A DNA stretch of 46,038 bases from Acidobacteriota bacterium (lineage in GTDB: Bacteria > Actinomycetota > Acidimicrobiia > Acidimicrobiales > CADCSY01): positions 1 to 46,038 of the forward strand of contig JAEKLB010000045.1 in the NCBI GenBank assembly GCA_019510095.1. Direction: 5' to 3'. Positions 1-46,038 of the stretch are shown here, piece after piece. The notes below the pieces were generated by a model that was not told the DNA's origin, ran no database searches, and worked only from the letters and a program-made list of their open reading frames with translations. The position numbers and the translations under genes are program-made. Each line of letters begins with the position of its first letter. The stretch's first letter is position 1.

Positions 1-345
1 TCGCTGGCCCGTCGCCCGTGGCCGGAGTGGCTCCGGACCTACCGCGGCCACGAGCGGGGCGGTCACCCGCTCGAGCATCCCGGCGAGCAGGACGTCACCT
101 GCGAGGTCGCCGTCGACCAGCTGGCGAGGGTGCGGGCCCCGGCGACCGATGTGGCTCAGGTCGACTGGTTGCGGGACCGGGGCATCGACGAGCTGGTGGC
201 GTCGGCCCGGGCAACTTGGGACGAGCGCGCCGGCATCGGCGATCTCGAGGCCATGAGGGCCCGCAGCCGGGTCAACGAGGCCGCCGCCCTCCTCGACCCG
301 GCCGGCCTCGGCGCCTTCCGAGTCCTCGAGTGGCAGGTCGACTGA
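1..345 (+). CDS. MidA-family SAM-dependent methyltransferase, C-terminal part
   Basis: The reading frame is open from the first base of the window and stops with TGA at 343-345, giving 114 C-terminal residues; the start lies upstream of the window. The segment RTYRGHERGGHPL followed by PGEQDVTCEVAVDQL resembles the C-terminal half of the MidA/NDUFAF7 family (class I SAM-dependent methyltransferases). The mitochondrial member methylates an arginine of a complex I subunit; the bacterial substrate is not established. The SAM-binding core would be upstream and is not visible, so the assignment rests on the C-terminal motif alone. It ends convergently with the sigma factor gene on the other strand. 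Confidence 0.65.
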   Translation, partial: SLARRPWPEWLRTYRGHERGGHPLEHPGEQDVTCEVAVDQLARVRAPATDVAQVDWLRDRGIDELVASARATWDERAGIGDLEAMRARSRVNEAAALLDPAGLGAFRVLEWQVD

Positions 346-369
346 AGTCGCGGCCGCCGCCCGGACCCG

Positions 370-418
370 GGTTTGTACGAGATGGTGCGTCTCCAGAACG
401 GAGAAGTCGCTACAAACC
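370..418. terminator. Hairpin between convergent genes
   Basis: GGTTTGTA (370-377) pairs with TACAAACC (411-418), and an inner TCTCC/GGAGA pair can extend the structure. The right arm contains the stop codon of the minus-strand sigma factor gene. There is no clear T-run, so it is only a possible bidirectional terminator between the converging genes. Confidence 0.35.
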
Positions 419-1645
419 GGGGGGTGAGGCCACCGCGCGGGCCTCGGTCAGACGCCGGCCGAGGAAGGCGCGCTCGGCTGCGGTGGGTGCCAGCTCGTAG
501 GCCACCTCGTAGGCGGCGGCCGAGGCCGCATGCTGGCCGAGCCGCCGGAGGAGGTCGGCGCGAGTGGCGTGGAAGAGGTGGGTGCGGGTCAGCGGCACAT
601 CGGCGTCGATCTGGTCGACGAGGGCGAGACCGGCGGCCGGACCGTCGGCCATGGCCACTGCCACCGCCTGGTTGAGGGTCACGACGGGCGTGGGAAGGAC
701 GCGCTCGAGCTCGCCGTAGAGGGCAGCGATCTGCGGCCAGTCGGTATCGGCTGCCACCGCCGCCTCGGCGTGCAGCGCGGCGATGGCGGCCTGAAGTGCG
801 TAGCGACCCGGATGGCCCAGTGAACCCCGCAGGGCAGCCTCGACCAGGGTGACGCCTTCGGCGATCTGGCCGTTGTCCCATTGCGAGCGGTCCTGGTCGG
901 GCAACAGCACCAGGTCGCCGCGGTCGTCGACACGCGTCGACCGCCGGGCGTCGTGCAGCAGCATCAACCCGAGGAGGCCGGTCACCTCCGACTCGCCGGG
1001 CACGAGCTCGGCCAGCAGCCGACCGAGCCGGATGGCCTCAGCGCACAGCTCGCGTCGGACGAACGTGTCGCCGGCGCTGGCGCTGTACCCCTCGTTGAAG
1101 ACGAGGTAGACCACGGCGAGCACGGCGAGGAGCCGCTCGGGCAGTTGCGCGGCCGACGGCACCCGGTACGGGATGCCCGCCTGCTTGATCTTCCGCGTGG
1201 CTCGTACGAGGCGCTGGGCCATCGTGGCCTCCGGCACCAGGAATGCTCGGGCGATCTCCGGCGTCGTCAACCCGCCGAGCGTGCGCAGGGTGAGTGCGAC
1301 TCGGGCGTCTTCGGAAAGGGCGGGGTGGCAGCAGGTGAACATGAGCCGCAGGCGCTCGTCGGCGAAGGGCGCGCTGTCGTCGGGCTCGGGCGACGGCGAC
1401 TCCTCGACGGCGCGAGCGGCGCCCTCCTCCTTCTCACCTCGGGCCTTCTCCCGTCGGGCCCGGTCGATTGCCTTGCGGCGGGCCGCGGTCAGCAGCCAGG
1501 CGGCCGGTCGGTCTGGAATGCCGACTCGCGGCCAGTGCTCGAGCGCGGCAACCGCCGCGTCCTGCAACGCGTCCTCGGCCTGGTCGAAATCACCCAGCGA
1601 ACGGATCAGCGAGGCCAGCACGAGGCCGCGCTCCTCCCGGAGCAC
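410..1645 (-). CDS. ECF42-type RNA polymerase sigma factor with C-terminal TPR-like domain
   Basis: A 411-residue protein, much longer than a classical ECF sigma factor. Residues 1-75 look like sigma region 2 (DQAEDALQDA, WLLTAARRKAIDRAR). Residues about 100-155 look like region 4 (FTCCHPAL, LTLRTLGGLTTPEIARAFLV, MAQRLVRATRKI). The remainder is the helical, TPR-like/DUF6596 extension typical of the ECF42 group. In that group the extension is needed for activity, and the genes usually sit beside YCII/DGPF proteins, as here. GTG at 1645 is the first usable standard start. It leaves the N terminus about eight residues shorter than in relatives, so initiation at a CTG near 1672, overlapping the upstream stop codon, is possible. 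Target promoters are unknown. Confidence 0.85.
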   Translation of the reverse strand: MLREERGLVLASLIRSLGDFDQAEDALQDAAVAALEHWPRVGIPDRPAAWLLTAARRKAIDRARREKARGEKEEGAARAVEESPSPEPDDSAPFADERLRLMFTCCHPALSEDARVALTLRTLGGLTTPEIARAFLVPEATMAQRLVRATRKIKQAGIPYRVPSAAQLPERLLAVLAVVYLVFNEGYSASAGDTFVRRELCAEAIRLGRLLAELVPGESEVTGLLGLMLLHDARRSTRVDDRGDLVLLPDQDRSQWDNGQIAEGVTLVEAALRGSLGHPGRYALQAAIAALHAEAAVAADTDWPQIAALYGELERVLPTPVVTLNQAVAVAMADGPAAGLALVDQIDADVPLTRTHLFHATRADLLRRLGQHAASAAAYEVAYELAPTAAERAFLGRRLTEARAVASPPGL

Positions 1646-1668
1646 GACCTCGAGGGTCGAGCGGTCGT

Positions 1669-2001
1669 TCAGCCCATGTCCATGATGGGTCGGACCTCCA
1701 CACCACTGGTGCGGGCGTCAGGGATCTTGGCAGCCAGCTCGAGCGCCCGATCGAGGTCCTTCACCTCGACGATGTAATAGCCGGACATGTGCTCCTTCAC
1801 CTCGGCGAAGGGCCCATCGGTCGTCGTGGTCGAGCCGTTCCGGACCCGGACGGTGGTGGCGGTCTCCGGTCCCTGCACCGGGTCGCCGGCGACGAACTCG
1901 CCGCTCTCGATGATCCCTTGGGTGAACGTCATGTACTCGCCCATCATCGACTCGGACGGGGGAGCGGCGGGATCGGTGTGGATCAGCAGCATGTACTTCA
2001 C
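1669..2001 (-). CDS. YCII/DGPF-domain protein
   Basis: A 110-residue single-domain protein of the YCII-related (DGPF) family. It begins MKYMLLIHTD and carries the hallmark TTDGPFAEVKEHMSGYYIVE and a C-terminal VRPIMDMG. The GTG start at 2001 is preceded at good spacing by a strong Shine-Dalgarno sequence, GAGGAGG. Its stop codon lies 23 bases from the first standard start of the ECF42 sigma gene and would overlap a CTG start, so the two genes are probably cotranscribed. DGPF proteins are the standard genomic partners of ECF41/ECF42 sigma factors; their biochemical function is not settled. The gene is read away from the symmetric promoter region at 2081-2123. Confidence 0.88.
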   Translation of the reverse strand: MKYMLLIHTDPAAPPSESMMGEYMTFTQGIIESGEFVAGDPVQGPETATTVRVRNGSTTTTDGPFAEVKEHMSGYYIVEVKDLDRALELAAKIPDARTSGVEVRPIMDMG

Positions 2002-2080
2002 GGGAGTGCCTCCTCGGTTGGGTTGTCGTCCCTACGACGAACGCTCCGGCCGGAATCGACACCTCTGGACCCGGATCTTG

Positions 2081-2123
2081 TGGCGCTGACGTTACGTGGG
2101 CAGCCCGCGTAACGTCAGCGCCA
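2081..2123. promoter_or_regulatory. Perfect 16-bp inverted repeat forming a candidate symmetric divergent promoter
   Basis: Arms 2081-2096 and 2108-2123 are exact reverse complements (left arm TGGCGCTGACGTTACG) around an 11-nt centre. On the plus strand CTGACG (2086-2091), 18 nt, and TAACGT (2110-2115) make a fair -35/-10 pair. It would start transcription at about 2122, at the acs ATG, giving a leaderless message. By symmetry the same boxes exist on the minus strand, firing toward the YCII/sigma genes with an approximately 80-nt leader. It could equally be the operator of a dimeric repressor. Boxes and symmetry are seen; function is inferred. Confidence 0.5.
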
Positions 2124-4096
2124 TGACCGATGGGGACGCGACTGGCGCTGCGATCGACGTGTTCGGGCTCGAGGACCGGACGTTCCCGCCGCCCGCCCTG
2201 CTCGCGGCGGCCGCCAACGTTCGGGACCTCTCGCTGTACGAGGAGGCCGAGCGGGACCCCGAGGCGTTCTGGGCGAGGCAGGCCCGCGAGCTCGTGACGT
2301 GGCAGCGCGACTTCGACACCGTGCTCGAGTGGGACCTGCCGTTCGCCAAGTGGTTCGTCGGGGGCCAGCTCAACATCAGTGAGAACTGCCTCGACCGGCA
2401 CGTCGCCGCCGGGCGCGGCGACCGGGTCGCCTTCCACTGGGAGGGGGAGCCGGGCGATACCCGAACCATCACCTACGCCGAGCTTCTCGCCGACGTGCAG
2501 CGGTTCGCCAACGTGCTGAAGGGGTTGGGGGTCGAGAAGGGTGACCGCGTCAACATCTACATGCCGATGATCCCGGAGCTGCCGGTCGCCATGCTCGCCT
2601 GCGCCCGCATCGGCGCCCCGCACTCCGTCGTCTTTGGCGGGTTCTCGGCCGAGTCCCTGTCGGACCGCATCAACGATGCCGAGGCCAAGGTCCTGGTGAC
2701 CGCCGACGGCGGCTATCGCCGCGGTGCGCCGGCGAACCTCAAGGGCAGTGCCGACGCCGCCTGTGCGAGCAGCCCGTCGATCGAGCACGTCGTGGTGGTG
2801 CGCCGCACCGGTGAGGCGGTGACCATGCTCGAGGGCAGGGATCACTGGTGGCACGACCTGATGGGCGCGGCCGGGCCGACGTGCCCGCCGGAGCCGCTCG
2901 ACAGCGAGCACCTCCTGTACCTGCTCTACACGTCGGGCACCACGGCCAAGCCCAAGGGAATCATGCACACGACGGGCGGCTACCTCACCCAGGTCGCCTT
3001 CACCCACAAGAACGTCTTCGACCTCCACGATGGCGACGTCTACTGGTGCGCGGCCGACATCGGCTGGGTCACGGGGCACAGCTACATCGTCTATGGGCCC
3101 TTGGCCAACGGCGCCACGTCGGTGCTGTACGAGGGCACGCCCGACACTCCTGGGCGCGACCGCTGGTGGGACATCATCGAGCGCTACAAGGTCAGCATCC
3201 TCTATTGCGCGCCGACAGCCATTCGGACGTTCATGAAGTGGGGAACCGCCGAGCCCGGCAAGCACGACCTCTCGTCGCTGCGGGTGCTCGGCTCGGTCGG
3301 TGAGCCCATCAACCCCGAAGCCTGGATGTGGTACCGGGAGCACATCGGCGGTGACCAGTGCCCGATCGTCGACACGTGGTGGCAGACCGAGACAGGCGGC
3401 ATCATGATCAGCCCCCTTCCGGGCGTGACGACCACCAAGCCCGGTTCCGCGACGTTCCCACTGCCCGGCATCGGAGCCGAGGTCGTCGATGACGCCGGGA
3501 AGGCTGTCGACCGGGGCTCTGGTGGCTACCTGACCCTGACCCGGCCATGGCCCGGGATGCTGCGCGGCATCTACGGCGATCCCGATCGCTACCGCGAGAC
3601 GTACTGGAGTCGCTTCCCGGGGCGGTACTTCGCCGGCGACGGGGCCAAGCTCGACGACGACGGTTACCTGTGGCTGCTGGGCCGGGTCGACGACGTCATG
3701 AACGTCTCCGGGCACCGCATCTCGACGACCGAGGTGGAGTCAGCCCTCGTCGACCATCAAGAGGTCGCTGAAGCCGCGGTCGTCGGCGCCAAGGACGAGA
3801 CCACCGGTCAGGCCATCGTCGCCTTCGTCACCGTCAAGGGTGGCGTTGCCACCACTCGGGAGCTGGGCGAGGAGCTTCGTCACCACGTCGCCCACAAGAT
3901 CGGCCCGACGGCCCGCCCGAAGACGGTGATCTTCACCGACGACCTCCCCAAGACCCGAAGCGGCAAGATCATGCGCCGGCTCCTGCGCGACGTCGCCGAG
4001 GGCCGTGACCTCGGCGACACCACCACCCTGGCCGACCCGGCCGTCGTCGAGGAGATCCGCCGCCGGGCGGAGGCCGCCCCGCAAGACGAATCGTGA
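2123..4096 (+). CDS. acsA: Acetyl-CoA synthetase (AMP-forming)
   Basis: A 657-residue acyl-adenylate-forming enzyme that activates acetate with ATP and CoA to acetyl-CoA, AMP and PPi in the cytoplasm. Diagnostic segments are the ATP loop [38 protein letters not shown], and the C-terminal [14 protein letters not shown] with the lysine that is acetylated in known Acs enzymes. Length is normal for the family. ATG 2123 is preferred. A GTG at 2096 in frame would add nine residues, but it lies inside the palindrome without a ribosome binding site, whereas a promoter at 2086-2115 would start transcription at the ATG. The stop codon overlaps the next gene's GTG start (GTGA), marking the start of a tight operon. 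Confidence 0.95.
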
Positions 4097-4584
4097 GGAC
4101 GCTCCACCACTGGCGATGGCGGGCCGAGCCGATCGACGGCGGAGAGGCCGTCGTCTTCGACCTCGACGGCGTGCTCTCCGACGCCACCGAGCGCCAACAC
4201 CTCCTCGACGACCGCCGTCCTGGGCGGTGGCAGCGGTTCTTCGCCGAGGCCGGCAACGACTCCCTGATCGAGGAGCTGGCTCGTCTCACCGAGCTGATCG
4301 ATCCGGCCATGGTCCTGGTGCTCCTGACGGCCCGCCCCACGACGATCCGCGACATCACGGTCGAGTGGCTCGAGCGTCATGGCCTGCGCTGGGACCTGCT
4401 GGTGATGCGACCGGAAGGTGACTACATGCCGTCGCCGGACGCCAAGCGCATGGCAGTGCACGAGCTCCGCAACCATGGCTTCGACCTGCGCCTCGCCATC
4501 GACGACGACCGGCGAAACGTCGACATGTTCCATCGTGAAGGCATCCCATGCATCTACATACATTCGGGGTACTACGAGGCCTGA
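4093..4584 (+). CDS. Small HAD-superfamily phosphatase
   Basis: A 163-residue haloacid dehalogenase-type hydrolase. Motif I is [12 protein letters not shown], with D23 as the likely nucleophile and D25 as the acid/base. Motif II is LLTARP, and the metal-binding end is [13 protein letters not shown]. It is short, with little room for a cap domain, and resembles the polynucleotide 3'-phosphatase-like branch; the substrate cannot be read from the sequence. The GTG start overlaps the acs stop codon, and the gene is followed after 21 bases by the ornithine cyclodeaminase-like gene, so it is almost certainly cotranscribed with both. Confidence 0.8.
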
Positions 4585-4605
4585 GGCGGCGAGCGACAGG
4601 AACTC

Positions 4606-5814
4606 ATGGCGACTGAGCGGATCGAGATCGAGGGCCACATCATCGACTCGCTCATCCTGGCCAAGGTGCTCGACCTCATCGTGGCGGCCGGCGCCGACTA
4701 CCAAGTGGTGGCGGTCGACATCGGCCGCACCCAGAACGACCCGAGTCGAGTGGTGCTCGACGTCAGCGCCCTCGACGACGACTCCCTCTCGGCCCTGCTC
4801 GAGACCGTCCAGGTGCACGGAGCCAACCGACTGGCCGAGCGCGACGCCGTCCTGGTGGCCTGCGATCGCGACGGCGTACTGCCCGAGGGCTTCTACTCGA
4901 CGACCAACCTCCCGACGTCGGTTCGCCTCGATGGGCGCTGGCATCCGGTGGTCAATCCCGAGATGGACTGTGGCCTGATCGCCGGAGGCGACGAGGTCCG
5001 CACCGTCCCCATGCACCGGGTGCGGGCGGGTGATGAGGTCGTCGTGGGCTACGGCGGTGTGCGGGTGGAGGCGCCCTCGAAGGCGCGTGGTGTCACGTTC
5101 GAGTTCATGTCGTCCGAAGTCTCCTCGGAGAAGCCCAAGGCGCTGCTCGTCAGTCAGGTCGCCGATCGGCTTCGGGCTGCTCGAGCGCAGGGGACGAAGA
5201 TCCTGGTGGTTGCCGGGCCTGCCGTGGTCCACACCGGCGCCGCGCCGCCGCTGGCGACGTTGGTACGGGAGGGCTGGGTCGACCTCCTGTTCGCGGGCAA
5301 CGGCTTCGCCACCCACGACATGGAGTCCAACGTGCTGGGCACCTCGCTCGGCGTGTCGATCGACGCCGGCCTTCCGATCGAACACGGCCACAGCAACCAC
5401 CTGCGTGTCATCAACGAGATCAGGCGGCGGGGCTCGATCGCCCAGGCAGTCGCCGACGGCTACGTGACCGGCGGCGTGATGTACGAGTGCGTCCGGCGCG
5501 GTCTCCCGTTCGTGCTCGGCGGGTCCGTCCGTGACGACGGGCCGTTGCCGGACGTCTACGCCGACGTGGTGGCCGCGGTCGACGCCATGCGAGAGAACAT
5601 CGCCGGTGTCGGTGTCGCCTTGATGCTGGCGTCGACCCTGCATGCCATCGCCACCGGGAACATCCTTCCCGCTGGTGTCGAGACGTTCTGCGTCGACATC
5701 AACCAGGCAGTCGTGACCAAGCTCGCCGACCGGGGGAGCCACCAGGCGCTTGGCATCGTCACCGACGTCGGTCTCTTCGTCCGGGACCTCACCGAGCAGC
5801 TCTGCCCGCGGTGA
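4606..5814 (+). CDS. LOR/SDH-domain protein, probable ornithine cyclodeaminase (TIGR00300-like)
   Basis: A 402-residue protein matching the LOR/SDH bifunctional/TIGR00300 group. It has an N-terminal approximately 100-residue LOR/SDH domain, a middle part with PEMDCGLIAG, and a C-terminal NAD-binding half with ILVVAGPAVVHTGAA, LLFAGNGFATHDME and INEIRRRGSI. The archaeal members, and the C-terminal part of the cyanobacterial enzyme AgrE, convert ornithine to proline and ammonium using NAD. Its stop codon overlaps the start of the gene encoding the partner guanidino hydrolase. These are the two halves of the AgrE/ArgZ fusion, encoded here separately and in reverse order. Function is inferred from family and context. 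Confidence 0.82.
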   Translation: MATERIEIEGHIIDSLILAKVLDLIVAAGADYQVVAVDIGRTQNDPSRVVLDVSALDDDSLSALLETVQVHGANRLAERDAVLVACDRDGVLPEGFYSTTNLPTSVRLDGRWHPVVNPEMDCGLIAGGDEVRTVPMHRVRAGDEVVVGYGGVRVEAPSKARGVTFEFMSSEVSSEKPKALLVSQVADRLRAARAQGTKILVVAGPAVVHTGAAPPLATLVREGWVDLLFAGNGFATHDMESNVLGTSLGVSIDAGLPIEHGHSNHLRVINEIRRRGSIAQAVADGYVTGGVMYECVRRGLPFVLGGSVRDDGPLPDVYADVVAAVDAMRENIAGVGVALMLASTLHAIATGNILPAGVETFCVDINQAVVTKLADRGSHQALGIVTDVGLFVRDLTEQLCPR

Positions 5815-6653
5815 GCCTCTCGTGGGGCCGGCGCTATCTGATGTGCCCGCCCTCGTTCTTCGGCGTGGTCTACGAGATCAACCCGTGGATGCACCGCGAG
5901 GTGACCGTCGACGTCGACCTCGCCATGGAGCAGTGGCAGCACCTCGTCGACGTCATCGGCGCGGCCGGTGCCCAGGTCGACCTGCTCGAATCGGAGCCGG
6001 GCTTGCCCGATCTCGTGTTCACCGCCAACGCCGGCGTGGTGAGCGGCGATCTGTTCGTCCCGGCGCGCTTCCGTCATGCCGAGCGCCGAGGCGAGACGCC
6101 CTTCGACGTCGCCTGGTTCGTGGCCCATGGCTGGCGGGTCGAGGAGCTGCCAGCAGAGGTCGATCACGAGGGCGCCGGTGACACGCTTCCCTTCGGTGCC
6201 GTGTTCGTGTCCGGGTACCGCTGGCGCAGCGACGCCCGCTCGCATGCCGCCGTCGCGAGCCTCACCGGGACACCGGTCCGGTCGGTCGAGCTCACCGATC
6301 CACGGCTGTACCACCTCGATCTGACCTTCTGCCCGCTCGACGATCGCCGCGCGTTGTGCGCGCCGGACGCGTGGGACGACTACGGGACCAAGGTGGTGAA
6401 GGAGCTCGTACCCGAGCCACTCGTGCTCGAGCTCGACGAGGCCCTGTCGTTCGTCGCCAACTCGGTGGTCATCGACCGGACCATGCTCATGCCGGCGTGC
6501 CCGCCTCGGGTCGGGCGTCAACTCGAAGCATGGGGCTTCGACATCGAGGTTGTCGCGCTGTCCGAGTTCATGAAGGCAGGCGGTGGACCGCGGTGCCTCA
6601 CCCTCGCGCTCGATGTCGGCTCCCGACTCCTCGATCAGCCCGAGCAGCAGTAG
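5811..6653 (+). CDS. Amidinotransferase-fold guanidino hydrolase, probable arginine dihydrolase
   Basis: A 280-residue member of the guanidine-modifying (DDAH/arginine deiminase-like) superfamily. Visible features are LMCPPSFF, YEINPWM (N24), LPDLVFTANAGVV (N73), a histidine in LYHLDLTFCPL, and the probable nucleophile Cys262 in KAGGGPRCLTLALD. N24 and N73 fall where cyanobacterial ArgZ/AgrE enzymes have asparagines linked to arginine dihydrolase activity (arginine to ornithine, two ammonium and CO2). A plain dimethylarginine hydrolase is the alternative. GTG 5811 overlaps the preceding stop codon, and htpX begins 10 bases after this stop. With its upstream neighbour it could make an arginine-to-proline nitrogen-release route. 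Confidence 0.8.
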   Translation: MSLSWGRRYLMCPPSFFGVVYEINPWMHREVTVDVDLAMEQWQHLVDVIGAAGAQVDLLESEPGLPDLVFTANAGVVSGDLFVPARFRHAERRGETPFDVAWFVAHGWRVEELPAEVDHEGAGDTLPFGAVFVSGYRWRSDARSHAAVASLTGTPVRSVELTDPRLYHLDLTFCPLDDRRALCAPDAWDDYGTKVVKELVPEPLVLELDEALSFVANSVVIDRTMLMPACPPRVGRQLEAWGFDIEVVALSEFMKAGGGPRCLTLALDVGSRLLDQPEQQ

Positions 6654-6663
6654 CTTCCGCGCG

Positions 6664-7524
6664 ATGTTGAAGAACGGTTTCAAGACGGCCGTGGTCCTCG
6701 GCGGGCTGGGCGGGCTCCTCGTGATCATCGGCGGGCTGATCGGCCGGGGCACTGGCGCCGCCCTGGGCTTGCTCCTCGGTGTGGCCTTCACCGGCTTCTC
6801 CTACTGGAACAGCGACAAGCTGGCGATCCGGGCGGCCCGCGCCGTCCCGGTCAGCGAGGCCGAGATGCCCGATTACTACCGCGTCGTGCGGGAGCTGACC
6901 CAACGCGCCAAGCTGCCGATGCCGAAGCTCTACGTGTCGCCCGACATGCAGCCCAATGCCTTCGCCACCGGCCGCGATCCCGAGCACGCCGCGGTTGCGG
7001 TCACCCAGGGCATCCTCCAGACGCTCGATTGGGACGAGCTCCGCGGCGTGCTCGCCCATGAGCTGAGCCACGTGGGCAATCGCGACATCCTGATCAGCTC
7101 GGTCGCCGCTGCCGTCGCCACCGGGATCATGTTCCTGGCCACGATGCTGCGTTTCGCTGCCTTCTTCGGTGGCGGCCGCAGCGACGACCGCGAGGGCGCC
7201 AACCCGCTGGCGTTGCTCGCGCTGTCGTTCCTCGCTCCGATCGCCGCCGGCTTGCTGCAGATGGCGTTGTCGCGCAGCCGTGAGTACGAGGCCGATCGTT
7301 CTGGTGCCCAGCTCGTCGGCGATGGCGAGCCCCTGGCCCGGGCCCTCGAGAAGATCGAAGCTGGAGCGCGGTCGATTCCGATGAACATCGACCCCGCCCA
7401 CGCCCAGGCCTTCATCGTCAACCCGTTGACCGGCAAGAAGATGCAGTTCAGCAACCTCTTCCGGACCCACCCCGCCACTGACGACCGTGTCCGGCGATTG
7501 CGCTCGGGGGAGTGGCGTCAGTAG
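6664..7524 (+). CDS. htpX: HtpX-family membrane zinc metalloprotease
   Basis: A 286-residue M48 peptidase. Two hydrophobic helices lie at about residues 8-27 and 30-47. The zinc site HELSH is at 132-136, with a further acidic ligand in SREYEADRSGA near 213, and two more hydrophobic segments lie between (about 140-165 and 185-205). The C terminus carries FRTHPATDDRVRRL, usual in HtpX. The active site faces the cytoplasm, where the enzyme degrades damaged membrane proteins. ATG 6664 matches the conserved HtpX N terminus; longer reading of the frame overlaps the preceding gene. It is the likely last member of the acs operon, 10 bases after the hydrolase gene. Confidence 0.92.
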   Translation: MLKNGFKTAVVLGGLGGLLVIIGGLIGRGTGAALGLLLGVAFTGFSYWNSDKLAIRAARAVPVSEAEMPDYYRVVRELTQRAKLPMPKLYVSPDMQPNAFATGRDPEHAAVAVTQGILQTLDWDELRGVLAHELSHVGNRDILISSVAAAVATGIMFLATMLRFAAFFGGGRSDDREGANPLALLALSFLAPIAAGLLQMALSRSREYEADRSGAQLVGDGEPLARALEKIEAGARSIPMNIDPAHAQAFIVNPLTGKKMQFSNLFRTHPATDDRVRRLRSGEWRQ

Positions 7525-7572
7525 CGAGAGGGAGGGGTTGGCCGCATGAGCGGCGAAGTCACCTGAATCGCT

Positions 7573-8778
7573 ATGGAACACGGCACGCTCACGCGCGGGG
7601 CGGCGGCCGCCCTGGTCGCCGGGTTGCTGGCGCTCTCGACCGCAGTCGGTGCCGGTGCCCAGGTCCTCCCCGTGGGCACCACCACGACCACGACGCCGTC
7701 GTCGACCACCACCACGTCGTCGACCACCACCACGTCGACGGCCTCCAGCACGACGTCACCCCCGTCCTCGACGACGACGACGACCGCCCGGCCCCGACCG
7801 CTGGTGACCACGCCGACCGGCCCGTCGGCGGCGCCGCCGAGCGGCTCGACCACGAGCACCACCACGACGACGACCCCGCCCGCCCCGCCGCCGCCCGATC
7901 TGCCCGGTGACGGTGGCGCGCCCCCGGCCGACGCCGACGCCTTCCCGCCCGAGCTGGCGGCGCTCACCAACTCCGTCCGGAGAACTGCACCAAACTCCAC
8001 GACCGCGCTGGTCGCCGCTCTGGCCCCGCTGGCCCGGTACGGCCTCGACGCAACCGAGCAGGCGATCATCGGCTTCGGCCGCTTCCCGGTGGCCGGCGAG
8101 GCCCGGTGGAGCGACGACTGGTGGCTTCCCCGGTTCGGCCCGGGATGGCGCCTGCACGAGGGGCTCGACATCTTCGCCGCCTTCGGAACGCCAGTCCGGG
8201 CGCCCGTCGACGGCACCGTACGCATCACCAACCACGGGCTCGGTGGCCTTGCCGTCTACGTGACGGGAAGCGATCGCACCTACTGGTACATGGCGCACCT
8301 CTCGGCGTTGGGAACGGGCATCGTCGACGGCGCAGTCGCCCGCACCGGCCAGGTCGTCGGTTACGTCGGCGATTCCGGCAACGCCCGCGGTGGGCCGCCT
8401 CACCTCCACTTCGAGGTGCACCCGAGGGGTGGCGGGCCGGTGCCGCCGAAGCCCATCGTCGACCAGTTCGTCGAGGACGCCCTGCGCCTGGTGGTGCCCA
8501 ACGTGCTGCGGGCCTACGCGGCGCGTGGCACCTCGGTGGCCGCCCCGCCGTCCCCGGAGCTGCCCACCGGGATCACGCCCCGGGCGGCGTTGCTTTGGGC
8601 ATCGTCCCTGAGCCCGGCGGGCGGCAGCGTGCGGCTGGCCGAGGTCGACGCCCTCGACGCCGCCAGCTCGATCGACTGGTCGGCCCGTGCACTCCAGGCG
8701 GACGTGACGGAACGCGCTGAAGTTCGGCGATGGCTCCTACCTCTGGTCCCCCGACCGCTGCAGCGAGCGCTCAACTAG
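7573..8778 (+). CDS. Secreted M23 (LytM-type) peptidase with Thr-rich linker
   Basis: A 401-residue protein with a signal peptide (TRGAAAALVAGLLALS, cleavage near AGAQ). A threonine/serine/proline low-complexity linker at residues about 36-115 probably spans the cell wall. An M23 domain follows, with zinc ligands in HEGLD (H195, D199) and HLHF (H277, H279). M23 enzymes cleave peptidoglycan cross-bridges or, when degenerate, activate amidases; here the metal ligands are present. About 110 unrecognised residues follow the domain. The gene begins 48 bases after htpX and converges on yajQ with an 11-base gap. Confidence 0.85.
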   Translation: MEHGTLTRGAAAALVAGLLALSTAVGAGAQVLPVGTTTTTTPSSTTTTSSTTTTSTASSTTSPPSSTTTTTARPRPLVTTPTGPSAAPPSGSTTSTTTTTTPPAPPPPDLPGDGGAPPADADAFPPELAALTNSVRRTAPNSTTALVAALAPLARYGLDATEQAIIGFGRFPVAGEARWSDDWWLPRFGPGWRLHEGLDIFAAFGTPVRAPVDGTVRITNHGLGGLAVYVTGSDRTYWYMAHLSALGTGIVDGAVARTGQVVGYVGDSGNARGGPPHLHFEVHPRGGGPVPPKPIVDQFVEDALRLVVPNVLRAYAARGTSVAAPPSPELPTGITPRAALLWASSLSPAGGSVRLAEVDALDAASSIDWSARALQADVTERAEVRRWLLPLVPRPLQRALN

Positions 8779-8789
8779 GGGAGGCGAAC

Positions 8790-9278
8790 TCAGTCGCGGA
8801 AGTTGTTGAACTGGAGCGGTAGCTCCAGCTCGGCCTCCTTGAGCCCGGCGATCACCGCTTGGAGGTCGTCGCGCTTCTTGCCCGTGACCCGGATGGCCTC
8901 GCCCTGGGTCTGGCTCTGGATCCCCTTGAGGTTCAGGGCCTTGATCCGCTTGTTGAGGTCACGGGCGTCGTCGCTGGAGATGCCGGCCTTGAGGGTGACG
9001 ACCTGACGGACGCTCTGCCCGGACGCCTCCTCGATCTTGCCCCAGTCGAGCGTCTTCAACGAGATGTGGCGCTTGACGAACTTCTCCTCGACCACCTGGC
9101 GGACCGCTCGCAGGCGGTCCTCGCTGTTCGACCGCAGGGTGAGATCCGACTTCCCCAGCTCGATCGAGCTGTTGGTGTCCTTGAAGTCGAACCGGGTGGC
9201 CAGCTCGCGCTGGGCCTGGTCGACGGCGTTGCGGACCTCCTGCATGTCGATCTCGGACACGACGTCGAAGCTCGGCAT
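8790..9278 (-). CDS. yajQ: YajQ-family nucleotide-binding protein
   Basis: A 162-residue protein of normal YajQ length beginning MPSFDVVSEIDMQEV, with RFDFKDTNSSIEL, a central VKRHISLKTLDWGK and the C-terminal LPLQFNNFRD. The family (UPF0234/DUF520) has two ferredoxin-like folds; some members bind cyclic di-GMP or nucleotides, and the general role is unclear. ATG 9278 is chosen from the conserved N terminus; the frame stays open upstream but would run antisense through tRNA-Tyr. It is divergent from tRNA-Tyr and convergent with the M23 gene. Confidence 0.93.
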   Translation of the reverse strand: MPSFDVVSEIDMQEVRNAVDQAQRELATRFDFKDTNSSIELGKSDLTLRSNSEDRLRAVRQVVEEKFVKRHISLKTLDWGKIEEASGQSVRQVVTLKAGISSDDARDLNKRIKALNLKGIQSQTQGEAIRVTGKKRDDLQAVIAGLKEAELELPLQFNNFRD

Positions 9279-9317
9279 GGTCGAGAGGCTAGTAAGGCTC
9301 CCCGCCCGAGCGGCCGC

Positions 9318-9323
9318 TATCGT
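9318..9323 (+). promoter_or_regulatory. Candidate -10 box of tRNA-Tyr
   Basis: TATCGT lies 12 bases before the mature tRNA-Tyr start. The same core followed by G(G)ACCGGC occurs before tRNA-Trp (12205-12210), which supports it as a promoter element. No convincing -35 is visible. Confidence 0.4.
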
Positions 9324-9335
9324 GACCGGCTCCCA

Positions 9336-9417
<82 letters not shown>

Positions 9418-9428
9418 CACTTCTCCCC

Positions 9429-9476
9429 GTTCTTTGGTATCCCGGCGGCCCGGCGGTGGCCCGGATACCAAAGAAC
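9429..9476. terminator. 14-bp inverted repeat after tRNA-Tyr
   Basis: GTTCTTTGGTATCC (9429-9442) is a perfect reverse complement of 9463-9476, around a 20-nt G+C-rich centre. It begins 12 bases after the tRNA. A terminator or processing signal is likely, but no T-run follows. Confidence 0.45.
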
Positions 9477-9531
9477 CGTTGGGTGGAAGGATCCCTGGTC
9501 AACAGCTGCCGGGGCGGCGAGACTGGCCGCC

Positions 9532-10224
9532 ATGAACATGAGTGGGGGACTCCTCGGCATCGGCGCTTTCCTGGCCGTCTTCGTCCTGCTGGTGCCCGTG
9601 CTGGGGGTGATCGGCCTCCTCGTGGTGCTGGCCATCCGGCGGGACGGCGACGAGGACGGCTCCCGGGCCCCCGCCCTCTACGCCGCCCTGGTGGCCTTCT
9701 TCGCCTGCTTCACGCTCCTGATCGGCGCCACCGTCGGGGTGTCGGCGCTCGCCAACCTCCAGAAGGACGACCGGGGCACGGCCTCGTTCTTCGACGACTC
9801 ATCCTTCACCGACGGTGGCAGCCAGAGCAGCAACGACCGTGAGATCTCGACCGCCATCGCCGCCGGCCTGGTCTGCGTCGCGGCGGCCGCCGTCCTGGTG
9901 CTGCACCGCTCGCTCATCCGGTGGGCCGCTGACCTCGACCGGTTGCGGGCCGGTGGGCGGATCTTCCGGGCCTACGCGCTGATCACGTGCCTGGTCGCGG
10001 TGGTGCTGCTGGTCGTCGCGCTCACCTCGAGCCTCTACGACGTCTTCCGATCGCTGGCGCCAGGCGTCACCGGTTCGGCCGAGCGGGGCGACGGGCTCCG
10101 CGAGCTGGCCGGCTCCGTGACCCTCGGGATCGGCGCCTTCATCATCTACCGGTGGCACGCCGCCGCTGCCGGGCTCCCGGCCCTGGCCCCGGTCGAGCAC
10201 GAGGCCCCGGCGCCACTGGCCTGA
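9532..10224 (+). CDS. Predicted multi-pass membrane protein, possibly DUF5671-like
   Basis: A 230-residue hydrophobic protein I do not recognise firmly. Five membrane segments are visible: about 5-32, 45-72, 104-126, 143-170 and 190-212. There is a hydrophilic loop at about 75-100 and a proline/alanine-rich C-terminal tail. The arrangement recalls DUF5671 proteins, but no catalytic motif is evident. ATG 9532 is followed by a second ATG two codons later. The longer open frame upstream runs through tRNA-Tyr and is not used. It is convergent with the GNAT gene. Confidence 0.7.
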   Translation: MNMSGGLLGIGAFLAVFVLLVPVLGVIGLLVVLAIRRDGDEDGSRAPALYAALVAFFACFTLLIGATVGVSALANLQKDDRGTASFFDDSSFTDGGSQSSNDREISTAIAAGLVCVAAAAVLVLHRSLIRWAADLDRLRAGGRIFRAYALITCLVAVVLLVVALTSSLYDVFRSLAPGVTGSAERGDGLRELAGSVTLGIGAFIIYRWHAAAAGLPALAPVEHEAPAPLA

Positions 10225-10245
10225 GCCCTGCCCTTGCTGGCTCAG
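10221..10245. terminator. Short inverted repeat carrying both stop codons
   Basis: CTGAGCC (10221-10227) and GGCTCAG (10239-10245) are perfect complements. The left arm contains the TGA of the plus-strand membrane protein gene, the right arm the TGA of the minus-strand acetyltransferase gene. It is short and without a T-run, so only a possible bidirectional terminator. Confidence 0.35.
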
Positions 10246-10748
10246 ACCAGCAGGCGCTCCATCACCACGACGTCGAGCCACTGGCCGAACTTGCGGCCGA
10301 CCTCCCGCTCGGTGCCCACCACCTCGAAGCCCTGCCCGGCGTGGAGGGCGATCGAGGCCTCGTGGCCGCCCACGATCCGGGCGAACACGGCGTGGAAGCC
10401 CGAGGCCCGGGCCGCCTCGACCAGGCTGGTGAGGAGGAGCCGCCCGACGCCCCGGCCCTGGTGGTCGCGGTGGATGTAGACCGAATCCTCGACCGAGGTC
10501 GAGTACGCCGGCCGCTCCTTCCAGGGCGACAGCGAGGCAAAGCCGATCACCGTGCCGCCCCGGGCGCCGGGGCTTTCCTCGGTGGCGACGAGCACCGTGT
10601 GGGCCCCGCTGCGGGCCGCCAACCAGGCCCGTTGCTCGGCCAGGGTGCGGGCGACGAGGTCGAAGGTGACCGTCGAGGTCTCGACCTCGAGGTTGTAGAT
10701 CGACCGGATCGCCTCGGCGTCGTCGAGCTCGGCGACCCTGACCTCCAT
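10242..10748 (-). CDS. GNAT-family N-acetyltransferase (phosphinothricin acetyltransferase-like)
   Basis: A 168-residue acetyltransferase. The N terminus VRVAELDDAEAIRSIYN and the acetyl-CoA motif IHRDHQGRGVGRLLL (Q/RxxGxG/A) at about residues 92-106 are characteristic, as is the C-terminal GFEVVGTEREVGRKFG with WLDVVVMERLL. This layout matches the phosphinothricin/methionine sulfoximine acetyltransferase branch; the natural substrate cannot be told. ATG 10748 lies inside one arm of a perfect 17-bp inverted repeat. A TAGGTT -10-like box 10 bases before the ATG suggests a nearly leaderless message. Confidence 0.88.
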   Translation of the reverse strand: MEVRVAELDDAEAIRSIYNLEVETSTVTFDLVARTLAEQRAWLAARSGAHTVLVATEESPGARGGTVIGFASLSPWKERPAYSTSVEDSVYIHRDHQGRGVGRLLLTSLVEAARASGFHAVFARIVGGHEASIALHAGQGFEVVGTEREVGRKFGQWLDVVVMERLLV

Positions 10749-10779
10749 CGGACGGGCTAACCTAGCCCGTCCGATGGAG
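10743..10779. promoter_or_regulatory. 17-bp perfect inverted repeat with a two-way -10 box
   Basis: Arms 10743-10759 and 10763-10779 are exact complements with a 3-nt centre (ACC). The left arm includes the GNAT start codon. At the centre TAACCT (10758-10763, plus) and TAGGTT (minus) both fit the TANNNT -10 pattern, so one site could fire toward tRNA-Thr and toward the GNAT gene. It may also be an operator. -35 boxes are poor. Confidence 0.45.
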
Positions 10780-10786
10780 TGGACCC

Positions 10787-10859
10787 GCCCCCTTAGCTCA
10801 GTCGGTAGAGCGTTTCCATGGTAAGGAAAAGGTCGTCAGTTCGATTCTGACAGGGGGCT
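10787..10859 (+). tRNA. tRNA-Thr (GGT)
   Basis: A 73-nt cloverleaf. Acceptor GCCCCCT pairs with AGGGGGC and the discriminator is T. The anticodon stem TTTCC/GGAAA carries loop ATGGTAA with GGT, and the T arm is GTCAG-TTCGATT-CTGAC. CCA is not encoded. A candidate -10 box (TAACCT) lies 23 bases upstream. Confidence 0.97.
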
Positions 10860-10876
10860 CGCCAGCACGGCTTCGA

Positions 10877-10915
10877 CCGGGCAGCCCAAATCCGGGCAGC
10901 CCAAATCCGGACAGC
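10877..10915 (+). repeat. 15-bp tandem repeat before tRNA-Met
   Basis: CCGGGCAGCCCAAAT occurs twice in exact tandem (10877-10891 and 10892-10906). A third partial copy with one change follows (10907-10915), ending two bases before tRNA-Met. It lies in the spacer between two tRNAs, where it may affect processing or simply be slippage. Confidence 0.75.
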
Positions 10916-10917
10916 AT

Positions 10918-10991
10918 GGCGGCGTAGCTCAGTTGGTCAGAGCACTCGGCTCATAATCGAGTTGTCGCCGGTTCGAGTCCGGCCGCCGCTA
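10918..10991 (+). tRNA. tRNA-Met, elongator type (CAT)
   Basis: A 74-nt cloverleaf. Acceptor GGCGGCG pairs with CGCCGCT (G-U at the first pair) and the discriminator is A. The anticodon loop CTCATAA carries CAT, and the T arm is GCCGG-TTCGAGT-CCGGC. The anticodon stem CTCGG/TCGAG lacks the three G-C pairs of an initiator tRNA. A lysidine-modified tRNA-Ile is the alternative. It is followed after 22 bases by rpmG. Confidence 0.93.
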
Positions 10992-11013
10992 CAGAGAAGA
11001 AGAGGTACTCCCG

Positions 11014-11178
11014 ATGCCCCGCAACGACAAGCGAGTGAAAGTCACCCTCGCCTGCGAGGTGTGCAAGCGCCGCAACTACATCACGGTGAAGAACCGCCAG
11101 AACGACCGTGAGCGGATCGAGATGAAGAAGTACTGCCGGTGGGACCACCAGCACACCCTTCATCGCGAGACCCGCTAG
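11014..11178 (+). CDS. rpmG: 50S ribosomal protein L33
   Basis: A short gene for 54 residues, [17 protein letters not shown] to HTLHRETR, clearly L33 of the large subunit. A zinc-ribbon half-site is present (C14, C17), but the second half reads CRWD (C41, D44), so the last cysteine of the usual CxxC is replaced by aspartate. It lies just after tRNA-Met, the common bacterial position upstream of secE-nusG. The start is fixed by family length and a purine-rich stretch AGAAGAGG upstream. Confidence 0.95.
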
Positions 11179-11223
11179 CTCCCGGACGTAACCACCACGC
11201 CCCCTCCCGGGTCGGACCAGGCA

Positions 11224-11799
11224 ATGCCAGATGAGCTGGCCGAGCTGGTCGCCGCCGCGCGTAGCGGCGACCGGGCGGCCTTCGAGGAGCTGGTGCGAGC
11301 CACGTCGGCCGAGACGTACACGCTCGCCTACCGGCTCCTCGGCAACGAGGAGGATGCGAGGGACGTGGTGCAGGAGACCTATCTCCGTGCCTACAAGGGG
11401 ATCGAGCGGTTCCGCGGGGACTCGCAGTTCTCCACGTGGCTGTACCGGATCACCGCGAACTGCGCTGCCACCTATCTCGGGCGCCGGGCTCGGCACCGCC
11501 ACGACGAGCTCAGCGACGAGGCCCCACTCGCCGACGTCTCCCCCGACCGCGATCCCCAGGGCTTGGCCATGGCCTCCAACCTGCGCGACCGGCTCAACGA
11601 GGCACTCGAGCAGCTCCCGCCGCGGCTCAAGGCGGTCATCGTCCTCCGTGACGTCTACGACCTGCCCCATGAGGCCATCGCCGCCGAGCTCGGCATCACG
11701 GAGTCGGCGGCCAAGGTCCGGCTCCACCGTGCCCGCCGCCGCCTGCGGGAGCAGCTGTTCCCGCTCCCCGGAGAGGAAGAGGAAGCCCGTGCAGTGTGA
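11224..11799 (+). CDS. ECF RNA polymerase sigma factor
   Basis: A 191-residue sigma-70 family protein. Region 2 (about 8-75) contains YRLLGNEEDARDVVQETYL and FSTWLYRITANC. A linker with HRHDELSDEAPLAD follows. Region 4 (about 120-175) contains LPPRLKAVIVLRDVYDLP and ITESAAKVRLHRARRRLRE. It directs RNA polymerase to a regulon not identifiable here. Its last codons overlap the next gene, which encodes a zinc anti-sigma factor, so the two form a regulatory pair. The segment 11179-11223 contains GTAACC followed 17 bases later by GTC, which loosely recalls ECF-type autoregulated promoters. Confidence 0.93.
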   Translation: MPDELAELVAAARSGDRAAFEELVRATSAETYTLAYRLLGNEEDARDVVQETYLRAYKGIERFRGDSQFSTWLYRITANCAATYLGRRARHRHDELSDEAPLADVSPDRDPQGLAMASNLRDRLNEALEQLPPRLKAVIVLRDVYDLPHEAIAAELGITESAAKVRLHRARRRLREQLFPLPGEEEEARAV

Positions 11800-12169
11800 G
11801 GAGCTGACCGAGCTGCTGGCGGCGTCGGCCGAGGCCGGTTCGGCGGCGCCGAGCGTGATCGTCGACGCCCGGGCCCGCGCCCACGTCGAGGGCTGCCTGC
11901 GCTGCCAGGCCGAGCTGGCCCAGTACCGCAAGCTGCTCCGGGCGTTGCACAACCTCCGCACCGAGGTCCTGACCCCCGCGCCCGGGCTGGTCGCCGACGT
12001 CTTCGCCCATCTCGAGGAGGCCGGCGAGCGCCACGCCGTGCGATCCCTCGTACGGGGCCGACGGGTGGCCTACGCCGGCGGGCTGGCCGTCGCCGCCACC
12101 GCTGCCGGTGCCGGTGCCGCCTACGTGCTCGTCGCCCGCCGGGGGCGGAAGCTCCGCGCCGCGTCCTAG
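11789..12169 (+). CDS. Zinc-binding anti-sigma factor (ZAS/zf-HC2 type)
   Basis: A 126-residue protein starting at GTG 11789, overlapping the sigma gene by 11 bases. The N-terminal zinc motif is complete: C3, then H32-x3-C36-x2-C39 in HVEGCLRC. One transmembrane helix lies at about residues 91-113 (VAYAGGLAVAATAAGAGAAYVL), with a short basic tail. The cytoplasmic ZAS domain should hold the cognate ECF sigma inactive until redox or envelope stress releases it. The extracytoplasmic part is minimal, so sensing is more likely at the zinc site. It was not listed as its own long frame; the start is set by the zinc motif and the overlap. Confidence 0.88.
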   Translation: MQCEELTELLAASAEAGSAAPSVIVDARARAHVEGCLRCQAELAQYRKLLRALHNLRTEVLTPAPGLVADVFAHLEEAGERHAVRSLVRGRRVAYAGGLAVAATAAGAGAAYVLVARRGRKLRAAS

Positions 12170-12182
12170 CACGACCCGCTTG

Positions 12183-12201
12183 GGGCGGGTGGGACCCGCC
12201 C
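12183..12201 (+). terminator. Hairpin after the anti-sigma gene
   Basis: GGGCGGGT (12183-12190) and ACCCGCCC (12194-12201) form an 8-bp stem with a GGG loop 13 bases after the anti-sigma stop codon. There is no T-run. It may end the sigma/anti-sigma message ahead of tRNA-Trp. Confidence 0.45.
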
Positions 12202-12204
12202 GTG

Positions 12205-12210
12205 TATCGT
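12205..12210 (+). promoter_or_regulatory. Candidate -10 box of tRNA-Trp
   Basis: TATCGT lies 19 bases before tRNA-Trp. The extended core TATCGTGGACCGGC is nearly the same as at tRNA-Tyr (9318). TTGGGG at 12180-12185 is a weak -35 candidate. Confidence 0.4.
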
Positions 12211-12229
12211 GGACCGGCACTCCCAACCG

Positions 12230-12302
12230 AGGGCAGTAGCTCAATTGGTAGAGCACCGGTCTCCAAAACCGGCGGTTGGGGGTTCGAGTCCCTCCTGCCC
12301 TG
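12230..12302 (+). tRNA. tRNA-Trp (CCA)
   Basis: A 73-nt cloverleaf. Acceptor AGGGCAG pairs with CTGCCCT and the discriminator is G. The anticodon loop CTCCAAA carries CCA. CCA is not encoded at the 3' end. It lies 40 bases before secE, the usual position in many bacteria. Confidence 0.97.
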
Positions 12303-12342
12303 CTCCACCCGTCCCACCCGACCCAGCCTGCGGGGAACCGAC

Positions 12343-12654
12343 ATGGCCATGAACCGAGAGACAAAGCGGATGTTGCAGCGTCAGGGCCAGCAAGTGGGCC
12401 CCGACGGTCAGCTCGCGCCCACGCGGCCCACGCAGCCTCGGTCCGCGCCCTCAGGTCCCTCCCGTGAGCGCACCAGCCCGCGTCAGTTCCTCCGCGAGGT
12501 GCGCGCCGAGCTCCGCAAGGTGGCCTGGCCGACGCGTGAAGAGATCATCAAGTACTCCGGGATCGTGCTCTTCACCCTCGTGGTGCTGACCACCTTCATC
12601 TTCGCCATGGACTGGTCAGCGGCCAAGTCCGTCATCTTCCTGTTCGACAAGTGA
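12343..12654 (+). CDS. secE: Preprotein translocase subunit SecE
   Basis: A 103-residue protein. About 45 variable, hydrophilic N-terminal residues precede the conserved amphipathic helix [22 protein letters not shown] single membrane span (about 73-92, [19 protein letters not shown]) follows. SecE clamps SecY in the Sec channel. ATG 12343 gives [11 protein letters not shown]; the frame upstream would run through tRNA-Trp. The nusG GTG start lies four bases after its stop codon. Confidence 0.95.
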
Positions 12655-12658
12655 GCAC

Positions 12659-13423
12659 GTGACCGACTTCTTCTCCTCCTCCCCCGAGTCCGAGCCCGCC
12701 ACCGCGGAGCAGATCGACTCGACCGACGCCGCTGCCATCCTCGGCGGCGGTCCCGCTGTCGACGGCGAGCCGAGCGCATCCGACGACGATGTCGCCAGCG
12801 CGGTCGAGGCGCTGTTCGACGACGCCGAGGAGGAGGTCGCCCCCCGCCCGCCGCGGGAGAGCCCCTACGACCGGCCCGGCTCCTGGTACGTGGTCCACAC
12901 CCAGTCGGGCTACGAGAAGAAGGTCAAGTCCAACCTGGAGAGCCGCATCAACTCCATGAACATGGAGGACGCCATCTTCGAGGTGGTCATCCCCATGGAG
13001 GACGTGATCGAGTTCAAGGGCGGCAAGAAGGTCGTCGTCCAGAAGAAGGTCTTCCCCGGCTACCTCTACGTGCGTTGCTTCCTCGACGACCACTCGTGGG
13101 ACGTCATTCGCAACACCCCCGGGGTCACCGGGTTCGTGGGCACCGGCGGCAAGCCGGTGCCGCTGTCGCGGTCCGACGTCGAAGGCGCCCTCACGGTGCC
13201 CGAGGAGGACGAGGCCGACGGCGCCGCCAGCACCAAGCGTCAGCGGCCCCGGTTGGAGTACGAGGTGGGCGAGAGCGTCCGGGTCAAGACCGGCCCCTTC
13301 GCCGACTTCTCCGGCCAGATCGCCGAGATCAACGAGGACCAGCTCAAGGTCAAGGTGCTCGTCAACATCTTCGGCCGGGAGACCCCGGTCGAGCTCGAGT
13401 TCGCCGAAGTGGCGAAGCTCTAA
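12659..13423 (+). CDS. nusG: Transcription termination/antitermination protein NusG
   Basis: A 254-residue NusG. About 70 acidic, low-complexity residues come first, as in actinobacterial NusG. The NGN domain follows ([37 protein letters not shown]), and the C-terminal KOW domain has [17 protein letters not shown]. It couples RNA polymerase to ribosomes and Rho. The GTG start is four bases after secE; rplK follows after 30 bases. Confidence 0.96.
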
Positions 13424-13453
13424 GAACGAAGACAGGAAGAGGAAGCCACCGTC

Positions 13454-13879
13454 ATGGCGAAGAAGCGCGTCGCCGCAATCGTGAAGATCCAGATCCCCGC
13501 GGGCAAGGCCACCCCGGCGCCGCCCGTGGGCACCGCTCTCGGCCCCCACGGCGTGGCGATCATGGACTTCTGCAAGGCATACAACGCCGCCACCGAGGCC
13601 CAGACCGGCACGATCGTCCCGGTCGAGATCACCATCTTCGAGGACCGGACGTTCAGCTTCGTCACCAAGACACCGCCCACAGCGGTGCTCATCCGTGACG
13701 TCCTCGGGCTGGAGAAGGGCTCCACCAATCCGGGCAAGGAGCAGGCCGGCACCATCACCAAGGCCCAGATCACGGCCATCGCCACGACCAAGCTGCCCGA
13801 CCTCAACGCCAACGATCTGGCCGCCGCCGAGCTCCAGGTCGCCGGCACCGCCCGCTCCATGGGCGTCAAGGTCGTCTGA
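13454..13879 (+). CDS. rplK: 50S ribosomal protein L11
   Basis: A 141-residue protein, exactly the usual L11 length. It begins [19 protein letters not shown] and has [22 protein letters not shown] and the C-terminal rRNA-binding domain ending [11 protein letters not shown]. It forms the GTPase-associated centre with L10 and L7/L12 and binds 23S rRNA. Its stop codon is followed by a two-tier hairpin before rplA. Confidence 0.98.
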
Positions 13880-13881
13880 GT

Positions 13882-13924
13882 CGTACCTGCGCGACAGCGC
13901 CGCAGGCGCACCAGCGCAGGTACG
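13882..13924 (+). promoter_or_regulatory. Two-tier hairpin between rplK and rplA
   Basis: Outer stem CGTACCTGCGC (13882-13892) pairs perfectly with 13914-13924. Inner stem GCGCC (13897-13901) pairs with GGCGC (13905-13909). It lies two bases after the rplK stop codon and 76 bases before rplA. Ribosomal protein L1 represses its operon through an mRNA site in other bacteria, so this may be an L1 target or a transcription attenuator. Structure is seen; function is inferred. Confidence 0.4.
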
Positions 13925-14000
13925 CCCTTGACCAGTCACAATCCACAAGTCCCGTGGGCGACCTCACCCCGGGCATCGACAGAAAGATGAGGGAGCCATC

Positions 14001-14729
14001 ATGGCGCCAGGCAAGAAGTACACCGACGCTGAGAAGAAGTACGACAAGCAGCACCTGCACGGGGTGCTGGAGGCCCTCGAGCTCGCCAAGGCCCTGGCCT
14101 CCAAGAAGTTCGACGAGACCATCGAGCTGGCCGTGCAGCTCGGCGTCGATCCCCGCAAGCCCGACCAGAACCTCCGGGGCACGGTGAGCCTGCCGGCCGG
14201 CACTGGCAAGACCGCCCGGGTGGCCGTCTTCGCCGCCGGCGATGCCGCTGCCGAGGCCCGGGCCGCCGGCGCCGACCACGTCGGTGCCGAGGACCTGGTC
14301 GCCCAGATCGAGGGCGGGATGCTCGACTTCGACGTCGCCATCGCCACGCCCGACCTCATGGCCCAGGTGGCCAAGCTGGGGCGCACGCTGGGCCCCCGTG
14401 GCCTCATGCCCAACCCGAAGACCGGCACCGTCACCACCGACGTCGGCAAGGCGGTCGGCGAGTTCAAGGGCGGCCGGGTCGAGTACCGCACCGAGCGCCA
14501 GGGCGGCAACGTCCATGTGCCGATCGGCAAGGCCTCCTTCGCCATCGACGACCTGGTTCGGAACTTCCGGGCGGTGTTCGAGGAGCTCAACCGGGCCAAG
14601 CCGGCTGCCGCCAAGGGTCGCTACGTCAAGCGGGTCACGGTGTCGCCGACGATGGGCCCCGGCGTCAAGATCGACCCCAACCGGCTCCGCCCGGTCGACG
14701 ACGAACGAGCCGTGGCGGCGACCTCGTAG
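14001..14729 (+). CDS. rplA: 50S ribosomal protein L1
   Basis: A 242-residue L1. Diagnostic segments are [49 protein letters not shown] and [20 protein letters not shown]1 binds 23S rRNA at the stalk where deacylated tRNA leaves. ATG 14001 follows an AGGGAG ribosome binding site. The gene follows the hairpin at 13882-13924, a plausible site for autoregulation. Confidence 0.98.
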
Positions 14730-14756
14730 TACGCTCTTCCCCACAACCGAATCGCT

Positions 14757-14855
14757 CGCCGCAGACAGCAGGCAACCGTAAGCCCTGCCGAGGTGAACTC
14801 CGAAAGCTTTGGGGTTCGCGCCTGCGCGAGCCCCGATGCTGCTTTTCGGAGTCAG
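14757..14855 (+). ncRNA. L10 leader (ribosomal protein L10 autoregulatory mRNA element)
   Basis: The rplA-rplJ gap contains the actinobacterial L10 leader pattern GCAGACAGCAGG ... GCCCTGCCGAGGTGA. It is followed by an 11-bp hairpin from 14811 to 14834 with a CT loop, nested between arms ACTCCGAAAGC and GCTTTTCGGAGT that close just before the rplJ start. In known cases the L10(L12)4 complex binds this RNA and represses rplJ-rplL. Family identity is from recognition of the motif, not from a covariance search. Confidence 0.7.
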
Positions 14856-15626
14856 ATGGCAGAACAGACCAGAGTGATCGAGCGAGCCCCCCGAGCCGAG
14901 AAGGTTGCGGTGGTCGACGACGTGCGGGAACGCATGTCATCGGCGAGCGCCACCCTGCTCACCGAGTACCGGGGCCTGAAGGTGAGCGAGCTCGCCGAGC
15001 TGCGGCGCGCCGTTCGGGCCGTCGGTGGCGACTACAAGATCTACAAGAACACCCTCGTCCGGTTCGCCGTGCGCGACCTCGGCATCGAGGGTGTCGAGGA
15101 GCTGCTGGTCGGCCCGACCGCGGTGGCCTTCGTCGACGGTGACGCGGCGGCGGTCGCCAAGGCGCTCCGCGACTTCGGCCGGACCAACCCCAACCTGGTC
15201 ATCAAGGGCGGCGTGCTGGGGTCGAAGGCCCTCTCGGCCGACGACACCAGGGCCCTTGCCGACCTGCCGTCGCGTGAGGTTCTCCTCGCCCGCCTGGCCG
15301 GCGCCTTCCAGGCGCCGATGCAGCAGTTCGCCGGCCTGCTGGCCGCCCTGCCCCGCAACTTCGCCTACGGCCTCAAGGCCCTCATCGACGACAAGGGCGG
15401 CGTTCCCGAGGACGCGGCACCGGCTGGTGAGCCGGAGCCGGCAGTCGAGGCCGAGGTGATCGACGAGCCCCAGCCGTTCGTCCAGGTCGAGGCGGTCGAC
15501 GGCGAGGCATTGCCGACGGCCCCGCCCGAGGACGCCCCGGTCGCCGAGGCGACCGACGCAGCACCTGCCGACGAGGCAGCAACCGAGACTTCGGAATCAT
15601 CCGAGAACAACGCCGAGGAGGCATAG
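14856..15626 (+). CDS. rplJ: 50S ribosomal protein L10 with acidic C-terminal extension
   Basis: A 256-residue protein; a typical L10 is about 170-180. The core (residues 1-180) has the N-terminal rRNA-binding part [20 protein letters not shown] and [13 protein letters not shown], then the L12-binding helix region. A long acidic, Ala/Pro/Glu-rich tail (about 185-256) follows, as in some actinobacteria. ATG 14856 is chosen because the in-frame upstream start at 14793 would translate the L10 leader hairpin. rplL follows two bases after the stop codon. Confidence 0.95.
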
Positions 15627-15628
15627 CA

Positions 15629-16015
15629 ATGGCAACCAAGGAAGAGATCCTCGACGCGATCTCGAACATGACCGTCCTGGAGCTTTCCGAGCTCCTGAAG
15701 GACTTCGAGGAGAAGTTCGGCGTGACCGCCGCCGCTCCCGTGGCTGTGGCGGCTGCCGCCCCGGCCGGCGGTGGCGACGGCGGTGCTGGCGCCGAGGAGG
15801 AGAAGGACGAGTTCGACGTCATCCTCACCGCCGCGGGCGACAAGAAGATCCAGGTCATCAAGGAGGTGCGCACGCTCACCAACCTCGGTCTCAAGGAGGC
15901 CAAGGATCTGGTCGACGGCGCGCCGAAGCCGGTGCTCGAGAAGGTGTCCAAGGACGACGCCGAGAAGGCCAAGGTTGCCCTCGAGGGCGCCGGCGCTTCG
16001 GTCGAGGTCAAGTAG
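15629..16015 (+). CDS. rplL: 50S ribosomal protein L7/L12
   Basis: A 128-residue protein of usual length. An N-terminal dimerisation domain ([23 protein letters not shown]) is followed by an alanine/glycine hinge (about 35-58) and the C-terminal factor-binding domain with [14 protein letters not shown] and [20 protein letters not shown]. Several copies bind L10 to form the stalk that recruits EF-G and EF-Tu. A strong terminator hairpin follows. Confidence 0.98.
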
Positions 16016-16056
16016 CTCGGCTACCCTGTCGGGTGGAGCGAAAGCCCAACCCGTTC

Positions 16057-16090
16057 GAAAGCCGCCCCACTGGGGCGGCTTTCGTGCTTT
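16057..16090 (+). terminator. Terminator after rplL
   Basis: GAAAGCCGCCCC (16057-16068) and its exact complement (16072-16083) form a 12-bp stem with a 3-nt loop 41 bases after rplL, followed by GTGCTTTTG. It separates the rplJL message from the HAD gene, which starts ten bases further on. Confidence 0.8.
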
Positions 16091-16099
16091 TGTGGTGGT

Positions 16100-16777
16100 G
16101 TGACTGCTGCCGTCGTCTTCGACTTCGACGGAACGATCGTCGATACCGAGGAGCCCTCGTTCATCGGCTGGAGCGAGCTGTGGGCAGCGCAGGGCCACGA
16201 GCTCACCGTGGAGATGTGGCAGGCGGCGATCGGCACTCACGACGGCTTCGATTCGTGGGGTGAGTTGCAGCGGCGGGTCGGCCGGCCGCTCGATCCGGCC
16301 CTGCTCGACGTCCGCTTCGCCCGCAAGGAGGCGCTCACCGACGCCAATGCTCCCCGGCCCGGCGTTCTGGCGTGGCTCGACGACGCCGACCGGTTGGGCG
16401 TGCCGGTGGCGATCGCCTCGTCATCGCCGCCCGACTGGATCGAGCGCCAGCTCGCCCGGCTCGGCCTCCGCCACCGCTTCCGCTGCATCGCCTGCTGTGA
16501 CGGGACCCTCCCGGCCAAGCCCGACCCGTCGTCGTTCCGGCACGCGTGCGAGCAGGTCGGCGCCGATCCGGCGGCGTCGGTGGCCGTCGAGGACTCGAAG
16601 CACGGCGTCACCGCCGCCGCCGCGGCCGGGCTGTTCACCATCGCCGTGCCCCACGGGCTCACCGCGTCGATGGACTTCTCCGCCGCCGACCTGGTGGTCG
16701 ACTCCCTCGACTGCCTCACGCTCGAAGACGCTCTCAGCCACGCCAAAGCTCGTTCTGGCAGGGAAAACCGGACCTAG
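16100..16777 (+). CDS. HAD-family hydrolase (beta-phosphoglucomutase-like)
   Basis: A 225-residue haloacid dehalogenase with a helical cap. Motif I is VVFDFDGTIVDTE. The cap lies at about residues 17-90. Motif II is AIASSSPPDW, the lysine is in PAKPDPSSF, and motif IV is VAVEDSKHGVTAA. This is the subfamily of beta-phosphoglucomutase and phosphoglycolate-type phosphatases; the substrate is unknown. The GTG start at 16100 gives the family N terminus directly. The last nine codons form one arm of a 27-bp perfect hairpin whose loop contains the stop codon. Confidence 0.9.
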   Translation: MTAAVVFDFDGTIVDTEEPSFIGWSELWAAQGHELTVEMWQAAIGTHDGFDSWGELQRRVGRPLDPALLDVRFARKEALTDANAPRPGVLAWLDDADRLGVPVAIASSSPPDWIERQLARLGLRHRFRCIACCDGTLPAKPDPSSFRHACEQVGADPAASVAVEDSKHGVTAAAAAGLFTIAVPHGLTASMDFSAADLVVDSLDCLTLEDALSHAKARSGRENRT

Positions 16778-16805
16778 CGGTCCGGTTTTCCCTGCCAGAA
16801 CGAGC
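16748..16805. terminator. 27-bp perfect hairpin, bidirectional terminator
   Basis: Arms 16748-16774 and 16779-16805 are exact complements; the 4-nt loop TAGC contains the TAG stop of the plus-strand HAD gene. The inner part CCGGACC-TAGC-GGTCCGG followed by TTTT reads as an intrinsic terminator on both strands. It therefore serves the convergent HAD and methyltransferase genes. Confidence 0.85.
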
Positions 16806-16822
16806 GGGCGGGTGGGCGGTGG

Positions 16823-17551
16823 TCACGCTCGGCGGCGGGTGACCTCGTAGGCGACGAGGCCGGCGGCGACGGCGACGTTGAGCGACTCGACGCCGTTGGC
16901 CATGGGGATCGACCGCCAGCCGTCGACCTCGACGGCCACCCCGGTGGTCTCGTTGCCGAGCACGAAGGCCGCTCGGTTGGGGATCGGTGCGTCGAACAGC
17001 GAGGGGGCATCACCACCGCGGAGGCCGAGGCACTCGACACCGGCGCGACGGAGGCCGGCGATGGCGGCGGCAGGGGTGTCGCAGCCGAGCACGGTGGCCC
17101 GGAAGGCGACGCCGGCCGAGGCCTTGACGACGAGTGGCCCGATGTCGGGGGAGCCGGCGCGCGGCAGCACCACGCCGTCGAGGCCGGCGGCGGTGACCGT
17201 GCGGACGACCATCCCGACGTTTGCCGGATTGGTGACCCCGTCGAGGGCGAGGAGGGCCAGGCGCCCGGTCGGCCGTCCGGCGAGCCAGTCGTCGAGCTCG
17301 GCGAGCCCGGGGGCGACCACGTCGGCCACCACGCCCTGGTCGTGGCGGCCGTTCCCCGACACCCGGGTCACCTTCTCGGGCGCCACTCGCTGGAGCTGGA
17401 CGCCCCGTGCCTTGGCGGCGGCGACGATGGCGTCGACCGACTCGCCGCGGGCCGTGCGGGCCACCAACACCCGCTCGACGGCCACCTCCCGGTCCTCCAG
17501 GGCCGCCAAAACCGGCATCCGCCCGAAAACAGTCAGGAAACCGCTGGTCAC
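16823..17551 (-). CDS. TrmH/SpoU-family RNA 2'-O-methyltransferase
   Basis: A 242-residue SPOUT methyltransferase. An N-terminal substrate-binding domain has VFGRMPVLAALEDREV. The SAM-binding knotted domain has ALDGVTNPANVGMVVRTVTAAG (motif 1), FVLGNETTGV (motif 2) and IPMANGVESLNVAVAAGLVAYE (motif 3). It probably methylates ribose in 23S rRNA or tRNA; the exact nucleotide cannot be told. GTG 17551 is preferred because TAGGTT, a TANNNT -10 box, lies seven bases upstream, fitting a leaderless message. A TTG at 17584 would extend the protein by 11 residues but would cross the rpoB promoter. Confidence 0.88.
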   Translation of the reverse strand: MTSGFLTVFGRMPVLAALEDREVAVERVLVARTARGESVDAIVAAAKARGVQLQRVAPEKVTRVSGNGRHDQGVVADVVAPGLAELDDWLAGRPTGRLALLALDGVTNPANVGMVVRTVTAAGLDGVVLPRAGSPDIGPLVVKASAGVAFRATVLGCDTPAAAIAGLRRAGVECLGLRGGDAPSLFDAPIPNRAAFVLGNETTGVAVEVDGWRSIPMANGVESLNVAVAAGLVAYEVTRRRA

Positions 17552-17567
17552 GGGGGTGAACCTATCG

Positions 17568-17597
17568 TTGACGAAAACCGGCAATCCGTCGTACTGT
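17568..17597 (+). promoter_or_regulatory. Candidate rpoB promoter
   Basis: TTGACG (17568-17573), an 18-nt spacer and TACTGT (17592-17597) form a good -35/-10 pair. The predicted start at about 17604 leaves a leader of roughly 180 nt before rpoB. It is divergent from the methyltransferase gene. Confidence 0.6.
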
Positions 17598-17599
17598 CT

Positions 17600-17643
17600 G
17601 CGGAAGCCTTTCCGGGTGCAACCTGTTGCGCCCGGGCTTCCGC
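17600..17643 (+). promoter_or_regulatory. Long stem-loop in the rpoB leader
   Basis: GCGGAAGC (17600-17607) pairs with GCTTCCGC (17636-17643). After a small bulge, CCGGGTGCAAC (17612-17622) pairs with 17625-17635 through 11 pairs with one G-U and a 2-nt loop. The structure starts at or within a few bases of the predicted transcription start. It could stabilise the message or act in attenuation of rpoBC; no T-run follows. The remaining leader to 17782 shows nothing else I recognise. Confidence 0.45.
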
Positions 17644-17782
17644 GTCGGTACGCTCATCGGTTGCCGTGCCCCGCCCTTGGTCCTCCGATCTTCATTTCGG
17701 CCGACCCAGCGCGCCCGTGGCCACCTGCTCCAACCCATCGCAACCGTCCGCGCCCCGCCCCTTCTCCGCTCAGGAGTAGCCC

Positions 17783-25227
<7,445 letters not shown>

Positions 25228-25243
25228 GCACCGGTCCACAGTC

Positions 25244-27628
25244 GTGCGTGACGAGGGCGCCCCGCGGGGCGCCCTCATCGCGTGGTTGGCCTTCGTCGTC
25301 GCCAGCGCCGCCCTCGTCGGGCTGAGCGACAACTCGTCCTACGTCGTCCGTGCGATCACGGCGATAGCGGCAGCGTCGGTCCTCCTCCGCGCCGCTCGCA
25401 AGGGCGGGCCGTTGGCGCGCGCCCAGCTGCTGTTGGCCGTCGCCGTGCTGCTCGGTGCCGCCAGCGGTGTCGTCGCCGCAGTCCATTACGTCGCCGCCGG
25501 CCGCACTGCGGGCGTGGGCAGCGTCATCGACTGGATCGAGCTGTCGTACATCCCGGTGGCGGCGGCCGGCTTCCTGGCCATCCCCATGCGGCCTGGCGGG
25601 CGACTCCGGATGCTCGCCGACGCAACGGTTGCGGCCGGCAGCCTCTGGTATGGCGCGCTCGTCGTCGTCGTGGAGCCGCGCCACCTCGGGGACGGGTTGT
25701 CGGCCCCTGGCCGCCTGGCGACCATCGGCTTCGTCATCTTCCCGACGTTCGTGGTGGCCGTCCTCCTCTCGGTCCTGCCCCGAGCGGCCGCAGAGGCCAA
25801 GTCGTTCCTCCGGCTGGCGGCGGCCGGCATGGTCTGCCTGGCCGTCGCCGACGCGTCGTTCTCCGTCGCGACCTGGCAGGACCGGTACCAACCCACCAGC
25901 TGGATCGGGATGTTGCACCAGACGGGCATCGTGCTCGTGCTCTGCGGTGCGTTGCGGAGCAGCCACGTGCGGCACATCGCGAGGCCCACGTTGCGGCGCG
26001 AACCGCTCCTCGAGGCGGTGCTGCCCTACGCCCCACTGGTCGTCGCCCTTGGGTTGATCTTGCGCCAGACCATCCGTCACGAGGGCCTGACGCCGTCGGA
26101 GCTGGTTCCGTGCCTGGTCATCGGCGTCGCCGTCGTTGCCCGCCATGCCGCGAGCATTCGCGACCACGAGCGACTGGTCGACTCGCTGGAGACACGCGAG
26201 CGAGATGCGCGGGAGGAGGCGCTCCGGGATCCGCTGACCGGCCTCGACAACCGCACGGCGTTCGTCCAGAAGCTGGGCGGCCAGCTCATCGATGCCGAGG
26301 CGCACCCGGTTGCCGTCGCCCTGCTCGATCTCAACGACTTCAAGGACGTCAACGACCAGCACGGGCACCACACGGGCGACGAGCTGCTTCGCGGCTGCGC
26401 CGAGCGCCTGCTGGCCGCCGTGCCGCCGGGGAGTTGCGTGGCCCGACTGGGGGGCGACGAGTTCGCGGTCTCCACCCCGCGCGTGGCCGACGGCGGGCAC
26501 GGCCTTGCTCGGGCCATCGATCTCGCGTTCGGAGACCCGATCGCGGTCGGGCTCCGTCAGTTCGCCGTGCATCCGAGCATCGGCGTGGTCATCGACGAGC
26601 GAGGGCAGGGCCGGGCCACCATCGACGACGCCGAACAGCTGCTGGCCCACGCCGACGTGGCGATGTACCAGGCGAAGGCCAACAAGGGACGGGAGGTGGC
26701 GCCTGCAGTCGTGCTCGCCGGGATCGCCCGGGAGCAGGCGGCCGGCCTGATCCGCCTCCGGGACGAGGTGAGCCGGCCCGATCTCCACCAGTTCGAGGTG
26801 GTCTACCAACCGATCGTCCGCCTGGACGCCGGGACCATCGCCGGGTTCGAGGCCCTCTTGCGGTGGCGCCACCCGGTGCTCGGCGAGATCAGCCCGTCGT
26901 TGTTCATCCCCCTCGCCGAGCAGGTTGGCTCGGTGGCGCTGCTCGGTCGCCACGTGCTCACCACGGTCGCCGCCGACCTGGCCGGCTGGCCGTCAGCCGA
27001 GGCAGCCGGCTTGTCGATCAGCGTCAACCTGTCCCCACGCGAGCTCGCCGACGCCGATCTGCCTCGCGCCATCGTTGCCGTCTGGCAGGCCCACGGACTC
27101 CGCCCCGAGAGCCTCACCCTCGAGATCACCGAGGGGGCGCTCATGGACGACCTCGATCGGGCCGTCGAGCGGGTCGCCGAGCTGCGAACGGCCGGCGTGT
27201 CGGTCGCCGTCGACGACTTCGGTACCGGCTACTCGTCGCTGCGATACCTGCGGCGGCTCGCGGCCAACGAGGTCAAGATCGACAAGGAGTTCGTGCAGGC
27301 CATGGCCGACGAGGAGCGCACCGCCGCCCTGGTCCGCTCGGTCGTCGGGGTCGCGACGGCCCTGGACATGCACACCGTGGCCGAGGGCATCGAGACGGCC
27401 GATCAGCTGCGGGCGGCCCGGGAAGCGGGCTGCGAGCTCGGCCAGGGGCGGCTCTTCAGCGAACCCGTCGTCGCGTCGTCGGCCGCCTTCCTCGTGGCCA
27501 GTGGTCACTCGTATCCGGTCAGGGGCCCGATTGGCCTGGCGGCCGTGGCGCCCGGGCCGTCCGCGGTCGAGGACTCTCCGGAGGACGCCGCCGGGTGGGC
27601 CGATCGTCAGGGCGTGGACGGGTCCTGA
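25244..27628 (+). CDS. Membrane GGDEF-EAL cyclic di-GMP turnover protein
   Basis: A 794-residue protein. An N-terminal membrane domain of about eight hydrophobic segments (residues about 10-305) has no recognised sensor name. The GGDEF domain has an intact GGDEF at 403-407, so diguanylate cyclase activity is plausible; no RxxD inhibitory site precedes it. The EAL domain has EAL at 536-538, SVNLSPREL, LEITEGALM, VAVDDFGTGYSSLRYL, KIDKEF and VAEGIE, so phosphodiesterase residues are also present. GTG 25244 is the earliest start after rpoC; codons 4-11 lie in a 24-bp palindrome. Position between rpoC and rpsL is unusual. Confidence 0.9.
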   Translation: MRDEGAPRGALIAWLAFVVASAALVGLSDNSSYVVRAITAIAAASVLLRAARKGGPLARAQLLLAVAVLLGAASGVVAAVHYVAAGRTAGVGSVIDWIELSYIPVAAAGFLAIPMRPGGRLRMLADATVAAGSLWYGALVVVVEPRHLGDGLSAPGRLATIGFVIFPTFVVAVLLSVLPRAAAEAKSFLRLAAAGMVCLAVADASFSVATWQDRYQPTSWIGMLHQTGIVLVLCGALRSSHVRHIARPTLRREPLLEAVLPYAPLVVALGLILRQTIRHEGLTPSELVPCLVIGVAVVARHAASIRDHERLVDSLETRERDAREEALRDPLTGLDNRTAFVQKLGGQLIDAEAHPVAVALLDLNDFKDVNDQHGHHTGDELLRGCAERLLAAVPPGSCVARLGGDEFAVSTPRVADGGHGLARAIDLAFGDPIAVGLRQFAVHPSIGVVIDERGQGRATIDDAEQLLAHADVAMYQAKANKGREVAPAVVLAGIAREQAAGLIRLRDEVSRPDLHQFEVVYQPIVRLDAGTIAGFEALLRWRHPVLGEISPSLFIPLAEQVGSVALLGRHVLTTVAADLAGWPSAEAAGLSISVNLSPRELADADLPRAIVAVWQAHGLRPESLTLEITEGALMDDLDRAVERVAELRTAGVSVAVDDFGTGYSSLRYLRRLAANEVKIDKEFVQAMADEERTAALVRSVVGVATALDMHTVAEGIETADQLRAAREAGCELGQGRLFSEPVVASSAAFLVASGHSYPVRGPIGLAAVAPGPSAVEDSPEDAAGWADRQGVDGS
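25253..25276 (+). terminator. 24-bp perfect palindrome after rpoC
   Basis: The 24 bases from 25253 to 25276 are fully self-complementary (half-site GAGGGCGCCCCG). They begin 26 bases after the rpoC stop and lie within the first codons of the GGDEF-EAL gene. It may terminate or attenuate rpoBC transcription, although no T-run follows. Confidence 0.45.
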
Positions 27629-27664
27629 TCAGAGGACCGCTCGAGCCGATCCTGTGATCAGGAC
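27622..27664. terminator. 10-bp inverted repeat carrying both stop codons
   Basis: GTCCTGATCA (27622-27631) and TGATCAGGAC (27655-27664) are exact complements. The left arm contains the TGA of the GGDEF-EAL gene, the right arm the TGA of the minus-strand Dabb gene. A bidirectional terminator is likely, but there is no T-run. Confidence 0.45.
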
Positions 27665-27954
27665 TCGAACTGGATGACGGCCCGCTCGGCGACCCACGGG
27701 CCGATCAGGTCCTGGCGGATCCGGTCGTGCTCGGGGTCGTCCATGTAGACGCGCCAGGCGGCCTCGTCGGCGAACTCAGCCGCCACGCCGAAGTCATAGG
27801 CGAAGGGCCCCCCCATCCCGAGGTCGGGGCCGACGTTGTAGGCGTGGAAGGGGAGGCCTCGAGCGGGCAGGGCTCGCAAGGCGGCGGCAACCGCCTCCTC
27901 GTGCCCGGCCGGGAGCTCGTCCTTCCAACGCAGGAGCACGATGTGACGCAGCAT
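27658..27954 (-). CDS. Dabb (stress-responsive A/B barrel) family protein
   Basis: A 98-residue single-domain protein beginning [14 protein letters not shown], with [19 protein letters not shown] and [17 protein letters not shown], the standard dimeric alpha/beta-barrel pattern. Members act as small enzymes or stress proteins; the role here is unknown. ATG 27954 fits the family start; the frame stays open upstream, but that part has no homology pattern and would cross the rpsL promoter region. Confidence 0.88.
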
Positions 27955-27983
27955 CCCGCGACGGTAGGCCGCCAGCCCATGGG

Positions 27984-28013
27984 TTGCTGGTCCTGGGCCT
28001 TTCCACCTAGCAT
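27984..28013 (+). promoter_or_regulatory. Candidate rpsL promoter
   Basis: TTGCTG (27984-27989), an 18-nt spacer and TAGCAT (28008-28013) precede rpsL. The predicted start at about 28020 gives a leader of about 70 nt. The -35 box is only half matched. Confidence 0.4.
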
Positions 28014-28089
28014 GGCAACTCGGCCTGGTGGGCGATACGCCCCAGGCTTCGTCCGTACGCCCTCCGAGCACCCTCAACGAAGGTCATCT

Positions 28090-28461
28090 GTGCCCACCAT
28101 TCAGCAGCTGGTCCGCAAGGGCCGGGAGTCCAAGTCGACCAAGACGAAGACCGCCGCCCTCAAGGGCGCGCCCCAGCGGCGGGGGGTGTGCACCCGCGTG
28201 TACACGAACACCCCCAAGAAGCCGAACTCGGCGCTGCGGAAGGTGGCCCGCGTGCGGCTCACCAGCGGGGTGGAGATCACGGCCTACATCCCTGGTGAGG
28301 GCCACAACCTCCAGGAGCACTCGATCGTGCTGGTGCGCGGTGGCCGGGTGAAGGACCTGCCCGGTGTCCGCTACAAGATCATCCGGGGCGCCCTCGACGC
28401 CGCCGGCGTGCGCGACCGCAAGCAGGCTCGCAGCCGCTACGGCGCCAAGAGGGAGGGCTAG
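28090..28461 (+). CDS. rpsL: 30S ribosomal protein S12
   Basis: A 123-residue S12 with [10 protein letters not shown], the decoding loop [17 protein letters not shown] and [19 protein letters not shown]. The lysines in TPKKPNS and RVKDLPGV, which change in streptomycin-resistant mutants, are the wild-type residues. The GTG start is chosen from the family N terminus. It is the first gene of the str operon; rpsG follows two bases after its stop codon. Confidence 0.97.
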
Positions 28462-28463
28462 TC

Positions 28464-28934
28464 ATGCCGCGCAAGGGCGCTGCTCCCCGTCGTGACCTCA
28501 CGCCCGACCCGGTCTACCGGTCGGTGCTCGTCACCCAGGTCGTCAACAAGGTCCTCGTCCGGGGCAAGCGCTCGCTGGCCGAGAAGATTATGTACGACGC
28601 CATGGACGTGCTGAAGGACAAGGCCGGGAGCGATCCGGTGGCCACCCTCAAGCGCGCCATCGAGAACGTCAAGCCCGCCCTCGAGGTGCGCAGCCGCCGG
28701 GTCGGTGGCGCCACCTACCAGGTCCCCGTCGAGGTCCGGCCCCGCCGGGCCAACACCCTCGCCATCCGCTGGGTCGTCGGCTACTCCCGGCAGCGCCGTG
28801 AGAAGACCATGGCCGAGCGCCTCGCCAACGAGCTCCTCGACGCATCCAACGGCATCGGCGCTTCGGTGAAGCGTCGCGAGGACCTCCAGAAGATGGCGGA
28901 GTCGAACAAGGCCTTCGCCCACTACCGCTGGTAG
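28464..28934 (+). CDS. rpsG: 30S ribosomal protein S7
   Basis: A 156-residue S7 of usual length, starting [18 protein letters not shown], with [20 protein letters not shown] and the C-terminal [14 protein letters not shown]7 nucleates assembly of the 30S head and contacts the E-site tRNA. A G+C-rich hairpin with a short T-run lies between it and fusA. Confidence 0.98.
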
Positions 28935-28959
28935 CGGGTCCGGACCAAGCTCCAACGAG

Positions 28960-28987
28960 CGACCGGGCCCGAAGGGCCCGGTCGTTT
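28960..28987 (+). terminator. Hairpin between rpsG and fusA
   Basis: CGACCGGGCCC (28960-28970) pairs exactly with 28974-28984 around a GAA loop and is followed by TTT. It probably reduces or tunes readthrough from rpsLG into fusA, since fusA lacks an obvious promoter of its own. Confidence 0.6.
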
Positions 28988-29021
28988 GCATGAATCCCCC
29001 CAAACGCAGGCAGGAATAGGT

Positions 29022-31112
29022 ATGGCTTCTCGGACCACCCCCTTGGCCCGAACCCGGAACATCGGGATCATGGCCCACATCGACGCGGGCAAGACCACGA
29101 CGACCGAGCGGATCCTCTACTACACGGGCAAGAACTACAAGATCGGCGAGGTCCACGAGGGCGCCGCCACCATGGACTGGATGGTCCAGGAGCAGGAACG
29201 CGGCATCACCATCACCTCGGCCGCCACGACCTGCATGTGGCGCGACCACAACATCAACATCATCGACACGCCCGGCCACGTCGACTTCACCGTCGAGGTC
29301 GAGCGCTCCTTGCGCGTGCTCGACGGTGCCGTCGCCGTCTTCGACGCCGTCTCCGGCGTGGAGCCCCAGTCGGAGACCGTCTGGCGCCAGGCCAACAAGT
29401 ACAACGTCCCGCGGATCTGCTTCATCAACAAGATGGACCGGATCGGGGCCGACTTCTTCGCCGCTGTCGACTCGATCAAGGACCGCCTCGGCGCCTCGGT
29501 CGCCCTCATCCAGATCCCGATCGGTGCCGAAGGCCACTTCCGCGGCGTCGTCGACCTCCTCCAGATGAAGGCGCTGGTCTGGGACGACAGCGAGGGCAAG
29601 GGCGAGGAGTACGACACGGTCGACGTCCCCGCCGAGCTGGCCGACGATGCCGAGACCTGGCGCCACGAGCTGGTCGATGCCCTCTCCCACTTCGACGAGA
29701 ACATCCTCGAGAAGTACGTGTCGGAGGAGGAGATCACCGCCGACGACCTCCGGAGCGCGCTGCGGCACGGCACCATCGAAGGTCACGTCGTCCCCGTCCT
29801 GTGCGGCTCGGCGTTCAAGAACAAGGGCGTGCAGCCCATGCTCGACGCCGTCGTCGACTACCTCCCGGCCCCCACCGACCTGCCCCCCGTCAAGGGGATG
29901 GATCTGAAGGGCATCGAGGAGCTCGAGCGCAGCGCCGACGACAAGGAGCCCTTCTCCGCCCTTGCCTTCAAGATCATGAGCGACCCCCACGTGGGCAAGC
30001 TCACCTACTTCCGCGTCTACTCGGGCACGCTCGAGGCCGGGTCGTACGTGTACAACTCGACCAAGGACAAGAAGGAGCGCATCGGCCGCCTCCTGCAGAT
30101 GCACGCCAACCATCGTGAGGACCTCGAAGCGGTCTTCGCCGGCGACATCGTGGCGGCCATCGGCCTCAAGAACACCACCACCGGCGACACCCTCTCCGAC
30201 GAGAAGTCGGCCATCGTCCTCGAGTCGATCGACTTCCCGGCGCCCGTCATCCACGTGGCGGTCGAACCCAAGACCAAGGCCGATCAGGACAAGCTGAGCA
30301 AGGCCCTCCAGTCGCTCTCCGAGGAGGACCCGACCTTCCAGGTCCGGACCGACGAGGAGACCGGCCAGACGGTCATCTCCGGCCAGGGCGAGCTCCACCT
30401 CGAGGTCATCGTCGACCGCATGTTGCGGGAGTTCAAGGTCGACGCCACCGTCGGCAAGCCCCAGGTCGCCTACCGCGAGACGATCACCCAACGGGTCGAG
30501 AAGGTCGTCTACCGCCACGTCAAGCAGACCGGTGGCTCCGGCCAGTTCGCCCACGTCGTCATCGACCTCGAGCCCACCGGGCCTGGGGGCGGGTACGAGT
30601 TCTCCGACAAGATCACCGGCGGCAAGATCAGCCGGGAGTACATCCCGGCCGTCGACCAGGGCATCCAGAGCTCGCTCGACGCCGGCGTGTTGGCGGGCTA
30701 CCCGGTCGTCGACGTGCGGGCCATCCTCACCGACGGTTCCGAGCACGCCGTCGACTCCTCGGAGATGGCGTTCAAGATCGCCGGCTCCATGGCCTTCAAG
30801 GAGGCCGCCCGCAAGGCCTCACCCGTGTTGCTCGAGCCGATCATGGCCGTCGAGGTCGTCACGCCCGAGGACTACATGGGTGACGTGTTCGGCGACCTCA
30901 ATGCCCGTCGCGGGCGGGTCGAAGGGTCCGAGCAGCGGGGCAACAGCATGGTGATCCGTGCTCAGGTGCCCCTCTCGGACATGTTCGGTTACGCTACCGA
31001 CCTGCGTTCGCGGACCCAGGGCCGGGCCACGTACACCATGCAGTTCCACTCGTACCAGCAGGTCCCGAAGGCGATCGCGGAAGAGATCGTCGCCCGGGTC
31101 CGTGGCGAGTGA
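29022..31112 (+). CDS. fusA: Elongation factor G
   Basis: A 696-residue translocase GTPase. G1 is [18 protein letters not shown]2 lies in the [11 protein letters not shown] region, G3 is DTPGHVDF and G4 is NKMDRIGAD. Domains II-V are complete ([44 protein letters not shown]). ATG 29022 gives the usual N terminus [16 protein letters not shown]. It moves tRNAs and mRNA through the ribosome. tuf follows after 50 bases. Confidence 0.98.
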
Positions 31113-31123
31113 CTGCCGCCGTC

Positions 31124-31137
31124 ATTCAGATCTGAAT
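31124..31137. repeat. 14-bp palindrome between fusA and tuf
   Basis: ATTCAGATCTGAAT is perfectly self-complementary and lies 11 bases after fusA and 25 before tuf. It is A+T-rich compared with its surroundings. It could be a small RNA hairpin or a protein site; no function can be assigned. Confidence 0.5.
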
Positions 31138-31162
31138 CCCTGAAAGGAAACTGGGAGCCACC

Positions 31163-32347
<1,185 letters not shown>

Positions 32348-32662
32348 ATGGCCCAGAAGATCCGCATCCGGCTCAAGGCCTACGACCACGAGATCATCGA
32401 CCAGTCGACCAAGAAGATCGTCGAGACGGTCGTTCGCACCCAGGCCACGGTCCGGGGCCCGGTGCCCCTCCCGACGGAGAAGCACCGCTACACGGTGATC
32501 CGCTCGCCGCACAAGTACAAGGACAGCCGCGAGCACTTCGAGATGCGGATCCACAAGCGGTTGCTCGACATCCTCGATCCCAACCCCAAGACGGTCGACT
32601 CGCTCCAGCGGCTCGACCTCCCGGCCGGCGTCGAGATCGAGCTGAAGATCCAGCAGGCGTAA
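32348..32662 (+). CDS. rpsJ: 30S ribosomal protein S10
   Basis: A 104-residue S10 beginning [20 protein letters not shown], with [19 protein letters not shown] and [18 protein letters not shown]. It is part of the 30S head and also serves as NusE in antitermination. Its ATG directly follows the tuf stop codon. It normally heads the S10 operon with rplC next; here it ends in a strong terminator, and a Fic gene intervenes. Confidence 0.98.
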
Positions 32663-32686
32663 GGCTTTCGCCCGCAGCGAACGACA

Positions 32687-32723
32687 GAAGGGGGCCTCAC
32701 GAGGGGCCCCCTTCCTCGTTTTT
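32687..32723 (+). terminator. Intrinsic terminator after rpsJ
   Basis: GAAGGGGGCCTC (32687-32698) pairs with 32703-32714 through 12 pairs with one wobble, followed by CTCGTTTTT. It is the most canonical intrinsic terminator in the window, placed where the S10 operon is normally continuous. Confidence 0.85.
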
Positions 32724-32734
32724 CCCGTCGTAAC

Positions 32735-32809
32735 CAAGATCTACTAAGTGAATTAGGAGTTGGTAGTTGGGCTTGCAACTACTAGCTTGAGATGACTTAG
32801 TAGATCTTG
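32735..32809. promoter_or_regulatory. 15-bp inverted repeat flanking the fic promoter
   Basis: CAAGATCTACTAAGT (32735-32749) is an exact complement of 32795-32809. Between the arms lies an imperfect 12-bp inner repeat around GGTAGTTG/CAACTACT. The block is clearly A+T-richer than its surroundings. The right arm begins where transcription is predicted to start. Two operator half-sites for autoregulation, or the ends of a small mobile remnant, are the main readings. Confidence 0.55.
32760..32788 (+). promoter_or_regulatory. Candidate fic promoter
   Basis: TTGGTA (32760-32765), a 17-nt spacer and TAGCTT (32783-32788) give a predicted start at about 32795. The boxes are moderate matches. AAGGA lies just upstream of the fic GTG start. 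Confidence 0.45.
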
Positions 32810-32821
32810 CGAAGGACGGCC

Positions 32822-34147
32822 GTGAAGCTCCCGCAGACCCCACCCCCCACCGACCTGAAGGGCCTGGGAGTCGGAGCGATGCTCCGGGTCGTCGCAGCGG
32901 GCATCCCCGCAACGTCGCCGACCGGCCAGTATCGGCACTGGGAGACCATGCGGCGCATGAAGGCGCCCGAGGGGCTCTCGCCGGAGGAGTGGTGGTGGGG
33001 GACGAAGATCGCCCGGAGCCAGCTGTTGAAGGAGTTGCCCCTTCGGGACGGCGCTGGCAGGAACTTCCGCTTGGCCATGACCGACCGGCTCTGGGAGATG
33101 CTGCACGAGATCGACACCCATCTCGGGCGGGAGGTCGGGTCCGCCGACCGGCTCTTCAACGAGGCGACAAGGACCCGCTACCTCGTGAGCTCGTTGGTCG
33201 AGGAGGCAGTCACCTCCAGCCAGTTGGAAGGCGCGGTGACGAGCCGGACGGTGGCCAAGGAGATGATCCGCAGCGGCCGGCCGCCGCGGACCATCGATGA
33301 GCGGATGGTCCTCAACAACTACGAGGCCATCAACTTCGTGCGGGAGCATCGGAATGATCCCCTGACACCCGAGCTCGTGGTCGAGATCCAGGCGATCCTG
33401 ACCGAGGGAACCCTCGACGATCCCGAGCATGTAGGGCGAGTCCAGATCCCCTCGGAGGAGCGGGTCCGCGTCGAGGACTTCGATGGGCTGGTCGTGCATC
33501 GCCCGCCCGGCGCAGCCGAGCTGCCGGAGCGCATGCAGGCCATGTGCGACTTCGCCAATGGGGTCACGCCGACCGGCTTCATGCACCCGGTGGCGCGGTC
33601 GATCCTGCTGCACCTGTGGCTGGCCTACGACCACCCCTTTGCCGATGGCAACGGTCGAACGGCCCGGGCGCTCTTCTACTGGTCGATGTTGCACGAGGGC
33701 TATTGGCTCGCCGAGTACCTGTCCATCTCGACGATCCTCAGAAAAGCCCCGATTCGGTACGCCAAGTCCTTTCTCTACGTCGAGACCGACGAGAACGACG
33801 CCACCTACTTCGTCCTGTCGCAGCTGAAGGTCGTCCGCCGGTCCATCGACGGGCTCTACGACTACATCGAGCGCAAGCGGGGTGAGATCCACGAGGTGGA
33901 AGCGCTGCTGAGAAGCCACGACGGCCTCAACTATCGGCAGCTCGCCCTGCTCACCCATGCCCTGCGTCACCCGGGCCACCGCTACAGCTTCCAGGGCCAT
34001 GCCCGCAGCCACGGGGTGGTCTACCAGAGCGCCCGGACCGATCTCCTCGCCCTTGCGGATCTCGGGTTGCTGGAGCGCCACAAGATGGGCAAGCAGTTCG
34101 TGTTCACCGCCCCGGCCGCGCTCGCTGACGTCCTCCGATCGGACTAG
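32822..34147 (+). CDS. Fic-family protein (probable AMP-transferase) with C-terminal winged helix
   Basis: A 441-residue protein. The N-terminal helical part (1-125) contains [21 protein letters not shown]. The class II inhibitory helix motif S-x3-E-G is at S132-E136-G137 (TSSQLEG). The Fic core is complete, [12 protein letters not shown] at 271-282, with the catalytic histidine H271. A C-terminal winged-helix-like region (about 365-441) contains [14 protein letters not shown] and [17 protein letters not shown]. Fic enzymes usually transfer AMP to a hydroxyl side chain; the inhibitory glutamate suggests switchable activity. GTG 32822 has AAGGA upstream; a TTG at 32807 overlaps the repeat. The target is unknown. 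No antitoxin-like neighbour exists. Confidence 0.92.
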
Positions 34148-34153
34148 CCGCGA

Positions 34154-34183
34154 TTGCCGGTATGGCGTGCCGACCGCTACCAT
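34154..34183 (+). promoter_or_regulatory. Candidate promoter of the rplC operon
   Basis: TTGCCG (34154-34159), an 18-nt spacer and TACCAT (34178-34183) begin seven bases after the fic stop codon. The predicted start at about 34190 leaves a leader of about 145 nt. It would restore transcription of the ribosomal genes downstream of the fic insertion. Confidence 0.5.
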
Positions 34184-34270
34184 CGTCCCCCTGCGCCCGG
34201 AGCCCCGGGCACGGGAAATCGACGTCCGGGCCAGTCCCTGCCGGGATACAGCACGGCACAACTTGACCAG

Positions 34271-34299
34271 CGCTCCGCCGGCTTCGTGCCTGCGGAGCG
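34271..34299 (+). promoter_or_regulatory. Leader hairpin upstream of rplC
   Basis: CGCTCCGC (34271-34278) pairs with GCGGAGCG (34292-34299) around a 13-nt loop, 36 bases before rplC. In other bacteria L4 binds the S10-operon leader; this could be the equivalent control site displaced to rplC. Function is inferred. Confidence 0.35.
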
Positions 34300-34334
34300 T
34301 TCGCGTGAGAAGAACCAGAAGGAACGCAGCCGCC

Positions 34335-34976
34335 ATGGCGACGAAAGCGATCGTGGGCGAGAAGGTGGGCATGACCCAGGTCTGGGACGACCAGAACCGG
34401 GTGGTGCCCGTCACCGTCCTCAGGGTGACCCCCGTCCGGGTGGTCCAGGTCAAGCGGCCGGACACCGACGGGTACAGCGCGCTCCAGGTGACCTACGGCA
34501 TGAAGAAGGCCAAGAGCCTCACCAAGCCCGAGGCCGGCCACTTCGCCAAGGGCAACGTCGATCCCGGCGCCCACCTGGTGGAGCTGCGCCTCGACGACAC
34601 CAACGGCTACGAGGTCGGCCAGGAGATCGGCGTCGACCTGCTCGAGGCCGGCACCAAGGTCGACGTGACCGCCATCTCCAAGGGCAAGGGCTACGCCGGC
34701 GGCATGAAGCGCCACAACTTCAAGGGTCTGGGCGCCGGCCACGGCACCCACCGCAAGCACCGTGCCCCCGGTTCGATCGGCGCCTGCGCCACACCGTCCC
34801 GGGTGTTCAAGGGAACCCGGATGGCGGGCCGCATGGGTGCCGAGAAGGTCACCACCCTCAACCTCGAGGTCGTGCAGTCCGACCCCGAGCGCAACCTGCT
34901 CCTCGTGAAGGGCGCGGTGCCCGGCCCCAAGGGCGGCCTCGTTCTCGTCCGGGACGCGGTGAAGGCAGGCAAGTGA
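34335..34976 (+). CDS. rplC: 50S ribosomal protein L3
   Basis: A 213-residue L3 starting [19 protein letters not shown], with [37 protein letters not shown] and [13 protein letters not shown]3 binds near the 3' end of 23S rRNA and reaches the peptidyl transferase centre. It starts the second part of the S10 operon after the fic gene. The stop codon overlaps the rplD ATG (TGATG). Confidence 0.98.
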
Positions 34977-35653
34977 TGGCGAGCCTGACGATCAAGAGCC
35001 GCACGGGCAGCGACGCCGGCACCATCGAGCTCGACGACGCCCTGTTCGGCGTGCAGCCCAACGTGCCGGTCATGCACCAGGTGGTCACCGCCCAGCTGGC
35101 GGCCCGCCGCTCGGGCACCCAGTCGACCAAGACCCGCGCCGAGGTGCGCGGCGGCGGCGCCAAGCCGTGGCGCCAGAAGGGCACCGGCCGGGCCCGCCAG
35201 GGCTCGACCCGGGCGCCGCACTGGCAGGGCGGTGGCGTGGCCCTCGGGCCCAAGCCCCGCTCGTACCAGCAGCGCACACCGAAGAAGATGATCCGGCTCG
35301 CCCTGCTGTCGGCGCTGTCCGACCGGGCCAGCGACGGCCGAGTCGTCGTCGTCGACGGCTGGGGCTTCGAGGGCCCGAGCACCAAGCAGGCCCAGGCGCT
35401 CCTCGACGCGGTCGGTGTCACCGGCAAGGCGCTGGTGGTCGTCGGCGCCGACGAGATCACGGCGGCGAAGAGCTTCCGCAACATCCCCCAGGTGCACGTG
35501 CTCCTCAACACCGAGCTGAACGCCTACGACGTCCTGTGCAGCGACTACGTCGTCTTCACGCCCGAGACGCTGCCCGACACCAAGCCCAATGACAAGCCGG
35601 CAGACACGATCGACACGCCCGTCTCGCTGACGACCGAGGAAGGGGCCGACTGA
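34976..35653 (+). CDS. rplD: 50S ribosomal protein L4
   Basis: A 225-residue L4. Its extended loop contains TKTRAEVRGGGAKPWRQKG and TGRARQGSTRAPHWQGGG, which lines the exit tunnel. The C-terminal half has FRNIPQVHVLLNTELNAYDVL, and a short acidic tail of about 20 residues follows. In other bacteria L4 autoregulates the S10 operon. ATG 34976 overlaps the rplC stop codon; its own stop overlaps rplW. Confidence 0.97.
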   Translation: MASLTIKSRTGSDAGTIELDDALFGVQPNVPVMHQVVTAQLAARRSGTQSTKTRAEVRGGGAKPWRQKGTGRARQGSTRAPHWQGGGVALGPKPRSYQQRTPKKMIRLALLSALSDRASDGRVVVVDGWGFEGPSTKQAQALLDAVGVTGKALVVVGADEITAAKSFRNIPQVHVLLNTELNAYDVLCSDYVVFTPETLPDTKPNDKPADTIDTPVSLTTEEGAD

Positions 35654-35943
35654 TGGATGACCGCGATGTCATCATCCGCCCGGTCGTGAGCGAGAAGAGC
35701 TACTCGCTCCTCGACGCCAACGCCTACACCTTCCTGGTCAACCCCGACGCCAACAAGATCCAGATCCGCCACGCGGTCGAGTCGATCTTCTCGGTGCGGG
35801 TGACCAAGGTGAACACCCTCAACCGTCCGGGCAAGCGCAAGCGGAACCGTCGCCAGGCGACCTTCGGCAAGCGGTCCGACACCAAGCGAGCCGTCGTCAC
35901 TCTCGTCCCGGGTGACCGCATCGAACTGTTCGAAGGAAGCTGA
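35653..35943 (+). CDS. rplW: 50S ribosomal protein L23
   Basis: A 96-residue L23: [38 protein letters not shown] and [19 protein letters not shown]. It sits at the exit of the peptide tunnel and docks trigger factor and SRP. ATG overlaps the rplD stop codon. Confidence 0.98.
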
Positions 35944-35944
35944 C

Positions 35945-36781
35945 GTGGCACTGCGCAAGCGCAACCCCACCTCGCCGGGTCGCCGGTTCCAGACCGTCTC
36001 CGATTTCTCGGAGATCACCAAGACCGAGCCCGAGCGCTCGCTCCTGGTTCCCAAGCCGCGCACTGGTGGCCGCAACGCCTACGGGCGCAAGACTGCTCGC
36101 CATCGTGGCGGCGGCCACAAGCAGCAGTACCGCATCATCGATTTCAAGCGGAACAAGGACGGCGTGCCCGCCACCGTGGCCGCCATCGAGTACGACCCCA
36201 ACCGCAACTGCCGGATCGCGCTGTTGCACTTCCACGACGGCGAGAAGCGCTACATCCTGGCCGCCCGTGAGGTGAAGGTCGGCGACAGGCTGGCCAACGG
36301 CCACGGCGCCGAGATCCGCCCCGGCAACGCCCTGCCGATGCGCTACATCCCGGTGGGCACCACCATCCACAACGTCGAGCTCAAGCCCGGGGCCGGCGGC
36401 AAGATGGCCCGCTCCGCCGGCTCGTCGGTGCAGCTGGTGGCCAAGGAGGGCGACTTCGCCACCCTGCGCCTGCCCAGCACCGAGATGCGGCGGGTGCCGA
36501 TCGACTGCCGGGCCACCATCGGCGAGGTCGGCAACGCCGAGGCCGAGCTGATCAAGATCGGCAAGGCCGGCCGCAACCGCTGGAAGGGCGTCAAGCCCCA
36601 GTCGCGCGGTGTCGCCATGAACCCCGTCGACCACCCGCTCGGTGGTGGCGAGGGCAAGACCTCGGGTGGTCGCCACCCAACCTCCCCGTGGGGCAAGCCC
36701 GAGGGTCGCACCCGGGCCCTCCGCAAGGAATCCGACAAGCTCATCGTCCGCAAGCGCCGTACCCGCGGCGCGCGGCGTTAG
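35945..36781 (+). CDS. rplB: 50S ribosomal protein L2
   Basis: A 278-residue L2 beginning with GTG one base after the rplW stop codon ([16 protein letters not shown]). It has [43 protein letters not shown] and the conserved [16 protein letters not shown] with the histidine near the peptidyl transferase centre. Length and motifs are normal. Confidence 0.98.
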
Positions 36782-36793
36782 TAGGGGATCGCT

Positions 36794-37074
<281 letters not shown>

Positions 37075-37078
<4 letters not shown>

Positions 37079-37866
37079 GCTCGACTTCACTGGTCCGCGG
37101 GGGCGAGGTGCCCACCAGCGGCAAGACCAACGAGCGCCCCGGCACCCGGGCCGTCGCCCGTCACATCAGGATGTCGGCATCCAAGGCGCGGGCCGTCCTC
37201 GATCTCATTCGCAACAAGGACGTGCAGAGCGCCGATGAGATCTTGCGCTTCTCCGAGCGCGACGCCGCCATCGTGATCCGCAAGGTGCTCGCCTCGGCGG
37301 TCGCCAACGCCGAGCACAACGACGACCAGATCCCCGAGGACCTCTACGTCGCCGCGTGCTTCGCCGACGAGGGCAAGACCATGCGCCGCATGCGCCCCCG
37401 GGCCCGTGGCCGGGCCAGCCGGATTCGCAAGCGCAGCTGCCACATCACCGTGATCGTCGCCCGCATGCCCGAGCGCGAGCTCGAGCGGCGCCGCTCGATC
37501 GAGGCCGCTCGCCCCGGCAGCCGGGCCGCCCGCCGGGCCGGCCAGCAGCAGGCCGAGGGTCGGCGCCGGCAGCTCCGCCGGGCCCGCCAGGAGGCGCTGG
37601 CCCCCGAGCACGACCACGACCACGACGGTCACGACCACGACGGTCACGACCACGACCACGACGACGTGGCGATCGAGGTCGACCAGGTCACGGCCGACGA
37701 CATCGAGGCGCTGGCCGAGACCGAGGAGATCCTCCGCGACGAGCCGCTCACCGATGCCGAGGTGATCGAGGACGAGACGGCCGGCACCCAGCAGGCCGAG
37801 ACGCTCGCCGACCACGAGGGCGACGCCGAGGTCACCATGGCCGAGGACGACAGGGAGACCAAGTAA
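37075..37866 (+). CDS. rplV: 50S ribosomal protein L22 with long His/Asp-rich tail
   Basis: A 263-residue protein, more than twice the usual approximately 115. A 24-residue N-terminal extension precedes the core ([41 protein letters not shown], the tunnel hairpin) at about 25-135. The tail starts with an Arg/Gln-rich helix and then 19 alternating residues, [19 protein letters not shown], at 179-197 with eight histidines, and ends with an acidic approximately 65-residue stretch. The core is a normal exit-tunnel protein; the tail should project from the ribosome surface and could bind zinc or nickel. The frame is continuous with good codon usage, so this is not a frameshift. Confidence 0.95.
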
Positions 37867-38759
37867 TGGGACAGAAGGTCAACCCCTACGGGTTCCGTCT
37901 CGGCGTCACCACCGACTGGAAGTCGCGCTGGTTCTCCGAGAAGGAGTACACCGACTACCTCATCGAGGACTGGAAGATCCGCGACTACCTGATGACCCAG
38001 CTGCCGCATGCAGCCATCAGCCGGATCGAGGTCGAGCGCACCCGTGACCGCCTGCGCATCGACGTGCACACCGCCCGCCCCGGCATCGTCATCGGTCGCC
38101 GCGGCGCCGAGGCCGACCGCCTCCGCTCCGGGCTCACCAAGATCAGCGGCAACAACAAGGTCCAGCTCAACATCCAGGAGATCAAGCAGCCCGAGCTCGA
38201 CGCGGCGCTGATCGCCCAGGGCGTGGCCGACCAGCTCGCCGGCCGGGTGAACTTCCGCCGGGCCATGAAGCGGGCCGTGCAGAACGCCCAGAAGGCCGGC
38301 GTGCTCGGCGTGCGGGTGCAGTGCTCCGGTCGCCTCAACGGCGCCGAGATGAGCCGCACCGAGTGGTACCGCGAGGGCCGGGTGCCGCTGCACACGCTGC
38401 GGGCCGACATCGACTACGGCTTCCGCGAGGCCAAGACCACCTACGGCCGCATCGGCGTCAAGGTCTGGATCTACAAGGGCGACATCCTCCCGTACAAGAC
38501 CTCGAACGACGACAAGGCCATGCGGGAAGCCGCCATGGCCGTCGGCGACCCCTCGGGTGCTCCTCGTCCCCGTCGAATCGTCACTGCCGGTGGCGGCCGC
38601 CGGGCCGAGCCGGGCAGTGAGACCGAGACAGAAGAGGCGCCGGCAGCACTGGTCAAGGAGGCCGATCCCGAGCTGGAGCGCCTGCTGGCCGAGGAAGAGG
38701 AGATCGAGCGCCTCACGCGCGATCACCACGAGACCCCGCACTTCCGAGGGGATGACTGA
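37866..38759 (+). CDS. rpsC: 30S ribosomal protein S3
   Basis: A 297-residue S3. The core (about 1-215) has [20 protein letters not shown], the KH motif [15 protein letters not shown] and [19 protein letters not shown], and ends at [16 protein letters not shown] charged C-terminal extension of about 75 residues ends [10 protein letters not shown], common in actinobacteria. Its ATG overlaps the rplV stop codon. S3 lines the mRNA entry site. Confidence 0.97.
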
Positions 38760-38762
38760 ACG

Positions 38763-39188
38763 ATGCTGATGCCGCGCAAGGTCGCGCACCGCAAGCACCA
38801 CCGCGGGCGCATGAAGGGCGACACCAAAGGTGGCTCGTTGATCACCTTCGGCGAGTTCGGGATCCAGGCCCTCGAGCCGGGCTGGATCACCGCCCGCCAG
38901 ATCGAGGCCGCCCGTATCGCCATGACCCGTCACGTCAAGCGTGGCGGCAAGGTCTGGATCAACATCTTCCCCGACAAGCCGGTCACCGAGAAGCCGGCCG
39001 AGACCCGCATGGGTTCCGGCAAGGGCAACCCGGAGCGGTGGGTGGCCGTGGTCAAGCCCGGGCGAGTCATGTTCGAGCTCGGCGGCGTCACCGAGCAGCT
39101 GGCGCGCGAGGCAATGGAGCGCGCCATCCAGAAGCTGCCGATCAAGGCCAGGTTCGTCACTCGCGCCGGCGTGGAAGCGGAGGTCTGA
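38763..39188 (+). CDS. rplP: 50S ribosomal protein L16
   Basis: A 141-residue L16: [58 protein letters not shown] and [10 protein letters not shown]. It positions tRNA in the A site. rpmC follows one base after the stop codon. Confidence 0.98.
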
Positions 39189-39189
39189 G

Positions 39190-39420
39190 ATGGCGAACAA
39201 GAAGGGCGCGGCCGTCCGTGACCTTGGCGACACCGAGCTGGTGCAGCGCCTGGCCGAGGCCAAGGAAGAGCTGTTCAACCTCCGGTTCCAGCTGGTGACG
39301 GGGCAGCTCGACAACACCGCTCGCATGGGCCACGTCCGGCGAGAGGTTGCCCGCATCAACACCGTGCTGCGGGAACGTGAGATCGCCGCCCACGAGGCGC
39401 AGGAGAGCAGCAATGGCTGA
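39190..39420 (+). CDS. rpmC: 50S ribosomal protein L29
   Basis: A 76-residue two-helix protein: [39 protein letters not shown] and [19 protein letters not shown] 39190 is the start; earlier in-frame codons belong to the antisense or shifted reading of rplP. Its last eight bases overlap the rpsQ start. Confidence 0.96.
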
Positions 39421-39691
39421 GACCACCGAGAGCGAGACGCGACCCAACGCCCGCAAGGTGCGTGAGGGCATCGTCGACTCCACCAAGATGGACAAGACCA
39501 TCGTGGTGCGGGTCACCGACCGCGTGCGCCACCCGCTGTACGGCAAGACCTTGCAGCGTTCCAAGAAGCTCTACGTGCACGACGAGCAGAACGACGCCCG
39601 CGAGGGCGACCGCGTTCGCGTGCAGGAGACCCGGCCGCTCTCGAAGCAGAAGCGTTGGCGGCTCCTCGAGGTCCTGGAGCGTGCACGGTGA
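39413..39691 (+). CDS. rpsQ: 30S ribosomal protein S17
   Basis: A 92-residue S17: [40 protein letters not shown] and [22 protein letters not shown] 39413 overlaps the rpmC stop codon by eight bases. The stop codon opens a repeat-rich spacer before rplN. Confidence 0.97.
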
Positions 39692-39758
39692 GCGAGCGCA
39701 GCGAGCGAACCAATGTGACAGTGATTCGCAAGAATCATTCGAGGAGCTCCGAAGGAGC
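39689..39758 (+). promoter_or_regulatory. Repeat and hairpin spacer before rplN
   Basis: After the rpsQ stop comes a direct repeat (GCGAGCG-CA-GCGAGCG, within 39689-39711). Then follow a hairpin TGATTC-GCAA-GAATCA (39722-39737) with a GNRA tetraloop, and a hairpin GCTCC-GAA-GGAGC (39746-39758) next to the ribosome binding site. It is the largest gap in the otherwise overlapping S10/spc run; possible translational control of rplN. Confidence 0.4.
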
Positions 39759-39764
39759 GACGCA

Positions 39765-40133
39765 ATGATTCAGCAGGAGAGTCGACTCCGCGTGGCGGAC
39801 AACAGCGGTGCCAAGGAGGTGCTCTGCATCAAGGTGCTGGGCGGCTCCAAGCGTCGTTACGCCTCGATCGGCGACATCTTCGTCGCCACCGTGAAGGACG
39901 CCATCCCTGGCGCGTCGGTCAAGAAGGGCGACGTCGTCAAGTGCGTGGTCGTCCGGACCAAGAAGGAGAAGCGGCGTCCCGACGGGTCGTACATCCGCTT
40001 CGACGAGAACGCGGCCGTGCTGATCAACGACCAGCAGCAGCCGCGTGGCACCCGCATCTTCGGCCCCGTCGGCCGGGAGCTGCGGGACAAGAAGTTCATG
40101 CGCATCGTGTCGCTGGCACCCGAGGTCCTGTGA
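39765..40133 (+). CDS. rplN: 50S ribosomal protein L14
   Basis: A 122-residue L14: [41 protein letters not shown] and [21 protein letters not shown]. It forms an intersubunit bridge. It starts the spc part of the cluster; the stop codon overlaps the rplX ATG. Confidence 0.98.
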
Positions 40134-40447
40134 TGAGTGGGTTGAAGATCAAGAAGGGCGACCGCGTTCGCGTGCTGTCCGGCAAGGACCGGGGCAAGGA
40201 GGGCGTGGTCATGCGCTCGCTGCCTAGCCAGAACAAGGTCATCGTCGAGGGCGTCAACATGGCCAAGAAGCACCAGAAGCCGACGCGAGCGACGATGCAG
40301 GGCGGCATCATCGACAAGGACATGCCGATCGACGCGTCCAACGTGGCCCTGCTGTGCCCCAAGGACGGCCCGACCCGCGTGGGCTACCGGTTCGACGCCG
40401 ACGGCACCAAGGTCCGGATCTGCCGCAAGTGCGGGCAGGACGTCTGA
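40133..40447 (+). CDS. rplX: 50S ribosomal protein L24
   Basis: A 104-residue KOW protein: [35 protein letters not shown] and [21 protein letters not shown]. It initiates 50S assembly. Its ATG and its stop codon overlap the neighbours (TGATG). Confidence 0.97.
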
Positions 40448-41031
40448 TGGCCGCCTACACCGCTCCCGCGCTCACCGAGCGCCCCCGCCTTCGCCAGCGG
40501 TACGACAACGAGGTTCGCGGCCAGCTCAAGGAGAGCCTCGGCCTCGCCAACGTGATGCAGGTGCCGCGGTTCGACAAGATCGTCATCAACATGGGCGTCG
40601 GCGCCGCCACCGGCCAGCCGTCGCTACTCGAGGGCGCCCAGCGCGACCTCCAGCAGATCGCCGGCCAGAAGCCCATCGTCACCCGGGCCAAGAAGTCGAT
40701 CGCCGCCTTCAAGCTCCGTGAGGGCAACGCCATCGGGACCAAGGTCACCCTGCGGGGCGACCGGATGTGGGAGTTCCTCGACCGGCTCATCGCCCTGGCG
40801 ATCCCCCGCATCCGCGACTTCCGAGGCCTGCCCCCCAACGGGTTCGACGGCCGTGGCAACTACACGTTCGGCGTGACCGAGCAGCTCATCTTCCCGGAGA
40901 TCGACTACGACAAGATCGACGCTCCCCGGGGGATGGACATCACCATCGTCACCACCGCCATTACCAACGCCGAGGGTCGGGCTCTGCTCGACGCCTTCGG
41001 CTTCCCGTTCCGACGCGAAGGACAGCAGTAG
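40447..41031 (+). CDS. rplE: 50S ribosomal protein L5
   Basis: A 194-residue L5: [57 protein letters not shown] and [20 protein letters not shown]. It binds 5S rRNA and contacts P-site tRNA. The rpsN start follows after four bases. Confidence 0.98.
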
Positions 41032-41035
41032 GCGC

Positions 41036-41221
41036 ATGGCAAAGAAAGCTCTTGTCCAGAAGCAGCAGCGCAAGCCCAAGTTCAAGGTGCGCGCCTACAC
41101 CCGGTGCCGTCGTTGCGGGCGGCCGAAGTCGGTGTACCGCAAGTTCGGGCTGTGCCGCATCTGCCTTCGCGAGATGGTTCACGCCGGCGAAGTGCCGGGT
41201 GTCACCAAGGCCAGTTGGTGA
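41036..41221 (+). CDS. rpsN: 30S ribosomal protein S14, zinc-binding type Z
   Basis: A 61-residue short S14 with a complete zinc site C24-x2-C27 and C40-x2-C43 (CRRC, CRIC) and the C-terminal [11 protein letters not shown]. The short form with four cysteines is the type Z protein encoded in the spc operon of Gram-positive bacteria. Confidence 0.97.
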
Positions 41222-41231
41222 GGGGGACAAC

Positions 41232-41636
41232 ATGACAATGACCGACCCCATCGCCGACATGCTCACGCGGATCCGCAACGGCAACGTCGCGTACCACGAC
41301 GAGATCCGGATGCCGACCTCGAAGCTCAAGGAGTCGCTCGCTGCCATCCTGCAGCGGGAGGGCTACATCGACGGCTTCGACGTCGCCCAGGCCGAAGGCA
41401 AGCCGTCGCAGACGCTGACCATCCGCATGAAGTACTCACCTGAGCGGGCTCGCACGATCTCGGGCATCACCCGGATCTCCAAGCCTGGCCTTCGGGTCTA
41501 TCGCAGCTCCGACAAGCTGCCCCGCGTCCTCGGCGGCCTCGGGGTCGCCGTCCTGTCCACCAGCCAGGGGCTCATGACCGACAGGGAGGCGCGCGAGCGC
41601 CATGTCGGTGGTGAAGTGCTCTGCTACGTCTGGTAG
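41232..41636 (+). CDS. rpsH: 30S ribosomal protein S8
   Basis: A 134-residue S8: [38 protein letters not shown] and the C-terminal [22 protein letters not shown]. It binds 16S rRNA and in other bacteria represses the spc operon. ATG 41232 follows AGGGGGACA. Confidence 0.98.
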
Positions 41637-41642
41637 GCGGCC

Positions 41643-42182
41643 ATGTCACGAGTCGGACGTTCCCCCATCCCCGTCCCGTCAGGTGTCGACGTCTCCGTCG
41701 CTGACGGCCGGGTCACCGTGAAGGGTCCCCAGGGCACGCTGTCGCGCGTCCTGCCCGAGCCCATCACCATCCGCCAGGACGAGGGCGAGGTGCTCGTCGA
41801 GCGCCCCAACGACGAGCGCCAGAACCGAGCCCTCCACGGTCTGGTGCGGTCGCTGGTCAACAACATGGTCACCGGTGTGACTGCCGGCTTCAGCAAGGAG
41901 CTGGAGATCGTCGGCGTCGGCTACCGCGCCACCGCTGAGGCGCCCAACAAGCTCGGCTTGGCCCTCGGCTTCAGCCACCCGGTCTCGGTCGACGCACCTG
42001 ACGGGATCACCTTCGAGGTGCCGGTACCCACCCGCATCATCGTGAAGGGGATCGACAAGGAGCAGGTCGGCCAGGTGGCCGCCAACATCCGCAAGATCCG
42101 CAAGCCCGAGCCTTACAAGGGCAAGGGCGTCCGCTATGCCGGCGAAAAGGTTCTCCGCAAGGCTGGAAAGGCGGCGAAGTAG
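41643..42182 (+). CDS. rplF: 50S ribosomal protein L6
   Basis: A 179-residue L6: [50 protein letters not shown] and [18 protein letters not shown]. It lies near the factor-binding site. Length is normal; rplR begins two bases after the stop codon. Confidence 0.98.
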
Positions 42183-42184
42183 CA

Positions 42185-42550
42185 ATGTCGATCTCCGCGA
42201 AGCAGAAGCATGCCGCCCGGCTGCGCCGCCACCGCCGGGTCCGCAAGAAGGTCCGCGGTGATGCCGCTCGTCCCCGCCTGGCCGTGTTCCGTTCGAACAA
42301 GCACATCGTCGCCCAGGTGATCGACGATCGCGCCGGCCGCACGCTTGCCGCTGCGTCGACCCATGAGGCCGACCTCCGGTCGGGCGCCACCGGTAACAAG
42401 GTGGCGGCCGAGCAGGTCGGCAAGCTCGTCGCCGAGCGGGCCAAGGCGGCTGGTGTCACCCAGGTCGTCTTCGACCGCGGTGGCTTTCTGTACCACGGCC
42501 GCGTCGCTGCGGTCGCCGATGCGGCTCGTGCCGCAGGTCTGGAGCTCTAG
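42185..42550 (+). CDS. rplR: 50S ribosomal protein L18
   Basis: A 121-residue L18: [40 protein letters not shown] and [21 protein letters not shown]. It binds 5S rRNA with L5. Confidence 0.98.
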
Positions 42551-42552
42551 AG

Positions 42553-43131
42553 ATGGCAAATGATGCGCAACTGCGCGACGGCCGGCTGATCACCCGCCCC
42601 CGCCGCGTCGCCAAGGTCGTCAAGGGCGGCCGCCGCTTCCAGTTCGCCGCCCTCGTGGTGGTCGGCGACGGTGCCGGCCGCGTCGGTCTCGGCTATGGCA
42701 AGGCGCGCGAGGTGCCGCTCGCCATCCAGAAGGGCACCGAGGACGCCAAGAAGAACCTGTTCGAGGTCAGCCTCGCCGGCTCGACGATCATCCACACGGT
42801 CATCGGCGAGTACGGCGCCGCTCGGGTGTTGCTCAAGCCGGCAGCGCCGGGTACCGGCGTCATCGCCGGCGGCGCCGCCCGCGTCATCCTCGAGGAAGCC
42901 GGCATCCACGACGTGCTGTGCAAGTCGCTCGGCTCGTCGAACCACATCAACGTGGCCCGGGCCACCATCGAGGGCCTCAAGTCGCTGAAGAAGCCCGACG
43001 TGATCGCCCGCCTGCGGGGCAAGTCGCCCGAGGAGATCACCCCGGCCGGCTTGCTGCGTGCCTACAACGAGTCGGCCCACGGGATCTACCGCGGTGCCGG
43101 TGGCACCAACATCCCCGAAGAGGTGGCGTGA
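42553..43131 (+). CDS. rpsE: 30S ribosomal protein S5
   Basis: A 192-residue S5: [56 protein letters not shown] and [19 protein letters not shown]. It takes part in decoding fidelity and mRNA unwinding. The stop codon overlaps the rpmD ATG. Confidence 0.98.
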
Positions 43132-43310
43132 TGGCCATCAAGGTCACCCAGGTGAAGTCGTCGATCGGCACCAAGCCCAAGCACCGTGGCACCCTGCGGG
43201 CGCTCGGTCTCGGCCGCATCGGCAAGACCAACCTGCTGCCTGACCGTCCGGAGATCCGGGGCATGCTCGCTCGGGTCCCGCACCTGATCAAGGTTGAGGA
43301 AGAGAAGTGA
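43131..43310 (+). CDS. rpmD: 50S ribosomal protein L30
   Basis: A 59-residue L30: [33 protein letters not shown] and RGMLARVPHLIKVEEE. ATG 43131 overlaps the rpsE stop codon, and its own stop codon overlaps the rplO GTG start. Confidence 0.97.
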   Translation: MAIKVTQVKSSIGTKPKHRGTLRALGLGRIGKTNLLPDRPEIRGMLARVPHLIKVEEEK

Positions 43311-43795
43311 AGATCCACGATCTCAAGCCACCGGCCGGGTCGAACACCCGGAAGCGCCGCGTCGGCCGCGGCATCGGCGGCAAGGGCGGCAAGACCGCCG
43401 GCCGGGGCACCAAGGGCCAGAACGCCCGCAACAGCGTGCGGGTCGGCTTCGAGGGTGGCCAGCTGCCCCTGCAGCAGCGAGTGCCCAAGCTGAAGGGCTT
43501 CAACAACCCGTTCCGGGTCGAGTACCAGGCCGTCAACCTCGACACCCTCGAGGCGTTCGAGGGAACCGACGTCAACCCGGCGTCGCTCCTGGCCAAGGGC
43601 CTGGTCCACAAGCACGGCCTGGTCAAGGTGCTCGGGCGAGGTGAGCTCACCCGCAAGGTGACCGTTCGCGCCCATGCCTTCTCGAAGGTGGCCGAGCAGG
43701 CGATCACGGCCGCAGGCGGTACTGTCGAGGTCTTGCCCCTGCCGTGGGGCGATCGTCGCCCGCCGGCCAAGGGCAACCAGCACACCAACCGCTAG
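43307..43795 (+). CDS. rplO: 50S ribosomal protein L15
   Basis: A 162-residue L15: MKIHDLKPPAGSNTRKRRVG, RGIGGKGGKTAGRGTKGQNAR and EGGQLPLQQRVPKLKGF. The GTG start overlaps the rpmD stop codon (GTGA). secY follows after 74 bases. Confidence 0.98.
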   Translation: MKIHDLKPPAGSNTRKRRVGRGIGGKGGKTAGRGTKGQNARNSVRVGFEGGQLPLQQRVPKLKGFNNPFRVEYQAVNLDTLEAFEGTDVNPASLLAKGLVHKHGLVKVLGRGELTRKVTVRAHAFSKVAEQAITAAGGTVEVLPLPWGDRRPPAKGNQHTNR

Positions 43796-43869
43796 GAAGT
43801 CAGACCGGTCGTCGGCTCGACCAGCCGGCACCCGCCCGTCAGTCCGCTACCAGCAGGAGACCCGCAGCG

Positions 43870-45177
43870 GTGTTCACGAACCTCCGGAACATGTTCAAGG
43901 TCCCGGACCTGCGGAACAAGATCCTGTTCACGCTGCTGATCCTGGCGGTCTACCGCCTGGGCTGCCACATCCCGGTGCCCGGCACCGACTTCCAGGCGGT
44001 CAAGCAGCTCGAGGACCAGGCCAGCAAGGGCGGTGTCCTCGGCTTCCTGTCGTTCTTCTCCGGTGGAGCGCTCACCCGGTTCGCCGTGTTCGGCCTCGGG
44101 ATCATGCCGTACATCACCAGCTCGATCATCATGCAGGTGCTGACGGTCGTGATTCCCCGGCTCGAGCAGTGGCAAGAAGAGGGCGCGGTCGGGCAGAAGA
44201 AGATCACCCAATGGACCCGCTACCTGGCGGTGGTCCTGGCCGTCATCCAGTCGACCGGGCTGGCCTTCCTCTTCCACAACGGCGGCGGCGGGCTGTTCAG
44301 CGGCAACATCGACCTGATCCCCGACTTCACCGTGCCCCGGGTGCTGCTCATCGTGCTGTCGCTCGTCGCCGGCACCGCCCTGATCATGTGGATGGGCGAG
44401 CTCATCACCCAGCGCGGCATCGGCAACGGCATGTCGCTGATCATCTTTGCCTCGGTCGTGAGCCGCATCCCGGCCGGTGGCGCCCAGGTCAAGGCCGAAA
44501 AGGGCCTGTTTGCGTTCGCCTTGATCCTGATCCTGGCGCTCGTCTGCCTGGTCGCCGTCGTGGGCATCGAGCAGGGGCAGCGCCGCATCCCGGTGCAGTT
44601 CGCCAAGCGGGTGGTCGGCCGGCGGATGTACGGGGGCCAGTCGTCCTACATCCCGCTGAAGGTCAACCAGTCGGGCGTCATCCCGATCATCTTCGCCAGC
44701 TCGGTGCTCTACCTGCCGGTCCTGCTCTCGAACATCATCCCCAGCTCGGGCTTCCCGTGGGCAGGCATCCGGGGCTTCATCGACGACAACCTGCTGCGGC
44801 CCGACAACTTCTGGTACATCGTCATCTACGGCCTGCTCATCATCTTCTTCGCCTACTTCTACACGGCGATCACCTTCGATCCGGTGAAGCAGGCCGACAC
44901 CATTCGCAAGCAGGGTGGCTTCATCCCGGGCATCCGGCCCGGGCCGCAGACCGAGCGCCACCTGGCCAAGATCCTGTCCCGCTTGACCCTGCCCGGCGCG
45001 CTGTTCATCGCTCTCGTCGCACTCATCCCCACGCTGCTGCTTGCCGTCTGGAAGGTGTCGAGCTTCGACGGTTTCGGGGGCACGTCGCTGCTCATCGCCG
45101 TCGGCGTGGCCCTGGAGACGATGAAGCAGATCGACAGCCAGCTGATGATGCGGAACTACGAGAGCTTCCTGAAGTAG
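43870..45177 (+). CDS. secY: Preprotein translocase subunit SecY
   Basis: A 435-residue Sec channel with about ten membrane helices. Diagnostic stretches are VYRLGCHIPVPGTD, FGLGIMPYITSSIIMQVLT (TM2), MGELITQRGIGNGMSLIIFA, PLKVNQSGVIPIIFASS and FTAITFDP-like FYTAITFDPVKQAD. The C terminus LMMRNYESFLK is usual. The GTG start has AGGAGA upstream at 43856-43861. It works with SecE (encoded at 12343) and SecA. adk follows after 13 bases, the usual order. Confidence 0.97.
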   Translation: MFTNLRNMFKVPDLRNKILFTLLILAVYRLGCHIPVPGTDFQAVKQLEDQASKGGVLGFLSFFSGGALTRFAVFGLGIMPYITSSIIMQVLTVVIPRLEQWQEEGAVGQKKITQWTRYLAVVLAVIQSTGLAFLFHNGGGGLFSGNIDLIPDFTVPRVLLIVLSLVAGTALIMWMGELITQRGIGNGMSLIIFASVVSRIPAGGAQVKAEKGLFAFALILILALVCLVAVVGIEQGQRRIPVQFAKRVVGRRMYGGQSSYIPLKVNQSGVIPIIFASSVLYLPVLLSNIIPSSGFPWAGIRGFIDDNLLRPDNFWYIVIYGLLIIFFAYFYTAITFDPVKQADTIRKQGGFIPGIRPGPQTERHLAKILSRLTLPGALFIALVALIPTLLLAVWKVSSFDGFGGTSLLIAVGVALETMKQIDSQLMMRNYESFLK

Positions 45178-45190
45178 GCGTGGCGAACCC

Positions 45191-45850
45191 GTGAACCCCG
45201 GCGCCAGGCTGGTGCTGCTGGGGCGACAGGGATCGGGCAAGGGCACCCAGTGCACCCGCCTCTCCCGCCATTACGTCGTCCCCCACATCTCGACCGGCGA
45301 CATCCTCCGCGCCGCCGTACGGGACGGCACCGAGTTCGGGCGGCGGGCCCGGGAGATCATGGACGCCGGGAACCTGGTCCCCGACGACGTGATGGTCGGG
45401 ATCATGGACGAGCGCCTCGACCGGGACGACACCCGGGGCCGGGGCTTCATCCTGGACGGCTTTCCCCGCACCGTGGCCCAGGCCGAGGCCCTCGAGCGGA
45501 TGACCGCTCCCCGTGGCATCGACGTGGCCATCAACCTCGACCTCCCCCGGGAGGTGGCCCTCGCCCGCCTGATCGCCCGCCTGATCTGCGCCGATTGTGG
45601 CACCAACTACTCCACGGCCGACCCGCCCAAGTACGGCATGACCTGCGACGTCTGCGGCGGCGACGTCGTCCACCGCGACGACGACACCGAGGCCGCCATC
45701 GTCCGCCGCCTCGACCTCTACGAAGAGGAGACCGCCCCCCTGATCGCCTACTTCGACGAACGAGGCGTGCTGGAGACGGTCGACGCCATGGGCACCCCCG
45801 ACGCCGTCTCCGAACGCCTCACCAGCATCATCGACAAGCGCCGCAACTAA
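45191..45850 (+). CDS. adk: Adenylate kinase with zinc-binding LID
   Basis: A 219-residue kinase converting AMP and ATP to two ADP. The P-loop is GRQGSGKGTQ (11-20; the usual second residue Pro is Arg here). The AMP site has HISTGDILRAAV and FILDGFPRTVAQAE. The LID carries four cysteines, C133, C136, C152 and C155 (CADC and CDVC), so it binds zinc structurally. The C terminus has DERGVLETVDAMGTPDAVSERL. The GTG start is 13 bases after secY. It is the last gene of the cluster in the window. Confidence 0.97.
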   Translation: MNPGARLVLLGRQGSGKGTQCTRLSRHYVVPHISTGDILRAAVRDGTEFGRRAREIMDAGNLVPDDVMVGIMDERLDRDDTRGRGFILDGFPRTVAQAEALERMTAPRGIDVAINLDLPREVALARLIARLICADCGTNYSTADPPKYGMTCDVCGGDVVHRDDDTEAAIVRRLDLYEEETAPLIAYFDERGVLETVDAMGTPDAVSERLTSIIDKRRN

Positions 45851-45880
45851 CCCAGCCAGGGCTCCAGGCCGCGGCCGACA

Positions 45881-45899
45881 CTTCCCCCCGCAGGGGAGG
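45881..45899 (+). terminator. Possible terminator after adk
   Basis: CTTCCCC (45881-45887) can pair with GGGGAGG (45893-45899) around a 5-nt loop, 31 bases after adk. There is no T-run. It would close the long rplC-adk transcript. Confidence 0.35.
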
Positions 45900-45951
45900 G
45901 GGCCTATCGAGCATCCCCCGCCCCCGCCCGACAAGAGGGTAAAAGCCCCAG

Positions 45952-45980
45952 TTGGCAGGACAGGCCCCGACGGGTAACCT
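45952..45980 (+). promoter_or_regulatory. Promoter for the next operon
   Basis: TTGGCA (45952-45957), a 17-nt spacer and TAACCT (45975-45980) form one of the best -35/-10 pairs in the window, with a predicted start near 45987. The gene it serves lies beyond 46038. Conserved order suggests map or infA-rpmJ, but none is visible here. The bases from 45981 to the end show no start codon I can support. Confidence 0.6.
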
Positions 45981-46038
45981 GGTCAACCGGCCCTGCGGGC
46001 AGTTGACGCGCGCCGATCAGATTTCCCCTGAGCTCCTC

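Follow-up and report, generated by a model that had tools for sequence, protein, structure and literature searches.

A probable two-gene counterpart of the cyanobacterial arginine-to-proline enzyme AgrE/ArgZ in an acidimicrobial genome

The cyanobacterial enzyme AgrE converts arginine to proline via ornithine, releasing one CO2 and three ammonium ions (PMC8262935). In the solved fused chains of AgrE/ArgZ (PDB 6juy), the hydrolase part comes first (residues 8–271) and the LOR/SDH part last (residues 289–694). An archaeal enzyme, MMP_1218, has been reported to convert ornithine to proline (PMC10809761). Work on the nickel-pincer nucleotide (NPN) has reported that larB, larE and larC are present without larA in about 15% of genomes and that the LarB, LarE and LarC proteins of Synechocystis support NPN synthesis in Escherichia coli, and the NPN client protein in cyanobacteria was described in the same source as yet to be identified (PMC11796402). 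Here we analyse two adjoining genes in a stretch of 46,038 nucleotides (contig JAEKLB010000045.1), the whole of which is referred to below as the window. We consider it highly probable that the pair is a translationally coupled, two-protein version of AgrE/ArgZ leading from arginine to proline. This identity, an unfused arginine dihydrolase plus an ornithine cyclodeaminase, had been predicted in an earlier note on this DNA and has good support from homology, from the active-site residues and from the conservation of the pairing. What is added here to the existing knowledge of AgrE/ArgZ is a survey of the pair, a set of residue controls and evidence from the lar genes; a literature search by terms and titles found no paper describing a split cyclodeaminase/hydrolase pair.

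The gene pair and its cyclodeaminase

The upstream gene (4606..5814, forward strand, ATG start) encodes a LOR/SDH-type ornithine cyclodeaminase of the family TIGR00300 (protein 1, 402 amino acids), and the downstream gene (5811..6653, forward strand, GTG start) encodes an ArgZ-type guanidino hydrolase, probably an arginine dihydrolase (protein 2, 280 amino acids). The two genes share the four bases GTGA (5811..5814, forward strand), in which the GTG start of the hydrolase lies within the 3' end of the cyclodeaminase gene and overlaps its TGA stop, an arrangement that suggests translational coupling. The earlier note had described two separate overlapping genes, the upstream one coding for a LOR/SDH protein, in an order reversed relative to the fused cyanobacterial protein, and all three points were borne out: both open reading frames (ORFs) were found where it had placed them and bases 5811–5814 read gtga, protein 1 exceeds the TIGR00300 cut-off and is covered nearly over its full length by three Pfam domains, and the domain positions in 6juy confirm the reversal. 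When the locus is set beside AgrE/ArgZ (Alr4995, Sll1336), both catalytic parts and the active-site residues that were compared are held in common, from which we infer the same two-step reaction. The differences lie in architecture, with two proteins and a TGA stop between the ORFs in the window as against a single chain with the hydrolase first, and with the cyclodeaminase gene preceding the hydrolase gene.

Protein 1 scores 471.5 bits against TIGR00300 (curated cut-off 410.8), spanning positions 1–404 of the 407 in the profile, and carries all three domains of the family in order, namely PF04455 (residues 4–101), PF21571 (103–182) and PF21570 (184–395), the latter two being the ArgZ C-terminal domains of Pfam. 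Residues 5–399 align with Alr4995 (6lrh/6lrf) at 8.3e-101 in phmmer, and identity to the LOR/SDH part of Alr4995 is 45%. The profile of the bifunctional AgrE/ArgZ protein, NF052231, has a cut-off of 1025 bits, which neither protein reaches (401.5 bits for protein 1 and 229.2 bits for protein 2). No match to the classical ornithine cyclodeaminase/mu-crystallin family PF02423 was found in the whole genome of the window, and protein 1 is no relative of that enzyme. The archaeal MMP_1218 is presumably another member of TIGR00300.

A HAD/PNKP-like gene lies upstream of the pair (4093–4584). It was considered as a further member of the unit and rejected, five relatives having another conserved family of ORFs upstream, the single scanned representative of which is an AI-2E transporter.

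Distribution of the pair

Among the 198 sampled genomes of the window's class, eight encode TIGR00300, and in seven of the eight the hydrolase is directly downstream; the eighth genome, G059, gave no match to an NF045659-type hydrolase anywhere. Three more genomes of the phylum (G203, G231 and G217) carry the pair in the same order. A scan of the genome collection confirmed at least 565 relatives, and the best 80 of the at least 565 TIGR00300 loci were analysed, with a search for hydrolases (E 1e-8) in the sequence around each. A hydrolase was found in 23 of these best 80 loci, each time directly downstream and on the same strand, and in the remaining 57, including six archaeal ones, none was found within the stretch around the gene, which in four cases (L049, L080, L093 and L098) ends less than 1000 bases past it.

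The 23 collection loci and seven from the class (two of them from G079) make up 30 classified loci in addition to the window, and in every one the cyclodeaminase gene is followed by the hydrolase gene on the same strand. Neither a fused nor a reverse-order form occurs among these 30, cyanobacteria being absent from the 80; the same 4-base overlap as in the window, judged by the start nearest to the homology, is present in seven of the 30. Both G079 stretches end at contig ends. The only fused proteins among the sequences compared are the two cyanobacterial ones from the PDB (Sll1336 and Alr4995), cyanobacterial genomes lying outside the survey. Across the best 80 of at least 565 loci and the class loci, the pair was found in Actinomycetota, Planctomycetota, Omnitrophota, Nitrospirota, Methylomirabilota and Myxococcota. 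The unfused, reversed order singled out by the earlier note is thus present in the window but is not unusual, given that it is shared by all classified loci with an adjacent hydrolase, and its origin in a one-off rearrangement was rejected because it recurs across the collection and the class. The locus is no oddity: a known pair of enzymes recurs in this unfused form. Homology over the full length and the recurrence of the pair in further genomes exclude chance.

In a tree of 89 cyclodeaminases, the window sequence falls within a set of 18 rows (support 100/100), of which 16 have the hydrolase. No hydrolase adjoins any of the six archaeal rows, whereas the TIGR00300 gene of the window is paired with one; the one fused row sits on a long branch, which makes its placement uncertain. 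Distances among the cyclodeaminases correlate with those among the hydrolases in a set of 29 pairs (Mantel r 0.862, with none of 2000 permutations as high), the pairs comprising the window, the fused Alr4995 and 27 loci, with the incomplete L016, L023 and L079 left out.

The 57 loci without a hydrolase, together with the lack of a match in G059, indicate that the cyclodeaminase does not need a hydrolase partner. The same 57 loci, six of them archaeal, leave some room for a reading in which the role of the TIGR00300 protein is to make proline from ornithine of biosynthetic origin, the hydrolase next to it being there by chance or of use only at times; a methanogen relative has indeed been proposed to complete the proline route (PMC10809761). 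We nonetheless regard this reading as unlikely, in view of the overlap of the genes, their identical order in all other loci that have both, their correlated divergence and the existence in cyanobacteria of a fused form of the same two parts. The hydrolase also occurs by itself, in four genomes without TIGR00300, where the enzymes are 54–58% identical to that of the window or of a near relative. Ten proteins were scanned as representatives of the ORF families that surround TIGR00300 loci lacking the hydrolase in Frankiales/Nocardioides-type genomes, and none showed a link to arginine. These ten include an alpha/beta hydrolase, an acyltransferase, a ROK protein and an ArsA protein, five being without a match.

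Active-site residues and substrate of the hydrolase

Against the PDB, protein 2 gives 1.1e-55 with the hydrolase part of Sll1336 (6jv0) and 1.7e-55 with that of Alr4995 (6lrf), as compared with only 1e-8 to 2e-7 for the dimethylargininases (DDAHs) there, and it is 41% identical to the hydrolase part of Alr4995. Its scores lie below every NCBIfam cut-off listed, including those of NF045659 (dimethylargininase, Mycobacterium tuberculosis type), which gives the top score (234.2 bits, cut-off 300), and of the arginine dihydrolase family NF052232 (226.3 bits, cut-off 450), the latter cut-off having been chosen, we would guess, to capture proteins closely related to the cyanobacterial domain. The sole Pfam match, PF19420 (DDAH_eukar; residues 35–263), is weak at 28.5 bits against a gathering cut-off of 23; it places protein 2 in the superfamily and does not settle the substrate. 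DDAHs (NF045660, NF045658) and arginine deiminases (ADIs) belong to this same guanidino-group modifying superfamily and share its Cys/His catalysis.

In protein 2, N24 (codon 5880..5882, forward strand) aligns with the asparagine in the INPWM motif of ArgZ, and N73 (6027..6029, forward strand) with an asparagine of Sll1336 that is a serine in PDB 6juz. By alignment, the HxD motif H168-L169-D170 (6312..6320, forward strand) supplies the histidine base and an aspartate that is a lysine in DDAH controls, and C262 (6594..6596, forward strand) is the catalytic cysteine. The numbering of N24, N73 and C262 given in the earlier note was right, and these residues align with the same ones in Sll1336 and Alr4995. 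The complete ArgZ-type set, that is, both asparagines, HxD and the catalytic cysteine, is therefore found in protein 2, and the classical DDAH lysine two positions past the catalytic histidine is replaced by D170. We take the two asparagine positions to be those that set dihydrolase versus deiminase activity.

These residues were followed through an alignment of 63 hydrolase rows, made up of the window, two cyanobacterial stretches, 23 loci from the genome collection, seven from the class and 30 from the phylum, in which the window and G079 occur more than once and L016, L079 and L133 are incomplete. N24 and N73 are present in all 63 rows, duplicates and incomplete rows included, H168 and D170 in all 61 rows that reach them, and C262 in 60 of 60. 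As controls served six DDAH- or deiminase-like relatives, hand-picked from the weaker matches of the phylum search. None of the six has either asparagine, position 73 being an aspartate in each of them, and at the histidine five read HLK and one HLD, the motif of the window protein. Three of the controls were scanned against NCBIfam: L135, one of the five with HLK, exceeds the cut-off of the DDAH family NF045660, L138 scores best with the DDAH family NF045658, though below its cut-off, and the deiminase-like L134, with A and D at the positions of N24 and N73, exceeds none.

The top NCBIfam score, for a family named dimethylargininase although below its cut-off, and the sole Pfam match, to DDAH_eukar, would suit a hydrolase that acts on dimethylarginine or some other guanidino compound, the pairing then reflecting a different pathway. 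We judge this very unlikely. The residue two past the catalytic histidine is reported to be aspartate in two ADIs and lysine in two DDAHs compared (PMC11659421), and the HLD of protein 2 has the ADI-type aspartate as against HLK in five of the six controls; position 73 is an asparagine in protein 2 and an aspartate in every control; and the product of a DDAH, citrulline, is not the substrate of the neighbouring enzyme. On the control residues (the asparagines, and HLD versus HLK) a DDAH was accordingly rejected, and as far as residues can indicate, they speak against dimethylarginine as the substrate.

The name of NF045659 itself carries little weight here. The family exceeds its cut-off in 21 of 296 phylum genomes (24 matches), and in each of the 21 matches examined both ArgZ asparagines are conserved, together with HLD and the cysteine. 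NF045659 members and protein 2 thus share the same N24/N73/HxD/C262 residues; they differ in that protein 2 falls below the family cut-off and in that the 21 genomes whose NF045659 member exceeds this cut-off all lack TIGR00300. For Rv2323c of M. tuberculosis, the dimethylargininase annotation is reported to have been assigned through homology when no functional studies existed, and the gene to be needed for growth on arginine and to have a part in arginine use (PMC4569260). Given these data and the ArgZ residues of the family, the dimethylargininase name is weak evidence against arginine as the substrate. In the neighbourhoods of NF045659-type hydrolases and their relatives, seven scanned ORFs yielded an amino-acid permease in L141 and otherwise nothing on arginine.

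Very unlikely, too, is that protein 2 is a plain arginine deiminase forming citrulline, with the cyclodeaminase drawing its ornithine from elsewhere: arginine deiminases do share its superfamily and its Cys/His/Asp machinery, but the deiminase-like control L134 lacks the residues of N24 and N73, arcA gave no match for protein 2 at E 0.001 in NCBIfam, no ADI appears among its PDB matches, and citrulline would not feed the product of the overlapping cyclodeaminase gene.

Cofactor genes and the proposed route

The NAD chemistry assumed for the cyclodeaminase in the earlier note is probably incomplete, as NCBIfam (June 2026) names TIGR00300 ‘ornithine cyclodeaminase, nickel-pincer nucleotide-dependent’ and the distribution of LarC, LarB and LarE fits this name. 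The name is the only direct statement that we found of the NPN dependence of an ornithine cyclodeaminase, a literature search by terms and titles having found no paper on such an enzyme. The genome of the window (G000) has all three genes of NPN synthesis, each above cut-off: LarC at C151:49866-50360, LarB at C151:50596-51198 and LarE at C29:19841-20605. Within the class, LarC is present in 37 of 198 genomes, in all eight with TIGR00300 and in 29 of the 190 without (Fisher p 7.6e-7 overall, in a test that assumes independent genomes, an assumption that does not hold here). The association is weak within the window's order (6/6 versus 28/45; Fisher p = 0.07) and stronger outside it (2/2 versus 1/145; Fisher p 2.8e-4), the genomes being non-independent in both comparisons, and the overall strength is owed to the genomes outside the order. 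LarB and LarE exceed their cut-offs in all eight TIGR00300-bearing class genomes.

In the genome collection, a search for LarC and LarA covered 50 of the 80 genomes, hand-chosen to span the groups. LarC is present in 44 of the 50 (absent from G469, G474, G476, G487, G502 and G503), 23 of the 50 have LarA (PF09861) at or above its cut-off, and 24 of the 44 LarC-bearing genomes have no LarA above cut-off. Among 14 named control genomes, both carriers of TIGR00300 (M. jannaschii and H. volcanii) have LarC and no LarA, and S. elongatus and C. glutamicum have LarC without either LarA or TIGR00300, which means that NPN must be used by other proteins or in other ways as well. LarA is present in the genome of the window too, so the cyclodeaminase need not be the only reason for NPN synthesis there. 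The most telling case for an NPN-dependent cyclodeaminase is G004, the sole genome without a LarA match among the 37 LarC-positive genomes of the class. Its genes stand in a row on one strand of contig C17, with larE (22863-23630), larB (24028-24648) and TIGR00300 (24843-26033) followed by the hydrolase; among 88 loci searched at E 1e-8 with queries from the window's class, G004 is the only one with lar genes beside TIGR00300. Taken together, these observations make NPN the most likely cofactor of protein 1.

By analogy with the superfamily, C262 of protein 2 would attack the guanidino carbon of arginine, with H168 and E120 acting as the base and D67 and D170 holding the guanidino group, and N24 and N73 would permit a second hydrolysis. 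The hydrolase step would turn arginine into ornithine, CO2 and two ammonium ions, and the TIGR00300 protein would convert ornithine to proline and a further ammonium ion, most likely with NPN made by LarB, LarE and LarC. Working jointly, the two proteins would thus take arginine to proline, CO2 and three ammonium ions with neither urea nor citrulline, and coupling of their translation by the overlap would hold them at matching levels. Cyanophycin synthetase, considered as a source of the arginine, exceeds its cut-off in one of 34 chosen genomes, which is not that of the window.

A broader proposition, which we regard as evenly poised, is that the pair is NPN-dependent, making TIGR00300 a non-LarA user of NPN of the kind sought since NPN was found in cyanobacteria without LarA, and that every hydrolase with N24, N73 and HxD, those of NF045659 included, is an arginine dihydrolase feeding ornithine to TIGR00300 or to other ornithine enzymes. 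Being small and separate, the two proteins may lend themselves to assay more readily than the fused enzyme and would then offer a clean test of NPN dependence, and a re-examination of the dimethylargininase label of NF045659 relatives is suggested. If the reading of the pair as a two-protein AgrE/ArgZ is correct, the urea- and citrulline-free route from arginine to proline known from cyanobacteria would exist elsewhere as a simple two-gene unit, in Actinomycetota of the Acidimicrobiia type and in some Planctomycetota, Omnitrophota, Nitrospirota, Methylomirabilota and Myxococcota.

Genes upstream of the pair and a possible duplication

The window pair, a TIGR00300 cyclodeaminase gene followed by an ArgZ-type hydrolase gene, is preceded by a HAD/PNKP-phosphatase-like gene (4093-4584), which ends 21 bases upstream of it. 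The upstream neighbour of the pair in five relatives is not this gene but an ORF of a different family, the representative of which is an AI-2E transporter. Genome G079 carries the pair on two stretches, both cut off (L016 on contig C45 and L023 on C9), with overlaps that differ, 4 and 8 bases; these are perhaps two copies.

Each gene without the other

Within the window's own clade, TIGR00300 genes without an adjoining hydrolase lie at L021 (G059:C13, 2795-4018) and L029 (3682-4887), and a search of the whole G059 genome gave no hydrolase match. Conversely, TIGR00300 is absent from G433, G452, G423 and G346, although hydrolases with 54-58% identity to that of the window or of a near relative are present there (L128, L129, L130 and L132). 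The ArgZ asparagines and the HLD motif were found in all 21 NF045659 hydrolases examined (L104-L124, from genomes of the phylum; 24 were above the cut-off), and TIGR00300 is absent from all 21 genomes concerned. The NF045659 name, ‘dimethylargininase’, may be wrong.

Candidate clients of the nickel-pincer nucleotide

Besides the TIGR00300 protein, the window's genome codes for a protein of the LarA type (PF09861; G000:C226:992-1564), and thus for a second possible client of the nickel-pincer nucleotide (NPN). Genome G004 carries a larE-larB-TIGR00300-hydrolase cluster, all on one strand (L020, G004:C17, 6771-11078), and a genome search found LarC and no match to LarA. This cluster, together with the presence of LarC without LarA, provides independent support for the putative use of NPN by TIGR00300 proteins.
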